Positions 1 through 56,884 of a DNA stretch of 56,884 bases are shown piece after piece. The stretch lies in assembly GCF_020514095.1 (NCBI RefSeq), contig NZ_VTKY01000009.1:1-56884 (forward strand), written 5' to 3'. A program made the position numbers and the translations under genes. The stretch comes from Synechococcus sp. MU1643. Lineage in GTDB: Bacteria; Cyanobacteriota; Cyanobacteriia; PCC-6307; Cyanobiaceae. A model generated the notes under the pieces. The model did no database searches. It saw nothing but the letters and a program-made list of their open reading frames with translations, and was not told the DNA's origin. Within the stretch, counting starts at the first letter, position 1. Each line of letters begins with the position of its first letter.

Positions 1-60
1 AACCTTTTGAACCTGAGACACGGGATGCCTGTGAAGGTGCAACCCGCCAAGGGGAACTGA
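1..60 (+). CDS. RND efflux periplasmic adaptor (MFP), C-terminal end only
   Basis: Twenty codons in frame 1 read into a TGA at 58-60. The peptide contains LRHGMPVKVQPAKGN, which fits the C-terminal 'G-M-x-V-x-V' strand of membrane fusion proteins of the HlyD/AcrA type. Ten bases later the start of an RND permease follows, which is the usual adaptor-permease order. The rest of the gene lies outside the window. An identical copy sits on the other strand at the right end. Confidence 0.6.
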   Translation, partial: NLLNLRHGMPVKVQPAKGN

Positions 61-127
61 GGTTGATCGATGTCTGCTTCCAATAACTTCATCACCAAAC
101 CGGTTCTCAGCACGGTTTGCAGTCTTT
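1..127. repeat. Left arm of a perfect 127-bp terminal inverted repeat
   Basis: Bases 1-127 are the exact reverse complement of the last 127 bases of the window, and base 128 is the first mismatch. The repeat carries the last 20 codons of an RND adaptor gene and the first 19 codons of the RND permease gene. A shared end of exactly 127 bases is what a de Bruijn assembler run at k=127 leaves at contig ends, so the true repeat probably continues beyond the window. Confidence 0.95.
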
Positions 128-153
128 CGATAAAGGTCGTCGTCGCTGGGTGA
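70..153 (+). pseudogene. Truncated N-terminus of the RND permease gene
   Basis: The ATG at 70 starts the same peptide (MSASNNFITKPVLSTVCSL) as the intact RND permease that begins at 56815 on the other strand. The match stops at base 127, eight codons before a stop at 151-153. Only 27 residues remain, less than one membrane segment's worth of the roughly 1140-residue protein. It is either a recombination scar of a duplicated adaptor-permease locus or the result of contig breakage at a repeat. Confidence 0.7.
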
Positions 154-171
154 ATAACCACAGCAATCAAA

Positions 172-193
172 AAGCCACCCAGAGGGGTGGCTT
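172..193 (-). terminator. Rho-independent terminator of pgm
   Basis: A perfect 9-bp stem (AAGCCACCC / GGGTGGCTT) closes a 4-base loop and, read on the minus strand, runs into a T-rich stretch. It lies about 28 bases past the pgm stop codon. Confidence 0.8.
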
Positions 194-220
194 GTGCATC
201 TAAGTCGTAATGCTCCAGGT

Positions 221-1882
221 TCAGGTGATCACGGTGGGTTGATCCATGCCCGTGCGTTGTTTGATCTCCGCCAGGTCATTGATAGCGCTGATCATCTCGG
301 CCAGGGCGACTTGGGGATCCTGGTTGAGGTCGCCGCTGCTGGGCACATAGCTCTCCAGGTAGACGCGAATCGTCGCTCCCTTTGTGCCAGTGCCGGAGAG
401 GCGAACCACAACGCGGCTGCCGTCGTCCAACAGGATGCGCAGACCCTGGCCTGACGTCACGGAACCATCGACGGGGTCGGTGTAGCTGAAGTTGTCTGCG
501 GTGCTGATCTTGCGTCCAGCAAAGGCTCTGCCCACCAGGCTCGGCAACATGGCCTCCAGGCGGTCGTAGAGCCCATGGGCAGCGTCGCTGGCGACGGCCT
601 CGTAGTCGTGACGCGAGTAGTAGTGGCGTCCGAAGAGCTTCCAGTGCTCTTCCATGATCTCGGCAACGCTGCAGCGGCGCACTGCCAGGATCTGTAGCCA
701 GAAAAGCACGGCCCAGAGCCCGTCTTTTTCGCGCACATGGTTGCTGCCGGTGCCGAAGCTTTCTTCCCCGCAGAGGGTGATCTTGCCGGCGTCCAGAAGG
801 TTGCCGAAGAACTTCCAGCCTGTAGGGGTTTCGAAGCAGTCAATCCTCAGCTCCCTGGCCACCACATCAACCGCAGCGCTGGTGGGCATCGAACGGGCCA
901 CCCCTGCCAGGCCTTCGGCGTAGGCCGGAGCCACCGTGGCGTTTGCGGTGAGAACGGCGAGGCTGTCGCTGGGATTCACAAAGCAACGCTGGCCCAGGAT
1001 CATGTTGCGATCGCCATCGCCGTCGCAGGCAGCGCCGAAGCGGTACTCATCTCCCTCGAGCAGCAGTTCAGCCAGGTCGTGGGCGTAGGTGAGGTTGGGG
1101 TCGGGGTGACCGTTGCCGAAGTCTTCCAGGGGTGTGCCGTTGCGCACGCTTCCCGCCGGTGCATCTAGCAGCCCCTCGAACAAGCGAGTGGCGTAGGGCC
1201 CGGTGACGGCATGCATGGCGTCGAAGGCCAGGGGGAAATCGCTCCGAATCAGCTCGCGGATCTGATCGAAGTTGAACAGCTGCTGCATCAAGGCAACGAA
1301 ATCATCGACGCCATTGATCACCTCCACTTGCATCGCGCCGATGCTGTAGAGACCAGGAGCATCCAGTGGGATTTCTGGAGTCTCAACAATCGTGTACTGC
1401 TCCAGGGTTTTGGTGCACTCGAAGACCGCATCGGTGAAGGAGGCGGGGGTGGGGCCACCGTTGGCACCGTTGACCTTGACACCGAAGTCACCGTTCTCAC
1501 CACCCGGGTTGTGACTGGCGGAAAGGATGATGCCGCCGATGGCCTGACGCTGCCGGATCAGGTTGGAGGCGGCAGGGGTGGAGAGGATGCCTCCGGTGGT
1601 GACGATCACCTTGCTCAGGCCGTGGGCGGCTCCCATCCGAAGGATCACATCGATGGCACGGCGGTTGCCGTAACGGCCGTCGCCCCCCAGTACCAAGGTG
1701 CCGCCCTGCACGCCCGGTAGCGTGCGAAGCGACGCCTCGATGAAGCTCTCCAGGTAATGGGGCTCCTCGAACTGGCGACTGCTCTTGCGTAGGCCGGAGG
1801 TCCCTGGCTTCTGATCAGTGAAAGGGGTGGCCAGTGGCACTTGGCGTTGGGTCGGTTCCGCAGGGGCCGAGGTGGTCATCAC
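221..1882 (-). CDS. pgm: Phosphoglucomutase, alpha-D-glucose specific
   Basis: This enzyme interconverts glucose-1-phosphate and glucose-6-phosphate in the cytosol and so connects glycogen and nucleotide-sugar metabolism to glycolysis. The 553-residue product has the full-length architecture of the family. The phosphoserine loop SASHNPGG lies at 121-128 with catalytic Ser123, the metal-binding loop DGDGDR at 287-292, the sugar-binding CGEESFG segment near 370, and the C-terminal phosphate-binding RLSGTGTKGATIR. Translation could start at the first or second Met. It is followed by a clear terminator and stands alone. Confidence 0.95.
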   Translation of the reverse strand: MMTTSAPAEPTQRQVPLATPFTDQKPGTSGLRKSSRQFEEPHYLESFIEASLRTLPGVQGGTLVLGGDGRYGNRRAIDVILRMGAAHGLSKVIVTTGGILSTPAASNLIRQRQAIGGIILSASHNPGGENGDFGVKVNGANGGPTPASFTDAVFECTKTLEQYTIVETPEIPLDAPGLYSIGAMQVEVINGVDDFVALMQQLFNFDQIRELIRSDFPLAFDAMHAVTGPYATRLFEGLLDAPAGSVRNGTPLEDFGNGHPDPNLTYAHDLAELLLEGDEYRFGAACDGDGDRNMILGQRCFVNPSDSLAVLTANATVAPAYAEGLAGVARSMPTSAAVDVVARELRIDCFETPTGWKFFGNLLDAGKITLCGEESFGTGSNHVREKDGLWAVLFWLQILAVRRCSVAEIMEEHWKLFGRHYYSRHDYEAVASDAAHGLYDRLEAMLPSLVGRAFAGRKISTADNFSYTDPVDGSVTSGQGLRILLDDGSRVVVRLSGTGTKGATIRVYLESYVPSSGDLNQDPQVALAEMISAINDLAEIKQRTGMDQPTVIT

Positions 1883-2003
1883 GACGGATGGGGGCTATAT
1901 GCGGAACCTAAACATGGAAATCCATTTGCAAGGCGTCGGTCGCGACCAGTTGATGTCGCTACCCCCTTGGCCGCAACAACACAGAGGACTATGCAACGCA
2001 GAA

Positions 2004-2036
2004 CGGCAAGCGAGCCCCTTGCTTGCCGGTTGCTTT
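2004..2036 (+). other. Terminator-like hairpin without an upstream plus-strand gene
   Basis: An 8-bp stem (CGGCAAGC / GCTTGCCG, 2004-2011 and 2021-2028) is followed by GTTGCTTTTT on the plus strand. No plus-strand gene lies upstream; pgm is transcribed away on the minus strand. It could end a small RNA made from the pgm upstream region or be a chance hairpin. Confidence 0.4.
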
Positions 2037-2081
2037 TTGGGAGGCATTGACTGCCGTCAATTTGTGACTACTAAGCTTGGC

Positions 2082-2465
2082 TCAAGCCTGACGCGATTTG
2101 AGTTTCTCCTTTTTGGTCACCGGCTCTGCGCAGAAACTTGGGATACGCCGGGCCGTGTTTGTAATGGTGTCTTTGCGTCTGAAGTCGTTGTTGTTGGAGA
2201 CCTTGGCTTCGTCCATCAACATCCACAACACGTCTTTGCAGCGTTCGGGCAACCTGGAGTGATCCATCAAAGGATCGGCGAGCTGCCGGACTCGCCTGCA
2301 GGCCTCAATTGAGTTGTCTCGGGAACATGCGTAGGCGGCCTGTTCGATGCCTCGCAGTTGCTCTTTGCTGGGCCAAGCCACATAGGGGTCAGCAGCCACA
2401 GACGGGGCAGTCATGGATAACACCGTGAAGATGCGAATCAGGACAGGGAAGTTCATAACGCTCAT
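2082..2465 (-). CDS. Small secreted protein of unknown function
   Basis: The 127-residue product starts with a short polar N-terminus, a hydrophobic stretch and a likely signal-peptidase site near 'APSVAADP' (about residue 25). The mature part has cysteines near residues 47, 56, 76 and 112, compatible with disulfides in the periplasm. It is flanked by its own intergenic spaces and I do not recognise the family. Base composition resembles the neighbouring core genes. Confidence 0.6.
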   Translation of the reverse strand: MSVMNFPVLIRIFTVLSMTAPSVAADPYVAWPSKEQLRGIEQAAYACSRDNSIEACRRVRQLADPLMDHSRLPERCKDVLWMLMDEAKVSNNNDFRRKDTITNTARRIPSFCAEPVTKKEKLKSRQA

Positions 2466-2631
2466 TATCTTTCGTTTGACCTGGTTTTTCAGTTACTCGT
2501 TACTCCGACCTTCACGGATTTTTTGACAACCGAGTTTTCATTGGATATTTGGTGCGGTCCCCAGTTCAGTGCTGTCCCTGAGCCGCTCCATGTCTAGATC
2601 AAGAACTTGGCTTATCGGAGTTCACCAATCT

Positions 2632-2838
2632 TCAGTGGGGCATCTCCGATGTCTTCAGCATCGCAACAAACCAGAGTCCACTCAACACGAGGGCGACTCC
2701 CACACCGGCTCCGATGCTTACCCGTGCCATCACTAAAGGCACCACTAATGGAAATACCATCGCCCCCGCGAGGGGGGTGATGGCTACGAACCAGCGCAAG
2801 GACGCTGGAGCCTTGGAATCGGAAGGGTTCAGAACCAC
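2632..2838 (-). CDS. Small two-helix membrane protein
   Basis: A 68-residue product with two hydrophobic segments (roughly residues 14-38 and 43-61) and almost no soluble part. The GTG start overlaps the last codons of the DUF4912 gene by 10 bases, so it is probably translated from the same message. The start is not certain because no better codon is in frame. The function is unknown. Confidence 0.5.
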   Translation of the reverse strand: MVLNPSDSKAPASLRWFVAITPLAGAMVFPLVVPLVMARVSIGAGVGVALVLSGLWFVAMLKTSEMPH

Positions 2839-3917
2839 TCGGCGCGAGCTTCGCTGGCGGGGTTGCTGTTGTCTTCCGGGGTCTCACGTTTGAAGTTGAG
2901 CGTGATGTTGCGCTTCTGTTCTCTATCCGAGGCGGTCGCCTCAATGGGGTACATCTGCTCGCCATCCCGGAAGGGCACCTGGATTCGGAATGTTCCGTCG
3001 GTGGAGAGAGGCACTTCTTCGCCGCCGATGGTTAGGCGAGCGGAGGGGTCGGTGGCGCCGTAGACGATCAGTTCGGCGTCAGCCACCAGCCAGAAGGAGC
3101 GTTGGCGAGGAGCCACACCACCAAGACCAGATTCATTGCGGCCGCTTGCCCAGAGACCAGCACCCGAGTCGTTCAAGCCGCTGCTGTCGCCCGAGACGTC
3201 AAAGCCTTCCTGGAATTCTTCAGAGCCAACCCGACGGCGGCTGAAGTGAACTGTGGCGGTTTGGTACAGCCGTTCATGCAAACCGCTGTTGCTCGACTCG
3301 ATCGGCGTAACGGGAGCTGGAGCGGATTCGGCCGGGGCCGCATCGAGGCTGAAGGGCACAAACTGATCAAGGATCTGCTCACTGGGGTGCAGAGCGGGCA
3401 CTCTGGCTACAGAGGAGAAGGCCAGGGACATCCAAGTTGCGCCGATGCGATAGCCCAGTTCTACCCGGTAATCCCGGTCGCAGAGCGGCACAGGCAGGTA
3501 CCACTCGGTGCTGTGGCTATCGACGGGCACTTCCTGCAAAGTGTGCGGGTGGGCACTGCCGTCCTGCATGCCGGTCACGTCCGCCAGGCGCAGGCAAAGT
3601 CGGCTGGCGCCATCTTTTTGGGCCACCTTTCGATCTGCGTCCGAGATCTCCCAGAACACATAGGCCCACTGGGGATCACGGGGCAGGAACACCACGCGGG
3701 TGTCGCTGCTGCCCATGGCCGGAGCGTTGAGTTCCGCTTCGATGGCCTTCAGGTCTCCACCACGCTTCTGCTGACGTTGGGCAACCTCGTCGACCAGGGT
3801 CTCCTTGCTCTTGCGGCTGTAGAGCGGCACCCCTAAGTCGCTAGCGATCTGACGCAGTTGGCGAAGGGTGAGACGTGCCAGTGATGACAGGGTTGGGGAC
3901 ACGTCCAAAAACTCCAT
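2829..3917 (-). CDS. DUF4912-domain protein with an N-terminal SAP/Rho-N-like motif
   Basis: The 362-residue protein opens with a helical Rho-N/SAP-type segment ('LTLRQLRQIASDLGVPLYS', about residues 16-34) that often binds nucleic acid. A DUF4912 region follows, with 'FLPRDPQWAYVFWEIS' near 77-92 and 'STEWYLPVPLCDRDYRVELGY' near 136-156. The C-terminus holds a beta-rich Ig-like segment ('ARLTIGGEEVPLSTDGTF') of the kind seen in many DUF4912 proteins. The family is common in cyanobacteria and has no established function. The downstream membrane-protein gene overlaps its stop codon. Confidence 0.75.
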   Translation of the reverse strand: MEFLDVSPTLSSLARLTLRQLRQIASDLGVPLYSRKSKETLVDEVAQRQQKRGGDLKAIEAELNAPAMGSSDTRVVFLPRDPQWAYVFWEISDADRKVAQKDGASRLCLRLADVTGMQDGSAHPHTLQEVPVDSHSTEWYLPVPLCDRDYRVELGYRIGATWMSLAFSSVARVPALHPSEQILDQFVPFSLDAAPAESAPAPVTPIESSNSGLHERLYQTATVHFSRRRVGSEEFQEGFDVSGDSSGLNDSGAGLWASGRNESGLGGVAPRQRSFWLVADAELIVYGATDPSARLTIGGEEVPLSTDGTFRIQVPFRDGEQMYPIEATASDREQKRNITLNFKRETPEDNSNPASEARAEWF

Positions 3918-4035
3918 GTTTAGTTTGGGATCATTGTGATCCGAAAAATTCCTTTTCGAAGCGTGAAGGGGCCAAGGGTCAGTGGATGCTGACCACTGGA
4001 TGAACGTCGATCCCGGGGATCACAGTCAGGTACAC

Positions 4036-4062
4036 AAAAAAAGCGGAGCCGAAGCCCCGCTT
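4036..4062 (-). terminator. Terminator of cpcG
   Basis: Read on the minus strand, a 9-bp stem AAGCGGGGC / GCTCCGCTT (one G-T pair) closes a TTCG tetraloop and leads into a run of T. It starts about 25 bases after the cpcG stop. Confidence 0.9.
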
Positions 4063-4086
4063 TTGTGAACAAGATTGGTGCTGGGA

Positions 4087-4857
4087 TCAGTAGCCGATGG
4101 TCCGGTAAGGCACCTTGGTCAAATAGTCCATATCGGCACTTGTGCTCGGGCCGACTCGGCGGGGATTGCCGATTTCGCTCACCCATGCCACGTAGTCCTG
4201 CGGAGACCCACCCTTCTTGATCTTCGCGCGATCCGGCAGTCGCTTGGCAGGCCCACCAATGAAAACGAGTTGGGGGAAGCCAAGAATGTTCCGGTAGTAC
4301 TCGTCGTAGCGGGGGGTGGTGATGTTGAAGGGAGTGTCACCGAGCTCGCGGCCGGGAAGCACGCGGTTGCGTTGGTAAGGAACCGTGTCGTAGCCGAAGG
4401 CGTCGAGGTACTCGGCGCTGTCGAGCAAGACGTCGACAAGACCTTCCAAGCCCTTGGTCGCAATCACGATGGACCAGGAGAGCTCTTCTCCCTTGCCATT
4501 CACTTTGCGGCCCAGGATCCGCTCGCAAAGGTGGCGGACAACTTTGTAGTTGCTGTTGAAGCCGTAGAAGGTGCGCTTGAAAGTGTCCGAGAGCAGCAGG
4601 CCGCGAATGAAGTCGCGAACGGTGATCTGGCCATCCTTCAGCTGGGACTCAAGGTTGACGTCCCGATCCGTTTTGAAGGCGTGGAAGAAGATCTGCCGAT
4701 AACCGGCTTCCACGACGGTGTCGAAGTTGTCCCGATCGTCTGCAATCTCCAGGGAATAAGCCCGTGATCCCTCCTCGGAGCCGACACGAAGGTTCGGAAC
4801 ACCTGACCTCAGAGAGTTCTGAGTGATTGGTGCGTACTCCAGAAGAGGAATGGCCAC
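4087..4857 (-). CDS. cpcG: Phycobilisome rod-core linker polypeptide CpcG
   Basis: This linker attaches the peripheral phycocyanin rods to the allophycocyanin core of the phycobilisome at the thylakoid surface. The protein begins 'AIPLLEYAPITQNSLR' as CpcG proteins do and carries the PBS linker domain across about residues 15-180 (for example 'GYRQIFFHAFKTDRDVNLES', 'VRDFIRGLLLSDTFKRTFY' and 'ERILGR'). A short basic C-terminal tail reaches the core. I chose the GTG at 4857; a GTG at 4875 would add six residues that are not typical. The gene has its own terminator and stands next to a bilin-lyase gene on the same strand. Confidence 0.93.
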   Translation of the reverse strand: MAIPLLEYAPITQNSLRSGVPNLRVGSEEGSRAYSLEIADDRDNFDTVVEAGYRQIFFHAFKTDRDVNLESQLKDGQITVRDFIRGLLLSDTFKRTFYGFNSNYKVVRHLCERILGRKVNGKGEELSWSIVIATKGLEGLVDVLLDSAEYLDAFGYDTVPYQRNRVLPGRELGDTPFNITTPRYDEYYRNILGFPQLVFIGGPAKRLPDRAKIKKGGSPQDYVAWVSEIGNPRRVGPSTSADMDYLTKVPYRTIGY

Positions 4858-4965
4858 GCGAGCTACAGCATCCACTGACGGCGATCGTAGAAGTGCTGGG
4901 TCTTGCCCCCTTCAGCTGCTCTTGCAGCGATTACATGCCGTAATACTTGCTCTGAGTGTTTCTAC

Positions 4966-5559
4966 TTACCAGCCGAAGGGGGCGAGAGCGGCTCTGTTCG
5001 AAGCAATCGCTGGGCTGGTCTGATCTACATCGTCCAGCTGCCGGGTCTCGATGCAGAAGGAGGCGTTGTTGGAGAGCCCTTGCACTGTGCTGGTGCGCAG
5101 TCGCACGTTCTCGCTGGCGAACCAGAAGCGCTCGAGCGAACTCATCATTTCGTAGTCCGTCGTGAGGATCAGGCCGTTTTCGTCGTCCATTCGGAACTGG
5201 CCCGCCACCGGTGCTTTTTCGGCGTAGCCGCGATCCCGAAGCAACAGGCCACGTCGCCCCGTTTCGTCTTCGGGGATCAGTCCGAACATGGTCTGGTCTT
5301 CATGGGATTCGCCAGCGCGATCCCAGGCCATCGATCCGCTCCAGCGCACCCAGCAGCCGCCAACGATCTTCTCGACGCTGGCGTTGTTGCGTTCGGCGAT
5401 CTCTGCGAGCCGCTCGTCCCCCTTCAGCAGTTCCTCCACCACGATGAACGAGGCCCCGGCTTCGGCGCGGCGATGCAGCAGGTGGTGTTGGCTGCGCTGT
5501 GAGGTCCAGCGGCCACAGCTCAGGCGAAAGAAGCTGAGGGCGTCCGAGATCTCAAGCAT
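4966..5559 (-). CDS. CpcS/CpeS-type phycobiliprotein lyase
   Basis: Lyases of this lipocalin-like family attach phycocyanobilin or phycoerythrobilin to conserved cysteines of phycobiliproteins. The 197-residue product shows the family signature in order: 'FFRLSCGRWTSQRSQHHLL' (about 10-28), 'VGGCWVRWSGSMAWDR' (about 67-82) and 'YEMMSSLERFWFASENVRLR' (about 136-155). It lies about 100 bases upstream of cpcG in the same direction, which suits a shared role in phycobilisome assembly. I cannot tell CpcS from CpeS or CpcU by sequence alone, so I leave the symbol empty. Confidence 0.85.
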   Translation of the reverse strand: MLEISDALSFFRLSCGRWTSQRSQHHLLHRRAEAGASFIVVEELLKGDERLAEIAERNNASVEKIVGGCWVRWSGSMAWDRAGESHEDQTMFGLIPEDETGRRGLLLRDRGYAEKAPVAGQFRMDDENGLILTTDYEMMSSLERFWFASENVRLRTSTVQGLSNNASFCIETRQLDDVDQTSPAIASNRAALAPFGW

Positions 5560-5621
5560 CGCCGGCGTTGAGGAACTGGGTTGATGATGGCAGTCCGACC
5601 GCGTCAGCCACGACAGCCATG

Positions 5622-5960
5622 TCAGCCACTGCAGCGGGCTTCGGAGGCGCTGATCAGATCGTCGAGGGTCAGATCCAGGGGAGGCTTGCCCAGCTCAAGC
5701 GCAAGTTGATCCAGTTGCTTGGCGGCAGCATTGAACTGCAGCAGCAGGGTATCGAGGAAAGTCGGATCTTCAGCGACAACGGGTTGCTGCTGGCACCAAA
5801 GGCGTCGTTGGCTTTCGTCGGGGATCGCGCCAGTCCTCTCTGGAGGAGCCATGGTCTGAAAGCTGTCCAGGCAGTGGCTCAACACCCGCAGGTGATGGCG
5901 ATCCAGCTGGGGCAGCAGGGTGGCGTCGATGCGTTCAATCGTGGCCCTGTCGATGGCCAT
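5622..5960 (-). CDS. Conserved hypothetical protein coupled to sufR
   Basis: A 112-residue soluble protein starting 'MAIDRATIERIDATLLPQLD', helical and without cysteines before its C-terminal tail. Its ATG shares one base with the sufR stop (TGATG), so it is probably translated by re-initiation after sufR. A longer frame reaching back to 6083 would run inside sufR and is not needed. I do not recognise the family. Its position suggests co-expression with the Fe-S regulator. Confidence 0.65.
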   Translation of the reverse strand: MAIDRATIERIDATLLPQLDRHHLRVLSHCLDSFQTMAPPERTGAIPDESQRRLWCQQQPVVAEDPTFLDTLLLQFNAAAKQLDQLALELGKPPLDLTLDDLISASEARCSG

Positions 5961-6604
5961 CAGCCCTGCGCTAAAGGGGTGATGCGGAAGCCGCAGGCGT
6001 GGCCGCCCTCGAGTCGCCAATGAACGCGTTCCACCCGGCAATCCGGCACGGTGCGTCGGATCAGCAGCAATTCCTGGTCGCACACCGCGGGGAATTCTTC
6101 GGCAATGCGCTGCACAGAACAGTGGGCTTCCTCGAGCCTCCAGCTGATGCCGTCGTCATCCCGGCTGCAAACGGTGACGTAGCCCTCGTCGCGCCGCAAC
6201 AGTGCCAGGTGTTCGAGTCGAGTCTCCAGGGAGGCTTCGCCGAGGCTTTGTCGGTACTGACTGGCCTTCGACTCCGCCTGCTGGTCCAGCAGCTGGCGCA
6301 GGGTCGCTTCGGGGAGATGGCTGCGCATCGAATCCAGCAGGTCGAGGGCGAAGCGGCCGCTGCCATCAGGGAACTGGGCCCGTCCCTCGTCGGTGAGGCA
6401 CCAGCGGTTGCTGGGGCGCCCAGGACCGTTGGCATTGCTGCTGGCGCAGACCAGGCCGCTTTCGGCGAGGGAGCGCAGGTGACGTCGCATGGCCTGAACG
6501 GAAATGCCCACAGCGCAGGCCAGGGCGCCAGCGTCCTCCTCTCCGCGCTCCAGCAGCAGGGAGAGCACGGCGTCGCGGGTGCTGTCGGGGGCCGAGGCGC
6601 TCAT
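5960..6604 (-). CDS. sufR: Fe-S cluster-dependent repressor of the suf genes, SufR
   Basis: SufR is a DeoR-type repressor that senses its own Fe-S cluster and controls the sufBCDS operon in cyanobacteria. The N-terminal winged helix-turn-helix is visible ('GALACAVGISVQAMRRHLRSL'), followed by the wing 'GPGRPSNRW'. Near the C-terminus four cysteines are spaced 12, 13 and 14 residues apart, the cluster-binding pattern of the SufR family. I take the ATG at 6604; a GTG at 6625 would add seven residues. The gene is divergent from ftrC-sufBCDS, as expected for the regulator of that operon. Confidence 0.93.
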   Translation of the reverse strand: MSASAPDSTRDAVLSLLLERGEEDAGALACAVGISVQAMRRHLRSLAESGLVCASSNANGPGRPSNRWCLTDEGRAQFPDGSGRFALDLLDSMRSHLPEATLRQLLDQQAESKASQYRQSLGEASLETRLEHLALLRRDEGYVTVCSRDDDGISWRLEEAHCSVQRIAEEFPAVCDQELLLIRRTVPDCRVERVHWRLEGGHACGFRITPLAQG

Positions 6605-6721
6605 GACGAGGCGAAACCTCCCCACACGATGCCATCGAATTGCCTCGTCATGTCGGCCGAGTTGAGGGTCACAATGGGGAGCCCGCTGACCGGAGACCTG
6701 TTGGCCTAGGCTTCCAGTAAG

Positions 6722-6737
6722 GAAACCGCGGGGTTTC
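6722..6737. promoter_or_regulatory. Inverted repeat in the sufR-ftrC intergenic region
   Basis: GAAACC-GCGG-GGTTTC is a perfect 16-base hairpin or palindrome 26 bases before the ftrC start. It could be an operator half-site pair or a 5'-UTR hairpin. I did not find the CAAC-N6-GTTG site described for SufR, so I do not call it a SufR operator. Confidence 0.35.
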
Positions 6738-6762
6738 GTAATTCGCCACTCCCTCCACTTCC

Positions 6763-7119
6763 ATGTCCGACGCCCCTCAAGAGCCGACAGCAGAAAGCCT
6801 GGAGGTTATCCGCAAGTTCGCTGAAACCTACGCGCAGCGCACCGGAACCTATTTTTGTGCGGACCCCAGCGTCACCGCTGTTGTTCTGAAAGGTCTGGCG
6901 CGTCACAAGGACGATCTGGGAGGAGCTCTTTGCCCCTGCCGCCACTACGAAGACAAGGAGGCCGAGGTTTCTCAAGCTTTCTGGAACTGCCCCTGTGTAC
7001 CTATGCGCGAGCGCAAGGAATGCCACTGCATGCTCTTCCTCACCGAGGACAACCCTTTCGCTTGCCCTGAGAAGACGCAGACCATCACCACAGAAACGAT
7101 CAACGCCACCGCCGGCTGA
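6763..7119 (+). CDS. ftrC: Ferredoxin-thioredoxin reductase, catalytic subunit
   Basis: The catalytic chain of ferredoxin-thioredoxin reductase passes photosynthetic electrons from ferredoxin through a [4Fe-4S] cluster and an adjacent disulfide to thioredoxin. The 118-residue product has exactly the six hallmark cysteines at 57, 59, 76, 78, 87 and 89 ([25 protein letters not shown]). It ends five bases before sufB and points the same way, so it probably belongs to the suf transcript. That places a cluster-dependent enzyme first in the cluster-assembly operon. Confidence 0.96.
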
Positions 7120-7124
7120 GCCGA

Positions 7125-8564
7125 ATGACCAGCACCTCCACACGGGATCTCGTCAGCCAGCCGTACAAGTACGGCTTCGTCACCGAGATCGAGACCGACA
7201 AGATTGCCAAAGGTCTCAGTGAAGAGGTCGTTCGCCTGATCTCGGCCAAGAAGGAAGAGCCGGAATTTCTGCTGCAGTTCCGGCTCAAGGCTTTTCGCCA
7301 CTGGCTCACTCTCGAGGAGCCCGATTGGGCTGCCCTTGGTTATTCCGAGATCGATTATCAAGACATCGTTTATTACGCAGCTCCAAAGCAGCAGGAGAAG
7401 AAGGCCAGCCTCGATGATGTGGATCCCAAGCTGCTGGAAACCTTCGACAAGCTCGGCATTCCGCTGAGCGAGCAGAAGCGTCTCAGTAACGTTGCGGTGG
7501 ATGCTGTTTTCGACAGCGTTTCGATTGCCACCACCTACAAGGAGAAGTTGGCGGAACACGGGGTGGTGTTCTGCTCCTTCAGTGAGGCGGTCAAGGAGCA
7601 CCCCGAGCTGATCGAGCGCTACCTCGGAACGGTTGTCTCCAGCAACGACAACTACTTCGCCACTCTGAATTCAGCGGTGTTCAGCGACGGATCCTTCGTC
7701 TTCATCCCTAAGGGCGTGGAGTGCCCGATGGAGCTGTCCACTTATTTCCGGATCAATTCTGGTGACACTGGACAGTTCGAGCGCACCTTGATCGTGGCCG
7801 AAGAAGGTGCCTCGGTGAGTTACCTCGAGGGCTGCACGGCACCGATGTTCGACACCAACCAGCTGCATGCGGCGGTGGTGGAACTGGTGGCCCTCGACGA
7901 CGCTTCCATCAAATACTCCACGGTTCAGAACTGGTACGCCGGTGATGAAAACGGCGTCGGAGGGATTTACAACTTCGTGACCAAGCGAGGCCAGTGCCGC
8001 GGTGATCGCAGCCGCATCAGCTGGACCCAGGTGGAGACCGGTTCAGCCATCACCTGGAAATACCCCAGTTGCGTGTTGCAGGGTGCTGATTCGGTGGGTG
8101 AGTTCTATTCCGTGGCCCTCACTAACAACTGCCAGCAGGCCGACACCGGCACCAAGATGGTCCACGTCGGACCGCGCACCCGCTCCACAATTGTGAGCAA
8201 GGGCATCAGTGCCGGCCGCTCCAGCAACAGCTATCGCGGTCTCGTGCAAATGGGGCCCAATGCCAAGGGCGCTCGCAACTACAGCCAATGCGATTCGATG
8301 CTGATCGGTGATCAAGCCGCTGCGAACACATACCCCTACATCCGTTCGCAGCAGCCGCAGGCGGCCATCGAGCATGAGGCCAGCACCTGCCGCATCTCCG
8401 AAGACCAGCTCTTTTATTTGCAGAGCCGTGGCGTCGGGTTTGAAGAGGCCGTCTCGATGATGGTCAGCGGCTTCTGTCGCGATGTCTTCAACCAGCTGCC
8501 GATGGAGTTTGCTGCTGAGGCTGACAAATTGCTGGCCCTCAAGCTCGAGGGTTCCGTGGGCTGA
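7125..8564 (+). CDS. sufB: Fe-S assembly scaffold protein SufB
   Basis: SufB is the scaffold of the SufBC2D complex, on which Fe-S clusters are built. The 479-residue product has the typical N-terminal helical region, the SufBD beta-helix core with '[19 protein letters not shown]' near 190, and the conserved C-terminal '[21 protein letters not shown]' (about 424-444). It is full length and sits between ftrC and sufC on one transcript. Confidence 0.97.
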
Positions 8565-8607
8565 TCCCCTCCCCCGCTTTGTCTCTGTTTTTTCAACGAC
8601 GCCTTCC

Positions 8608-9396
8608 GTGATTAGCCCTGAAGCTGAGCTGCTGCTCGACATCCAAGACCTGCATGCCTCCGTCGAGGACAAGCCCATCCTCAAGGGTGTGAACCTTCAG
8701 GTGAGGGCTGGTGAGGTTCATGCTGTGATGGGCCGTAATGGCAGTGGCAAGAGCACGCTCTCCAAGGTGCTGGCAGGACATCCTGCCTATCGGGTCACGG
8801 GCGGCACCGTCCGCTATCGCGGCCAGGATCTTTTTGAGCTGGAGCCTGAGGAGCGGGCCCGTCTTGGGGTTTTCCTCGGATTTCAGTACCCCGTTGAAAT
8901 TCCTGGCGTTAGCAACTTGGAATTTTTGCGGGTGTCCACCAATGCCCGGCGGGAAAAGCAGGGCGAAGAGGAGCTCGACACCTTTGCTTTCGAGGACCAC
9001 GTGCAAGACAAGCTCAAGGTGGTGCAGATGGACCCTGCCTTCCTTGAGCGCAGTGTGAATGAAGGTTTTTCCGGGGGAGAGAAAAAGCGCAACGAGATTC
9101 TGCAGATGGCGTTGCTGGAGCCTGTGGTGGCGATCCTGGATGAAACCGATTCCGGCTTGGATATCGATGCGCTGCGCATCGTGGCCGGAGGTGTGAATCA
9201 GCTGGCGACGGAAGACAACGCCACGCTGCTGATCACCCACTACCAGCGTCTGCTCGATGAGATCACCCCGGACTATGTGCATGTGATGGCGGCAGGCCGA
9301 ATCCTGCGCACCGGAGGCCGGGAACTGGCCCTTGAGCTGGAGCAGACCGGATACGACTGGGTGGATCAGGAGTTGGCCGCTCAAGGAGCTGCTTGA
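8608..9396 (+). CDS. sufC: Fe-S assembly ATPase SufC
   Basis: SufC is the ABC-type ATPase that drives conformational change in SufBC2D. The 262-residue protein has Walker [10 protein letters not shown] near 36-44, the signature '[14 protein letters not shown]' near 152-165 and Walker B '[12 protein letters not shown]' near 172-183. I chose the GTG at 8608. The frame stays open further upstream into the end of sufB, but that part does not match the family. It is followed two bases later by sufD. Confidence 0.96.
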
Positions 9397-9398
9397 TC

Positions 9399-10577
9399 AT
9401 GGGGAGCAGTGTGCTGGCGCCAGTGCAGGAGCGCGGTCGAGCAGCCCTGGAACAGCTTGGTTTGCCCAACCGCCGCCAGGAGGCCTGGCGTCTGACCGAC
9501 CTCAAACGGCTGGCGGCCGTATCGACATTGCCGGCCAGTTCCTCGCCGCTGTCCACATCCCTGCCGGCCCGCCTGGAAGGAGTGACCCGACTGGTGATTA
9601 ATGGGTTTGATGATCCCTTGCCTGGGCAGGTTCTTCCTGACGGAATCACGGCGTTGAATGCCGAAGAGCTTGAGCAGGCCCTCGGCCACACCCTGGACCG
9701 CTGCGGTTGTGCCCAGGTCTGGCCTGTGGAGTTCAATCACGCCAAAGCACAGCAAATCCTGGCCCTCAGGGTGCGTGGAAGAGTCGGACCGTTGGAGCTA
9801 GTCCTGGCGGCGGGTGCCGGGTTGAACGCCACGCGGGTTTTGCTGCTTTTGGAGGAAAAGGCAGAGCTGGAGCTGATGCAGGTGTTGCTGGCGGAGGGGG
9901 CGTCGGCTCACAGTCACGTGTTGGAAGTGCATCTGGGGCAGGAGGCCCAACTGCGCCATGGCGTGCTGGCAACGGCGGATGGCGACTCATCGCTGATGGC
10001 CCATTTGGCCGTCGAGCAGGAGCCCCGCAGCTCCTATTCCCTCACTTCGGTGGTTCAGGGCTGGAACCTGGGACGGGTTGAGCCTCGTGTGGTGCAAGTG
10101 GATGGCCAGGCACAGACCGTGCTCAAAGGTCTAGCCGTGACTGGCGCCGAGCAGCAGCTGGCCACCCACACTGCGGTGCGCTTCGACGGGCCTGAGGGGG
10201 AGTTGGATCAGTTGCAGAAATGCCTGGCCGGCGGCCGCTCCCACGCGATTTTTAACGGCGCCATTAATGTTCCCTGCGGTGCCCAGCGCACCAACGCGGC
10301 GCAGTTAAGCCGCAATCTGCTGCTTTCTGATCGGGCCCGGGTGGACACCAAGCCCGAACTGGAGATCGTGGCGGACGATGTGCGCTGCGCCCACGGCGCC
10401 ACTGTGTCGCAGCTTCAGGACGATGAGCTGTTCTATCTCCAGAGCCGGGGCATCGCTGCGGCGGAGGCAACGGCGTTGTTGCTGCGAGGGGCCTGCCAGG
10501 AGGTGATCGCCAAACTTCCTGCTGCGGCGCAGGTTTGGCGCCCTCTGGAGCGTGTGATGGAGAGCTTCGCCTCATGA
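9399..10577 (+). CDS. sufD: Fe-S assembly protein SufD
   Basis: SufD pairs with SufB in the SufBC2D scaffold. The 392-residue product ends with the SufBD signature '[26 protein letters not shown]', parallel to the SufB C-terminus. The ATG at 9399 follows the sufC stop by two bases. The gene ends inside the sufS start (ATGA). Cyanobacterial SufD proteins are variable in the N-terminal half, as seen here. Confidence 0.95.
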   Translation: MGSSVLAPVQERGRAALEQLGLPNRRQEAWRLTDLKRLAAVSTLPASSSPLSTSLPARLEGVTRLVINGFDDPLPGQVLPDGITALNAEELEQALGHTLDRCGCAQVWPVEFNHAKAQQILALRVRGRVGPLELVLAAGAGLNATRVLLLLEEKAELELMQVLLAEGASAHSHVLEVHLGQEAQLRHGVLATADGDSSLMAHLAVEQEPRSSYSLTSVVQGWNLGRVEPRVVQVDGQAQTVLKGLAVTGAEQQLATHTAVRFDGPEGELDQLQKCLAGGRSHAIFNGAINVPCGAQRTNAAQLSRNLLLSDRARVDTKPELEIVADDVRCAHGATVSQLQDDELFYLQSRGIAAAEATALLLRGACQEVIAKLPAAAQVWRPLERVMESFAS

Positions 10578-11854
10578 CTATCGCAGTCGAAGCACGATCT
10601 AGTGCTGATTTTATGGATTTATCGTCTCGATATCGTGCCGATTTTCCGATTCTTGAGCAGCGTGCCCCCGATTGTCGGCCGCTGATTTATCTCGATCACG
10701 CTGCCACCAGCCAGAAGCCCCGTCAGGTGCTTGAGGCGCTGCAGCGGTACTACAGCTGCGACAACGCCAACGTGCATCGCGGTGCTCACCAGCTGAGTGC
10801 CCGCGCCACCGATGCCTTCGAAGCGGCCCGCAGCACGACTGCGGCATTCGTGGGTGCCGCGAGTGCCCGCGAGATTGTCTTCACCCGCAATGCCAGTGAA
10901 GCGATCAATCTGGTGGCGCGCACCTGGGGTGACGCCAACCTCAAGCAAGGGGATGAAATTCTCCTCACGGTGATGGAGCACCACAGCAACCTGGTGCCCT
11001 GGCAACTGCTGGCTCAGCGCACCGGCTGCGTGTTGCGCCACGTTGGCATCACGGAATCCGGTGAGCTGGATCTCGAGGATTTCCGGGCTCAGCTCAACGA
11101 GCGCACTCGACTGGTGAGCCTGGTGCACATCAGCAATTCCCTGGGTTGCTGCAACCCCCTTGATCAGGTGATCCCTGCAGCCCATGCCGTCGGCGCCTGT
11201 GTGCTCGTGGATGCCTGCCAGAGCCTGGCCCACAAGCCGATTGATGTGGCTGTTCTCGATGCTGATTTTCTGGTGGGTTCCTCCCACAAGCTTTGCGGCC
11301 CCACCGGTATGGGTTTCCTTTGGGCGCGGGAGTCGCTCCTGGATGCAATGCCTCCTTTCCTGGGCGGCGGGGAGATGATCCAAGACGTTTACCTCGACCA
11401 CAGCACCTGGGCGGTGTTGCCCCACAAGTTCGAAGCGGGTACCCCTGCCATTGGTGAAGCGGTGGGCATGGGGGCCGCGATTCGTTATTTGCAGTCGGTT
11501 GGTTTGGAGGCGATTCAGGCCTGGGAGGCGCAGCTCACCCGGCATTTGTTCAACCGGCTGGAGGCCATTGATGGTGTGCGGATCTTGGGCCCCACGCCGG
11601 ATCAGCAGCCCGAGCGCGGCGCCCTGGCCACATTTCTGGTGGATGGGGTGCATGCCAACGACATTGCCGCTCTGATCGATGCCTCCGGGATCTGCATCCG
11701 CAGTGGTCACCATTGCTGTCAGCCCTTGCACCGTCTCTATGACGTGACGGCTTCAGCGCGGGCCAGCTTGAGCTTCACCAGCACCTTTGAAGAAATCGAT
11801 CGCTTCAGCGAGGAGCTCGCCTCTACCGTCACCTTCCTTCGTGAACACAGCTGA
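10574..11854 (+). CDS. sufS: Cysteine desulfurase SufS
   Basis: SufS is a pyridoxal-phosphate enzyme that takes sulfur from cysteine and delivers it for cluster assembly. The 426-residue product has the PLP-binding Lys239 in 'GSSHKLCGPTG' and the persulfide-carrying Cys381 in 'RSGHHCCQP'. The N-terminal 'YLDHAATSQKP' loop is intact. The ATG at 10574 overlaps the sufD stop by four bases, which indicates translational coupling. No sufE or sufU lies beside it here. Confidence 0.96.
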   Translation: MTIAVEARSSADFMDLSSRYRADFPILEQRAPDCRPLIYLDHAATSQKPRQVLEALQRYYSCDNANVHRGAHQLSARATDAFEAARSTTAAFVGAASAREIVFTRNASEAINLVARTWGDANLKQGDEILLTVMEHHSNLVPWQLLAQRTGCVLRHVGITESGELDLEDFRAQLNERTRLVSLVHISNSLGCCNPLDQVIPAAHAVGACVLVDACQSLAHKPIDVAVLDADFLVGSSHKLCGPTGMGFLWARESLLDAMPPFLGGGEMIQDVYLDHSTWAVLPHKFEAGTPAIGEAVGMGAAIRYLQSVGLEAIQAWEAQLTRHLFNRLEAIDGVRILGPTPDQQPERGALATFLVDGVHANDIAALIDASGICIRSGHHCCQPLHRLYDVTASARASLSFTSTFEEIDRFSEELASTVTFLREHS

Positions 11855-11860
11855 GCTGGC

Positions 11861-12061
11861 TCAGGCCGCCAGCTGATCGTTGCTTGCTGATGATTCGCGT
11901 TGGCGCAGGGGGACAACCTTGTTGGTCTCGATGGCGTACTTCACCCAGCGGTAAGAGCGTGCGCCGGGACGGGGAGCCGCGTTGATCGGTTCAGGGCTGG
12001 CATAGCTGTTGCCGCGATAGCGCAGGATCCGCATCAGTTTTTTCGAAATAACGGCCACCAT
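11861..12061 (-). CDS. Small conserved protein with a YRG motif
   Basis: A 66-residue basic protein convergent with sufS. It contains 'LRYRGNSY', one copy of the L-x-Y-R-G-x-x-Y motif typical of DUF4278, then 'RPGARSYRWVKYAIETNKVV'. The true start may be the internal Met10 (12034). A larger three-motif relative occurs in the island at 40362. The function is unknown. Confidence 0.55.
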   Translation of the reverse strand: MVAVISKKLMRILRYRGNSYASPEPINAAPRPGARSYRWVKYAIETNKVVPLRQRESSASNDQLAA

Positions 12062-12181
12062 TTCAGGTTTGCCGCTGTTCCATGGGTTCCGTAAGGCACA
12101 GGTTGAACATTCCTGCTGGATGCTCGATCAACCCATCACATCTGCTGAACAGGGTTGTGTGGGTTATAACCATGTGGCATA

Positions 12182-12430
12182 TCAGCCCTCGTTTTTGTCG
12201 GCCGGGGTTTGTCGTTCCATGCGTTTCATCGCTTTGACGATGAGGAACAGAATCCAGGCCACCAATAATGCTTCAATCACCGTGTCAATCAAGTTGCCAG
12301 CTTCAATGGCGCCGCCGAAGTAGGCAATTTTGAGTTCCTTGAAGCTTCCGCTCGATACCAATGGGTTGAGGAGTGGCATCAGGAGGTCTTTGGTGATGGA
12401 GTCAACGATTCTTGTGAATTGTTGCCCCAC
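12182..12430 (-). CDS. mscL: Mechanosensitive channel MscL-like, 5' end unclear
   Basis: MscL channels open under membrane tension and release solutes on osmotic downshock. The frame shows the MscL pattern: end of TM1 ('VGQQFTRIVDSITKDLLMPLLNPL') and TM2 ('IEALLVAWILFLIVKAMKRM'). From the first standard start (GTG at 12430) it is only 82 residues, and the N-terminal helix plus most of TM1 are missing. Those residues are encoded upstream in frame ('REFIEFFFTNGDALSVAIAF') but without an ATG, GTG or TTG before an in-frame TAG at 12497-12499. An adjacent frame upstream is open and starts with ATG, so a one-base frameshift or a non-standard start is likely. Confidence 0.6.
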   Translation of the reverse strand: MGQQFTRIVDSITKDLLMPLLNPLVSSGSFKELKIAYFGGAIEAGNLIDTVIEALLVAWILFLIVKAMKRMERQTPADKNEG

Positions 12431-12606
12431 GATGAATGCAATGGCGACGCTCAGAGCGTCGCCATTGGTGAAAAAGAACTCAATAAATTCTCTGCTCTAC
12501 TGCTGAAATATGGTCTGAATATGAAAGCCTTTTGATCTTGTTGGGAGTTTGAGTTCTGTTGTTTATTTGTCTCGACCTGTCGTGATTTGAGCATTCTTTT
12601 TGGTGT

Positions 12607-14520
12607 TTAAATCGGTTGTTCCGCCAGGCCCAATTCACGTTTGAAAAAGGCTTCGGTCTCCTCAAGCACGTCGATCTGGGTGGCCTGGTTGCGGAACCCG
12701 TGGCCTTCGTCCTTGAACAGCCGCACTTCCACAGGGATGCCGTTGCTTCGAAGGGCCTCGGCCATGCGTTCGGTTTGTTCCGGAGGCACCACTTTGTCCT
12801 GCAAACCCTGGAAGAACAGCACAGGACAGCGGATTTGATTGGCATGCAGCAGTGGCGACCTTTGCTCATACAAGGAACGCGTCGCGGGCCATTCCCCCAC
12901 CAGGCCATCCACATAGCGCGCTTCAAATCGGTGTGTGTCTTCAGCCATGGCGGTGAGATCACAGACCGCATAGCGGCAGGCTCCGGCCCGAAACACTTTG
13001 GTGAAGCAGAGGGCCGCCAGGGTGGTGAAGCCGCCGGCACTGCCGCCTTCGATGGCGATCTTGTCGGGATTGGCTCGACCGGCCTCGATCAGGGCCTGAG
13101 CTGCGGCGGCGCAGTCGGCCACATCCACCACGCCCCAGCACCCGTTGAGGCGCTCCCGATAGTCCCGACCGAATCCCGTTGAGCCGCCGTAATTCACGTC
13201 CACGACGCCCCAGCCCCGGGAGGTCCAGTACTGAATTGCCAGGCTGAGGCCGCGGCGGGCCATGGCCGTTGGTCCGCTGTGGCTTTTCACCAGCAGTGGG
13301 GCTGCCCCTGGTGGGTTGCCGCTGGGGGGGTAGTACCAGGCATGGGTGCGTTCCCCTTGATGTCCGTTGAACCACAGCGGTTCAGCCACGCTGATCGCCT
13401 CAACCGGCAAGGGTGCCTTGATGGCGGGGCTGTGGCTCCAGAGCGGGGTGGCCGGTCGCAGGTCGAGTTCCAGCAGGCCGGCCACGCTGGCGCTGTTGCT
13501 GGCCACTGCCACGGCGCGACCGTGGCAGGCGCTCAATCCCGCGAGGTCATCAAACGGTTGCGACAACGGCTGCACCGTTCCATCCAGATCGAGCCGTTGC
13601 AACGACCAGGCCCCGCGGCTGCATACGGCAGCGATCAGCCGTTCGCCATCCCAGGCCGTGGTGCTCATCCCATAGATCCACTGGGGCATGGCCGTTTCGG
13701 CAGCCATCGGCCAGGGCCTCTCCCAAGCGTCGTCGGCGCTGGGCTGGAGCATCAGGTTCCACCAACCCGTGCTGTCCTCCGCCACAAGCAACTGTCCGTC
13801 GGGCAGCCATTGGGGTTGAAACACCGAGACGCCGTCGCCTCCGGCCAGCTGACGGGACCTGAGCAGCCCGCCCGTGTCGCTGAACTCCGCGCACCAGAGA
13901 CTGCTGCTGTCCCAGGGCATGGCGGGTTGCTGCCACTCCACCCAGGCGAAGCGCTGGCCATCGGGGCTCAAGCAGCCATAGCCGGCAAAGTCCGTCGGTT
14001 GGTGCAGCAGCAGCGGCGTCTGATCCTTTGCGTTCAGCTCCAGCGTCACCAGCTCGTCACGGCCGTTGATTTCACGGATTCCGATCCAGCGCTGCCTCGG
14101 CAGATCGAGGACGCCATCCGCAAGCTCCCAGTCGCCCTCCCGGCTGAGCCGTTGGGCGGCTGCCTGGGGTGTGGGTTGAATTGTGCTGGTCTGCGGCAGG
14201 TGCCAGTCCTGACGCCAGAGACAGCCCTGCTCAATCCAGGTCAGGATCAATTTGTCCTGCTCCACAGCGGTGGCGAGCACGCCGCCGCCGTAGTCATGCA
14301 CGCGACTGCGCAGATTGCAGGGGGCCGGCGTCAGCTCCTGGGGCGTTGCCTCGGAATCGCCGAAACGGCGGATCAAGGCTGTGGTGCGACCGCGCTCCTG
14401 AGGGCGCTGTTCCAGCCAGATCAGCCACAGCGTTGCATCGGGGCCACTGACCAGGGACGGCTCCTTGAGTCCCGGCAAACTGCCAACGGCATGTTTCGCG
14501 GATAACGGAACGGCTCCCAT
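12607..14520 (-). CDS. S9-family serine peptidase (prolyl oligopeptidase / acylaminoacyl peptidase type)
   Basis: A 637-residue cytosolic peptidase with an N-terminal beta-propeller-like half and a C-terminal alpha/beta-hydrolase. The catalytic triad can be placed: Ser494 in GGSAGG, Asp575 in 'GLQDKVVPPEQ' and His607 in 'DEGHGF'. The S9 motif 'VDVNYGGSTGFGRDYRERL' precedes the serine. The propeller restricts such enzymes to short peptides. It starts 44 bases from, and divergent to, the deformylase gene. Confidence 0.9.
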   Translation of the reverse strand: MGAVPLSAKHAVGSLPGLKEPSLVSGPDATLWLIWLEQRPQERGRTTALIRRFGDSEATPQELTPAPCNLRSRVHDYGGGVLATAVEQDKLILTWIEQGCLWRQDWHLPQTSTIQPTPQAAAQRLSREGDWELADGVLDLPRQRWIGIREINGRDELVTLELNAKDQTPLLLHQPTDFAGYGCLSPDGQRFAWVEWQQPAMPWDSSSLWCAEFSDTGGLLRSRQLAGGDGVSVFQPQWLPDGQLLVAEDSTGWWNLMLQPSADDAWERPWPMAAETAMPQWIYGMSTTAWDGERLIAAVCSRGAWSLQRLDLDGTVQPLSQPFDDLAGLSACHGRAVAVASNSASVAGLLELDLRPATPLWSHSPAIKAPLPVEAISVAEPLWFNGHQGERTHAWYYPPSGNPPGAAPLLVKSHSGPTAMARRGLSLAIQYWTSRGWGVVDVNYGGSTGFGRDYRERLNGCWGVVDVADCAAAAQALIEAGRANPDKIAIEGGSAGGFTTLAALCFTKVFRAGACRYAVCDLTAMAEDTHRFEARYVDGLVGEWPATRSLYEQRSPLLHANQIRCPVLFFQGLQDKVVPPEQTERMAEALRSNGIPVEVRLFKDEGHGFRNQATQIDVLEETEAFFKRELGLAEQPI

Positions 14521-14563
14521 AACGGCTTATTCAGGCCAATTACCATGCTGAATCAACGCGGCA

Positions 14564-15175
14564 TTGGTCTTGGCAGGAAGCTTTGCAGAGTTGGCCCGTC
14601 AGGCCGATAAGTCACGGGACACGATGCTGCTGCCCAAGACGGCCCTCGAAACCCCTCCACTGGAGATTCACACCCTGGGCGATGAGGTGTTGCGTCAATC
14701 CGCGCGCCGCATCGGCAAGGTGAATGAGCAGGTGCGGGAGCTGGCTCGCGACATGCTGCGCAGCATGTACACCGCTAAGGGCATCGGCCTGGCGGCTCCT
14801 CAGGTGGGGATCCACCAGCAGCTGCTGGTGATTGATCTCGATCTTGAAAATGCAGCCACGCCGCCCCTGGTGCTGATCAATCCGGAAATCACGGCAGCGA
14901 GCGCCGGGCTCGACACCTACGAAGAGGGCTGTCTCAGCATCCCTGGGGTTTACCTCGATGTCGTCCGCCCCACTGCGATTGAACTGAGCTTCCGCGATGA
15001 GATGGGTCGGCCCCGGAAGATGAAGGCCGATGGCCTGATGGCCCGCTGCATTCAGCACGAGATGGACCATCTCAATGGCGTGTTGTTTGTTGATCGCGTC
15101 ACCGATGAAGACGGTCTGCAAAAGGAGCTCAAGGAGAAAGGTTTTGAGCGCCAAGATGTGCGGAGCGTCGCCTGA
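14564..15175 (+). CDS. def: Peptide deformylase
   Basis: Removes the formyl group from the N-terminal methionine of new proteins. All three family motifs are present: GIGLAAPQVG (73-82), EGCLSIPG (121-128, metal ligand Cys123) and QHEMDHLNG (164-172, ligands His165 and His169). The start is uncertain. The frame begins with TTG codons at 14564 and 14570 and the first ATG is at 14624, but the residues between resemble the N-termini of picocyanobacterial deformylases, so a TTG is likely. Confidence 0.93.
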   Translation: MVLAGSFAELARQADKSRDTMLLPKTALETPPLEIHTLGDEVLRQSARRIGKVNEQVRELARDMLRSMYTAKGIGLAAPQVGIHQQLLVIDLDLENAATPPLVLINPEITAASAGLDTYEEGCLSIPGVYLDVVRPTAIELSFRDEMGRPRKMKADGLMARCIQHEMDHLNGVLFVDRVTDEDGLQKELKEKGFERQDVRSVA

Positions 15176-15178
15176 GTT

Positions 15179-15376
15179 ATGCCGATGAAACCCCTGGCCG
15201 GCGTTTTCCTGGCCCTCGCCTGTGTTCTGGGTATCGCCAGCACCGGCTGTGTGTTTGAACTGGCCTACGGCGATCCCGATCTCGGGGTCAAAACCACCAG
15301 TTGGATCCTGGCCCTTGCGGCCCCTGGAACCGTGGGGACTCTTCTGTTCGCCATTCGCCTGAACAAACCGGCCTGA
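15179..15376 (+). CDS. Small two-helix membrane protein
   Basis: A 65-residue protein three bases after def. Two hydrophobic stretches (about 6-24 and 42-59) flank a short loop 'YGDPDLGVKTTSW'. The first segment could be an uncleaved signal anchor. Met1 and Met3 are both possible starts. Probably co-transcribed with def; function unknown. Confidence 0.6.
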   Translation: MPMKPLAGVFLALACVLGIASTGCVFELAYGDPDLGVKTTSWILALAAPGTVGTLLFAIRLNKPA

Positions 15377-15426
15377 TCGGGGGCGACCGATCCAGGCATC
15401 ACTTTTACGATCCGCTCAGTTCCTCA

Positions 15427-16056
15427 ATGGACTTGATGGCACGCTTTCGAATCGTGGCCGCTGCCGGCCTCGCTCTCGCAGCGACCTCTGCACCGGTGGC
15501 CCAAGCCCAGGGTTCGCTGTTCACGGCGGTGCCCGTGGAGTTAGGCAATTTCGTTTTGGTGTCGGCCCCGATCGGTCAGGGCGAGCGTTCGCAGCTAAAC
15601 ATCTACGAGCAGCGCACCACGAAACGTCCCTGTTTCGCTGTGGCCGCAGGATCACCGGCCATGGTGGATCCCTTGTTGTCCAAGTTTGATTTCACAGGGG
15701 TCTGCAACCGCTACATCGATGGCAACGGTTATTCCCTGCGCATCGGTGGTGATGACCTCGGCACCCGATACCGGCTCAGCGTGGTGAACACCGGTAGAGA
15801 TATCGAGTTGCTGGCCACTCCGACCAAGAATCCCTCCCAGCCGATCATGCTTGTGGCTCGGTCCGGCGGCGCCGCAAGCGGCTTTGTTCAGCTCAAGCTT
15901 GAGCCCGGCTGGACCTTGAAGCGACGGGCCTATGGCAATAAGAGCCTGGGCCATCTCTACGTTTATCGGGACAGCGCACCAGTGGCTGGTTCCAGCCCAA
16001 ACAAGCTGCCTGCTGAGACTGAACAGATCGAGAGTTCTACTGCTCCGTCCTACTGA
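15427..16056 (+). CDS. Secreted DUF3747 protein
   Basis: The 209-residue product has a cleavable signal peptide (hydrophobic core near 9-20, AQAQ site near 27) followed by the DUF3747 domain: 'LFTAVPVELGNFVLVSAPIG', 'LNIYEQRTTKRPCFAVA' and 'FDFTGVCNRYIDGNGYSLRIG'. The two conserved cysteines could form a disulfide. The family is nearly confined to cyanobacteria and appears to be exported; its role is not known. The ATG at 15427 is chosen because it gives the signal peptide directly. Confidence 0.85.
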   Translation: MDLMARFRIVAAAGLALAATSAPVAQAQGSLFTAVPVELGNFVLVSAPIGQGERSQLNIYEQRTTKRPCFAVAAGSPAMVDPLLSKFDFTGVCNRYIDGNGYSLRIGGDDLGTRYRLSVVNTGRDIELLATPTKNPSQPIMLVARSGGAASGFVQLKLEPGWTLKRRAYGNKSLGHLYVYRDSAPVAGSSPNKLPAETEQIESSTAPSY

Positions 16057-16137
16057 GCTTGTGCAGAACCGGTGTAAACACCTGTTGTTCTTCTTTGTCA
16101 GTGATTTCACACTGAAGGAAGATCCTAGGAGGCTGTG

Positions 16138-16287
16138 ATGAAAACAACGGTTGTGCAATGGTTCCATTGGTTCGGTGAAGCGATGACCCACGCGCTGGGG
16201 TCGTTCGACGACCGCCATCTCCAGCCCCCACCGATCGGCACCCAGCCTTACCGGGACACGCCTGATAAGCGAGCTCGCGATTACTGA
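16138..16287 (+). CDS. 49-residue protein of the FG..H-PPPIG-PYRDTP-DY family
   Basis: The frame is short but well supported: an AGGAGG ribosome-binding site lies at 16127-16132, six bases before the ATG. The product has an aromatic amphipathic N-terminus ('VVQWFHWFGEAMTHALG'), then PPPIGTQPYRDTP and a terminal RDY. A clear paralogue with the same core (PPPIGMTPYRDTP, terminal HDY) is encoded at 39589 in the island, which argues that both are translated. The last seven bases overlap the convergent comM-like gene. I do not know the function. Confidence 0.75.
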   Translation: MKTTVVQWFHWFGEAMTHALGSFDDRHLQPPPIGTQPYRDTPDKRARDY

Positions 16288-17821
16288 GATCCAGGCTGCT
16301 TGAGCAGATCTGTGCAGCGGAAGCAACTCGCTTCCGCCACGGCATTTCGATCGATGCTGGTCCGATCGTTGAGGTCGGCAATGGTGCGCGCCACGCGCAA
16401 CAGTTGAAGGCTGCTGCGTGTGCTCATGCCGCGCTGGTTGATTTGCTGTTGCCAGAGGTCGAGTGCCGTTGCTTCGATGACTCCGCTCTGCCGCAATGCT
16501 GCAGCAGACATCCTCCCGTTGCTCGCTCCACCGGGATTGCGCCTCTGCATTCGCTTGCGGGCCCGTTCAATCCGTGTGGGGTTGCACCAGGAGGCTGAGG
16601 CTTGTGTTGGGTTGGGCTGCTTCAGCACCGCTGCCATCTCCTTGGCGTAGCGCCGTTCCAGTCCCAGTTGGAGATCGAGCCGATCCAGAAGCGGGCCGGA
16701 GAGCCGCTGCCAGTAGCGCTGGCTGATGCTGCAGCGACAGCCATGGTTGCGGTCGCCATGCCAGCCGCAGGGGCAGGGATTGGTGGCTGCCACCAAGTGA
16801 TCAGGGCCGGGAACACTGTGCTCTGCTGGGCACGGCTGATCTGCACGGCGCCGTCCTCCAGGGGCTCCCGCAATTGATCCAGCACCGTTCGCGAAAATTC
16901 CGCCAGCTCATCGAGGAAGAGCATGCCACCGCGGGCCAGGCTCACTTCCCCGGGACGGGGTGAGCGTCCGCCGCCCAGTAAGGCGGCAGCGGTGCAACTG
17001 TGGTGTGGCGATCGAAAGGGGCGCTGCTGTTGCAGTTGATCGATGTCATGCAGATGGCCGGCGACGGAATGGATGCGCGTGATGGTGAGTGCTTCCTTGC
17101 GGTTCAGACCTGGCAGCAGCCGCGGCAGTTGATGGGCCAGGTGGGTCTTGCCGCAGCCAGGGGGACCCACGAGCAGTAGGGGATGGCCGCCCGCTGTCGA
17201 AAGAGCCAGGGCGCGGGAGGCCAGGCTGCTGTCGAGGCAGGGCAAGGGATCAGGACCGGTGTTTGCCGCTGACGTGCGTGAGCGACTGCAGTCGATCCCA
17301 TACCAGGGTTGGTCTGCTTTGAGGTGCTGAACCAGCGCGCGCAGATTGGGCGCTGTGCGGATCGCTAGCCCTTCAATCAGGCTGGCTTCATTGGCATTCT
17401 CAGAAGGAACCACCAGGGCCCGGGCCTTTTGCTGATGGGCCTTTTCGGCGAGGGCAATCACCTCGCGACAGGGCCTCAGGCTGCCGTCGAGGCCCAATTC
17501 TCCGGCACACCAGAGGCCCTCCAGCTGAGGGCGGGCGAGCTGCCCGCTGGCCACCAACAGGGCCAGGGCGATGGGGAGATCAAATGAGGGGCCTTCCTTG
17601 CGCAGATCGGCAGGTGCCAGGTTGATCACCACGCGCACCAGGGGGGCGCGGAAGCCGCTGTTGCGCAGGGCGGAGCGGACCCGCTCCCGTGATTCCTGAA
17701 TCGCTTTGTCCGGCAGACCCACAAGCTGGACGCCCAGTAGCCCCGGGGCGAGATCCACCTTCACAACCACCGGTCTGGCCTCCAGGCCTTGCAGGGATGC
17801 ACTGAGACAACGTGCCAGCAT
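16281..17821 (-). pseudogene. comM: Mg-chelatase-like AAA ATPase (YifB/ComM), split by a frameshift
   Basis: ComM-type AAA+ helicases promote branch migration during natural transformation. Residues 1-350 are normal, with the N-terminal lon-like domain ('GLPDKAIQESRERVRSAL'), Walker A GPPGCGKTH and Walker B 'MLFLDELAEF'. After '...QSTVFPA' near 16800 the frame leaves the family, while another minus-strand frame picks up exactly there with 'LVAATNPCPCGWHGDRN' and continues to a normal C-terminus at 16281. One missing base near 16797-16808 explains this. It is either a real loss-of-function mutation or a sequencing error. Confidence 0.85.
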
Positions 17822-17896
17822 TCTGTGGAAGGTGACGCAGGAGATTCATGCCCCTGCTGTCACACCGGTCCCGCTGTTCCTTCCTTTTCGAGGCCC

Positions 17897-18238
17897 ATGG
17901 CAGACGACACGATCTTCGGGAAGATCCTTCGTGGCGAGATCCCGTGTGATGAGGTCTACAGCGATAAGCAGTGCCTGGCCTTTCGCGATGTCGCCCCCCA
18001 AGCTCCGGTGCATTTGCTGGTGATTCCCCGCAAGCCGATCGAGAGCCTGCGTTCCGCTGCTGCTGAGGATGCGGCCTTGCTGGGCCATCTGTTGCTGGTG
18101 GCTACGCGCGTGGCCAAACAGCAGGGGCTGAATGATTTCCGCACGGTGGTCAACAGTGGCGCAGGTGCTGGTCAGACGGTGTTTCACCTCCATGTGCACG
18201 TGATCGGTGGGCGTCCTCTGGCATGGCCTCCCGGTTGA
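17897..18238 (+). CDS. HIT-family nucleotide hydrolase
   Basis: The 113-residue product is a histidine-triad protein of the HINT branch, which hydrolyses nucleoside phosphoramidates. 'IFGKILRGEIPCDEVY' opens the fold and the catalytic triad motif HLHVHVIGGR lies near the C-terminus. The ATG at 17897 is preferred over longer starts because the family begins there. The neighbouring ABC transporter follows about 55 bases later on the same strand. Confidence 0.93.
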   Translation: MADDTIFGKILRGEIPCDEVYSDKQCLAFRDVAPQAPVHLLVIPRKPIESLRSAAAEDAALLGHLLLVATRVAKQQGLNDFRTVVNSGAGAGQTVFHLHVHVIGGRPLAWPPG

Positions 18239-18293
18239 TGTCAGCGGCGAAGCGGCGCGGCGACAGCCAGACTGAGCACAGTTCAGTAGTGGC

Positions 18294-20270
18294 ATGACCC
18301 ACCAGCTTCAGAACCTGCGCAATCAGGCCGCCAAGCTGCGTCGGCTTTCGCAGCCCTACTTCTTTCCTTACACCGAAGACAACGGTTGGCAGTTCTTAGG
18401 ACTGCTGGTGAGCCTGCTCTTCTGTGTGGCCGGGATCGTGCTGTTCCTGGTCACCGGGTTGATGAACGGCCTGTCGTGGCTGTTGCCGGAGTTGACCGGC
18501 CAGTACCTCGGTGGTGTCCAGTCCTCCCTGGCCATGCTCTGGTCCCGTGGATGGGGGGCGGGGATTAGTGCCCTGTTCGTCCTGGGGGCTGTGGTCTTCG
18601 CTTCCGTGCGGGGCCAACTCAGGCATCGCCGCTGGCTGCCTTGGCTGTTTCTCGGTCTGATCATCCTGATGCTGTTGAGCGTGAACGGCATCAATGCCGG
18701 CATCACATTCATCGCCAGGGATCTGACGAATGCGCTGATTTCCAAAGACGGCGATGCGTCGTATCGCAACCTCTGGATCTATGGCGCCTGTTTTGCGGTC
18801 GCGCTGCCGATTCGCAGCCTGCAGTTTTATTTCACCCAGAAACTGGGGCTGTTCTGGCGGGAATGGTTGTCGCTGAGCCTGGTGGACGACTACCTGCGGG
18901 ATAGGGCCTATTACGTGCTCAATCCCAATGATGAAGCGGCCACCAATGTTGATAACCCTGATCAGCGCATTTCCGAGGATGTTCGTGATTTCACGGCTCA
19001 GGCCCTGGGATTCGCGCTGAATATCTTTGACTCGATCCTCACCTTTTCCCTCAACATCCTCATCCTCTACTCGGTGAGTGATGGGCTTACCTTCGCGCTT
19101 CTGGCCTATGCATCGGCAGTGTCCGTTCTGATGATTGTGGCTGGCCGCAAGTTGGTGCGGTTGAACAATTTCCAGCTGCGTTTTGAAGCGGATTACCGCT
19201 ATGGCCTTGTGCGGGTGCGTGACAACGCCGAATCGATTGCCTTCTATGCCGGAGAGCAGCAGGAATCCAAGGAGGTGACGCGTCGCCTAGCCACCGTCGT
19301 TGAGAATTTCAATCTGCTCATTGTCTGGGAGGTGCTGTTGCGGGTGCTGCAGCGCTCAAGCATCTACGCCAGCAATTTCATACCTTATCTGATCCTTGCA
19401 GCACCGATTCTTGCCGGTGAAATGGATTACGGCGGCTTCGCTCAGGCGAACGTTGCTTACAACCTGGTTGAGGGATCGTTGTTTTTCATCATCTACAACA
19501 TCGAAGCCTTGGCTCGTTTTTCGGCATCGATCAACCGGCTTGAAGGTTTTCAATCGAACATCTCCAATCTGGATCGCGAGGAGTGGAGTGATTACGTGCC
19601 GCGGATCCTGCCATCCGAACACCTTGCGCTTCAGGGGGTGACGGTCAAAACACCACGCACTGACAACGTGCTGGTTCGTGACCTCAGTTTTTCACTGGAC
19701 AGCGCCGAGGGGCTACTGGTGGTGGGCCCCTCAGGCTGCGGCAAAACCTCACTGCTGCGGGTGGTAAGTGGTCTTTGGGGCTCGCCGACGGGCACCGTCT
19801 ATTCCCCGGGGCAGGGAGACCTGTTGTTCATACCCCAAAAGCCCTACATGGCGTTGGGATCCCTGCGTGAGCAGCTTTGTTATCCCCTCGATCAGGCCCG
19901 TTTCAGCGATGAGCAGCTTCGGGCTGTTTTGGATCAGGTGATGCTGGGCAAATTGCTGCAGCGTTATCCCGACTTCGACATCAAGCAGGACTGGCCACGG
20001 CTGCTCTCTCTGGGTGAACAGCAGCGTCTGGCTTTTGCGCGGTTGCTGCTCAATTCGCCCAAGGTCGTGGTGCTGGATGAAGCCACCAGTGCACTGGATG
20101 TCGAGACCGAATCCCGCCTTTATTCCCTGTTGCGAGACCGGGAGGTGGCCTTCATCAGCGTGGGTCACCGGCCAACCCTGAAGGACTTCCATGACACTGT
20201 TCTCGAGCTCAGCGGCGATCTCGACTGGCGGCTGATCCCGGCGACCAGCTATGACTTCGGGCGTTCCTGA
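18294..20270 (+). CDS. ABC transporter, permease-ATPase fusion of the SbmA/BacA-like family
   Basis: A 658-residue half-transporter in the inner membrane. Residues 1-400 carry about six membrane helices of the ABC_membrane_2 type, including 'NPDQRISEDVRDF'. The ATPase follows with Walker A GPSGCGKTS, signature LSLGEQQR and Walker B VVVLDEATSALD. Relatives include SbmA, BacA and cobalamin-import (BacA-like) proteins; the substrate here cannot be read from sequence. The hli gene starts nine bases after its stop. Confidence 0.9.
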   Translation: MTHQLQNLRNQAAKLRRLSQPYFFPYTEDNGWQFLGLLVSLLFCVAGIVLFLVTGLMNGLSWLLPELTGQYLGGVQSSLAMLWSRGWGAGISALFVLGAVVFASVRGQLRHRRWLPWLFLGLIILMLLSVNGINAGITFIARDLTNALISKDGDASYRNLWIYGACFAVALPIRSLQFYFTQKLGLFWREWLSLSLVDDYLRDRAYYVLNPNDEAATNVDNPDQRISEDVRDFTAQALGFALNIFDSILTFSLNILILYSVSDGLTFALLAYASAVSVLMIVAGRKLVRLNNFQLRFEADYRYGLVRVRDNAESIAFYAGEQQESKEVTRRLATVVENFNLLIVWEVLLRVLQRSSIYASNFIPYLILAAPILAGEMDYGGFAQANVAYNLVEGSLFFIIYNIEALARFSASINRLEGFQSNISNLDREEWSDYVPRILPSEHLALQGVTVKTPRTDNVLVRDLSFSLDSAEGLLVVGPSGCGKTSLLRVVSGLWGSPTGTVYSPGQGDLLFIPQKPYMALGSLREQLCYPLDQARFSDEQLRAVLDQVMLGKLLQRYPDFDIKQDWPRLLSLGEQQRLAFARLLLNSPKVVVLDEATSALDVETESRLYSLLRDREVAFISVGHRPTLKDFHDTVLELSGDLDWRLIPATSYDFGRS

Positions 20271-20279
20271 ACCGGCCGG

Positions 20280-20480
20280 ATGACCTCCACCAGCGAGACC
20301 CCTGACACCACGTCCGTTCCGGAGACGTCAGCCACCACCAACGATGTGCCTGCCTTCGGCTGGAGTGGCTATGCCGAGCGGGTGAATGGCCGCTTCGCCA
20401 TGGTGGGTTTTGTGGCTGTGCTGATCATCGAGGCCCTCAGCGGCGACACGTTTCTGCATTGGGCGGGTCTGCTTCCCTGA
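20280..20480 (+). CDS. High-light-inducible protein (Hli/Scp)
   Basis: A 66-residue single-helix chlorophyll-binding protein of the thylakoid. The Thr/Pro-rich N-terminus leads into 'YAERVNGRFAMVGFVAVLIIEALSG', which holds the E-x-x-N-x-R chlorophyll-binding motif of the light-harvesting-like superfamily. Such proteins protect photosystem assembly under high light. Its position directly behind the ABC transporter suggests co-transcription. Confidence 0.93.
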   Translation: MTSTSETPDTTSVPETSATTNDVPAFGWSGYAERVNGRFAMVGFVAVLIIEALSGDTFLHWAGLLP

Positions 20481-20957
20481 TCAGGGCAGGCGGATCAGAT
20501 CCACATCCCAGCGGCCGTTCCGGCTTACCTGCACCGCCAATCGCCGGCCTGAGCCGTCCAGGCTGACGCTGCGGGGCACACCTGGCGGATCCAGGGGAAG
20601 CCGTTGCGTCGCCCCAACGTTGCGCCGGTAGAGCACCAGTTCGGTGCGGTCTTCCCGCTGCTGGACCACGGCCAAGCGTTGCCCATCGGCACTGACGCTG
20701 ACGCTGATCGGTTGGGCATCCGCACGGTTGAGGCCCGGCAGTGGGACAGGGTTGCGACTGCTTAGGTCGATCAGTTCGACCCGCTCACGTCCATTGCGTT
20801 GGCCCAGGCTGGCCAGCCAGCGTCCCCCCAGAGATGGATCCCGCCGGCTGTTCACCGATTGACGCAGCATGCCGTTTAGGTCGGGCCGGGGGGTGGGCCT
20901 GGGGCTGCTGCACCCGGTCATCAGCATCAGGCTGAAAAGCAGAGCGATGTGGATCAT
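20481..20957 (-). CDS. Lipoprotein with TolB-like repeats, downstream copy
   Basis: The 158-residue product begins with a lipoprotein signal ending in the lipobox LMTGC. The rest is made of short beta-propeller-like motifs ('VSVSADGQRLAVVQQREDRTEL', 'LDGSGRRLAVQVSRNGRWDV'), as in TolB or WD40-like blades. It overlaps the start region of its upstream neighbour by four bases. The two proteins look like tandem paralogues and probably act together in the periplasm; the role is unknown. Confidence 0.75.
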   Translation of the reverse strand: MIHIALLFSLMLMTGCSSPRPTPRPDLNGMLRQSVNSRRDPSLGGRWLASLGQRNGRERVELIDLSSRNPVPLPGLNRADAQPISVSVSADGQRLAVVQQREDRTELVLYRRNVGATQRLPLDPPGVPRSVSLDGSGRRLAVQVSRNGRWDVDLIRLP

Positions 20958-21484
20958 GGCTCTGACGACAACGCCGGTGTGGAGAGGCTCTGCCCCGGCG
21001 GACGGTCCGGTTCGAGCAGATCACTCAGATCCAGCAGTTCCACGCGCCACCGGCCCTGATCCGTCACCTGGAGGGCGATTTGCTGTCCATCTGGCGCCAG
21101 GCTGAGCTGCACCGGGTCTCGGCCCCCCGGGAGGGGCAGGGGATGCATCCGGCCATTTAGACGATCGGTCACCACCGCGAGTCGGCGTCGCCCCCGCTGG
21201 GTGATCGCTGCCAGGTAGCGGCCGTTCCAGCTCAAAGAAGGGGAGCTGTGGGGCTGATGTCGGCTCAGCTGAGGAACAGACACAACTGATCTGTCGCTCA
21301 GACGCCGCAGCTGCACCGTAGGTCTGCCGCCGCGATCGCTGATGACCGCCAGCCACTCACCACTGCCACTCAGGGCTGGTGCTTGCTGACTGGTTGCGAG
21401 TAACGCACCACCGGCCCGTTCACGGCGACCGTTGCAGCCCGCCAGCACCACACTGGCGAGCAGGATCAGCAGCGGGCGAGGCAA
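20954..21484 (-). CDS. Lipoprotein with TolB-like repeats, upstream copy
   Basis: The 176-residue product has a lipoprotein signal with lipobox VLAGC and three propeller-type segments ('LSGSGEWLAVISDRGGRPTVQL', 'LSWNGRYLAAITQRGRRRLAVV', 'LAPDGQQIALQVTDQGRWRVEL'). The last segment closely matches the end of the downstream gene. The 4-base overlap with that gene points to translational coupling. Confidence 0.75.
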   Translation of the reverse strand: MPRPLLILLASVVLAGCNGRRERAGGALLATSQQAPALSGSGEWLAVISDRGGRPTVQLRRLSDRSVVSVPQLSRHQPHSSPSLSWNGRYLAAITQRGRRRLAVVTDRLNGRMHPLPLPGGRDPVQLSLAPDGQQIALQVTDQGRWRVELLDLSDLLEPDRPPGQSLSTPALSSEP

Positions 21485-21489
21485 CTTGC

Positions 21490-22422
21490 TCAGTCGTCGA
21501 AGCGGGAGCTGTTGTCCCGCGGTCTGCCGGACGAGGGCCGTGAGCTGCGGGGGGGTTGGCGATTACTGCTGGGCCGGTTCGAAGCCAGTGGCGGTTCCGC
21601 GGATCGTCTGGAGTCACTCGCGGCACCCGCATTGGCGCTGGGGCGGCCCCGGTTCGGTGCCGCACTGCTCGGCGCTGAAATGCGGCTGGGGGCGAAGGCG
21701 GCATCTTCTGCTCCTGAGGGAGCGGGTTCGCCGGAAGGACGCTCAGGGCGCCCTATCGGACGGCTGCCGCGGCGTTGTTCGTCTCGATCCGTCCTTCTGG
21801 AGCCAAAGTCGGGGCGTCGTTCATCCCTGGCTTCGCCGGCGCGGAAGCGAGCCATGCGGCGGGAGCGTTCATCGTTTTGCTCCCAGCCGGAATCGCCTTG
21901 ATCAGGTCCTGCGGAGCGACGGCTGGCGGCTTCCTCAGGAATGGCGGCACGGCTGGCGCGACGCGGCCGGTAGAACTCTTCTTCGGGCCGGTCTTCGGCG
22001 TCATCGTCGCGGCCGGAGAAGCGGCGTCGCACTGGTTGGGGTTCATCAAAACGGTCGTAACCGCCGTCTTCCCAACCGCCTCGGAGACCCCCTGGGCCTC
22101 CGCCACGGGCCGGTGCCGGTTCGTCATCGAAATAGGCGGAGCGCCGTGCCTGCTCCGTGGCGACGCCGCGCAGGCGCACGCTTTCATAGGCGAAGAACAC
22201 GGTGGTTCCCGCCAAAAGGAACTGGCCGAACTGGAGAATTGGGTCGAGGCGCCAGCCCTGGAAGAACAGGATGCCGCCGCAGAGCAGCCCGATGGCTGCA
22301 AAGAAGACGTCGTAGTCCCGAGCCAGGGCGGGCTTGAACGATCGCATGAAATAGAGCAGAGCGCCGCCGACGGCCAAAACGATGCCGACGATGCTGGCCC
22401 AATTGAGACTGGCGTTAACCAA
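21490..22422 (-). CDS. ycf66: Ycf66 family protein
   Basis: Residues 1-75 hold three closely spaced membrane helices ('IVGIVLAVGGALLYFMRSF', 'FFAAIGLLCGGILFFQGWRLDP', 'FGQFLLAGTTVFFAYESVRLRG') that define Ycf66, a protein of cyanobacteria and some plastids with unknown function. The remaining two thirds are very rich in Arg, Asp, Ser and Pro and probably disordered. The gene lies five bases upstream of the lipoprotein pair on the same strand. Confidence 0.85.
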   Translation of the reverse strand: MVNASLNWASIVGIVLAVGGALLYFMRSFKPALARDYDVFFAAIGLLCGGILFFQGWRLDPILQFGQFLLAGTTVFFAYESVRLRGVATEQARRSAYFDDEPAPARGGGPGGLRGGWEDGGYDRFDEPQPVRRRFSGRDDDAEDRPEEEFYRPRRASRAAIPEEAASRRSAGPDQGDSGWEQNDERSRRMARFRAGEARDERRPDFGSRRTDRDEQRRGSRPIGRPERPSGEPAPSGAEDAAFAPSRISAPSSAAPNRGRPSANAGAASDSRRSAEPPLASNRPSSNRQPPRSSRPSSGRPRDNSSRFDD

Positions 22423-22471
22423 AGCTCTGCTTCCGCTTAGGAATCAGTCTACGAGGGGCGCCAGTGGCAGA

Positions 22472-22594
22472 TCAGAGCTTGCGATCGACTTGGTCGGTCT
22501 GGCTCAGCAGGAACAGGGCAATGGAGGCAGGAATCACGACGATCACACCTCCCCAAAGGAGACTACTTAGGAAGTTGGAGAGGGAGGGGGTCAT
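22472..22594 (-). CDS. psbX: Photosystem II protein PsbX
   Basis: A 40-residue protein starting MTPSLSNFLSSLLWGGVIVV, with one membrane helix and the short charged C-terminus SQTDQVDRKL. Sequence and length are those of cyanobacterial PsbX, a small PSII subunit near the plastoquinone channel. The ORF lies between ycf66 and the divergent yggT gene. Confidence 0.9.
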   Translation of the reverse strand: MTPSLSNFLSSLLWGGVIVVIPASIALFLLSQTDQVDRKL

Positions 22595-22656
22595 GGAGTT
22601 ACTGCCGTCTGCATCAAAGCCGTGCTGATCTTAAGAAGCGATGCCGTCTTTCTACG

Positions 22657-23004
22657 ATGAGGAGACGATTTGCTTTGAGCTTTGTGACGCCGCTGCTGCT
22701 CCAGGCCCTGCCAGTTATCCACCTGTTTCTCGGCCTGCTTTTGGCTGCCTGGACCCTGGCATTCCTGCTGCGAATCGTGCTCACCTGGTATCCCCAGGTC
22801 AACCTGAATCAGGGGGCTTGGGCTGTGGTGGCTTGGCCGACGGAGCCTGTGCTAGCGGTCAGCCGCCGCGTGATCGCCCCGATCGGTGGGGTCGATGTCA
22901 CCCCGGTGATTTGGGTGGGCTTGATCAGTCTCGTGCGCGAGTTATTGGTCGGTCAGCAGGGGCTGCTCTCACAGATCCTGATGAACGCCCAGGCGGCTGC
23001 CTGA
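22657..23004 (+). CDS. YggT (Ycf19-like) membrane protein
   Basis: A 115-residue protein with two hydrophobic hairpins of the YGGT type: 'LAFLLRIVLTWYPQVNLNQG' then 'PVLAVSRRVIAPIGGVDVTPVIWVGLISLVREL'. YggT/Ycf19 proteins are implicated in membrane or thylakoid organisation and turgor responses. It is divergent from psbX and convergent with accC, whose stop lies three bases away. Confidence 0.85.
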   Translation: MRRRFALSFVTPLLLQALPVIHLFLGLLLAAWTLAFLLRIVLTWYPQVNLNQGAWAVVAWPTEPVLAVSRRVIAPIGGVDVTPVIWVGLISLVRELLVGQQGLLSQILMNAQAAA

Positions 23005-23006
23005 GC

Positions 23007-24353
23007 TCAGGGGAGCATCTCTTGTTCCACAAACTTGGTGTGCACATCGCCGTTGATGAACTCCGGCCGATCCAGCATCTCCAGGTGGAATTCCACTGTT
23101 GTTGGGATCCCAGTGACGGCACATTCGTTCAGGGCTCGCTTCATCCTGGTCATGGCGTGGTCGCGATCCTTGCCCCAAACGATCAGCTTTCCGATCAGCG
23201 AGTCGTAGAAGGGTGGGATGTCGTAGCCGGTGTAGACGTGGCTGTCGACGCGCACACCCGGCCCGCCGGGGGGCAGCCATCCGGTGATGCGTCCGGGGGC
23301 GGGACGGAAGTTATGGCGTGCATCCTCAGCATTGATCCGGCATTCGATCGCATGGCCGGTGAGTTGGATCTCCTCCTGGCGCACGCTGATGGGTTCGCCA
23401 CCGGCGATGCGCAACTGCTCAGCGATCAGATCCACACCCGTGACCATTTCGGTCACCGGGTGCTCCACCTGGATCCGGGTGTTCATCTCCATGAAATAGA
23501 AGCCCCCGCTGTGGTCCAGTAGGAATTCCACCGTTCCGGCGCCCTCGTAATTGATGCTTTGGGCAGCAGCTACGGCGGCTTCGCCCATGCGGCGGCGCAA
23601 CTCGGGATCCAGGGCGGGGCTTGGGGCCTCCTCAAGCAGTTTCTGGTGACGGCGCTGAATCGAGCAGTCCCGCTCGCCAAGGTGCACCACGTTGCCCTGG
23701 CGGTCGGCCAATACCTGCACTTCCACGTGGCGCGGCCGATCGATGAATTTCTCCATGTACAAGCCGGGGTTGCCGAAGGCGGCTTCCGCTTCACCCTGGG
23801 CTGCTTTGTAGAGGCTTTCCAGCTGACTGGCGTCTGGAACAAGGCGCATGCCGCGACCGCCGCCGCCGGCGGTGGCCTTGATCATCACGGGATAGCCCAT
23901 CTCTTCGGCCAGTGCGGCCGCCTGGTTTGTGCTGCTGAGCAGACCTGCACTGCCAGGGACCGTGGGAACCCCCACCGACTCCATGGTCGATTTCGCGGTC
24001 GACTTGTCCCCCATCGAGCGAATCGCTTGGGGGGACGGTCCAACGAAGGTGAGGCCATGATCACGGCACATCTCGGCGAACTTGTCGTTCTCCGCCAAAA
24101 AGCCGTAACCGGGGTGGATGGCGTCAGCACCGCGGGAGGTTGCGGCCGCCAGGATGTTGGGAATGTTGAGGTAGCTCTTGCTGCTCAGGGCTTCGCCTAC
24201 GCAGACCGCTTCATCTGCGAGCTGCACATGCAGAGCGTCTTTATCAACCGAGCTGTAAACCGCCACGGTGGCAATGCCGAGCTCGCGGCAGCTTCGAATG
24301 ATTCTGAGGGCAATCTCGCCGCGGTTGGCGATCAGCACTTTGCCGATGGGCAT
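23007..24353 (-). CDS. accC: Acetyl-CoA carboxylase, biotin carboxylase subunit
   Basis: AccC carboxylates biotin on AccB with ATP and bicarbonate, the first step of fatty-acid synthesis. The 448-residue enzyme is complete: '[21 protein letters not shown]' at the N-terminus, ATP-grasp loop '[12 protein letters not shown]', '[14 protein letters not shown]', and active-site '[17 protein letters not shown]'. It is a stand-alone gene, as usual in cyanobacteria. Confidence 0.97.
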
Positions 24354-24472
24354 CCCGCAGCATGTTCAGGCCTGAGGCCGGATCGTATCAGCGCAGACCG
24401 AAGATGCCGAGAGCGAAGACCCCGCCCGGTATGATCTGACCTCGACAACACCCGAGTGGTGAAGTCGACCAC

Positions 24473-24554
24473 GCGGATGTGGTGGAATTGGTAGACACGC
24501 ACGTTTGAGGGGCGTGTGGCTTCGGCCTTGCGAGTTCAAGTCTCGCCATCCGCA
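24473..24554 (+). tRNA. tRNA-Leu (anticodon GAG)
   Basis: The acceptor stem pairs GCGGATG (24473-24479) with CATCCGC (24547-24553), followed by discriminator A. The anticodon stem CACGT/GCGTG frames the loop TTGAGGG, giving anticodon GAG. A long variable arm with stem GGC/GCC and a normal T arm (GCGAG TTCAAGT CTCGC) confirm a class II leucine tRNA. CCA is not encoded. Confidence 0.95.
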
Positions 24555-24564
24555 TTTTTTTTCT

Positions 24565-25848
24565 TTGGCCCGTCCCCGCGCAGCAGAACCAGGACCGGCC
24601 GTTGTTCTCGTTTCGAACGGTCCCGGTGAGCTGACCACCTGGGTACGACCCCTGGCCGAACGGCTGCACGCCAGCGTTCGCTTGCGTCCTCGGTCTTCGA
24701 GCGCACCAGCGTCCCTGCACTTGGTGTTGGTGCCCTGTCCCAATGCCACCGGCCAGGAGCGCGCGGCGGCGGAGCCTTGGGGCTTGTTTGAGCGCATCGT
24801 GCCGGCAGGACGCTTCTGGTCGCTGCTGTTGCGTCCCCAGCGCTACGGCCCATGGCCGCAGAAGGGTGTGGTGGTTTTCCTGGGCGGAGATCAGTTCTGG
24901 ACTGTCCTGCTCTCGGCCCGTCTCGGCTACCGCCACATCACCTATGCCGAGTGGGTGGCGCGTTGGCCGGGCTGGAACGATCGGATTGCGGCGATGTCGG
25001 ACGCGGTGCGGCGCCAGCTGCCGGTCCGTTACCAGCCCCGATGCCGCGTTGTAGGCGATCTGATGGCGGATCTGTCGTCCTTCGCCCGCCGCGAGGATCC
25101 CCTCCCTGAGGGCCGGTGGGTGGCCCTGCTGCCGGGATCCAAGTCGGCCAAGTTGAGCGTTGGTATGCCCTTTTTGCTAGACACCGCGGATCGTCTGGCT
25201 CGGTTGCAACCCGGATGCCGCTTTCTGCTGCCGCTGGCTCCCACCACAAGCGTTGATGAGCTGCTGCGTTTTGCCGGCGCATCCAACCCGATTGCTGCCC
25301 CCTACAGCGCCTCTGTGGCGTCGCTTGACCGGAGTGGGTCTGTGACAGAGATCGTGACCGCGGCGGGGACCCGAATTCTTCTACTGGAGCAGCATCCGGC
25401 TCATGGCCCCTTGAGCCAGTGCGCCCTGGCCCTGACCACGGTCGGTGCCAACACGGCCGAACTCGGCGCCCTTGCGGTGCCGATGATCGTGATTGTTCCC
25501 ACCCAGCACCTGGAGGTGATGCAGGCCTGGGACGGCGGGCTGGGGCTGCTGGCGCGACTGCCGGGTCTGCGGCGTCTGATCGGAGTTCTGTTGACCCTCT
25601 GGCGTCTGCGCAACAATGGGTTTATGGCTTGGCCCAACATCAGCGCGGGCCGCGCCGTGGTGCCGGAGCGGGTGGGGGCGATCACCCCCGAGGCGATTGC
25701 GCTGGAGGCCTGCGATTGGCTGAACGCGCCCGAGCGGTTGGAGGGTCAGCGCCAGGACCTCAAGGCCTTGCGGGGAGAGCCAGGGGCTGTGGCGGCATTG
25801 GCCGCCGAGGTGAGGGGGTTGCTTCCTCGAGAGCTCAACGCTTCCTAG
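24565..25848 (+). CDS. Lipid-A-disaccharide synthase-like glycosyltransferase
   Basis: The product has the GT-B-like layout of LpxB relatives: '[21 protein letters not shown]' near the N-terminus, '[20 protein letters not shown]' in the middle and '[23 protein letters not shown]' in the nucleotide-binding half. This LpxB-like branch is widespread in cyanobacteria, including species without classical lipid A, so the acceptor is uncertain. I use the TTG at 24565. The frame remains open upstream, but that part lies in tRNA-Leu. No ATG or GTG is closer. Confidence 0.75.
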
Positions 25849-25861
25849 GCTCCTCTCAACT

Positions 25862-26278
25862 ATGGTTTCGACGACCATGACCCCTTCCAATCCGGTCGAA
25901 CGCAGCGCTGAGGAGTGGAAGCAATCCCTCACGCCGGAGCAGTTCCAGGTTGCCCGCTGCGGGGGTACGGAGCGGGCATTCACCGGGGCTTACTGGAACA
26001 ATAAGGCCACGGGGATGTACCACTGCGTTTGCTGTGGTGCACCGCTGTTCAACTCTGAAGCCAAGTTCGATTCGGGCACGGGCTGGCCCAGTTTCTGGGA
26101 CGGTGTGAGTTCCCAGGCGATCACCACCAAGGAGGATTTGACCCACGGGATGGTGCGCACCGAAATCAATTGCGCTCAATGTGATGCCCATCTCGGGCAT
26201 GTCTTCCCCGATGGCCCCGCGCCCACGGGCCAGCGCTACTGCGTCAACAGCGCATCGTTGGACTTCAAGGCGTCCTGA
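25862..26278 (+). CDS. msrB: Peptide-methionine (R)-S-oxide reductase
   Basis: MsrB repairs the R form of oxidised methionine in proteins. The 138-residue product has both zinc CxxC pairs (CVCC and CAQC), the substrate motif '[12 protein letters not shown]' and the catalytic cysteine in RYCVNSASL. It starts 13 bases after the upstream gene and may share its transcript. Confidence 0.96.
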
Positions 26279-26303
26279 ACGACTTTCGGCGCCTTCGGCC
26301 CGT

Positions 26304-27389
26304 TTACCAGGGATCGTCGAGATCCTGGCTCCGGCGCTGGGGTGCTCTGTCTTCCATAGGTTCCACATCCAGGGGTTCTCCGGACTGCTGAACCGCGCGG
26401 CGGGAGGCTGGCATGGCCCGCCGCGGGGGCTGATCTTCGTAAGCAGCCTGTTCTTCGTAGGCAGGCTCCTGCTCGTAGGGCTCAGGCTCGTTGAAGGTCC
26501 GAGCCCGCTCAGCCGGCCGCTCGTCGTAGCGGGGAGGTTCGGCGTACCGCTGCTCGTTGTACCGCTGGGGCTCATCGAGGTAGCGGCGTTGCTGCATGGA
26601 CTTCTGTCGTCGGTCCTCCAGTTCCACGTATTCCAGTTCTGCATCAGCCTCAAGCCGCTCGGCTTCTGAAGCCTTGAGACGCCGTTGCTCCTGCTCTTGC
26701 GGTTGGCCAGAGGTGAGCTGGTTTTCGACGGGCACCAGGTTGACCCTGTAGCGCTCCCGCTCCTGCTCTTCCCAGCTGGGGCCACCGACCCCAAGCTTCT
26801 CCAGCACGCCGCTGTTCAACTGTTTGAGCTTGTCTTCGGCACCTTCGTAAACAATGATCCGATCCGGGCCACTGCTGACGATCTCCTCCACCGGCATTTC
26901 CCAGGTGCTCAGCACCCCTTCACCCAACAGGGGCACGCCAAGGGCTCCCATCACCAGCGTGGTGAGCTCTCCGGTTTCGATGTCAAAGGCGAAGCCGAGG
27001 ACCCGACCGAGCTGCTCGCCGGACTCGGTGATCACCTGGCAGTTGATCACCCGGCTGTAGCGCTCGGGGTTGAAGTTCTCACTCAAGGAGTCGGCGGAAT
27101 CCACCAGGATCACGTCGCCCACCTGACGGATCCGGTCTAGCGGCATCCAGCGCGGCAGCCCTGGCAGAAAACGGGTCAGTGGGTTGTCCCGCAGTCCGAC
27201 GGCGACCACTTCACGGCGGTCGATATCGACGATCACTTCACCCACCACACCCAGACGGCGGCCGGTGTCACGGGTGATCACCTGAGTACCCATCAGTTCG
27301 GAGCGCAACCAGAGGCGATCGCTGGGCACGCCAGTGGTGATGGCGTCGGTTGGGGTAGGGGTCGGGGTCAAGCGCGGGCCCTCGGCCAT
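26304..27389 (-). CDS. PRC-barrel protein with a long acidic, tyrosine-rich tail
   Basis: Two PRC-barrel domains are visible at about 30-105 ('LMGTQVITRDTGRRLGVVGEVIVDI') and 108-190 ('INCQVITESGEQLGRVLGFAFD'). PRC barrels bind partner proteins or tune their activity in photosynthetic complexes and RNA metabolism. From about residue 220 on, the chain is low complexity (E, Q, R, Y, P) and probably disordered. It is about 70 bases downstream of smc. Confidence 0.8.
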   Translation of the reverse strand: MAEGPRLTPTPTPTDAITTGVPSDRLWLRSELMGTQVITRDTGRRLGVVGEVIVDIDRREVVAVGLRDNPLTRFLPGLPRWMPLDRIRQVGDVILVDSADSLSENFNPERYSRVINCQVITESGEQLGRVLGFAFDIETGELTTLVMGALGVPLLGEGVLSTWEMPVEEIVSSGPDRIIVYEGAEDKLKQLNSGVLEKLGVGGPSWEEQERERYRVNLVPVENQLTSGQPQEQEQRRLKASEAERLEADAELEYVELEDRRQKSMQQRRYLDEPQRYNEQRYAEPPRYDERPAERARTFNEPEPYEQEPAYEEQAAYEDQPPRRAMPASRRAVQQSGEPLDVEPMEDRAPQRRSQDLDDPW

Positions 27390-27461
27390 GGACTTTCAGA
27401 TCATTGTGGCGCAGGGGTTCCGCCTGTCACGTTCAGATTGCACAGCGAAAACTTCGATCGT

Positions 27462-30400
27462 TCAGGCGGCATCCGGTAAACCCACCACCTGGGTGTGGGC
27501 GCCGCGGGCCTGGGTCACGCCGATGGTGCGCTGTGCCGCGCCGATCATTGGGCGGCGGTGGCTGACCACCATGAACTGGGCTGCCTCGGCTTGACGGGCG
27601 ATCAAAGCAGCCAAGCGCTCCACATTGACGCCGTCGAGGAAGCTGTCCACCTCGTCGAGGGCATAGAACGGCGACGGCCTGAAGCGCTGCAGGGCAAATA
27701 GGAAGCTCAGGGCGGTGAGTGATTTCTCCCCACCTGACATCGAGGCCAGGCGCCGCACGGTTTTGCCCTTGGGATGTGCCACCAGGGTCAGGCCCCCTTC
27801 CAGGGGCTCCTCCGGGTTTTCTAGCTGAAGGTGTCCATCACCATCGGAGAGCGAAGCGAAGATCTCGCGGAAATGTCCGTCCACCGCGGTGAAGGCCTCC
27901 ATGAAGGCGTCCTGGCGCAGGGTGGCCACCGTTTCGATCCGTAGAAGCAGTTCCTCCCGCTCGCTGTTGAGCACCTCGAGCCGTTCGTTCAGTTCGTTGA
28001 GCCGCTTTTCCAGGGCCTCCAGTTCCTCCAGCGCCAGCATGTTCACGGGCTCCAAGGCTTCCATACGTTGCTGGATCGCCTGCAGATCGGCCTGCACCGC
28101 CTCCAGGCCAGCCATGCGCAGGGCCTCCGGGATCTCTGGCCTCGGGTCCGGTAGGGCCTGCTCCATCTCTTGCAGGCGCACCGCACCGCTGCGCTGCTCT
28201 TCGATCAATCCTTCGCGGTCTTCCTTGAGCCGCTCCAGATTCCACTCGGCCTGCTGTAGGGCCTGACGCTGCCGGCCCACCTCGGCTTCCGCGGCATCCC
28301 TGGCCCGGCGTTGGCTGCCGAAACGCTCCTGCAGGTCGGTCTGCTGCTGCTCGAGCTGTTTGCGCTTGTCCTGGAGGTCGCTCTGCTGCTGGCGCCAGGC
28401 CCCATGGGCGCTGGCCAGGACCTTCACCGCCTCCTGCAACCGGGCTTCTTCGGCGGCCAGGGCCTTCTCCTGATCCCCCAGGCGTTCAATCGCCAGCTGC
28501 CGCTCGCGGCGGGCATTCACCAGCTGGTCACGTTCACTGCGGGCTGTTTCCAGCCGTTGGTCGGCGGCTTCCTGTTCCGCTTGCAGTTGGGCCCAGGCGG
28601 CGGCATCGTCGTTGTTACCGCCGTTGCGCTCCGCCTCATCCAAGGCCTGCAGCTCTGCGGTGAGTGGGGTGAGAGCAGCACTGATGGCTGCGAGCCGCTG
28701 CTGTTGCTCGGTCTGATCCTGCTGCAGTTTGTTGAGCCGTTCGGCCCGCTGGCGGCTGCGCTCGAGCAGGGGGCCGTGGTTGCGCCGGGCCGCATTGCGC
28801 TCGGCGATCAGGGCTGCTTGTTGCTTTTCCAGTTCGCGCAGCTGGGGTTTCTGCTGCTCGATCAGTTGCGCCAGCCTCGACTCCTCCCGCCTGCAGGCCA
28901 CAAGGGATTCCCCCAGTTCCAGCAGGCGCCGCCGCAGGGGTTCGGCTTCGTCCTGATCGCTGCTGCGGCCAAAGCTGAGGCTGCTGCTGCGTTGGGAGAA
29001 GCTGCCGCCTGTCATGGCGCCGCTCTTTTCCAGCAGTTCGCCATCCAGGGTCACTGCCCTGGAGCGGCCCAGCTGTTGGCGAGCGCTAGCCAGGTCGGAG
29101 AACACCAAGGTGTCGCCGAAGACGTAAGCGAACACCTGGTCGTAGATCGGCTCGAACCGCACCAGTTCCACGGCCCGGCCTATCAGTCCAGCGCCGCTGT
29201 CCCCACCGGGGCGTGCCCCCCTGGCAAAAGCGGCTGATCCACTTCCACCAGAAGCTCGGATCTTGTTCAGGGGCAGGAAGGTGAGCCGGCCGGCACGGCG
29301 GCTCTTGAGCAGTTCGATGGCGCGGGCGGCGATGCGGTCGTCGTCGACCACCACCTGGCCGAGACGGGCTCCGGCGGCCACTTCCAAGGCGAGGCGATGG
29401 CGATCCTCCACCTCCCCCAGCTGGGCCACAGGACCATGGATGCCATCGAGGCCGGCCTCCAGCAGCAGGCGCAGGGCTCCGGTGCCGCGGCTTTCCTGAA
29501 GGGCATCCCGCCGGCTCTCCAGGCGAGCGATCTCCCGTTCCAAGCGGGTCTGCTCCTGTTCCAGTCGGCTGCGGGTGCGCTGTTGGATGGCGAGGGATTC
29601 GGCGGTCTGCTGGAGCTCCTGTTTCCCGTCGGCAATGGCTTGCAGCAGGTTTTGCCAGGTCTCCTCCAGGGTTGCGAGCTGTTGCTGCACGGCGTCACCG
29701 TCGGCGCCGTCCTGCTGCTGCTCCTGGGTGAGCTCATCCAGCCGTTCCCGTTCCTGGCGCAGCCGTTCCTGCAACTGCTGCTGTTCCTCCAACAAAGGAG
29801 CGACGCTGTTTTGCAACTCCTGACGCCGAACACTGCGGCGCTTCTGTTCCTCCACCCAGGCGCCTGAGCGGCCCGCCACATCCGCCAGCCTGCGTCGGGA
29901 AATCTCTACTGCCGCTTCAGCGGCTTTGCAGTGGTCTTCTGCGACGTTCAAGGCGTCCTGATGGGGATCGCGTTCCAGCTCCCGTGATTGGAGCTGCCAC
30001 TGCTGGCGACGGGTGGCGAGGTCGTGGCGCTGCGCCTGCAGTTTCTGGCCTTCTTCTTGATGGAGGCTGGCCTGGCGTTCCAGTTCGCGGTTGCTGGTGT
30101 CGAGGCCAGCCAGTTCCGCCTGAACCGCCAGCAGCTGGTCCTCCCCCAGGGCCTTCACCTGCTCCTGCAGCAGGTTCAGTTCGGCCACAGCTTTGTTCAG
30201 CTGCTCCCGGCCGTTGGCAATGGCCGCGGCGTCTCTCTGTTCCTGGGCTTCCAGCGCCTGTTGGCGCGTGGCCAGATTCTTGAGGGCCAGCTTGGCTGCC
30301 TCATAGGCCAGCACCATTTCCTGGCGGCGTCCCAGTTGCAGCCGCTCTCTGAGCTCCTGGTACTGCCGGGCCTTGGCGCAGTCCTTCTCCAGTCGTTGGC

Positions 30401-31067
30401 GGCTGGCCAGCAGCTCCTGCTCAATGATCCGGCAGCGCTCCTGGCGCTCCTGCACGTCATCGAGCTTGCGGCGGGTCTGTTCGATCCGGGTGTCGAACAA
30501 GGCAACACCGGCCAGTTCATCGATCAGGCTGCGTCGGTCGCGGTTGCTCATCGAGACGATGCGGGTGACGTCCCCCTGCATCACCACGTTGCTGCCCTCG
30601 GGATCAATCCGGAGGCGACGCAGCTGGGTCTGCAGCTGCTGCAGGTTGCAGGGCACTCCTTCGGCGCTGTAACTGGAGCTGTAGGAGCCCCCCGGCATCA
30701 CCCGCAGTTTGCGGGTGACCGTCCATTCCGTTTGTCCCGGTTGAATCCAAGGTCCCTCCGCCGGTGCCTCCAGGCCTTCCTCGGCCGCATCGGGCGTCCA
30801 GTCGCTCAGATCAAAGCGGACACTCACCGTTGTTTCAGCGGCCTTGCCGGCTTTGAGCATGCTGCTGTTGACCAGGTCTGGCAGGCGGTCTGCCCGCATG
30901 CCACGGCTGGTGGCCAGGCCTAGGCAGAACAGAACGCCGTCGAGAATGTTGCTTTTGCCGGATCCATTGGGTCCCGTCACGACGGTGAATCCCTCCTCAA
31001 GAGGGATGCTCATCGCTCCGCCGAACGACTTGAAGTGCGTCAGCCCAACCTGATTGATATGAACCAA
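27462..31067 (-). CDS. smc: Chromosome segregation protein SMC
   Basis: The 1201-residue protein has a complete SMC architecture. Walker A is GPNGSGKSN (32-40); two long Gln/Glu-rich coiled coils follow; a hinge with 'GLDGIHGPVAQLGEVEDRH' to 'ALTLDGELLEKSGAMTGGSF' lies at roughly 510-690. The C-terminal head has signature 'SMSGGEKSLTALSFLFALQ' and Walker B 'FYALDEVDSFLD'. SMC dimers compact and organise the chromosome. No ScpA or ScpB genes are adjacent. Confidence 0.96.
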   Translation of the reverse strand: MVHINQVGLTHFKSFGGAMSIPLEEGFTVVTGPNGSGKSNILDGVLFCLGLATSRGMRADRLPDLVNSSMLKAGKAAETTVSVRFDLSDWTPDAAEEGLEAPAEGPWIQPGQTEWTVTRKLRVMPGGSYSSSYSAEGVPCNLQQLQTQLRRLRIDPEGSNVVMQGDVTRIVSMSNRDRRSLIDELAGVALFDTRIEQTRRKLDDVQERQERCRIIEQELLASRQRLEKDCAKARQYQELRERLQLGRRQEMVLAYEAAKLALKNLATRQQALEAQEQRDAAAIANGREQLNKAVAELNLLQEQVKALGEDQLLAVQAELAGLDTSNRELERQASLHQEEGQKLQAQRHDLATRRQQWQLQSRELERDPHQDALNVAEDHCKAAEAAVEISRRRLADVAGRSGAWVEEQKRRSVRRQELQNSVAPLLEEQQQLQERLRQERERLDELTQEQQQDGADGDAVQQQLATLEETWQNLLQAIADGKQELQQTAESLAIQQRTRSRLEQEQTRLEREIARLESRRDALQESRGTGALRLLLEAGLDGIHGPVAQLGEVEDRHRLALEVAAGARLGQVVVDDDRIAARAIELLKSRRAGRLTFLPLNKIRASGGSGSAAFARGARPGGDSGAGLIGRAVELVRFEPIYDQVFAYVFGDTLVFSDLASARQQLGRSRAVTLDGELLEKSGAMTGGSFSQRSSSLSFGRSSDQDEAEPLRRRLLELGESLVACRREESRLAQLIEQQKPQLRELEKQQAALIAERNAARRNHGPLLERSRQRAERLNKLQQDQTEQQQRLAAISAALTPLTAELQALDEAERNGGNNDDAAAWAQLQAEQEAADQRLETARSERDQLVNARRERQLAIERLGDQEKALAAEEARLQEAVKVLASAHGAWRQQQSDLQDKRKQLEQQQTDLQERFGSQRRARDAAEAEVGRQRQALQQAEWNLERLKEDREGLIEEQRSGAVRLQEMEQALPDPRPEIPEALRMAGLEAVQADLQAIQQRMEALEPVNMLALEELEALEKRLNELNERLEVLNSEREELLLRIETVATLRQDAFMEAFTAVDGHFREIFASLSDGDGHLQLENPEEPLEGGLTLVAHPKGKTVRRLASMSGGEKSLTALSFLFALQRFRPSPFYALDEVDSFLDGVNVERLAALIARQAEAAQFMVVSHRRPMIGAAQRTIGVTQARGAHTQVVGLPDAA

Positions 31068-31117
31068 CAGGAACAGGGGCTTTCAGCAGGCCGAAGCTAG
31101 CGGAACCCACGAAAAGC

Positions 31118-31474
31118 TCAAGGGTTCGATAAGCAGCAGTGCCCAACTGCGATGCGCAGGCAGCCCTGAAGGTCGCCCTCGAGCTGCAGGGTGACCTCTG
31201 CATCCGTGGTTTTGGGGAGCACGCCGCTGTAGTTGCCGGCATGAATTCGTTCGGCCCAGCCCCGATCGCCCGAAACGGCAGCACTGCGTGGTTCCAGCCA
31301 GACCTTTCGATGCGTCGGCAGGGGGACCGCCGGTTGAGCTGCTTCGTTGAGTTGCGGCACTGTGGAGAGCCGCCAAGCTCGGCAGCTTTCCCCGTCCTCA
31401 AGCAGCAGATCGAAATGGCATCCAGAGGGGTCGTCCGGTGCTCCGGTGTGGCGCAGGAGGGCGTATCGCGGCAA
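31118..31474 (-). CDS. Stand-alone LigD phosphoesterase-like domain protein
   Basis: A 118-residue protein beginning LPRYALLRHTGAPDDPSGCH, then FDLLLEDGESCRAWRL and later 'THRKVWLE', 'SGDRGWAERIHAGNY'. This pattern (H...H-x-D-x-x-L-E...W, a short gap, H-R, then G-x-Y) resembles the 3'-phosphoesterase domain of LigD and its small stand-alone relatives. I chose the TTG at 31474 because it matches the usual MPR start and follows GAGGGAAAG. Assignment is by motif only. Confidence 0.5.
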   Translation of the reverse strand: MPRYALLRHTGAPDDPSGCHFDLLLEDGESCRAWRLSTVPQLNEAAQPAVPLPTHRKVWLEPRSAAVSGDRGWAERIHAGNYSGVLPKTTDAEVTLQLEGDLQGCLRIAVGHCCLSNP

Positions 31475-31533
31475 AGACTTTCCCTCAGCCTTCAGTCTCC
31501 CTACCCTTCTAAAGGTTTCTGCCAACGGTCTTT

Positions 31534-31956
31534 ATGGCCTCGCCATCGCCACAGCCCAACGGCAGATTCGAGCACCACTTCCGCGAACGTTTCGAAAGCC
31601 TGCTGCCGACAATTCAGGAGCGCTGGCCGGATCTGGCTGAGCACACCCTCGAGGCCACCAGAGGGAGTGTGGATGAGTTGGTTCGGTTGATCGAACAAAA
31701 CACAGGCCTGACCCCGCAAGGGGTTCGCGAGCAACTGGAAGAGCTCCTCCATAACGCCGGTGACCGAAGCCGGGACTGGGCCGACAGCCTGGATCCCCTC
31801 GAAGAGCAACTGGAGCAGTTGCTGGATGAGTTGAACAGCACCCTGCGGCCGAAGATCGAGGCGCCTGTTCGCCAGCGACCACTGCTGGCTGTGGGTGTTG
31901 CCCTTGGTATTGGTTTGCTGCTGGGCAGCATGCTTCGCGGGGGGCGGCGTTCCTGA
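31534..31956 (+). CDS. ElaB/YqjD-like protein with a C-terminal membrane anchor
   Basis: The 140-residue chain is helical and charged and ends in one membrane helix with a glycine-rich face ('LLAVGVALGIGLLLGSMLRGG') and a basic tip. This is the layout of DUF883/YqjD proteins, which tether ribosomes or other partners to the membrane. Its stop shares one base with the start of the holin-like gene (TGATG), a pairing like yqjD-yqjE. Confidence 0.65.
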   Translation: MASPSPQPNGRFEHHFRERFESLLPTIQERWPDLAEHTLEATRGSVDELVRLIEQNTGLTPQGVREQLEELLHNAGDRSRDWADSLDPLEEQLEQLLDELNSTLRPKIEAPVRQRPLLAVGVALGIGLLLGSMLRGGRRS

Positions 31957-32342
31957 TGGCCTATCAGAACTCTCCCCGCGGATTTGGAGCAGCAGCTCGG
32001 GTGACGGCACTGGCGGCGTCGGTGATGGACCTGCATGTGCGGATTGCGTTGCAGGAGGTGGATCGGGAAAAACGCCGATTGATCAGCGGTGGCTTGTTCC
32101 TCGCCATTGGTGGCACCGCCATGTTCCTGGCTTTGCTGGCGGGTGAAGCTTCGTTGCTGCTATGGATCCAGGCCCAGTGGGAGCTGGATTGGATGCGCGC
32201 ACTGTTGACCCTCGCCGTGGCCAATCTGGTGCTGGCGGGTATCAGCTTGCGTATTGGTGGCCAAGTGCTGAAAGGGCCTTTCCTTCCTCAAACACTGGAG
32301 GGACTGATGAAAACGGTACGGGCGGTGATCGGACGGGTTTGA
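31956..32342 (+). CDS. Holin-superfamily (YqjE-like) membrane protein
   Basis: A 128-residue protein with two long hydrophobic helices ('GGLFLAIGGTAMFLALLAGEA' and 'LTLAVANLVLAGISLRIGG') separated by a short charged loop. The fold type is Phage_holin_3_6/YqjE. It is translationally coupled to the upstream YqjD-like gene, so a housekeeping membrane role is more likely than phage lysis. Confidence 0.65.
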   Translation: MAYQNSPRGFGAAARVTALAASVMDLHVRIALQEVDREKRRLISGGLFLAIGGTAMFLALLAGEASLLLWIQAQWELDWMRALLTLAVANLVLAGISLRIGGQVLKGPFLPQTLEGLMKTVRAVIGRV

Positions 32343-32436
32343 ACGATTTAAAGAGGAATTAAAGCTGGGTTAAAATGGCAATAATGTTCAAGGATGAGAA
32401 GTTCTGGGTTGGCTCGATGCCCTGAATTTCTTTGGC

Positions 32437-33269
32437 TTGGATCCATCTCTTTCCCGTACAGACTTTTCGAATCAAGACGTTCCTGGTTCGAATACGTTGA
32501 TAATTGTTGCTGGCCCTTGTGGATTGGGGAAGTCGACTCTTCTGTGGGATGCTAATAAAGAAAACTGCCTTTGTTTGGGCCGGAGTTCTCCCAGTGTTTC
32601 AGAAAGTCGTGCAGGGATCGAAGTTATCTAGAGCACGATGATTACAAGCTTGCGTGGCGCAAGAGATCTTTTTTCAGGCCAGTCATGTCAAGTTGCTGGC
32701 TCGACAGGTTTCATTGCCTCAGTTTGTGTTGCTGCATGTGGATCTCTACTAGGTGTTGAGCGGAATTGACTCCTCCTGTTGACCCTGTTCTCTTCGGAAA
32801 CGTGTTCTGCTGAAAGAGGGTCGGGACGAGAAAGGTAATGGCCAGCACCGTGCAAAAACAAAGCTCGCAAAGCGTTCTATTGGCAGTTTGCAATTGCCCT
32901 CTGAAAATGATCAGATGATGCATGCTTATTCTTCAGCACCCATTTTTCAAGCGTTTCAAACGCATTCTTGTGAATACAGTTCGTTGTGAGTATTCAGAAA
33001 ATGCTCGGCACTTATCAGCAAGGAAAGCAAAGATGAGTGCAAACGGGCTGACGTCTCAGGCGCAGCTCCGATACAAGTATTTTCAGGCGCCAGATCCGAT
33101 GGCCCAAGTCATTCATCAAGAGCTGTATGCATCTTGGGAGCGGAGCCTCTCGCTTTTTGAGTCCGCCGCTTTATTCACCACGCAGGTCTCTGAATCCGGG
33201 GATCTTTTGCTCAACAGTTCGCTGCTTGTTGCGGGGTGGAGCAAGCGTTTTCAGCGAATCTCGTATTGA
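32437..33269 (+). pseudogene. Decayed P-loop NTPase gene
   Basis: An open frame from 32437 contains 'NTLIIVAGPCGLGKSTLL', a clear Walker A, and stops at 32629. A second piece in another frame reads 'FFQASHVKLLARQVSLPQFV' (about 32673-32750) and stops. From 32922 a third frame runs 115 residues to a natural-looking C-terminus ('LLNSSLLVAGWSKRFQRISY'). Several stops and shifts separate the pieces, so I read this as one degraded gene. The final 19 bases overlap the convergent methyltransferase gene. The family is unknown. Confidence 0.5.
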
Positions 33270-34417
33270 AGCCACCGGCAATCGATGCCGCCGTTGCTTA
33301 CAGGAATCCGCCGTGATGCTTTCAGCCGAAGCGCACCGGTGAGTTTCGGATTGCCACTGAGCAGCCACAGCTGCCAACCGGAGGCTTCCTGGCGTACGAA
33401 TTGCCCTAGGGCGCTGTAGAGCGCATCGAGTTCTTGTTCCTCGCCGATGCGCTGGCCGTAGGGCGGGTTGCAGATCAATACCCCTGGGCCTTCAGGTAGG
33501 GCGTTGGCTTCGAATGAGCCGGTGCAGATGCGGATGACTCCACTCAGGCCGGCGGCTTCCACGTTGGCGCGGGCCTGATCGGCAATAGAGGGATCCTTTT
33601 CGATTCCCAGGAGCGGGGGAAGGGTGAGGTCTCCCCTGCGGCGTTGCCGGGCGCGATCGACTTCCTTGTCCCAGAGCTCGGGCTGGAAATCGGCCCAGCC
33701 TTCGAGGGCAAAGTGGCGCTCCAACCCCGGGGCCTGCTCCAATGCGGCCAAAGCCGCTTCGATCAAGAGCACTCCGGATCCGCAGCAAGGGTCCACAAGC
33801 GGCTGGCTTCCATCCCAGCCCGTCAGGCGGATCAGACCAGCGGCCAGATTTTCCTTCAACGGTGCAGCTCCCATGGCGGCCCTGTAGCCACGGCGGTGCA
33901 GGCTGCCGCCACTGCCATCGAGGCTCAGCTGTGCTTCCCCGCGGCCGAGGTGTAGATGCAGGGAGAGGTCGGGGTCGTCGAGATCGATGGAGGAACGCTC
34001 CCCCCAGAGATCCCGTTGTTCATCTACAAGGGCGTTTTTAACCTGCAATGCCGTGAAATGGCTGTGGTTCAGCCCCGCTGCCGTTCCGGTCACATCCACC
34101 CGGAAGGTCATTGATGGATGCAGCCAGCGTTCCCAGTCGAGCGCTTGGCGGATGCCGTCGTAGAGGTCGTCCCGGCCCTGGCAGGGGAAGCACGCCACCT
34201 GCCGTAAAAGTCGGAAGGGCAGTCGAGCCTGAAGGTGCAGCCGGTACAGGCAGGCTATGTCCGCTTCGAAGCTGACGGCACGCCGGCCAGGCTTCACGCC
34301 ATGGGCACCAAGGCCGCTGAGTTCTTCACCGCTGGCTGCTTCCAGGCCTTGGGGCACAACGGCAACAGCGGATAGCCGGTTTGTTCGACCCAAGGGCGTT
34401 GTGCTCAAGGCCACCAC
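33251..34417 (-). CDS. THUMP-domain rRNA/tRNA methyltransferase (RlmL N-half/UPF0020 type)
   Basis: The 388-residue protein has an N-terminal THUMP region ('FEADIACLYRLHLQARLPFRLLRQ') and a SAM-dependent methyltransferase domain with 'PLVDPCCGSGVLLIEAALAAL' and the guanine-N2 type catalytic motif NPPYG. Homologues modify guanosine in 23S rRNA or tRNA. It starts just upstream of and divergent from ssrA. Confidence 0.88.
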   Translation of the reverse strand: MVALSTTPLGRTNRLSAVAVVPQGLEAASGEELSGLGAHGVKPGRRAVSFEADIACLYRLHLQARLPFRLLRQVACFPCQGRDDLYDGIRQALDWERWLHPSMTFRVDVTGTAAGLNHSHFTALQVKNALVDEQRDLWGERSSIDLDDPDLSLHLHLGRGEAQLSLDGSGGSLHRRGYRAAMGAAPLKENLAAGLIRLTGWDGSQPLVDPCCGSGVLLIEAALAALEQAPGLERHFALEGWADFQPELWDKEVDRARQRRRGDLTLPPLLGIEKDPSIADQARANVEAAGLSGVIRICTGSFEANALPEGPGVLICNPPYGQRIGEEQELDALYSALGQFVRQEASGWQLWLLSGNPKLTGALRLKASRRIPVSNGGIDCRWLQYEIR

Positions 34418-34424
34418 TCCTGTC

Positions 34425-34687
34425 AGAATGACAGGGTCCGGCTTAGTCGGACTAGGTGATCCACACCAGTGTTTCGGACAGCGGTTCGATTCCGCTCAGC
34501 TCCATTCTCCCTCACGGGGCTGCAATGGTTTCGACGGGGCATGAGGAGGGTGACTGAAGCCTGCTCGGTGAGAGCAAACCCGTAACTGCGAACAACATCG
34601 TTCGTTTCTCCCGTCAAGCAGCCCCTGTTGCTGCCTGACCCTTAGGGGAGATGGGGTGAAGTCAGCCTTATCACCCAATTGACTCAC
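34425..34687 (+). ncRNA. ssrA: Permuted two-piece tmRNA
   Basis: tmRNA rescues stalled ribosomes and tags the peptide for degradation. The acceptor piece comes first and ends at 34504, with T arm AGCGG TTCGATT CCGCT and acceptor strand CAGCTCC. The coding piece starts at 34516 with GGGGCTG, which pairs with that strand over seven positions (one G-U). The tag frame is 34588-34638 and reads ANNIVRFSRQAAPVAA-stop, the picocyanobacterial tag. This acceptor-first order is the circularly permuted form known in this lineage. The exact outer ends are estimates. The island recombinase begins at its 3' end. Confidence 0.93.
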
Positions 34688-34705
34688 GGGGGCTGGAAGG
34701 CCCCC
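34688..34705 (+). terminator. GC hairpin at the 3' end of ssrA
   Basis: GGGGGC / GCCCCC with a six-base loop lies right after the tmRNA coding piece. No T run follows, so terminator function is a guess. The attachment core of the island could lie here or slightly upstream. Confidence 0.4.
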
Positions 34706-34807
34706 TCCAACACTGCAAACACTGACTCCGAGCTAGTTAAGACATCGGGGTCGGAACACCTTGCATCAAAAAGCGCATCAAAGCCGCTGCCAGCTGTCCT
34801 CGACGGC

Positions 34808-35764
34808 ATGGACAAGGCGGAGGCGCTTGCTTACGTCTCACGTCTCTTTGATGCAGCCCAAGCCGGTGCTGCTGTCTGGGGCGATGCCTTGCTGATTAAG
34901 CGGTTCATCACTCAGTGCAGTCGCACGGACTCCGAAGCCACCAGGGCGGCCTACCGCTTTGAGATCAGGGAGTTCTGTCGCTGGCGCGAGCGCAATCACC
35001 CACATCTGCATCTGCGGGAGATCAACCCTGCTTTCTGCCAGGACTGGGTGTCCCAACTGCGGGAACAAGTTGAGGAGGGGCTGATGAAGCCTCGAACCTT
35101 TAACCGCAGGATTGCTGCCATCAGTTCCCTGTACCGATGGGCGGCTGAACCAAGCCGCTCAGCGGTCACAGGGGTGCCGCGTAATCCGATGCCACCGCGC
35201 TCGATGCTGATGGCAAGCAAGAGCACCAGGCCGCTGACTGCTGAGCAGTTCGGGCTGTTGATGGCAGCCATCACGAGGGCCGCTCACTTGGACCCCAAAG
35301 CCCAACGCGACTACGTGCTCATCAAGGGTGCGTACTTGCTCGGATGCAGGGTTTCTGAGATCGCGGCTATCCGTTGGAAAGACATCGAGGCACTCGATGA
35401 CGGAGGCCAGATTCACCTCTTTGGAAAAGGATCCAAGCGACGCACTGTTCGCGTATCGCCAGCAACGCTTGGCCTCTTTCAAGGACTTGGCCGCGGCTCT
35501 GATGAAGAGTTCGTCTTCCCTAGTCCCAGGCGGGATGGGCATCTCACACGCCAAGCCATCGGGCAGGTCTGCCGCAAGTGGGGCAGAGCCGCAGGGTTCC
35601 ACGTTCACCCACACCAACTGAGGCACAGCCATGCCACACACGCTGTGCAGAGGGGCGTGGACGTATTCACGCTTCAAGCCACGCTCGGTCACTCGTCAAG
35701 CGCGACTACTGGGCATTACGTGGCTGCAAATCCTCTGGACAGCAGTTCTCTGCGTCTTGGTTGA
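34808..35764 (+). CDS. Tyrosine recombinase / integrase of the ssrA island
   Basis: This site-specific recombinase would integrate and excise the element. All active-site residues are present (counting from the ATG at 34808): Arg181 in GCRVSEI, Lys207 in 'LFGKGSKRR', His269 and Arg272 in HQLRHSHATH, His295 in LGHSS and nucleophile Tyr304 in GHYVAANP. The N-terminal SAM-like core-binding domain is at about 20-110. The frame is open back to 34679, inside the ssrA end, so a TTG there is also possible. Position at the 3' end of ssrA is classic for such enzymes. A second, 5'-truncated copy lies at 49613. Confidence 0.93.
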   Translation: MDKAEALAYVSRLFDAAQAGAAVWGDALLIKRFITQCSRTDSEATRAAYRFEIREFCRWRERNHPHLHLREINPAFCQDWVSQLREQVEEGLMKPRTFNRRIAAISSLYRWAAEPSRSAVTGVPRNPMPPRSMLMASKSTRPLTAEQFGLLMAAITRAAHLDPKAQRDYVLIKGAYLLGCRVSEIAAIRWKDIEALDDGGQIHLFGKGSKRRTVRVSPATLGLFQGLGRGSDEEFVFPSPRRDGHLTRQAIGQVCRKWGRAAGFHVHPHQLRHSHATHAVQRGVDVFTLQATLGHSSSATTGHYVAANPLDSSSLRLG

Positions 35765-35946
35765 TGCAGTCATCTCTGCCCACTGACGAAGAGCTGGCGA
35801 AGCTCTACAGGTGGACGCTCCACACGAAGTGGGGCGTCTCAGGTGCGCCTGGTTCTGGCATCGGTGCGAAGGAGGACTTCACCTGCATGTGCAATCGCTG
35901 CTTAGAAAGTCGCCGAGATCGTTGGAAACAGGAGCAAGTGTCTTAA
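35764..35946 (+). CDS. Small protein coupled to the integrase
   Basis: A 60-residue product starting MQSSLPTDEELAKLYRWTLH. The ATG shares one base with the integrase stop (TGATG). It has a CxxC pair in 'FTCMCNRC' and a charged C-terminus, which could bind metal. A terminator follows 18 bases after its stop, so integrase and this gene form one unit. It might be an excisionase-type partner, but no HTH is evident. Confidence 0.55.
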   Translation: MQSSLPTDEELAKLYRWTLHTKWGVSGAPGSGIGAKEDFTCMCNRCLESRRDRWKQEQVS

Positions 35947-35964
35947 GCGGACTTAAGGCAAGAA

Positions 35965-36002
35965 AAAAGCCCCTTGGAGTCTCCATGTCCCCAGGGGCTT
36001 TT
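35965..36002 (+). terminator. Terminator of the integrase unit
   Basis: A 10-bp stem AAAAGCCCCT / AGGGGCTTTT with an 18-base loop; both flanks carry A and T runs, so it may work in both directions. Confidence 0.8.
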
Positions 36003-36083
36003 GTGCCAGGGCACCACACCGTAAGCACCGATCTAATAATAACAAATTCAGCTAATCTATTTGTATGTTTTAGTGCAAAATCT

Positions 36084-36257
36084 ATGAAGGGATTTTCAAC
36101 TGTTGAGTCCCGGTTAGTTGCGGTGAGTATTGGCCGTTTAGAAGCCCTAAAAAGAGCGGAAAACATGGACGATGACTGCCCTCGTCCCCCAGAATGGATG
36201 CACGATCTGAGTTCGCCTCAGTCGCGCCGAACCGCAGTCGAGGTCTTGCATGTCTGA
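36084..36257 (+). CDS. First gene of an overlapping small-gene cassette, unknown
   Basis: A 57-residue frame (MKGFSTVESRLVAVSIGRLE...) with 'LVAVSIGRLEALKRAENM' predicted helical. It ends inside the next gene with an 8-base overlap, which supports it despite a weak ribosome-binding site. Function unknown. Confidence 0.45.
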   Translation: MKGFSTVESRLVAVSIGRLEALKRAENMDDDCPRPPEWMHDLSSPQSRRTAVEVLHV

Positions 36258-36648
36258 GTTAGACACCCTCCTGGAATCTGGGTTTCAAGAGGCAGCCAAT
36301 CGTGAAACCTTCGCCCGTCAAATCGAGGCGAAGATCAAGGAAATTCCTGGTGCAGCTGCACTGATTCCTGCTCGCCGTTATGGAGAGCCAGTTAATGCAG
36401 AAAAAATCCGAGCAAGCCTCACACTTCGCTCATTGATTGAAGCCAAGTCTCCACAGCTTGCTGTTTACTTTGGCCTCGATGCAGGTGTTGCTCACCGCAG
36501 GCTTGAGGAGAAGGAAGCCCGGGAGCTGCTCAAGCAGCGGATGCAGATGCTGACCGAGAAGTCCCGCGCCGCCAATGAGCAGGCACGGCAGGACCGTGAA
36601 GTCCGCCAGAACCTGGCTCCCTGGCAACGCGCTTATCGGGGGTTCTGA
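36250..36648 (+). CDS. Cassette gene 2, helical charged protein
   Basis: A 132-residue soluble protein, rich in Glu, Arg and Ala, with a long helical second half ('KEARELLKQRMQMLTEKSRAAN') likely to form a coiled coil. The stop shares one base with the following start (TGATG). I do not recognise it; size and context suit a phage- or satellite-type small gene. Confidence 0.6.
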   Translation: MSELDTLLESGFQEAANRETFARQIEAKIKEIPGAAALIPARRYGEPVNAEKIRASLTLRSLIEAKSPQLAVYFGLDAGVAHRRLEEKEARELLKQRMQMLTEKSRAANEQARQDREVRQNLAPWQRAYRGF

Positions 36649-37019
36649 TGCTTGCTCGACCGCATCCCCTCTGGGGCCACATCTTCCACGTTCAAGCCGG
36701 TGACATGCAGCGGCTGACGACTCGCCTGCTGGATTTCCGCGACAAGGCTCTGGAGGTTGATCCCCAGCACACGGGGATGCCTGAGGACTTCAAGACTTAC
36801 TGCCGGATCAGCTGGTTGCCAGCACATATCGGCAAGCCGTTTTATCGGAATCAGGCTCAAGCCCACATCGACGCGCTTGCGCTCAAAATCCAGAACTTGA
36901 ACAAGGACATCGAGCGGTCTGCTGGGTCTCTGATGGATCAGCGCGATGCAGCCGTAGCTGAGCGCGAGTGGCTCATGCACGAGCTGGCTCAACTTTCCGG
37001 AACTGAGGTTGAGACGTAA
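36648..37019 (+). CDS. Cassette gene 3, helical protein
   Basis: The 123-residue product has a long C-terminal helix ('AHIDALALKIQNLNKDIERSAG'), again coiled-coil-like. Start and stop both overlap the neighbours by one base (TGATG, TAATG). No known family recognised. Confidence 0.6.
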   Translation: MLARPHPLWGHIFHVQAGDMQRLTTRLLDFRDKALEVDPQHTGMPEDFKTYCRISWLPAHIGKPFYRNQAQAHIDALALKIQNLNKDIERSAGSLMDQRDAAVAEREWLMHELAQLSGTEVET

Positions 37020-37216
37020 TGGCGAGCATCCTTGATGGTCTTGGCCTTGAGGGTTCAGTCCTTGATGGCCTCGCTGAATGGCCTGCATCGACAACCAGAA
37101 AAGAGTGGTTCGCCATCACTCGTGGGCTGATCCAGCAGACCATTGCCGAGATGGATTTAGACCCTGCCGCCATGGCTGAGGTCGAGGAGGCGTTCATCGG
37201 AGCTGGATTGCTATGA
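37019..37216 (+). CDS. Cassette gene 4, 65-residue protein with an island paralogue
   Basis: The product contains 'TRKEWFAITRGLIQQTIAEM' and ends 'AEVEEAFIGAGLL'. A 55-residue paralogue with the same core and an identical C-terminus is encoded at 52006. The ATG overlaps the previous stop as TAATG, and the same TAATGGC context is kept at the paralogue. It is acidic and helical; function unknown. Confidence 0.65.
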   Translation: MASILDGLGLEGSVLDGLAEWPASTTRKEWFAITRGLIQQTIAEMDLDPAAMAEVEEAFIGAGLL

Positions 37217-37395
37217 GGGGCCCCACCAAGACCGGCAGGGGTAGATCCACTGCGCTGCAACCGATCTCGGCGAAAAAGCACCTCAAAACCGGCCGCTCAA
37301 CCGACAGGCTCAGATCCACTGCGCTGCAGTCATTCTCAGCGAAAACATGGCTCATAACCTGCAGGCTATGGGCCCGGGCACAAGACGCACCATGA
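37213..37395 (+). CDS. Cassette gene 5, small basic protein spanning a tandem repeat
   Basis: A 60-residue basic frame that starts with an ATGA overlap on the previous stop and ends with an ATGA overlap on the next start. Both couplings support translation. The sequence contains the motif RSTALQxxSAK twice because of an underlying DNA repeat. It could also be a non-coding spacer that happens to be open. Confidence 0.4.
   Translation: MRGPTKTGRGRSTALQPISAKKHLKTGRSTDRLRSTALQSFSAKTWLITCRLWARAQDAP
37243..37345 (+). repeat. Two direct repeats 69 bases apart
   Basis: AGATCCACTGCGCTGCA occurs at 37243 and 37312, and similarity continues into TCTCxGCGAAAA. The two copies lie just upstream of the HTH gene and could be protein-binding sites or a small tandem duplication. 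Confidence 0.65.
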
Positions 37396-37778
37396 CCCGC
37401 AAGCGCGTTACTGCCAGCGAGAAGAAACAGCGGCACGAATGGGCGATCCGGCAGATAGATGCCGGAATGGGTCTCAGCGAATTAACTGCCGTTACTGCCG
37501 AAACATGGGGGTGCAGCCGCAGAAACGCCCGTGATGTCGTCTGTGCGGCCCACAAGGACTGGCTAGATGCTGCCTACGGATCTGAGGAGATCGACCAGAA
37601 GGACTTGCTTTTTCAGCAGGTGGGGCGGCTAGAGCGCATCGCCCGCAAGGCGGAAAATTCGGGCCAATTTTCTGCCGCCGTGGGCGCGATAACGGCACTA
37701 AACCGAATGATGGCGTTGGGTGCTGACCAGAGAGGTTTCCGGGGTCATCGCCCCAACGGGCACTACTACCGGCGCTGA
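37392..37778 (+). CDS. HTH protein resembling small terminase subunits, intact copy
   Basis: A 128-residue protein: basic N-terminus 'MTRKRVTASEKKQRHEWAIR', an HTH-like part 'AETWGCSRRNARDVVCAAHKDW', then 'LERIARKAENSGQFSAAVGAITALNRMM', the helical oligomerisation pattern seen in phage TerS proteins, and a basic tail ending GHYYRR. TerS recognises packaging sites on DNA. Two relatives exist in the island, at 43000 (same length) and 52458 (frameshifted). The family assignment is by pattern only. Confidence 0.55.
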   Translation: MTRKRVTASEKKQRHEWAIRQIDAGMGLSELTAVTAETWGCSRRNARDVVCAAHKDWLDAAYGSEEIDQKDLLFQQVGRLERIARKAENSGQFSAAVGAITALNRMMALGADQRGFRGHRPNGHYYRR

Positions 37779-38113
37779 GCTTGAAGGCGTTGTAGGCAAG
37801 CCTCTTCGCTCTCAACTGGTGGGACCGTGCGTGGCTCGGTTTGGTGCAACTTGGTTCCTTCCCAAATGCTCTGTGAGTAACGGCGGAACTCTTTCATCGC
37901 GATCCGCTGCTCTTCGGCATGGCGTAGCTTCCGCCGGTCTTCATGACACTCGATACGGAGACGGAATTCGGTCTCGCTCTCTTTTTTGGCCCACTCTTGG
38001 CGCTCTCTGATTTCGGCAATGTCATTGATGACCTTGCTCGCGAAGTTCATCCCTACAGCGAGCGCGACGATTGATCCAAGGGCGATCAGCAAGCCTTTGG
38101 TGGTTTTGTCCAT
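37766..38113 (-). CDS. Membrane-anchored protein, tandem paralogue 1
   Basis: The 115-residue product begins MDKTTKGLLIALGSIVALAVG, a single N-terminal membrane anchor, followed by a long charged helix. It closely resembles the N-terminus of the next minus-strand gene. The upstream bases (GTCAGCGCCACACTGA then GGCATGGAC) are also shared, so promoter and start were duplicated together. Its end overlaps the convergent HTH gene by 13 bases. Confidence 0.6.
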   Translation of the reverse strand: MDKTTKGLLIALGSIVALAVGMNFASKVINDIAEIRERQEWAKKESETEFRLRIECHEDRRKLRHAEEQRIAMKEFRRYSQSIWEGTKLHQTEPRTVPPVESEEACLQRLQAQRR

Positions 38114-38147
38114 GCCGTCAGTGTGGCGCTGACTGTCTCAATAGTCC

Positions 38148-38444
38148 TTATGGAGCCACTTTCCGCTCGCACTCAGCTTCCGCTTTTTTGGCGGCTTCGG
38201 TCTGTGCAACCCATCCTTCATCCGAAGAGCCCTGGAAATCCTTCATGTACTCCGTGATCAGCGGATCCATGCACACCATCATTCGGGCCCGATACCTAAG
38301 CCGTTGATCTTCTTGCCTGGATTTCTCGATCTTTTCCAGCTCTCCCCCAATCTTTCCCAGGACCCTGCCAAGGATCTGACCACCACCAATAAGGATCACC
38401 ACGCTGCAAGCGCCGATAACAAAAGCCTTTGTGGTCTTGTCCAT
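38148..38444 (-). CDS. Membrane-anchored protein, tandem paralogue 2
   Basis: I use the ATG at 38444, giving 98 residues from MDKTTKAFVIGACSVVILIG. A membrane anchor is followed by a charged helix with 'ELEKIEKSRQEDQRLRYRAR'. Same N-terminus and upstream context as the gene at 38113. The frame is open further upstream, but the shared context points to this ATG. Confidence 0.6.
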   Translation of the reverse strand: MDKTTKAFVIGACSVVILIGGGQILGRVLGKIGGELEKIEKSRQEDQRLRYRARMMVCMDPLITEYMKDFQGSSDEGWVAQTEAAKKAEAECERKVAP

Positions 38445-38477
38445 GCCCTCAGTGTGGCGCTGACCTTGCAATAAAAA

Positions 38478-38502
38478 AGGGCGGGTTCTTCAGGCCCGCC
38501 CT
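38478..38502 (-). terminator. Terminator on the minus strand
   Basis: AGGGCGGG / CCCGCCCT with a nine-base loop, leading into a T run when read on the minus strand. It lies between the helicase remnant and the tandem membrane genes. Confidence 0.8.
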
Positions 38503-38702
38503 CATCCGTCTTCTTTTCTTGCGGTGACGGCCACAAGTCAAGATCCGCAGCTCTGCGGAGCGAGACCCTAGTGACGAGTTTCCAGAAGTGGGTTTGAGCT
38601 GTTTCTTGTCCTCGCTGTCAGCACTGACCGAGCCGTCGGAAGTGACCCCACTGACCGACACCAGGGACACCAACGACAGTTCGGACAGCTGTGACAGGAC
38701 GG

Positions 38703-39240
38703 CTATTCGGTGGGCTTGAAAGCGATCTCAGTGCCGTTTTCTGTGGTCTCGGCCTTGCTCTCCAGCAGCCCGTTGCCCTCAAGGGATCGCAGATGACGCA
38801 ACGCTTTGCGGTCTTTGTCCTTGTAGGCGTCGCAGTGCTGAACCACGTCCCTGCGGGTCGTGCGCTTGAACTCCCTCCATCGTTCGCGACACAGCTCCAG
38901 AACGTCAGCCATGGCGTCGGAGAGCTTGTCCTCCGTCTCCTGTTTGAACAGGGCTTCCAGCTGCTCGGCAGCGTCACCCTCCAAGGTCCAGTGGGCTGCG
39001 TGTTGCAGGACCAGGAGCTGGAGGTCTTCCTCACGGCCTTCGGTCTCAAGCAGCACCCGCTTGTCGGCCTTGCACTCGCGACGTTTGAACCAGGAAAGGC
39101 AGATCACCTGGCTGAACGCTGCGGGCAGTGCTGTGGTGCCTCGTGATGCCGCGACCGCACCTTCACCCTGACGGCTGTGACCGCTGTGGTGGAGCACAAC
39201 CGGTGTTACCGCCTGCCCCAGCAGTGCAATTGCTGTTTAC
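38703..39240 (-). pseudogene. C-terminal remnant of a RecA-like (AAA_25/RepA-type) helicase
   Basis: The frame carries the back half of a RecA-like ATPase: 'PVVLHHSGHSRQGEGAVAAS' followed by 'RGTTALPAAFSQVICLSW' and 'DKRVLLETEGR'. It then continues into a charged C-terminal helix-turn-helix-like part ending at 38703. Homology extends upstream of the first GTG (39197) to an in-frame stop near 39240, where it ends abruptly; Walker A and B are absent. Such helicases belong to the replication modules of plasmids and integrative elements. Confidence 0.55.
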
Positions 39241-39397
39241 TCCAGTAGTCGAGATGAGCCCTGGCGGTAGCTATGTCGTCGCAGTAGATACGGCTGCCGT
39301 TTAACTCAGCTAAGTAGCGGGGGTTGCTATCACCCATCAGCATGCGAATTGTCCCGCCTAGTTTTGTTCTCTGAACAAGTGAAGGGGCAAGAGACAT
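39206..39397 (-). CDS. Small hypothetical protein
   Basis: A 63-residue frame (MSLAPSLVQRTKLGGTIRML...) with 'DDIATARAHLDYWSKQQLHC' at its end. Its last 35 bases overlap the helicase remnant in another frame, so the gene may itself be a fusion or fragment. Function unknown. Confidence 0.35.
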   Translation of the reverse strand: MSLAPSLVQRTKLGGTIRMLMGDSNPRYLAELNGSRIYCDDIATARAHLDYWSKQQLHCWGRR

Positions 39398-39588
39398 ACT
39401 CGTCGCCTCCAATTCTTTTGAGGGAGAAAATATGTTGCTAGTGCCGTGAGAGGCAAGCTGCTTGTGAACGAAAATAAAGTACCTAGGTATTTATCCTCGC
39501 CAACCCGTTGTCCGGGTTTGGGTTAAGTACTTAGTTCCAACAAGAGACTTCTGTCTTAGGAATAAGTCAGTTCTAACTGAGAGGTCCC

Positions 39589-39732
39589 ATGAAGGGTTTT
39601 CTGAAGTGGTTTGGAGACGCTTTTGCTCATGCAATGGGCGCGATTGATGCAGAGGAAAAGAGCCATGTTCCTCCCCCAATTGGCATGACTCCTTACCGAG
39701 ATACCCCGATGAAGAGAGGGCATGACTACTAG
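39589..39732 (+). CDS. 47-residue island paralogue of the FG..PPPIG-PYRDTP-DY protein
   Basis: GAGAGG precedes the ATG by about six bases. The product starts MKGFLKWFGDAFAHAMG and contains PPPIGMTPYRDTP and a terminal HDY. Compared with the core copy at 16138 the pattern, length and C-terminus are the same while the middle differs. A terminator-like hairpin follows 54 bases after the stop. Function unknown; the aromatic amphipathic N-terminus might touch membranes. Confidence 0.75.
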   Translation: MKGFLKWFGDAFAHAMGAIDAEEKSHVPPPIGMTPYRDTPMKRGHDY

Positions 39733-39785
39733 CTCTGAGCTTTTCCACTGCCACTAACGGCATTGGACTGATGGGGACAATCTTT

Positions 39786-39819
39786 CCTCCTGATCTCTAT
39801 GAGGCAGGAGGTTATTTTT
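39786..39819 (+). terminator. Terminator after the 47-residue gene
   Basis: CCTCCTG (39786-39792) pairs with CAGGAGG (39805-39811), followed by TTATTTTTT. Confidence 0.7.
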
Positions 39820-40361
39820 TGAATCGCGTAGGCAATTGTCTCTACATGTTCACTACGCCACTCTTGACTTTGGTGGCTTTGATTGCTGAAGAAATGAGTG
39901 TTAAGACCGATTGCCTTGTGCGTGTCCGCTGACGAGAGTGAGTCCACTGAGATCGGAGGCGTCAATGAGAGACGACGGTCCAACCGAGCAGGTTTTAGAA
40001 GTCGCCTGACCTTTCGAGCATCTGCTCCACGAGTTTTCTCACCATCCATGGGCTTGCCCTAAATCTCGGCACCATCACTGCCGGGGGGCACTCAACACTG
40101 AGTCAGAAGGTCCATTACCTGGAACCTTGGCCCCAGGAGCTTGAAAGGCCCGACACTTCGCCCGACGCCAGAAATGGCATACGGCATGGCCCCTGTTCCG
40201 TCATCACAGGGGTGTCGGAAGCGAGCAATAGGAGAGGTCACCCCATTCCTGTCGTAGGTGGGCTGGCCTCTCATCCCCTGATCAGCACGTTCGCCCTCCA
40301 AACAGGGTGCAGTCCGACTTGGGTCAAGGAACGGGGACCCGAGCAATCTTGAGGTCGATTC
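39820..40361. other. Stretch without a supported gene
   Basis: Open frames exist on the minus strand but none has a convincing start, ribosome-binding site or family pattern, and they run across the start of the DUF4278 gene. I see no RNA gene or insertion-sequence end. The composition is close to the island average. Confidence 0.5.
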
Positions 40362-40778
40362 ATGAGCACGCTCTTGTATCGCGGACACACTTACGAGCAT
40401 CAACCTGCAGCTCAAAAAGTCTGCAAACAGCTGAGTTACCGAGGCCAGGAGTACAACACCTGTACGGAACACCAACCAGCTGATTTGCATCCTCATCTGA
40501 GCTACCGAGGAATTGGCTACGACAAATCCCTTGAGGCAGAGGAGGAGTGCCGACTCCGAAATGATCGCCAGTCCTACTTTTCTTTGGCCCGGAGGATCGT
40601 AAGAGCGCAGTTCCAATTCGCAGATGAATCAAGAACGCAGCAGCTCTGGCAAGAAGTTGCTGATCGAGGCATGGATGTCGATCGCATTACATATTTGATG
40701 TACGGATGCCAGTTTCAAGATGATGAGACTGCGATGTTGATCGCAGACCAGGAGTATCAGATGAAATCACATCGCTGA
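40362..40778 (+). CDS. DUF4278-like protein with three YRG motifs
   Basis: The 138-residue protein has three N-terminal copies of the motif L-x-Y-R-G-x-x-Y: 'LLYRGHTYE', 'LSYRGQEYN' and 'LSYRGIGYD', at about 3, 26 and 46. DUF4278 repeats are frequent in marine cyanobacteria and have no known role. The C-terminal half is helical and acidic. A strong terminator follows 36 bases after the stop. Confidence 0.75.
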   Translation: MSTLLYRGHTYEHQPAAQKVCKQLSYRGQEYNTCTEHQPADLHPHLSYRGIGYDKSLEAEEECRLRNDRQSYFSLARRIVRAQFQFADESRTQQLWQEVADRGMDVDRITYLMYGCQFQDDETAMLIADQEYQMKSHR

Positions 40779-40813
40779 TTGGGAGATAGATCAAACGCAT
40801 AAACGAGCGAGCT

Positions 40814-40850
40814 AGGCCGTCTCTCCACCGGGAGGGGCGGCCTTCCTCTT
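40814..40850 (+). terminator. Strong terminator after the DUF4278 gene
   Basis: A 13-bp stem (40814-40826 with 40831-40843, two G-U pairs) followed by TCCTCTTTG. It also separates the convergent SHOCT gene. Confidence 0.8.
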
Positions 40851-40867
40851 TGTCGGAGATTCAGCTG

Positions 40868-41485
40868 TTAGAGCCCGAGAGCTTTCTTCCTCATGGCTTG
40901 GTACTCCTCGTCCGTGATGAGCCCCTTCTCCTTCATGGAATTGAGTTCCGTGAGTTTCTGCTCCATTGAATCTGCGGAAGCAGATGGTGTTTCAACTTTT
41001 TCGACGACCCTCTCGAGCTTGGTGACTTCTTTGGCGCCTTCGCCGGGCTCTGGTTTACCCGCATCCACCCATTTCGCGACGAGGGCCGCCATGTCTCTCT
41101 TGTATTGGTTTTCTTGAACCCCAAGCCAGACCAAAAGCAGAATCCCGGGGATAATTGCGCACAGCAAGCCGACTGCCACAAGCAGTCCAGTCGCGCAGCC
41201 GTTCATCTTTGTCGGCACGGGATAGCCCATGGACATTGCCCATGCGACTGCCTTCTCTTCCGAAGTTGAGAATTGCGTTATTGAGGCTGTAGTGCTGAGG
41301 TTGCCAATTCCCTGGAAGGTATTCCCATCGGTTTGAAATTCAGCGATCTTCGCCCTTCCTGGAGTCCTAAGGGTGATCAATCCACCTTCATCAGTGGATT
41401 GGTTGATGTCCGGTGTACTGGGATCACGGAAGTAGCCCCTCGAAATCGCGTAGGCAACGGCTTTATTGAATTTGTCTTGATCCAC
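40868..41485 (-). CDS. Membrane protein with a C-terminal SHOCT motif
   Basis: A 205-residue protein. The N-terminal half is soluble and contains two copies of 'KAVAYAISRGY'/'KAVAWAMSMGYP', suggesting a small repeated domain. One membrane helix follows ('LLVAVGLLCAIIPGILLLVWLG'), then a linker and the SHOCT motif 'LNSMKEKGLITDEEYQAMRKKAL'. SHOCT motifs occur at the ends of many unrelated membrane proteins and may mediate oligomerisation. Confidence 0.7.
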   Translation of the reverse strand: MDQDKFNKAVAYAISRGYFRDPSTPDINQSTDEGGLITLRTPGRAKIAEFQTDGNTFQGIGNLSTTASITQFSTSEEKAVAWAMSMGYPVPTKMNGCATGLLVAVGLLCAIIPGILLLVWLGVQENQYKRDMAALVAKWVDAGKPEPGEGAKEVTKLERVVEKVETPSASADSMEQKLTELNSMKEKGLITDEEYQAMRKKALGL

Positions 41486-41800
41486 AGGGAGGTATTGGGC
41501 TCAATCGCTTTGTAGCTCCAAGAGGTGGCATGGGCTGACCGTCTTAACAGCAGTTACGTCAAATCAGTAGGTGGAGTCCTTGAAGCCGTAGCGATTCATG
41601 AGTTCCTCGGTGGAGATCGGTGTGCCCGACCCCTCCGCGAGCCCGGGGATGCATTTGAACTTGATCTCGCGGTTTTGTCCAGCGCAGCAACGCCGCAGCG
41701 AGGCTCTTCAGCTGATTGCTGACACCAAGCTATCGTGATGGCAGAAATATCACTCCCAATAGTAATTAACTGATTTAAGATGCAAGAAATTTCTTAACGG
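41486..41800. other. Stretch with a small frame lacking a start
   Basis: On the minus strand a frame ending at 41564 reads 'REIKFKCIPGLAEGSG' and 'TEELMNRYGFKDSTY' and has no ATG, GTG or TTG before an upstream stop. It looks like the tail of a lost gene. Nothing else was found here. Confidence 0.3.
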
Positions 41801-42478
41801 CTAGAAAACCTCAGTTTTCCTACAAATAGCCCCATCCTGGTGCAATGAATGTCCAAAAATGAATTTATCGGTAAGATCTGATCCCCAAATAGTTCCAAAA
41901 GATGTCTGCAAAAAGTACATCTCGCCAGATTGCTTGGTAGTTGTGCATTTATTTTGAGATCTAAGATCCGTTGCGAGGGTGTCAGAATTGATCCAATCTG
42001 CCTTAATAGTGCCATTATCAATCAGTGAAGCACCATTGGGGCCACCAGAAACTCCTCTAACGCACCAGTATGCAATCTGAGTCGTCATCTCCTCGCCTTC
42101 GAAGAGAGTTCCTTCTCCGTATTTCTCCATTTTTTTCACAGTAACAGGTCTAAAATTAACTACGCCTCCAGACTTGGCCTCTACATTTACTGATCTATCT
42201 TCAATGAAATCATTACCCCCTCCATATGGATCATGTTTCTTGAGGGTAATGTCTCCGCATTTGAATGACATGTATCCAAACTCTGGATTCCTCGCGCCTA
42301 TGCACTCAGCTAATGAGGAGGGAAGCGTTTTTGAATCTGGCATAATACCTATGTAATAAGCCCGTTGTTTATACTCTTTGACTTGCCATGTGCCTTTAGG
42401 GCAAGAAACAAAAGCAAAAACATCGGAAGGCCATGCAACTAATGCAAGTGCAGCTAATAAATGCTTTAATGTCTTCAT
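41801..42478 (-). CDS. Secreted protein of unknown function
   Basis: The 225-residue product has a textbook signal peptide (MKTLKHLLAALALVAWPSDVFA) and a mature part with about eight cysteines, so it is probably exported and disulfide-bonded. Codon use is AT-richer than the core genes, as expected for transferred DNA. Its start lies only 20 bases from the divergent gene at 42499. Confidence 0.65.
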   Translation of the reverse strand: MKTLKHLLAALALVAWPSDVFAFVSCPKGTWQVKEYKQRAYYIGIMPDSKTLPSSLAECIGARNPEFGYMSFKCGDITLKKHDPYGGGNDFIEDRSVNVEAKSGGVVNFRPVTVKKMEKYGEGTLFEGEEMTTQIAYWCVRGVSGGPNGASLIDNGTIKADWINSDTLATDLRSQNKCTTTKQSGEMYFLQTSFGTIWGSDLTDKFIFGHSLHQDGAICRKTEVF

Positions 42479-42498
42479 GTGTGGTCTACTTAAGCATC

Positions 42499-42909
42499 AT
42501 GCGCAGTTTAGCATTGGTATCTTTCTTGGCCGTAAGTTTTACGCATGGCATGAGTGCCTATGCCGTTCCTCTTAGCGAGCAACATGCATGGTGTGTTGAT
42601 AAAAGCTCAAGTTATTCAAATTATGCGATGCAAAAATCCTATAATGAATGTATGAAAACAGCAGTACGGCAAATTCGAGATTATGAGGAAAAGCAGAGGC
42701 AATGGAAAATAGAGTGGGAGAAAGGAGCTCCCGAAAGAGAGAGAAGGCGCCTCGAAAGTCTTAAACGAGAACGCGAAGAGAGAGAGCTTATGGAAGCCGA
42801 ATGGGCAAGAAAAGCACGGGAAGCTAAGCAAAGGCGACTAAAAGAGCAAAGAAAGATTCAAGAAGAAAAGCAGCAGGAAGTTGATTTCTGGAATACTTTT
42901 TCTGAGTAA
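42499..42909 (+). CDS. Secreted coiled-coil protein
   Basis: A 136-residue product with a signal peptide (cleavage near 'MSAYAVP', about residue 23). A Cys pair (CVDK..., NECMK) comes next, and then a very charged Arg/Glu helix of about 80 residues that is probably a single coiled coil. Codon use is AT-rich. The function is unknown. Confidence 0.65.
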   Translation: MRSLALVSFLAVSFTHGMSAYAVPLSEQHAWCVDKSSSYSNYAMQKSYNECMKTAVRQIRDYEEKQRQWKIEWEKGAPERERRRLESLKREREERELMEAEWARKAREAKQRRLKEQRKIQEEKQQEVDFWNTFSE

Positions 42910-42999
42910 GATTCGTTTTTAATCAGAAAACGTTACTCGAGTGATTTGAATCCATGATGAAAGCCACAGAGACACATCGATTTTTTTAGGGGCTGATCC

Positions 43000-43386
43000 A
43001 TGGCCAGAACCAGCAGAGCTGAACGCCACAGACGCCGTGAATCAGCGTTGGCTTTAGTCAGTCAGGGAAAGGGTTTCAGCGATGTCGTGACCGCACAGAT
43101 GTCCCAATGGGGGTGCTCACGGTCATCTGCCCAGCGGGACTGTCGTTGGGCGCATGATCAGCTTCAACTGAGCATTGATTCACACGATGCTCAGCATCTG
43201 ATGGTCCACATGGCGACAAGCCTTCAACGCATCTCTCTCAAGGCTGAAGAGGACAAGCAATACGCCGCTGCTGTCGGTGCCCAGAAGATGCTTTACGAGC
43301 TTCTGCTACGCCGGAAGATGGACCACGAAGCTGCCAAAGCAAGTCGTCCTGGTTGGGGTTATCGCCACGGCAACACCCGCTCCTAG
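43000..43386 (+). CDS. HTH protein, diverged member of the TerS-like family
   Basis: A 128-residue protein, exactly the length of the copy at 37392 and with the same layout: basic N-terminus 'MARTSRAERHRRRESALALV', 'SQWGCSRSSAQRDCRWAHDQ' at the HTH, and 'LQRISLKAEEDKQYAAAVGAQKML' in the helical part. The WGCSR and AAAVGA blocks are conserved between both. It may mark a third element in the island. Confidence 0.55.
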   Translation: MARTSRAERHRRRESALALVSQGKGFSDVVTAQMSQWGCSRSSAQRDCRWAHDQLQLSIDSHDAQHLMVHMATSLQRISLKAEEDKQYAAAVGAQKMLYELLLRRKMDHEAAKASRPGWGYRHGNTRS

Positions 43387-43623
43387 GCGGCAAGGTCGTT
43401 GTGCCAGTCCCATCGCGATCTCACTGGGCGGCTGAGTCTCAAATCTGCTGGACCCGATCTGGACACGAAAAAACCGGTCTCAACCGGCTCAGTTCTCATC
43501 TCAGTGGCTGGGATCTCAGTTATTGCCGTTGCTGGGTCTCACCACGATGGATGGACTGTCACTTGCTCGTCAATAAGCCTCTAGCCCCGATGGGGGATAA
43601 GACCCGCTGAATAAATCCCTCAG

Positions 43624-43707
43624 ATGGGGGAGTTAATTCCCAGCTGGAACGGAGATGGTGTGTTCACGGGGCGAGAGCCTCACAACACACCCAGCCATGA
43701 CCTCTAA
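43624..43707 (+). CDS. Leader ORF, copy A, upstream of arsH
   Basis: A 27-residue frame from ATG 43624 reads [20 protein letters not shown], continues NTPSHDL and stops 11 bases inside arsH. Two other copies of this peptide (46798, 48037) precede unrelated genes. Differences among copies fall largely on third codon positions (for example CCC/CCG, TTC/TTT, AAC/AAT, CGA/CGT), which favours translation. The DNA can also fold into GGGGC-GAGA-GCCTC, a GNRA-loop hairpin. It looks like a regulatory leader peptide or a mobile 5' cassette. Confidence 0.5.
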
Positions 43708-44326
43708 AATTCTTGTTCAATATGGCTCACTTCGTTCCAACTCTGTCAGTCACAAACTGGCACTGGAGGTTCAAAGGTTTCTGACACAGTTTGGAGTTGA
43801 AGCTATCGTGGCTAATCCAAATCTTCCTCTTTATGATGAGGAACTTCGTGATGATCCCAAAGTTCAAGAATATTTGGGTCAAGTTGATTGGGCTAATGGA
43901 TTCGTTTGGATTTCTCCTGAACTTCACGGAACTATCTCCGCAGTCATGAAGAATCAGGTGGACTGGATGCAACTTAGTGTTGGGGCTCTTCGCCCTACTC
44001 AAGGCAAGACACTGGCAGTGATGCAGGTTGAAGGTGGCTCACAATCATTCAACACCGTCAATCTCATGAGGCAGATGGGTCGTTGGATGAGAATGTTCAC
44101 CATCCCTAATCAGTCTTCCATCCCCAAGGCTTATCAAGAGTTCACTGAGGAAGGACAACTGAAAGACAGTCCCTTCCGCAATCGTGTTATTGATGTTGTC
44201 GAGGAACTGGCGAAGTTCACTGAGATCCTTGAGGATAAAGTTGACTTCCTCACTGATCGTTACTCCGAGCGTGTTGAGTCTGGTGAAGAACTGGCTGATC
44301 GCATGAATCTTAAGGAGGCTGTCTGA
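43697..44326 (+). CDS. arsH: ArsH-type NADPH-dependent FMN reductase
   Basis: ArsH proteins are flavodoxin-fold enzymes that oxidise organoarsenicals or reduce quinones, and they are found in arsenic-resistance loci. The 209-residue product shows the family pattern: '[20 protein letters not shown]', '[20 protein letters not shown]', '[22 protein letters not shown]' and '[17 protein letters not shown]'. I use the ATG at 43697; an upstream ATG at 43655 lies in the leader. The stop overlaps the next start. No arsenic regulator or efflux gene is nearby, so its role here may be general redox protection. Confidence 0.88.
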
Positions 44327-44562
44327 TGAATGATTTGCTGAAGAAATATCTTCTCTACAATTTGAGATCACTGACAGTTGGCACCGGATTGAACGCACTG
44401 ATTGTTGGAACTCTTATGTCCAGTGGATATACCTACTTGCAATCAGTTCCAGTGGGTGCATTCACCGCTATAAACATATCATTCTTTGCTGACAGGATGA
44501 TCTTCAGCCAAAAGAAAAAAGAGAATAAGTTTGATCAGCCTTCATTGGTATGTTGTGAATAA
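44326..44562 (+). CDS. Small membrane protein coupled to arsH
   Basis: A 78-residue protein with two membrane helices ('VGTGLNALIVGTLMSSGYTYL' and 'SVPVGAFTAINISFFADRMIF'). The second half resembles one end of GtrA-like proteins, but the match is weak. The ATG shares a base with the arsH stop (TGATG). Confidence 0.6.
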   Translation: MNDLLKKYLLYNLRSLTVGTGLNALIVGTLMSSGYTYLQSVPVGAFTAINISFFADRMIFSQKKKENKFDQPSLVCCE

Positions 44563-44610
44563 TGTTAGTTAACCCCAAACCTCCTAATTAGCGAATCCAT
44601 AGGTAAAGAG

Positions 44611-44706
44611 TCGGGAAGCCTGATGCCATTGCTCACTGGCTGAGAGCAATACAAGACCCTTCGGGGAAAAGCAGGGGGTGTGGTTGTCGCTATCCATCTC
44701 CCGACA
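44611..44706 (+). repeat. Module 2, full copy D (RNA-like or degenerate coding repeat)
   Basis: GTCGGGA (44611) pairs with TCCCGAC (44700-44706), closing a 96-nt segment. Inside, ATTGCTC/GAGCAAT and CCC-TTCG-GGG form further stems. Copy E at 47213 has the same length, a paired closing stem with a G-U, and different but still pairing inner stems. The segment is also an open frame without a start (VGKPDAIAHWLRAIQDPSG...). In copy E that frame has two stops while codon-like differences remain. It stands between the arsH pair and a 25-codon ORF. Confidence 0.55.
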
Positions 44707-44732
44707 GAACCTTATCCACCATCTAGATAGTC

Positions 44733-44810
44733 ATGATCAACATCGCCGTTATTGCAGCAGTGATTGGGACAACAGAACTGCTCTTCGAACTTCTAGATAA
44801 CTACGAATGA
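44733..44810 (+). CDS. 25-residue hydrophobic ORF
   Basis: MINIAVIAAVIGTTELLFELLDNYE is encoded 26 bases after module copy D. It would be a single short membrane helix with an acidic end, similar in size to small stress or toxin-like peptides. The only support is its position and the clean hydrophobic pattern. Confidence 0.35.
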   Translation: MINIAVIAAVIGTTELLFELLDNYE

Positions 44811-44817
44811 AAACACC

Positions 44818-44994
44818 ATGACAGGAACCACAGCAAAAGCCCATCTTTATGACCGACTGATGGAACCCCTCAGGGGCTGCAGAGGCCTCAACATCTACCG
44901 AAACAGCCTATTGAAGCGGGTCATGGCGATGACTGATCTAGAGGTCCGAGAGTGGTTGGACCAGCTGGAACAGCTCCACCAACCGTCCTCCTGA
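44818..44994 (+). CDS. 58-residue hypothetical protein
   Basis: The frame MTGTTAKAHLYDRLMEPLRG... is helical and ends 'VREWLDQLEQLHQPSS'. It starts seven bases after the 25-codon ORF, so the two are probably on one transcript with module copy D. No family recognised. Confidence 0.45.
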   Translation: MTGTTAKAHLYDRLMEPLRGCRGLNIYRNSLLKRVMAMTDLEVREWLDQLEQLHQPSS

Positions 44995-45055
44995 TCAGCA
45001 CCCCATCAGCAAAAAAAAGATGGCGGGCTCTGTATATCTACCAAACACTTGACTC

Positions 45056-45256
45056 ATGATGGCTAAAAACAATGACATTCATCCAGCACTAATAATTTCC
45101 TGCTTTGTAATGCTCGGAATCACCATTGGTACTGCGGTGGCAATGGAAAAGTTCCCTTTCTCTACAAACCTAGAAACTACAGAACTTGAAGCAAAAGATT
45201 TAGTGTACCGAGGCTCATCATCAGGTTCACTACGTCCTGGAGTTGAGGTTAAGTAG
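45056..45256 (+). CDS. Small protein with one membrane helix
   Basis: A 66-residue product: 'HPALIISCFVMLGITIGTAVA' is an N-terminal membrane anchor or signal, followed by a soluble tail 'LEAKDLVYRGSSSGSLRPG'. Start at the first or second ATG. The stop codon touches module 2 partial copy F. Confidence 0.5.
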   Translation: MMAKNNDIHPALIISCFVMLGITIGTAVAMEKFPFSTNLETTELEAKDLVYRGSSSGSLRPGVEVK

Positions 45257-45303
45257 GAGACAGCGATTGTCGCCATCCATCTCCCGATAAAACATTATTC
45301 ACT
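45253..45303 (+). repeat. Module 2, 3' partial copy F
   Basis: The stretch GATTGTCGCCATCCATCTC then CCGATAA matches the 3' end of module copy D and copy G. Only the 3' third is present and no partner for the closing stem is found upstream. In the codon phase of the other copies it reads SDCRHPSPDKTLFT and stays open, in frame, into the 52-residue ORF at 45319. Confidence 0.6.
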
Positions 45304-45318
45304 TACAACAAAACAACC

Positions 45319-45477
45319 ATGAGAAGCAACTTCACCTACAAAAAAGACGTCTACTACGGTACTTTCGTTGCAATTGCTCTAGCGATAGCATGCGGATCTG
45401 CTGGATGGTGGCATTTCCATCGATTGCCCCATGGCGAGCAACCTCTTAAGGACTTTATCTTCAACGTTCACCGATGA
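45319..45477 (+). CDS. 52-residue membrane protein behind module 2 copy F
   Basis: MRSNFTYKKDVYYGTFVAIA continues into one hydrophobic helix ('GTFVAIALAIACGSAGWW') with a basic, histidine-containing tail. The frame is open upstream through the module 2 fragment to a TAA at 45250. A GNRA-loop terminator follows 50 bases after the stop. Confidence 0.5.
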   Translation: MRSNFTYKKDVYYGTFVAIALAIACGSAGWWHFHRLPHGEQPLKDFIFNVHR

Positions 45478-45527
45478 GCACCGGATCGCTTGAAGCACCG
45501 GCAGTCGTTTCAATTCAATGAACCTCA

Positions 45528-45552
45528 CTCCGTCAGCAATGGCGGGGCTTTT
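45528..45552 (+). terminator. Terminator with GCAA tetraloop
   Basis: CTCCGTCA-GCAA-TGGCGGGG followed by CTTTTTA. It is homologous to the terminator at 46724, so the module 2 units share their 3' ends as well. Confidence 0.8.
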
Positions 45553-45600
45553 TATTGCTTGACCAGAGCGGGGAACACTCAAGACAGTCACGTCTGACCC

Positions 45601-45870
45601 ATGCCTCAAGACACCCGCATTGCCCTGTTCCTTATGGGAGAGTTGGTGGCAGCTTTACGCGCTAATGACCCTGATGCCTTCAGGCAGTGGCTGTCTGGTG
45701 GGGTGCAGGACCTAGCAGAGCCAGTGGTGGAGGAACTGCTGCTGGACTGGCTTTATTCGTTCCTGACAGTGGAAGAGCAGGACAGGCTGACGGGTTGGCA
45801 CCTGGGGGTGAGCCTCAACTCAGATGCGAGTGAATGTGATCTCAGCCCAATCCTTCCATCCTCTGGGTGA
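45601..45870 (+). CDS. Hypothetical acidic helical protein
   Basis: An 89-residue frame (MPQDTRIALFLMGELVAALR...) rich in Leu, Asp and Glu, with 'EPVVEELLLDWLYSFLTVEEQ'. It is soluble and GC-richer than the flanking genes, which may indicate a different source. Function unknown. Confidence 0.55.
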   Translation: MPQDTRIALFLMGELVAALRANDPDAFRQWLSGGVQDLAEPVVEELLLDWLYSFLTVEEQDRLTGWHLGVSLNSDASECDLSPILPSSG

Positions 45871-45972
45871 GTCCTTCTCGAACAAACACCTGCTTTTAGG
45901 CGCAGCACTCTCCAAGGCAACTGGAGACATCTCAGGCTTTGTCAGTAAGATTGTGAAGACGACTGCAGAGAC

Positions 45973-46614
45973 ATGACATTTCTTCAGCGAATCAAAAAAC
46001 CAGCAGAAATCTACGTATTACTCGCTACATTTATTTTTACCGAACAATTCGATCGGAACCTCAACCTCGAGGCAGTAGAAGAAGGAGCAATAAAAAACTT
46101 CCTAGAAGTTGCACATGCTTTTCTGGACGCCTTTACCAACCATATGCAGCCAATTGGCGCCATATTTTTTGGCTACACATTTATCCTTATTGTCTTGAAT
46201 TTGGCGAACAAGGGAGTGAGGAAAGGTGTCGATATATTGGCAATATTTCTCTCGCTGTGCTGGATTTTAGAGCTTGTTATCATGAATTTACTTCTTGTTG
46301 CCCCGATCAAAAGCCCAGTCCTTTTAATTGTTGAACTTCTTCTATTTATACCCATAATTTTGATCTGCTTTTCGTGGTGGTATTGGCGCATCAATGAAGG
46401 TCGTTCGATCAGGAATTTACCTCCTGCCATTCTGGTCTGTGATGCACCTGGAGCCATGGAATATTTCTTTTTTGCGGCCGAAGTTTGTTTTGATTACTCG
46501 CAAGATTCATGCAAGACTGCCCCCTCGAAAGCGGTAAGACTTTTAAATGGATTTGTTGTTCTAGACGTTTTTGGCCTCACCTTATCCAGGGCCGTCGATC
46601 TTGCTATTGGCTAG
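45973..46614 (+). CDS. Multi-pass membrane protein
   Basis: The 213-residue protein has about four membrane helices ('IYVLLATFIFTEQFD', 'PIGAIFFGYTFILIVLNLA', 'VDILAIFLSLCWILELVIMNLLLV', 'VLLIVELLLFIPIILICFSWWYW') and a soluble C-terminus with two cysteines. Codon use is clearly AT-rich, so horizontal origin is likely. I do not recognise the family; a channel or transporter half is possible. Confidence 0.6.
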   Translation: MTFLQRIKKPAEIYVLLATFIFTEQFDRNLNLEAVEEGAIKNFLEVAHAFLDAFTNHMQPIGAIFFGYTFILIVLNLANKGVRKGVDILAIFLSLCWILELVIMNLLLVAPIKSPVLLIVELLLFIPIILICFSWWYWRINEGRSIRNLPPAILVCDAPGAMEYFFFAAEVCFDYSQDSCKTAPSKAVRLLNGFVVLDVFGLTLSRAVDLAIG

Positions 46615-46671
46615 CAAAAAAGTGTTTTTTTGGGCGAAAGCACTACAAGATCGATCGTAAATAAGCCAAGA

Positions 46672-46706
46672 GGCGACACGATTGTCGCCATCCATCTCTC
46701 GACAAG
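46672..46706 (+). repeat. Module 2, 3' partial copy G
   Basis: GGCGACA-CGAT-TGTCGCC forms a perfect 7-bp hairpin and continues ATCCATCTCTCGACAAG, matching the 3' ends of copies D and F. A GNRA-loop terminator follows at 46724 with no ORF between, as if the small gene of this unit had been lost. Confidence 0.6.
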
Positions 46707-46723
46707 ACCTCGCATACAAGCCA

Positions 46724-46752
46724 CCCCGACAGCGATGGCGGGGATCTTTATT
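46724..46752 (+). terminator. Terminator with GCGA tetraloop
   Basis: CCCCGACA-GCGA-TGGCGGGG (one A-G mismatch) followed by ATCTTTATT. Homologous to the terminator at 45528. Confidence 0.75.
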
Positions 46753-46797
46753 GCCTACCCACTTGGGGGGAGGACGTTCCCTAAATAAATCCCTCAG

Positions 46798-46875
46798 ATG
46801 GGGGAGGTGATTCCGAACCAGAACAGCGATGGTGTGTTTACGGGGCGAGAGCCTCACAATACACATAGGAATCAA
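46798..46875 (+). CDS. Leader ORF, copy B, in frame with the secreted protein
   Basis: The ATG at 46798 reads [20 protein letters not shown], then NTHRNQ, and continues without a stop into the signal peptide at 46876. Either the secreted protein has a 26-residue N-terminal extension that would block export, or the leader and the secreted protein start separately. The conserved core is shared with copies A and C at identical internal spacing. Confidence 0.45.
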
Positions 46876-47208
46876 ATGAAATTCTTCAAAGCAATTGCTG
46901 CCACTGCTGCTGTTATTACTTGCTGTATTGGCAATCCAATTCCTGCAAAAGCTGGGATTGTGATTGATCTTCATCGAGGTGAAGTGACGGAAATAAATGA
47001 TGGCAATCCTCACCTCTATTATGTGCAAGGATGTAGAACATCAACGAACCGCCGTCCTCTACAGGGTGCGGCTTATCCAACAATCGCAGGAGAACGGCCA
47101 GGGTTCAAGAGGACAAGAAGCTTGAGCCAATCTCTTCATCAACAGGCTGCACAAAATTTTCGAGAAGATGATAGAGACGGGCTTACGTATCGAAATAGCT
47201 ACTGCTGA
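46876..47208 (+). CDS. Small secreted protein behind leader copy B
   Basis: From the ATG at 46876 the product has 110 residues and starts MKFFKAIAATAAVITCCIGN with a signal cleavage near 'IPAKAG'. The mature part holds two cysteines and is rich in polar residues. A ribosome-binding-like AGGA lies before the ATG. Module 2 copy E begins five bases after the stop. Confidence 0.6.
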   Translation: MKFFKAIAATAAVITCCIGNPIPAKAGIVIDLHRGEVTEINDGNPHLYYVQGCRTSTNRRPLQGAAYPTIAGERPGFKRTRSLSQSLHQQAAQNFREDDRDGLTYRNSYC

Positions 47209-47212
47209 GTTC

Positions 47213-47308
47213 CTGTCGGGAAGCCTGATGTTATATGACTGAAAGCTATAAAAGATCCGTAAGGGAAAGGCAGGGCGGTTTGGATTGTGCTGATCAATCT
47301 CCTGACAG
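47213..47308 (+). repeat. Module 2, full copy E, followed by a terminator
   Basis: CTGTCGGGA (47213-47221) pairs with TCCTGACAG (47300-47308), a 9-bp closing stem that retains pairing despite a changed base. The inner stem TTATA/TATAA replaces ATTGCTC/GAGCAAT of copy D. The codon-like frame of copy D is interrupted here by two stops, so copy E cannot be translated that way. It could be a 3'-UTR or small RNA. Confidence 0.55.
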
Positions 47309-47316
47309 AATTCTTG

Positions 47317-47339
47317 CCCCGTCATCAGGTGGGGTTTTT
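47317..47339 (+). terminator. Terminator after module 2 copy E
   Basis: CCCCGTC-ATCA-GGTGGGG with two G-U pairs, followed by TTTTT. It ends at the stop of the convergent LuxR gene. Confidence 0.85.
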
Positions 47340-48057
47340 ACATGCCTGCACGGATGCATGCGATAACAGCTTGTGTTCTGTCTTTGACACCAAGTTTGCT
47401 GATAACCGTGCTCACATGACTTTTGATTGTTTCTGTGCTTACAAACATAGATTCCGCCATCTCCTTATTGCTCATACCTTGGCATAAGGCTTCCAACACC
47501 TCCTTCTCACGTGCTGATAGCTCATTAAGGATCTGGCTCTTTTTAAAGCCCGCCATTTCCCTGACTTCTTTTGGGTAGTAAGTGGACCCGTTAGCAATAG
47601 CATTTAGTGACTTGAATAGGTCCCCATCGACTCCTTTGCCAATTGAGCTGACGAATGCAATCCCGTCGATATGAGCATCAAGGGCATCCCTCACGACTTC
47701 TTGGTTCTCACGATGTAAGAAAAGCAGCACCCGAGTATTCGGACTTACTTCTTTGGCCTTGATGGCTAATGGGATTCCATACCCTTGCTCTAAGTGCTCT
47801 GTGGCATAGAGAAGATCGGGTTGTTTTTCCTTGCAGGCATCTAAGGCTTCGCGTTCCGTACTGAAGGCTCCAACCAGGGTATTGGTGATAGGTGGAACCA
47901 TGCTGAATGCACCCAGGGTCAGCAGGTCTCCCATAGCGACAACTGCTGTCTTGCCTGCCCAGAGGTTCTGGCTTTCTTTGAGGACCCGTTGGATCGTCTC
48001 TGACTTTGGGTTGAATTCCACCTTTGGGGGAGGGGCGTGCCTCTGAGCTTCACCCAT
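47338..48057 (-). CDS. LuxR-type response regulator without a phosphoacceptor Asp
   Basis: The 239-residue protein has a receiver-like domain at about 35-150 and a C-terminal LuxR HTH ('LSAREKEVLEALCQGMSNKEMAESMFVSTETIKSHVSTVI'). Where receivers carry Asp ('PDLLLLD'), this one reads PDLLYAT, so it is probably not phosphorylated. The likely start ATG (48057) lies inside the first hairpin of leader copy C on the other strand. A longer frame to 48117 only reads antisense of that leader. It could regulate the adjacent secreted-protein gene. Confidence 0.8.
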   Translation of the reverse strand: MGEAQRHAPPPKVEFNPKSETIQRVLKESQNLWAGKTAVVAMGDLLTLGAFSMVPPITNTLVGAFSTEREALDACKEKQPDLLYATEHLEQGYGIPLAIKAKEVSPNTRVLLFLHRENQEVVRDALDAHIDGIAFVSSIGKGVDGDLFKSLNAIANGSTYYPKEVREMAGFKKSQILNELSAREKEVLEALCQGMSNKEMAESMFVSTETIKSHVSTVISKLGVKDRTQAVIACIRAGM

Positions 48058-48141
48058 TTTGGTGAGGTAATTCGTTGTTGTCACGGCGATGGTGTACTTA
48101 CGGGGCGTGAGCCTCACATCCCAAGTATTAAAAGCAGATGA
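48037..48141 (+). CDS. Leader ORF, copy C, ending in an ATGA overlap
   Basis: A 34-codon frame from GTG 48037 contains FGEVIRCCHGDGVLTGREPH and ends with TGA at 48139-48141, overlapping the ATG at 48138. The conserved core lies at the same distance from the downstream gene as in copy A. The start is doubtful because the ATG of copies A and B is replaced by TTT here. The leader runs antisense to the LuxR 5' end. Confidence 0.4.
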   Translation: MPLSFTHFGEVIRCCHGDGVLTGREPHIPSIKSR

Positions 48142-48338
48142 AAAGGATTTTTATCGTCTTGACGGCCGGAGTTGTATTTACGGCTGGGGCATTGGCTGCC
48201 AGTTCCGCGCAAGCTGACGTATCTAGTAAATCTTTCGATAAGGAGGCAAGCTACGAACACCAGATGAGATATTCAGCTGATTTGAGCTTCGAGCGGCTCA
48301 TGAGTAATGCCATGTATGGTGGCTTTAATGCTTATTAA
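48138..48338 (+). CDS. Small secreted protein behind leader copy C
   Basis: A 66-residue product with a signal peptide (MKRIFIVLTAGVVFTAGALA, cleavage near 'SSAQAD') and a mature part of about 40 polar residues ending 'MYGGFNAY'. It is divergent from the LuxR gene. The stop of leader copy C overlaps its start codon. Function unknown. Confidence 0.6.
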   Translation: MKRIFIVLTAGVVFTAGALAASSAQADVSSKSFDKEASYEHQMRYSADLSFERLMSNAMYGGFNAY

Positions 48339-48460
48339 ATACTGGCTTCCCCAAGGCTAAGAAGATTTTGAAAGTTGCTCTGTTTGCATCTCAGGGGCGA
48401 CCCCTGCACGCAAGGACTTGAACGTCTCAAGCGTTGCCATCAAAACTCCTGCAGCACTCA

Positions 48461-48529
48461 CCCTGTTTTTGGTCTATTCAAAGTAGGAGCTGCAGCGAAC
48501 AGTCCGACAAGCAATAGAAGCCGCTTCAT
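48461..48529 (-). pseudogene. Signal-peptide fragment of a lost secreted protein
   Basis: MKRLLLLVGLFAAAPTLN is followed by four residues and a stop. The stretch 48339-48670 holds nothing else I can support. It looks like the 5' end of a secreted-protein gene whose remainder is gone. Confidence 0.35.
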
Positions 48530-48670
48530 GCCAGTACTTTGTCGCTGTTCAAAAGCTGGTCCCAGTCTTGCTTACGTAAGGCTCATGCTTGGCGTTTCCA
48601 GTCGTAATTAATTTGTTGCGACTGGAAGTTATGCCGTCAGGTTTTGACGCAATAGAACTTAAGACCGTCG

Positions 48671-49612
48671 TCACCAGTTGTCTGCCGAATCTTCCATTTC
48701 GTAAGGCAGTGATGCCGGGGTAGGAAGTAATTCTGTGACAAGGTCTGGCATGACAGGCATGTGACGACTTCCCGCCATATTTCCCTCGGGAACAACAGTG
48801 TTCCCAATTTCTGCGGTGGGAATAGCCTCGGGAACTTGCCTAACCGCAGTCTCTGACTGTGTTTCTTCTTTATTACTTCCTTCTATATAAAATCCCGTAT
48901 AGGAGGTTTCCTTCTGCTGAATCAGTTTTGGTGCCAGAGCGTACGAACCACGGTGTGGCTTGGTTAATTGGCGTTCGCCAAACATGGACCCAAGAGTGTT
49001 GTCCACGGTCTTGGTTGGTTTGCCGTGCCGTGCAAAAACTGCATCGACCAGACTTTTGCGCGTCATAGAAGGTGTGCCATTTTGATGCGCTCGCCAAAGA
49101 ACATCGATGATTGCCTCGCGGCAATTACCGACGACTTCTACTTCCGGCGCTAACTGCAAAACACCTGTTTCACGGTTCAGGTTGAAAGTGAGGCTGCGGC
49201 ATGGATCAATAACTGCCGCTCGGTCTTTTTTGAATTTGGCTGTTACACCGATTTGCCTGCCGTCTGCGTCAAGTGCCTTACTAAATGACACCACCATGCT
49301 TGGGTCTTCCGCCCAGCTTTTTGCACCGCTCCATATTCCGTTTGTGCTGCCATCGTGATTTAACAAACCGATTGAGCATCTATTTGGCTGGCAAATGCCT
49401 TCCCGTAAGTAAGTAAGCATTGCTCTGCTGGATAAATTGTTTTCATGTGACCAACCGGCTGCACTGCTAACGCTCTTAACGCTGTCGATGAAAGTGGCGT
49501 CGATTTTGTTCATCCGAATGAATTGTTCCAATCGAATAACGCCTCTGATGTCGGCCCGCCAAGACTCATGCCCTTGATCAGATGCATTGACCCAGAACCA
49601 GACGCGTTGTTC
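48671..49612 (-). pseudogene. RecA-like helicase (AAA_25/RepA type), 5'-truncated
   Basis: The frame shows the second half of a RecA-like ATPase: Walker B 'IDATFIDSVKSV', then 'NRCSIGLLNHDGSTNGIWSG' and 'SWAEDPSMVVSFSKALD'. A winged-helix-like region follows ('AIIDVLWRAHQNGTPSMTRK'), then a disordered tail. Walker A is missing. Similarity stops at 49612, exactly where the truncated integrase begins on the other strand. In intact elements this would be the replication helicase. Confidence 0.6.
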
Positions 49613-50332
49613 TGGGTGTCCCAACTGCGGGAAGAAGTCGACGCTGGACTCATGAAGCCCCGGACCTTCAACCGCAGGGTGGCCGCCATCAGCTCTCTGT
49701 ACCGATGGGCGTCTGATCCATCACGGTCGGCAGCGTCCGGTGTTCCGCGGAACCCGATCCCTGGCCGGTCTCAGCTCCACGCCGAGAAGTCGACCCGTGG
49801 CCTTTCTGATGAACAGATGGGTTTGCTGTTTGCAGCCATCACCAGAGCGGCTCACCTGGACCCCAATGCCCAACGTGACTACGCCCTCATCAAAGATGCG
49901 TACTTGCTCGGATGCAGGGTCTCGGAGATCGCGGTTATCCGTTGGAAAGACATCGAGGCACTCGATGACGGAGGCCAGATTCACCTTTTCGGCAAAGGAT
50001 CCAGGAGACGCACTGTTCGCGTATCGCCAGCAACGCTTGGCCTCTTTCAAGGACTTGGCCGCGGCTCTGATGAAGAGTTCGTCTTCCCTAGTCCCAGGCG
50101 GGATGGGCATCTCACACGCCAAGCAATTGGAGATGTTTGCCGGAAGTGGGGACGCGCCGCAGGGTTCCACGTTCACCCACACCAACTGAGGCACAGCCAT
50201 GCCACACACGCTGTGCAGAGGGGCGTGGACGTATTCACGCTTCAAGCCACGCTCGGTCACTCGTCAAGCGCGACTACTGGGCATTACGTGGCTGCAAATC
50301 CTCTGGACAGCAGTTCTCTGCGTCTTGGTTAG
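49613..50332 (+). pseudogene. Tyrosine recombinase, second copy lacking its N-terminal third
   Basis: From Trp at 49613 the frame aligns without gaps to the integrase at 35045-35764 (239 residues each) and keeps all catalytic residues. The N-terminal core-binding domain is replaced by an unrelated frame antisense to the helicase remnant. The first half differs from copy 1 at many positions, while long 3' tracts are identical at the DNA level. It is probably inactive. Confidence 0.85.
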
Positions 50333-50397
50333 TGCATTTCGCTGATGTGTAATCCCGCTGCTATCTCTGCTGGCAAAAGCTCACTGAGGCTCTACGG

Positions 50398-50652
50398 ATG
50401 GGATACGGAGGTGGAACAGCATTAGGAAGTCGCGCTGGAGATCAGGGGTTCAGGGAGATCGTTCCAAGATGCAAGCCAGGCCCGGACTTTGAAGCGTGTC
50501 GACGGGACCTCGTTATCGGAGGGACGGGGTTAGTGCTTTGGGTGGTCGCAACATTCGCAGTTACCGGAGTTGCCTGCTGGCTTGTCCTGTCAGGTAAATG
50601 GTCTTTGATGCTGATCAAGCTTGAGCAGAAGATTCGTTCGTTACGTCGCTAG
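50398..50652 (+). CDS. Small single-pass membrane protein
   Basis: An 84-residue frame with one membrane helix ('LVLWVVATFAVTGVACWLVLSG') and a basic C-terminus. No clear ribosome-binding site. Function unknown. Confidence 0.35.
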   Translation: MGYGGGTALGSRAGDQGFREIVPRCKPGPDFEACRRDLVIGGTGLVLWVVATFAVTGVACWLVLSGKWSLMLIKLEQKIRSLRR

Positions 50653-51097
50653 TAACCCCTGCTCACACCAACGACGAGACCCTGCTGGTGATCCACTCAG
50701 CCCCACTCGCACAACATTCACCCGCGAGATGGATCGCCTCTGGGATGGAGCAGAACTGGGAATCAAGCCGCACTTTCAACGCAAACTGGATCGTCAAGAG
50801 ATTCGATGCAGAGATGGGGTGAAGAGGAGATGTGAAGGGAGAGAGAAGGGCAACATGGATTGAATAGTGGCTTAGTGGGTGACTCGGAAACGCCTCTATA
50901 ACCATAAATTCAATGAATGCAAGTTAATAGCACCTGGATTATCTCCGTCCCAGTGTGGCTTTTGCGCTCAATGCACCAGGGGGGCAGCTGCCTGATGATC
51001 GATTGAGTTAATCAGTAATTAGATGCTAGTTATTTTTAGATGATTTTGGAAATGTGATTTTTAGGCTCTCAAAAAAGATAAGAATCTCAAAGGGCGT
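50653..51097. other. Stretch without a supported gene
   Basis: A plus-strand frame to 50863 is charged and low in family features, and I do not accept it. From about 50,900 the DNA becomes AT-rich, as in the sulfotransferase that follows. No terminator or RNA gene is evident. Confidence 0.5.
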
Positions 51098-51931
51098 TTA
51101 AATGTCGACTCTTAGATGTGATCTTATCCAATCATTTTCGATTCCGTCAAAATAGCTTTCTATTGTATTGCGTTGATCCAAGGAAAGGATTGAAAGTCCA
51201 GAGCTAGTGTTGGAGTTGGTGGCAGAGATGCCTCTAAAAGAGAATTGCTCTTGGTATCTATCACACAAATTATAATCTTTGTTTAGTCTATGAATCATTT
51301 CCTTAAACCTCTGCTTGGGGTTTGATCTTATGGCTTCATATCTAAAGGTTTGAGCAGCGATCGAATCTTTGTATTCCGACCAGCTGGACAAGAAGTTGAC
51401 GTACCAAGGTAAATAGTATTTGATGGCATAATTCAAGAAATCATTGAATAACCATTTTTCATTGAAGTTTTTCGTCCATACGAACGAGTAGCCTACTAAG
51501 CCAGGGGCTTGCGGGGCTAAGTCCTTTTTGGCCATAAGATCTCTTGCGAAGCTTGTTAGTGAGTCATAAATATTGCGAGTAATTAGGATTGTATTTATTT
51601 GAAAGTCTACTATTAGTTGCACGTTGTGTGGAGTCCCTTTCATGTGCATTTGTGCAACGGAGCAAAATCCCTGATTTGCTAGCAGTGCTGGCACATAAAT
51701 ATCGTGTTCATTGCTCGACCATGCATAGCAGTATCTTGCGGCACGGCATTGAAGCGATTTTTTTATGACATTGGCGGTCCAGGTTGAGCCTGACTTTGGT
51801 GGTGCTGCTATGAGAATATAGCGACCTTTGATGTCGCCCTTGTTTTCCCATCTTAGATTTGATAATCTTGGCTCAACTTGCGTGTCGTTGAGAACTTTTT
51901 GAAGATCTTCGATGTTAATTTTGCTTTCCAT
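51098..51931 (-). CDS. PAPS-dependent sulfotransferase
   Basis: Transfers sulfate from PAPS to an acceptor, often a cell-surface glycan in marine cyanobacteria. The 277-residue product has the 5'-phosphosulfate loop 'APPKSGSTWTANVI' (about 43-56) and the 3'-phosphate motif 'ITRNIYDSLTSFARDL' (about 116-131). Codon use is strongly AT-rich compared with the flanks, so it was probably acquired separately. GGAG lies 5' of the start. Confidence 0.85.
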   Translation of the reverse strand: MESKINIEDLQKVLNDTQVEPRLSNLRWENKGDIKGRYILIAAPPKSGSTWTANVIKKSLQCRAARYCYAWSSNEHDIYVPALLANQGFCSVAQMHMKGTPHNVQLIVDFQINTILITRNIYDSLTSFARDLMAKKDLAPQAPGLVGYSFVWTKNFNEKWLFNDFLNYAIKYYLPWYVNFLSSWSEYKDSIAAQTFRYEAIRSNPKQRFKEMIHRLNKDYNLCDRYQEQFSFRGISATNSNTSSGLSILSLDQRNTIESYFDGIENDWIRSHLRVDI

Positions 51932-52005
51932 GCGCTAACGATTGAATCTCCTTTTAGGAGTTTTACGGTTTTTTGAGATTTTAACTTAATGGCGGTATAT
52001 ATGTA

Positions 52006-52173
52006 ATGGCAAACATTCTCGATGGGCTCGCTCGCTGGCCCCGGTCAGCAACCCGCAAGGAGTGGCTCGCCATCACTCGTGAGTTGATTCGGCAGACCAT
52101 CGCTGACATGGACCTGCACCCTGCCGCCTTGGCTGAAGTCGAGGAGGCGTTCATCGGAGCTGGCCTGCTGTGA
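52006..52173 (+). CDS. 55-residue paralogue of cassette gene 4
   Basis: MANILDGLARWPRSATRKEW continues like the protein at 37019, with identical ending 'AEVEEAFIGAGLL'. The ATG is embedded in TAATGGC as in the first copy, although the upstream gene is no longer there. It supports a second, collinear element remnant. Confidence 0.65.
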   Translation: MANILDGLARWPRSATRKEWLAITRELIRQTIADMDLHPAALAEVEEAFIGAGLL

Positions 52174-52175
52174 TC

Positions 52176-52427
52176 TCAGTCCTTGCCACGACGCATGGCA
52201 TCAATGTCGTCCTTGATCAGCGACAGCTCTGCCGAAGAGTCCCGCTGGTGCTTTCTGTCTTCAAGGTCTGGGTACCCAGCCAATGCAATGAGTGCGACGG
52301 GTCCAAAAAGCAATCCCAACACCAGCCACTGCTTGGAGTTATGGCCCTTCAACTTGGCGATTTCTTCTGCCCAGACCGAGCACGCAAACGCCATGGCAAC
52401 GATCCAGATCCAATAAAAAATCTGCAT
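52176..52427 (-). CDS. Small two-helix membrane protein
   Basis: An 83-residue protein: 'IFYWIWIVAMAFACSVWAEEIAKLKG' and 'KQWLVLGLLFGPVALIALAGYP' are two membrane helices of a type common in small bacterial and phage membrane proteins. A charged tail follows. It is convergent with the 55-residue gene. Confidence 0.6.
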   Translation of the reverse strand: MQIFYWIWIVAMAFACSVWAEEIAKLKGHNSKQWLVLGLLFGPVALIALAGYPDLEDRKHQRDSSAELSLIKDDIDAMRRGKD

Positions 52428-52457
52428 CAGATGTCATCCACTGGCATCTAGGTAGCC

Positions 52458-52843
52458 ATGACCCGCAAGAGAGTCACCGCGAGCGAGAAGAAACAACGCC
52501 ATGAATGGGCGGTTCGGCAGATTGACGCCGGAATGGGTCTGAGCGAATTAACTGCCTTTACCGCCGAAACATGGGGGTGTTCCCGTAGACAGGTACGTGA
52601 TGTCGTCGCTGTGGCCCACAAGGACTGGCTAGATGCTGCTACGGATCAGAGGAGATCGACCAACGTGACTTGCTTTTCCAGCAGGTGGGACGACTCGAAC
52701 GCATCGCCCGCAAGGCAGAAAATGCAGGCCAGTTTTCAGCGGCAGTTGGTGCCATTACGGCGCTGAATCGAATGATGGCGTTGGGTGATGACCAGAAGGG
52801 CTTCCGAGGTCATCGACACAACGGACACCACTACCGGCGCTGA
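52458..52843 (+). pseudogene. TerS-like HTH gene, copy with a one-base deletion
   Basis: The DNA aligns over its full length to 37392-37778 and is exactly one base shorter (386 versus 387). The missing base lies near 52637, where GCTGCCTACGG of copy 1 is GCTGCTACGG here. Translation is normal for 60 residues, then shifts. The correct frame continues to the conserved end HHYRR at 52843. Confidence 0.85.
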
Positions 52844-53096
52844 TCAGTATGCAACTGAGCCTTTACCCAGCAAAATCCGAAGACAGGTTGATAGCTGCAT
52901 GAAGTTGCTGCACCAGCTCCAGGCCATGCTGATCACTGCGGGCTTAGGTCTGCTGTTGTTCCTTAGTGCAGGTCGTGTGGACGCGTGCGTAGAGGGTTTG
53001 GCATGAGGAATGCCGCTGGAGCAGCTAACGAGCCATCTGGGCGATAAACAACAATTGAAGCAAGAGTCATCCAGGCGTTATGTCGCTCAACGGTAG

Positions 53097-53393
53097 TTAT
53101 TTTCGACCACGTCCTCGGGAAGGATTTTTAGCGCGATACAAGGGGTCAGTTGCTTGTGATTGCAACTGTCGCATTGTCTCGATCGCAAAGCCGCCAAGAC
53201 CACCAGAGCTGATCACCATCAAATAGAAGAGCCTCAGGCGGCGCAGATTCACATCTGCAGGACTGTGATCGATCAAAACCTTGAGGAAATAAGCCACTGC
53301 GCAGCCCAGAAGTAGACCAATCACTAGGGCCAACAAAACTTTGATGCCACTGAATGGCTTATCAGATCTGAGCTTTGTTTTGTTGGTAGCCAT
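53097..53393 (-). CDS. Small membrane protein coupled to the RND permease
   Basis: A 98-residue protein with two membrane helices ('VLLALVIGLLLGCAVAYFLKVL' and 'LFYLMVISSGGLGGFAIETM') and a basic tail. The ATG overlaps the permease stop (TAATG). Probably an accessory or passenger of the efflux operon. Confidence 0.65.
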   Translation of the reverse strand: MATNKTKLRSDKPFSGIKVLLALVIGLLLGCAVAYFLKVLIDHSPADVNLRRLRLFYLMVISSGGLGGFAIETMRQLQSQATDPLYRAKNPSRGRGRK

Positions 53394-56300
53394 TAGCTCA
53401 TGACACTTGAAGTGTCCTCTGCCGCCTTCGACTTGGATTCCCCGATCAGGGTCTTCATCACCACGTAAAAGACCGGCACCACAAGGGTGGAGAGGAAGGT
53501 GGCCACTAACAGACCACCGAAAACCACCAGACCAAGTGACGACTGACTCTGGGCCCCAGCACCGCTGGCGAGCATCAAGGGCAGGAATCCCGTGAGGGAA
53601 GAGATCGCCGTCATCAGGATGGGACGCAGACGCGACTTGGCCGAAAATTTGGCTGCTTCCAATGCCGACTCGCCCGCGCGCATCTTCTGGTTGGCCAGGT
53701 CGACGATCAGAATCGCGTTACCGCCAGCCAGACCGATAAGCATCACCAAACCCACCTGGGCATAGATGTTGAGTACCTGCCCAGCTGCTCCAAGGAACAC
53801 CAGGGCTCCCAGAAGGGCCGTCGGCACCGTCAGCAAAATAATGATCGGATCTGTATAGCTCTCGTACTGAGCCGACAGCACCAGGAATACCGCAAGAATG
53901 CCTAGGGCAAAGATCACCACCGCAAGTGAACCTGCTTTGACTTCCTCGCGAGAGATACCTGTCCAGTCGTAACCCAGACCTGGGAAGCTCCCCTGGCTGA
54001 ACACTTGCTTCATCGCCGAAATGGCCTGGCCGGAACTGTTTCCCTCCTTTGGAGTGCCCTCAATCTTGATCGAGCGGTAGAGGTTGAAGTGGGGTATGAC
54101 GCTGGGGCCCACGGTTTGTTTGACCGTGAAGAACTCTGAGAGGGGAATCTGCTCGCCCCTGGTATTGGCGACGTAGATCGCAGAAAGTTTCTGCGGTGTG
54201 GCACGGCTGACGTCTTCAGCCTGCACATAAACCCGACGCACCTTGCCTTCCTGGAAGGTGTCGTTCACGTAGGCCCCACCGAAGTTGATGCTGAAGGCCG
54301 TCATTGCTGAACCGAAGTCGACCCCTAGTGAGGCCATCTGCTCACGGTCTACATCGATCTTGTACTGCGGAGCCTGGGGAGAGAAAAGCGAATAAACGCG
54401 ATTCAAAATCGGGTTGGCATTTCCAGCCTGCATGATTTGCCGCGCTGAGCCGAAAAACTCGTTCAATGCGTACACACCACTGCTTTTATCGAGCAGCTGG
54501 AACTCAAAACCACCACCGTTGCCGTAGCCGGGGATCGACGGGGGCTCAACAACGAACACCCGAGCACCATCGATCAAGCCGTACATCTTTGCGTTAAGTC
54601 GCTTCACCAAGGCACCAACGGTGTGTTCTGGTCCGGGCCGCTCATCCCAGTGCTTTGTGCCAAAAAAGAAAAAGCCTTTATTGGGTGCGTTTCCATCAAG
54701 GCTGGCGCCACTGAAGAGGGCTGCTGAGGAGATGTCCTCTTCCGAGCGCAATACAGCTGCTACCTGACGGCTAATCGCCTGGGTTTTCTCATTGGAAGCA
54801 CCATCGGGCGCTTGGATGAAACCGATTGCATAGCCCTGGTCTTCAATTGGAACAAAGCCTCCGGGAATTCGGGTGAAGGCAAAGCCCGTCAGCAGAATGC
54901 CGGCCGCCAAAGCCGCCATCACAATCGGACGGGCCTTCAACACTGCATCCAGGATCAATGCATAACGCTGCTCGAAACCGCTATAGAAACGGTTGAAGTT
55001 GTTGAAGATGACTGGGATGAAGTAGCCGACTCCCAGGCCGATCGAGGTGAAAAGAAGAACCGGAAGTGGATTGGAGAAGATGACACCGGTGATCACCAAA
55101 CCAACCACTGCTCCACCGACGGCAAAGGGAAGCCGTAAGGGCATGCCGGTGATCTTGGAAGCGATGAAGCCAATCAGGGCACCCACTAGCGTTGGAACGA
55201 TGACGGCTGCGGAGCCATTTCCAGCACTCAACAGGCCATAAACGAAACCCAGCGCCACACCGGCCGTGGCGTACTGCTGACGGCTGAGTTCTTTTGTCTC
55301 CTTAGACAACAACAGCGCCGAAAGCATCGGGGAGAACGTCAACGCGTTGAAGGTGGAGATGCCGATGGAGAAAAGAATCGTGGCGGCGAACTGTTTGTAG
55401 ATCGTGCCGGTGGCACCCGGGAAGAACAGCACCGGCAGGAACACGGCCATCTTCACTAGGGAGGTAGCGATGACGGCCCCGAACAGCTCATCCATGGTTT
55501 CCATGGCGGCCTTCACCGACGTCATCCCTTCTGCCTTCTTGGCGGAGGTGTCCTCCACCACGGTGATGGCGTCATCCACAACAAGCCCGGTTGCCAGCAC
55601 AAGACCAAACAGGGTGAGTTGGTTGAGCGAAAACCCGAATGCAAGCACCAAGGCAAAAGTGCCGATTAGCGCCACGGGAATCGCGATAGCCGGCACGAGG
55701 GTGGCCTTCCAGTTCTGCAAGAAGAGGAACAGGATCAGCACCACCAGAATCACTGCGTCCCGCAGGGAGTTGGTCACACCTTTGATCGACTGGTTGATGA
55801 AGTCGGTGGTGTCGTAGATCTTCTGCACCCCGAACCCAACCGGAAGAGTCTGTTCAAACTCAGCCAGGACGTCCTTGACGCCATTGGATACGTCAATGGC
55901 ATTGCTGCCAGATAGCTGATAGATCGCGAGGCCGACAGACGAAGCACCTTTCAGATCGATGGCATCGATTCCATAGGTCTCACCACCCAGCTCAACGCGG
56001 CCCACATCCTTGAGCCGCAGCAAACCACCAGCATCAGTACTGCGCAGGATGATGTTTTCGAACTCCTCGGTGCTGCTAAGACGCCCTTGCAGCTGCACCG
56101 TGAGGGTGTACTCCTGACCTTCCGGGGCGGGAGAACCGCCAATCTTTCCGGCAGGAACGAGGCGGTTTTGGCTGCGTAGTTGGTTGACCACGTCAGTTGC
56201 CGAAAGGTTGTTGGCGCTTAACTTCTCAGGATCGAGCCAAAGGCGAAAAGCGATCTTGCGGTTACCGAAATAGGTAATGTCGCCGACGCCCTTCACGCGT

Positions 56301-56815
56301 TTGATGTTGTTAGTGAGGTTCTTGTCAAGATATCCACTAATTGTCTCCACCGAATATTCAGTTTTGGAGGGGTCTTCGTTGACGAAGTTGTAAACAAGCA
56401 GAATTGAGTTAGAAGCCTTATTGACCGTGACACCGGACTTGCGCACTTCCTCTGGAAGCTGCGGCTCAGCCAAGGAAACGCGGTTCTGAACGTTCACTTG
56501 GTTGATATTGCCGTCGGTGCCGCTGTCGAACGACACCGAGATGGAACTCACACCATCCGATGAGCTATTGGAAGTGATGAAGTCCATGTTCTCAACCCCA
56601 TTGATCTGCTGCTCAAGCACGGAGGTAACACCCTGCTCAACGGCAACCGCATCGGCACCTACGTAGGTGGCCTGCACCTTCACAGTTGGGGGAGCAATGT
56701 CGGGGAGGTTTTCGATCGGAAGGATCGGAATCGCGATCAAGCCGACAATCACGATCAAAAGACTGCAAACCGTGCTGAGAACCGGTTTGGTGATGAAGTT
56801 ATTGGAAGCAGACAT
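53393..56815 (-). CDS. RND-type efflux pump permease (HAE1/AcrB family)
   Basis: The 1140-residue inner-membrane pump exports hydrophobic or amphipathic compounds with proton energy, together with the adaptor that precedes it. The protein begins MSASNNFITKPVLSTVCSLL and has about twelve membrane helices in two halves, each followed by a large periplasmic porter domain. The proton-relay motif 'GLVLATGLVVDDAITVVED' lies in TM4. A roughly 120-residue extra hydrophobic insertion after the first half ('GFVYGLLSAGNGSAAVIVPT') makes it longer than E. coli AcrB. It is followed by a coupled 98-residue gene. Confidence 0.93.
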   Translation of the reverse strand: MSASNNFITKPVLSTVCSLLIVIVGLIAIPILPIENLPDIAPPTVKVQATYVGADAVAVEQGVTSVLEQQINGVENMDFITSNSSSDGVSSISVSFDSGTDGNINQVNVQNRVSLAEPQLPEEVRKSGVTVNKASNSILLVYNFVNEDPSKTEYSVETISGYLDKNLTNNIKRVKGVGDITYFGNRKIAFRLWLDPEKLSANNLSATDVVNQLRSQNRLVPAGKIGGSPAPEGQEYTLTVQLQGRLSSTEEFENIILRSTDAGGLLRLKDVGRVELGGETYGIDAIDLKGASSVGLAIYQLSGSNAIDVSNGVKDVLAEFEQTLPVGFGVQKIYDTTDFINQSIKGVTNSLRDAVILVVLILFLFLQNWKATLVPAIAIPVALIGTFALVLAFGFSLNQLTLFGLVLATGLVVDDAITVVEDTSAKKAEGMTSVKAAMETMDELFGAVIATSLVKMAVFLPVLFFPGATGTIYKQFAATILFSIGISTFNALTFSPMLSALLLSKETKELSRQQYATAGVALGFVYGLLSAGNGSAAVIVPTLVGALIGFIASKITGMPLRLPFAVGGAVVGLVITGVIFSNPLPVLLFTSIGLGVGYFIPVIFNNFNRFYSGFEQRYALILDAVLKARPIVMAALAAGILLTGFAFTRIPGGFVPIEDQGYAIGFIQAPDGASNEKTQAISRQVAAVLRSEEDISSAALFSGASLDGNAPNKGFFFFGTKHWDERPGPEHTVGALVKRLNAKMYGLIDGARVFVVEPPSIPGYGNGGGFEFQLLDKSSGVYALNEFFGSARQIMQAGNANPILNRVYSLFSPQAPQYKIDVDREQMASLGVDFGSAMTAFSINFGGAYVNDTFQEGKVRRVYVQAEDVSRATPQKLSAIYVANTRGEQIPLSEFFTVKQTVGPSVIPHFNLYRSIKIEGTPKEGNSSGQAISAMKQVFSQGSFPGLGYDWTGISREEVKAGSLAVVIFALGILAVFLVLSAQYESYTDPIIILLTVPTALLGALVFLGAAGQVLNIYAQVGLVMLIGLAGGNAILIVDLANQKMRAGESALEAAKFSAKSRLRPILMTAISSLTGFLPLMLASGAGAQSQSSLGLVVFGGLLVATFLSTLVVPVFYVVMKTLIGESKSKAAEDTSSVMS

Positions 56816-56884
56816 CGATCAACCTCAGTTCCCCTTGGCGGGTTGCACCTTCACAGGCATCCCGTGTCTCAGGTTCAAAAGGTT
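56758..56884. repeat. Right arm of the 127-bp terminal inverted repeat
   Basis: Exact reverse complement of bases 1-127. It covers the adaptor end and the permease start, in their intact context. Confidence 0.95.
56825..56884 (-). CDS. RND adaptor (MFP), C-terminal end only
   Basis: The last 20 codons of the adaptor end ten bases before the permease ATG. This is the normal adaptor-permease operon; the rest is outside the window. Identical in sequence to bases 1-60. Confidence 0.7.
   Translation of the reverse strand, partial: NLLNLRHGMPVKVQPAKGN

Follow-up and report, generated by a model that had tools for sequence, protein, structure and literature searches.

A stretch of 56,884 bases from Synechococcus sp. 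MU1643 (hereafter, the window) contains two very short open reading frames (ORFs) that resemble each other, one on the chromosome proper and the other within an apparently mobile region, which raises the question of what these microproteins are and how an island came to carry a second one. An earlier note, made from the sequence alone, had proposed that the 49-residue protein at 16138 belongs to the core genome, that the 47-residue protein at 39589 is its paralogue, and that carriage of the second copy by a mobile region suggests a selectable, perhaps stress-related, role. The two genes and their translation signals are as follows.

39589..39732, + strand: island-type atpT-like gene, 47 aa, ORF MKGFLKWFGDAFAHAMGAIDAEEKSHVPPPIGMTPYRDTPMKRGHDY (genome search, family profile, purifying selection)
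16138..16287, + strand: ancestral-locus atpT-like gene, 49 aa, ORF MKTTVVQWFHWFGEAMTHALGSFDDRHLQPPPIGTQPYRDTPDKRARDY (genome search, synteny)
39579..39584, + strand: Shine-Dalgarno-like GAGAGG, 4 nt upstream of the island ATG (read in the sequence)
16127..16132, + strand: Shine-Dalgarno AGGAGG, 5 nt upstream of the chromosomal ATG (read in the sequence)

The FG, PPPIG, PYRDTP, and terminal DY motifs are shared by the two proteins as claimed, and both ribosome-binding sites were confirmed. The island protein is 56% identical to the chromosomal copy (E 2.3e-11), and a search of the whole genome with it (E ≤ 10) returned two places, itself and the chromosomal copy. This similarity is far beyond chance, and the two ORFs are homologues. 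When the island copy was compared with that of a relative (G033), there were 16 nucleotide changes and two amino acid changes (dN 0.03, dS 0.64); for the chromosomal copy and its counterpart at L034, the numbers were 15 and two (dN 0.02, dS 0.56). In seven of the nine island-type pairs compared, dN/dS was approximately 0.03–0.15, and of the remaining two, one had no amino acid change and one had a saturated dS. Chromosomal pairs gave dN/dS values of 0 to approximately 0.21 where dS was computable. The substitutions are mainly synonymous, so both copies are under purifying selection; the two microgenes are real and conserved, and they are paralogues.

The distribution of the family was then considered. 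In a first survey, a single-sequence search at the loose limit of E ≤ 1 matched 70 of 98 relatives, including 46 of the 68 good-quality genomes. An alignment of 34 rows (A1), built from clear members of the picocyanobacterial family, has the invariant residues W, PP, G, and P and the consensus WFGxAxxHAxGA...PPxIGxQPYRDxP. The earlier note had named an absence of homologues outside this genome as grounds for refutation, and this condition fails: of 400 genomes sampled from the picocyanobacterial family to which the window belongs, 309 matched the A1 profile at E ≤ 1e-3 (204 of 251 good genomes; 50 of 59 genera), some of them having also supplied A1 rows. In a phylum-wide sample, which took in genomes of the window's family and others, 14 of 194 matched, 13 of them in that family; the sole match outside it (G532) is the tail of a Nif11-domain protein. 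The nine named relatives are all Synechococcus, and the small-genome members of the family are presumably Prochlorococcus. Among these small-genome, Prochlorococcus-like relatives, one divergent type reads GGMGGAVVSEKSK...PPDIGDQPYKDTPKKGVL (L059, L061, L062, L065, L072, L092, and L093) and another KIWTAIIATKQWFTKLF...PPPEIGTQ (L063, L064, L069, and L094). Up to four family matches per genome were seen in genus g86.

In Pfam, NCBIfam, PHROGs, and PDB, no match of the family exceeded the cut-off, and searches of PDB sequences and PDB folds gave no useful match for the microproteins. A weak NCBIfam match by 2 of 34 members (best E 0.13, 11.8 bits) would place them in the PA1414 family (NF041729) of small Pseudomonas proteins, which are similarly short; however, this score falls well short of the 28 bits set as the curated cut-off, and we regard such membership as hardly credible.

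The chromosomal copy is accompanied by the following neighbors.

14564..15175, + strand: peptide deformylase-like gene, conserved left neighbor (cluster c5)
15301..16056, + strand: DUF3747 protein, immediate left neighbor, start codon uncertain (Pfam PF12565; cluster c4)
16622..17821, − strand: comM-like gene, right neighbor (cluster c3)

Clustering of the neighbors gave, at many of the loci examined, the order peptidase (<), def (>), DUF3747 (>), the chromosomal copy, comM (<), HIT (>), and ABC transporter (>), and in several small genomes the order is def (>), the copy, HIT (>). Here, def (peptide deformylase), comM, and HIT, together with lysA, uppS, and bioB below, are presumptive names, given on the basis of the sequence. 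The chromosomal copy is most likely the ancestral gene at a conserved def–DUF3747–comM locus. Of 34 genomes of the genus, 13 lack the ancestral copy at its site; def and DUF3747 are present there, and comM was seen in 12 of them (there was no good comM match in G008). In eight of these 13, the island type is the only copy detected: four are complete (G006, G007, G008, and G015; 98–100%), and four are 53–89% complete (G011, G012, G016, and G027). The other five (G002, G004, G020, G023, and G030) have neither copy, and two of these, G020 and G023, are nearly complete. Neither copy was detected in these two at E ≤ 1e-3 (G023 has a doubtful match at E 0.02), so the function is either dispensable there or served otherwise. 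The gene is likewise missing from the ancestral site in five genomes from other genera of the family (G105, G107, G117, G145, and G146), and in G032 the ancestral copy ends before the tail. The site was not located in G022 or G013, and hence absence is not established for these genomes. In total, the 34 genomes comprise 12 with the ancestral copy only, nine with the island type only, five with both, one with the ancestral copy and a truncated island type, one with a truncated ancestral copy, and six with neither. Mutual exclusion of the two copies was considered and is not borne out by these counts. The term “core-genome” thus goes too far and needs a limit, the ancestral copy being missing from its site in 13 of the 34 genomes.

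The region around the second copy has the following features.

34420..34704, + strand: tmRNA, left edge of the island (RF01851)
34679..35764, + strand: tyrosine recombinase, start codon uncertain (PF00589, E 1.4e-28)
49523..50332, + strand: second recombinase copy, likely incomplete (PF00589, E 1.1e-27; repeats D1 and D6)

The tyrosine recombinase sits directly after the tmRNA, its duplicate at 49.5 kb has repeated flanks, and the GC content drops from approximately 0.60–0.65 to 0.46–0.55; the placement of the second copy within an island therefore stands. Two related mobile elements are probably arranged in tandem behind the tmRNA. The repeats 35044–35537/49612–50105 and 37061–37778/52018–52843 contain the recombinase and the following genes twice, approximately 15 kb apart. 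A repeat of the tmRNA 3′ end was sought as an attachment site and rejected, the only match being a chance-level one of 14 nt at 50811. The island also contains three copies of a small protein family (cluster c64; 37347–37778, 43000–43386, and 52458–52766), two of which were tested and had no Pfam match, and four copies of a 36-nt repeat, TTGTCGCYATCCATCTCYCGA..., at 44684, 45267, 46682, and 47285, which are 67–100% alike and spread over 2.6 kb. Additionally, a Glutamine-II riboswitch (RF01704, 53.1 bits; 40285–40343) lies 18 nt ahead of a DUF4278 gene (40362–40778, 138 aa), this pair being 0.6 kb from the microprotein gene, and a 1.6-kb block containing the microprotein gene, the riboswitch, and the DUF4278 gene (39212–40853) is 95% identical in G003 (L081). 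Control of the microprotein by a riboswitch of this kind was rejected: 39300–39589 has no match to the Glutamine-II riboswitch family even at E ≤ 10, and the riboswitch precedes the next gene.

Island-type copies begin MKxxxxWFGDAFAHAMGA..., and their neighbors differ from those of the ancestral locus. Judged by these neighbors, the type occupies as many as eight different sites within the genus. The window and G003 carry it in the tmRNA island, and G033 carries it in a variable region, with 1.1 kb around the gene shared with the window. The other sites are a lysA–uppS–bioB-like one (G005, G009, and G025); a DUF520 site (G006, G008, G015, and G027); and other places in G007, G011/G016, G012, and G022, where the genes of G011, G016, and G022 are near a contig end. 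The G005 copy ends early. A reading of the island copy as a duplicate of the genome's own core copy is not supported. In a weak tree of 53 columns, the window's chromosomal copy groups with five related chromosomal-type rows (98/93), the island copy falls outside the chromosomal group, and the island-type rows form no single clade. The island-type linker is two residues longer than the chromosomal one, and the island type has its own upstream element, described below. Judged by these sequence characters, the island copy represents a divergent type and did not arise by recent duplication of the chromosomal copy.

A small amphipathic peptide with a patchy distribution on a recombinase-bearing island could also be a toxin-like or selfish component of the island without a host function. 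We consider this very improbable, because much of the family has a homologue at a syntenic position and dN/dS is well below 1. Furthermore, no relatives of the microproteins were found in phage records, where hits were at chance level only, or in viral contigs, the scans of which rest on short patterns, nor were any found in plasmids, which were searched with the island copy only; a phage, virus, or plasmid origin was dropped on the basis of these searches.

A known protein of comparable size is AtpTheta, encoded by atpT/norf1. Norf1/AtpTheta of Synechocystis has 48 aa and is induced in the dark (PMC5126843); it is described as a small amphipathic protein that prevents ATP hydrolysis by ATP synthase and accumulates in Synechocystis in darkness and low-energy conditions (PMC9241938), and a 2024 review assigns it to the thylakoid membrane, where it directly contacts ATP synthase (PMC11124002). 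Two of these papers make opposed statements: marine picocyanobacteria are without Norf1 homologues according to Baumgartner 2016 (PMC5126843), and “likely homologs” are stated for all available cyanobacterial genomes in PMC9241938. One norf1 primer sequence, allowing ≤ 2 mismatches, had no match in 50 genomes. A degenerate pattern derived from that primer then recovered MKLNQMLQDLVQYFTEAFARVFGPSDDEYPTVGVQPFEGEILVKNAEE and similar sequences from three of five genomes belonging to a single genus. In L123, L126, and L128, the leader primer published in PMC5126843 matches at 18–19 of 21 positions just before the ATG, and the two norf1 probe primers from that paper match best or joint-best at the two ends of the gene (17–18 of 24 and 16–22 of 29 positions); the ORFs of L126 and L128 have the same length as Norf1, 48 aa. 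Independently of the primers, the A1 profile weakly matched the same short protein in other cyanobacteria. The resulting alignment (A2) has 14 rows of AtpTheta from cyanobacteria other than picocyanobacteria, 11 obtained through weak A1 matches and three found with the primers.

Comparison of A1 and A2 with hhalign gave a probability of 97% (E 1e-10) over 46 collinear columns, end to end, with 17% identity; the score was 48.8, and the best of 200 column shuffles and the reversed profile both scored 20.5. Because 11 of the 14 A2 rows had come through A1 matches, the comparison was repeated with the three primer-found rows only, and the match persisted (94.3%, E 9.9e-8, score 36.1 vs. 17.9 for the best of 200 shuffles). 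Six island-type rows alone also matched A2 (94.3%, E 1e-7, score 35.6 vs. 15.6). A2 matched 21 of 23 genomes of other classes at E ≤ 1 and 19 at E ≤ 1e-6, and of the 36 family genomes searched, not one had a match below E 0.05. The distributions of A1 (309 of 400 family genomes) and A2 thus complement each other. In 28 of the 36, including this whole genome (G000), A2 had no match at E ≤ 1; in the eight with weak matches, the top one was the island-type gene in four (G006, G008, G015, and G025) and something else in four. Among 1,321 ORF segments of the window, A2 ranked the chromosomal copy first (E 0.0058) and the island copy fourth, behind two chance segments.

The N-terminal helix is amphipathic: the helical moment of the best 18-residue segment, chosen as the best, was reached by 5, 6, and 0 of 2,000 shuffles for the island, chromosomal, and Synechocystis-type proteins, respectively. 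AlphaFold2 (seven rows) predicted, at low confidence (pLDDT 65, pTM 0.31), a helix at residues 2–25 and no fold beyond it, and this structure had no match in PDB. At 47 and 49 aa, the microproteins are in the range of a very short protein such as AtpTheta of Synechocystis PCC 6803 (48 aa). Both kinds have 47–50 residues, an amphipathic N-terminal helix, an FG-type helix end, an acidic linker, the motif P-x-[VI]-G-x-Q-P-[FY], and mostly one strong match per genome, and the two Synechocystis-type proteins tested likewise had no Pfam or NCBIfam match above cut-off. They differ in that the microproteins have PP before IG where AtpTheta has YP, and a basic C-terminus where that of AtpTheta is acidic. 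Unlike AtpTheta of PCC 6803, the microproteins occur as two paralogues in some genomes, with one type at varying sites behind an upstream element. An AtpTheta-like C-terminal module (...FSPxxDxxPxIGxQPYxGD or similar) was also seen in Nif11-domain proteins of non-pico cyanobacteria (L101, L138, L139, L140, and L146), which have an N-terminal Nif11 domain (PF07862, seen in both of the two tested out of the five) in place of the free N-terminus; these may be a fused or tethered form of the inhibitor.

The differences from AtpTheta, namely the low identity, PP instead of YP, and a basic tail often ending in DY, together with the failure of the family to be universal (G020 and G023), could mean that the microprotein is a picocyanobacteria-specific membrane-surface protein, remotely sharing ancestry with AtpTheta and acting on another partner in an unrelated function. 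This is improbable, however, given the end-to-end profile match in the same order (helix, FG- or HAxG-type end, acidic linker, and P-x-[IV]-G-x-Q-P-[FY]) and the complementary distribution of A1 and A2. With the family homologous to AtpTheta, which is described as accumulating in darkness and at low energy in Synechocystis (PMC9241938), the stress-related role proposed earlier can be kept as plausible.

A conserved element was found upstream of the island-type gene.

39521..39534, + strand: conserved upstream element GGTTAAGTACTTAG, starting 68 nt before the island ATG
39475..39486, + strand: second, weaker element-like site TAAAGTACCTAG, one mismatch, also seen by eye in G033

The form GGTTAAGTACYTAG occurs approximately 60–69 nt before the start in 13 of 15 island-type genes, with ≤ 2 mismatches of 14, the pattern having been derived from these genes themselves; the exceptions are the truncated gene of G005 (four mismatches) and G012 (none recognizable). 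Within 260 nt, no other distinct family row had a site with < 3 mismatches; among 3,000 random stretches, 7 carried one with ≤ 2. In the 34 genus genomes, exact GGTTAAGTACYTA occurred 23 times, vs. four for the reversed pattern. A small ORF that has a Shine-Dalgarno motif begins 60–69 nt downstream at 21 of these 23 sites (search range, 58–70 nt), as was the case at 516 of 20,000 random positions; the 21 are not independent cases, as sites within a gene family are related. Ten of these ORFs are island-type atpT, nine encode a 56–60-aa protein ending ...YWEERCxxSPTxPGCKIYDD or similar, one encodes 38 aa, and one 62 aa with a similar Cys-bearing end. At the remaining two sites, a 98-aa ORF, by eye a relative of the C-terminus of the DUF4278 island neighbor, starts at 110 nt, and an 81-aa TTG ORF at 62 nt lacks a Shine-Dalgarno motif. 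The microprotein of approximately 59 aa, MVTICSGFFDLCIPLNAFDK...CDKSPTAPGCKIYDD, which has no Pfam match, is found with the GGTTAAGTACCTA element 63 nt upstream in the genome studied here (C1:322079; L172/L185) and at L174, L176, L178, L183, L186–L188, and L191. Outside the genus, the GGTTAAGTACCTA form was not enriched (five sites in 234 genomes vs. 25 for the reversed pattern). Because its place is near-constant, the element may be a putative regulator site just upstream of a promoter, the position of which is only suggested by a loosely shared TA approximately 35 nt downstream, seen by eye. The idea of a strict TANNNT −10 box was rejected, because only 2 of 19 distinct sites had one, at a single offset.

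A further possibility is that only the ancestral copy is AtpTheta and that the island type has taken a new role, for instance tuning or antagonizing the ancestral copy or serving in a different stress. The separate position of the island type in the tree, its own upstream element, and the intact state of both copies in five genomes are consistent with such a role. We nevertheless regard it as unlikely: all five residues that are invariant in A1 are retained in the window's island copy, and the island type can probably do the basic job, because it is the only copy detected in the eight empty-site genomes.

The reading that we prefer, with a probability of roughly 0.7, is that both microproteins are AtpTheta, the chromosomal copy being ancestral and the island copy a divergent type moved horizontally together with the element GGTTAAGTACYTA. 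In its favor are the profile matches with their shuffle controls, the primer anchoring, the first rank of the chromosomal copy with A2, the complementary distributions, the amphipathic helix, purifying selection, and synteny. The 17% identity, the scarcity of A2 matches in family genomes, the fourth rank of the island copy, the statement of Baumgartner 2016, the two nearly complete genomes with neither copy, and the poor structure model speak against it. In this reading, the amphipathic N-terminal helix (about residues 2–25) would bring the peptide to the thylakoid membrane and to ATP synthase, and the conserved proline-rich tail, PPxIGxQPYxDxP, would attach to the enzyme and restrain ATP hydrolysis once the proton gradient has collapsed in darkness or at low energy; either copy may inhibit in this way. 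The varying position of the island type would result from horizontal transfer between sites along with the element, which could make the inhibitor respond to a second signal; the island type is the only copy found in some relatives. By remote homology, the protein is of a known kind; a second type with varying sites, its own element, and sometimes the status of only copy is a form that we did not meet in the literature searched, in which no title on island copies of AtpTheta and no paper containing both the string GGTTAAGTAC and “Synechococcus” was found.

Picocyanobacteria are among the ocean's most abundant phototrophs, and a likely function can now be assigned to an unannotated microprotein family of this group. 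The upstream element marks other unannotated microprotein genes, and the results suggest that islands can carry a regulator of a central energy enzyme. They also offer a possible way to reconcile the opposed statements on AtpTheta in marine picocyanobacteria in PMC5126843 and PMC9241938. More tentatively, marine Synechococcus may possess a mobile, interchangeable brake on ATP synthase that moves with its own element, joins a small regulon of microproteins that includes the 59-aa double-Cys protein, and replaces a lost ancestral brake, so that the saving of energy in the dark would be retuned by horizontal transfer.
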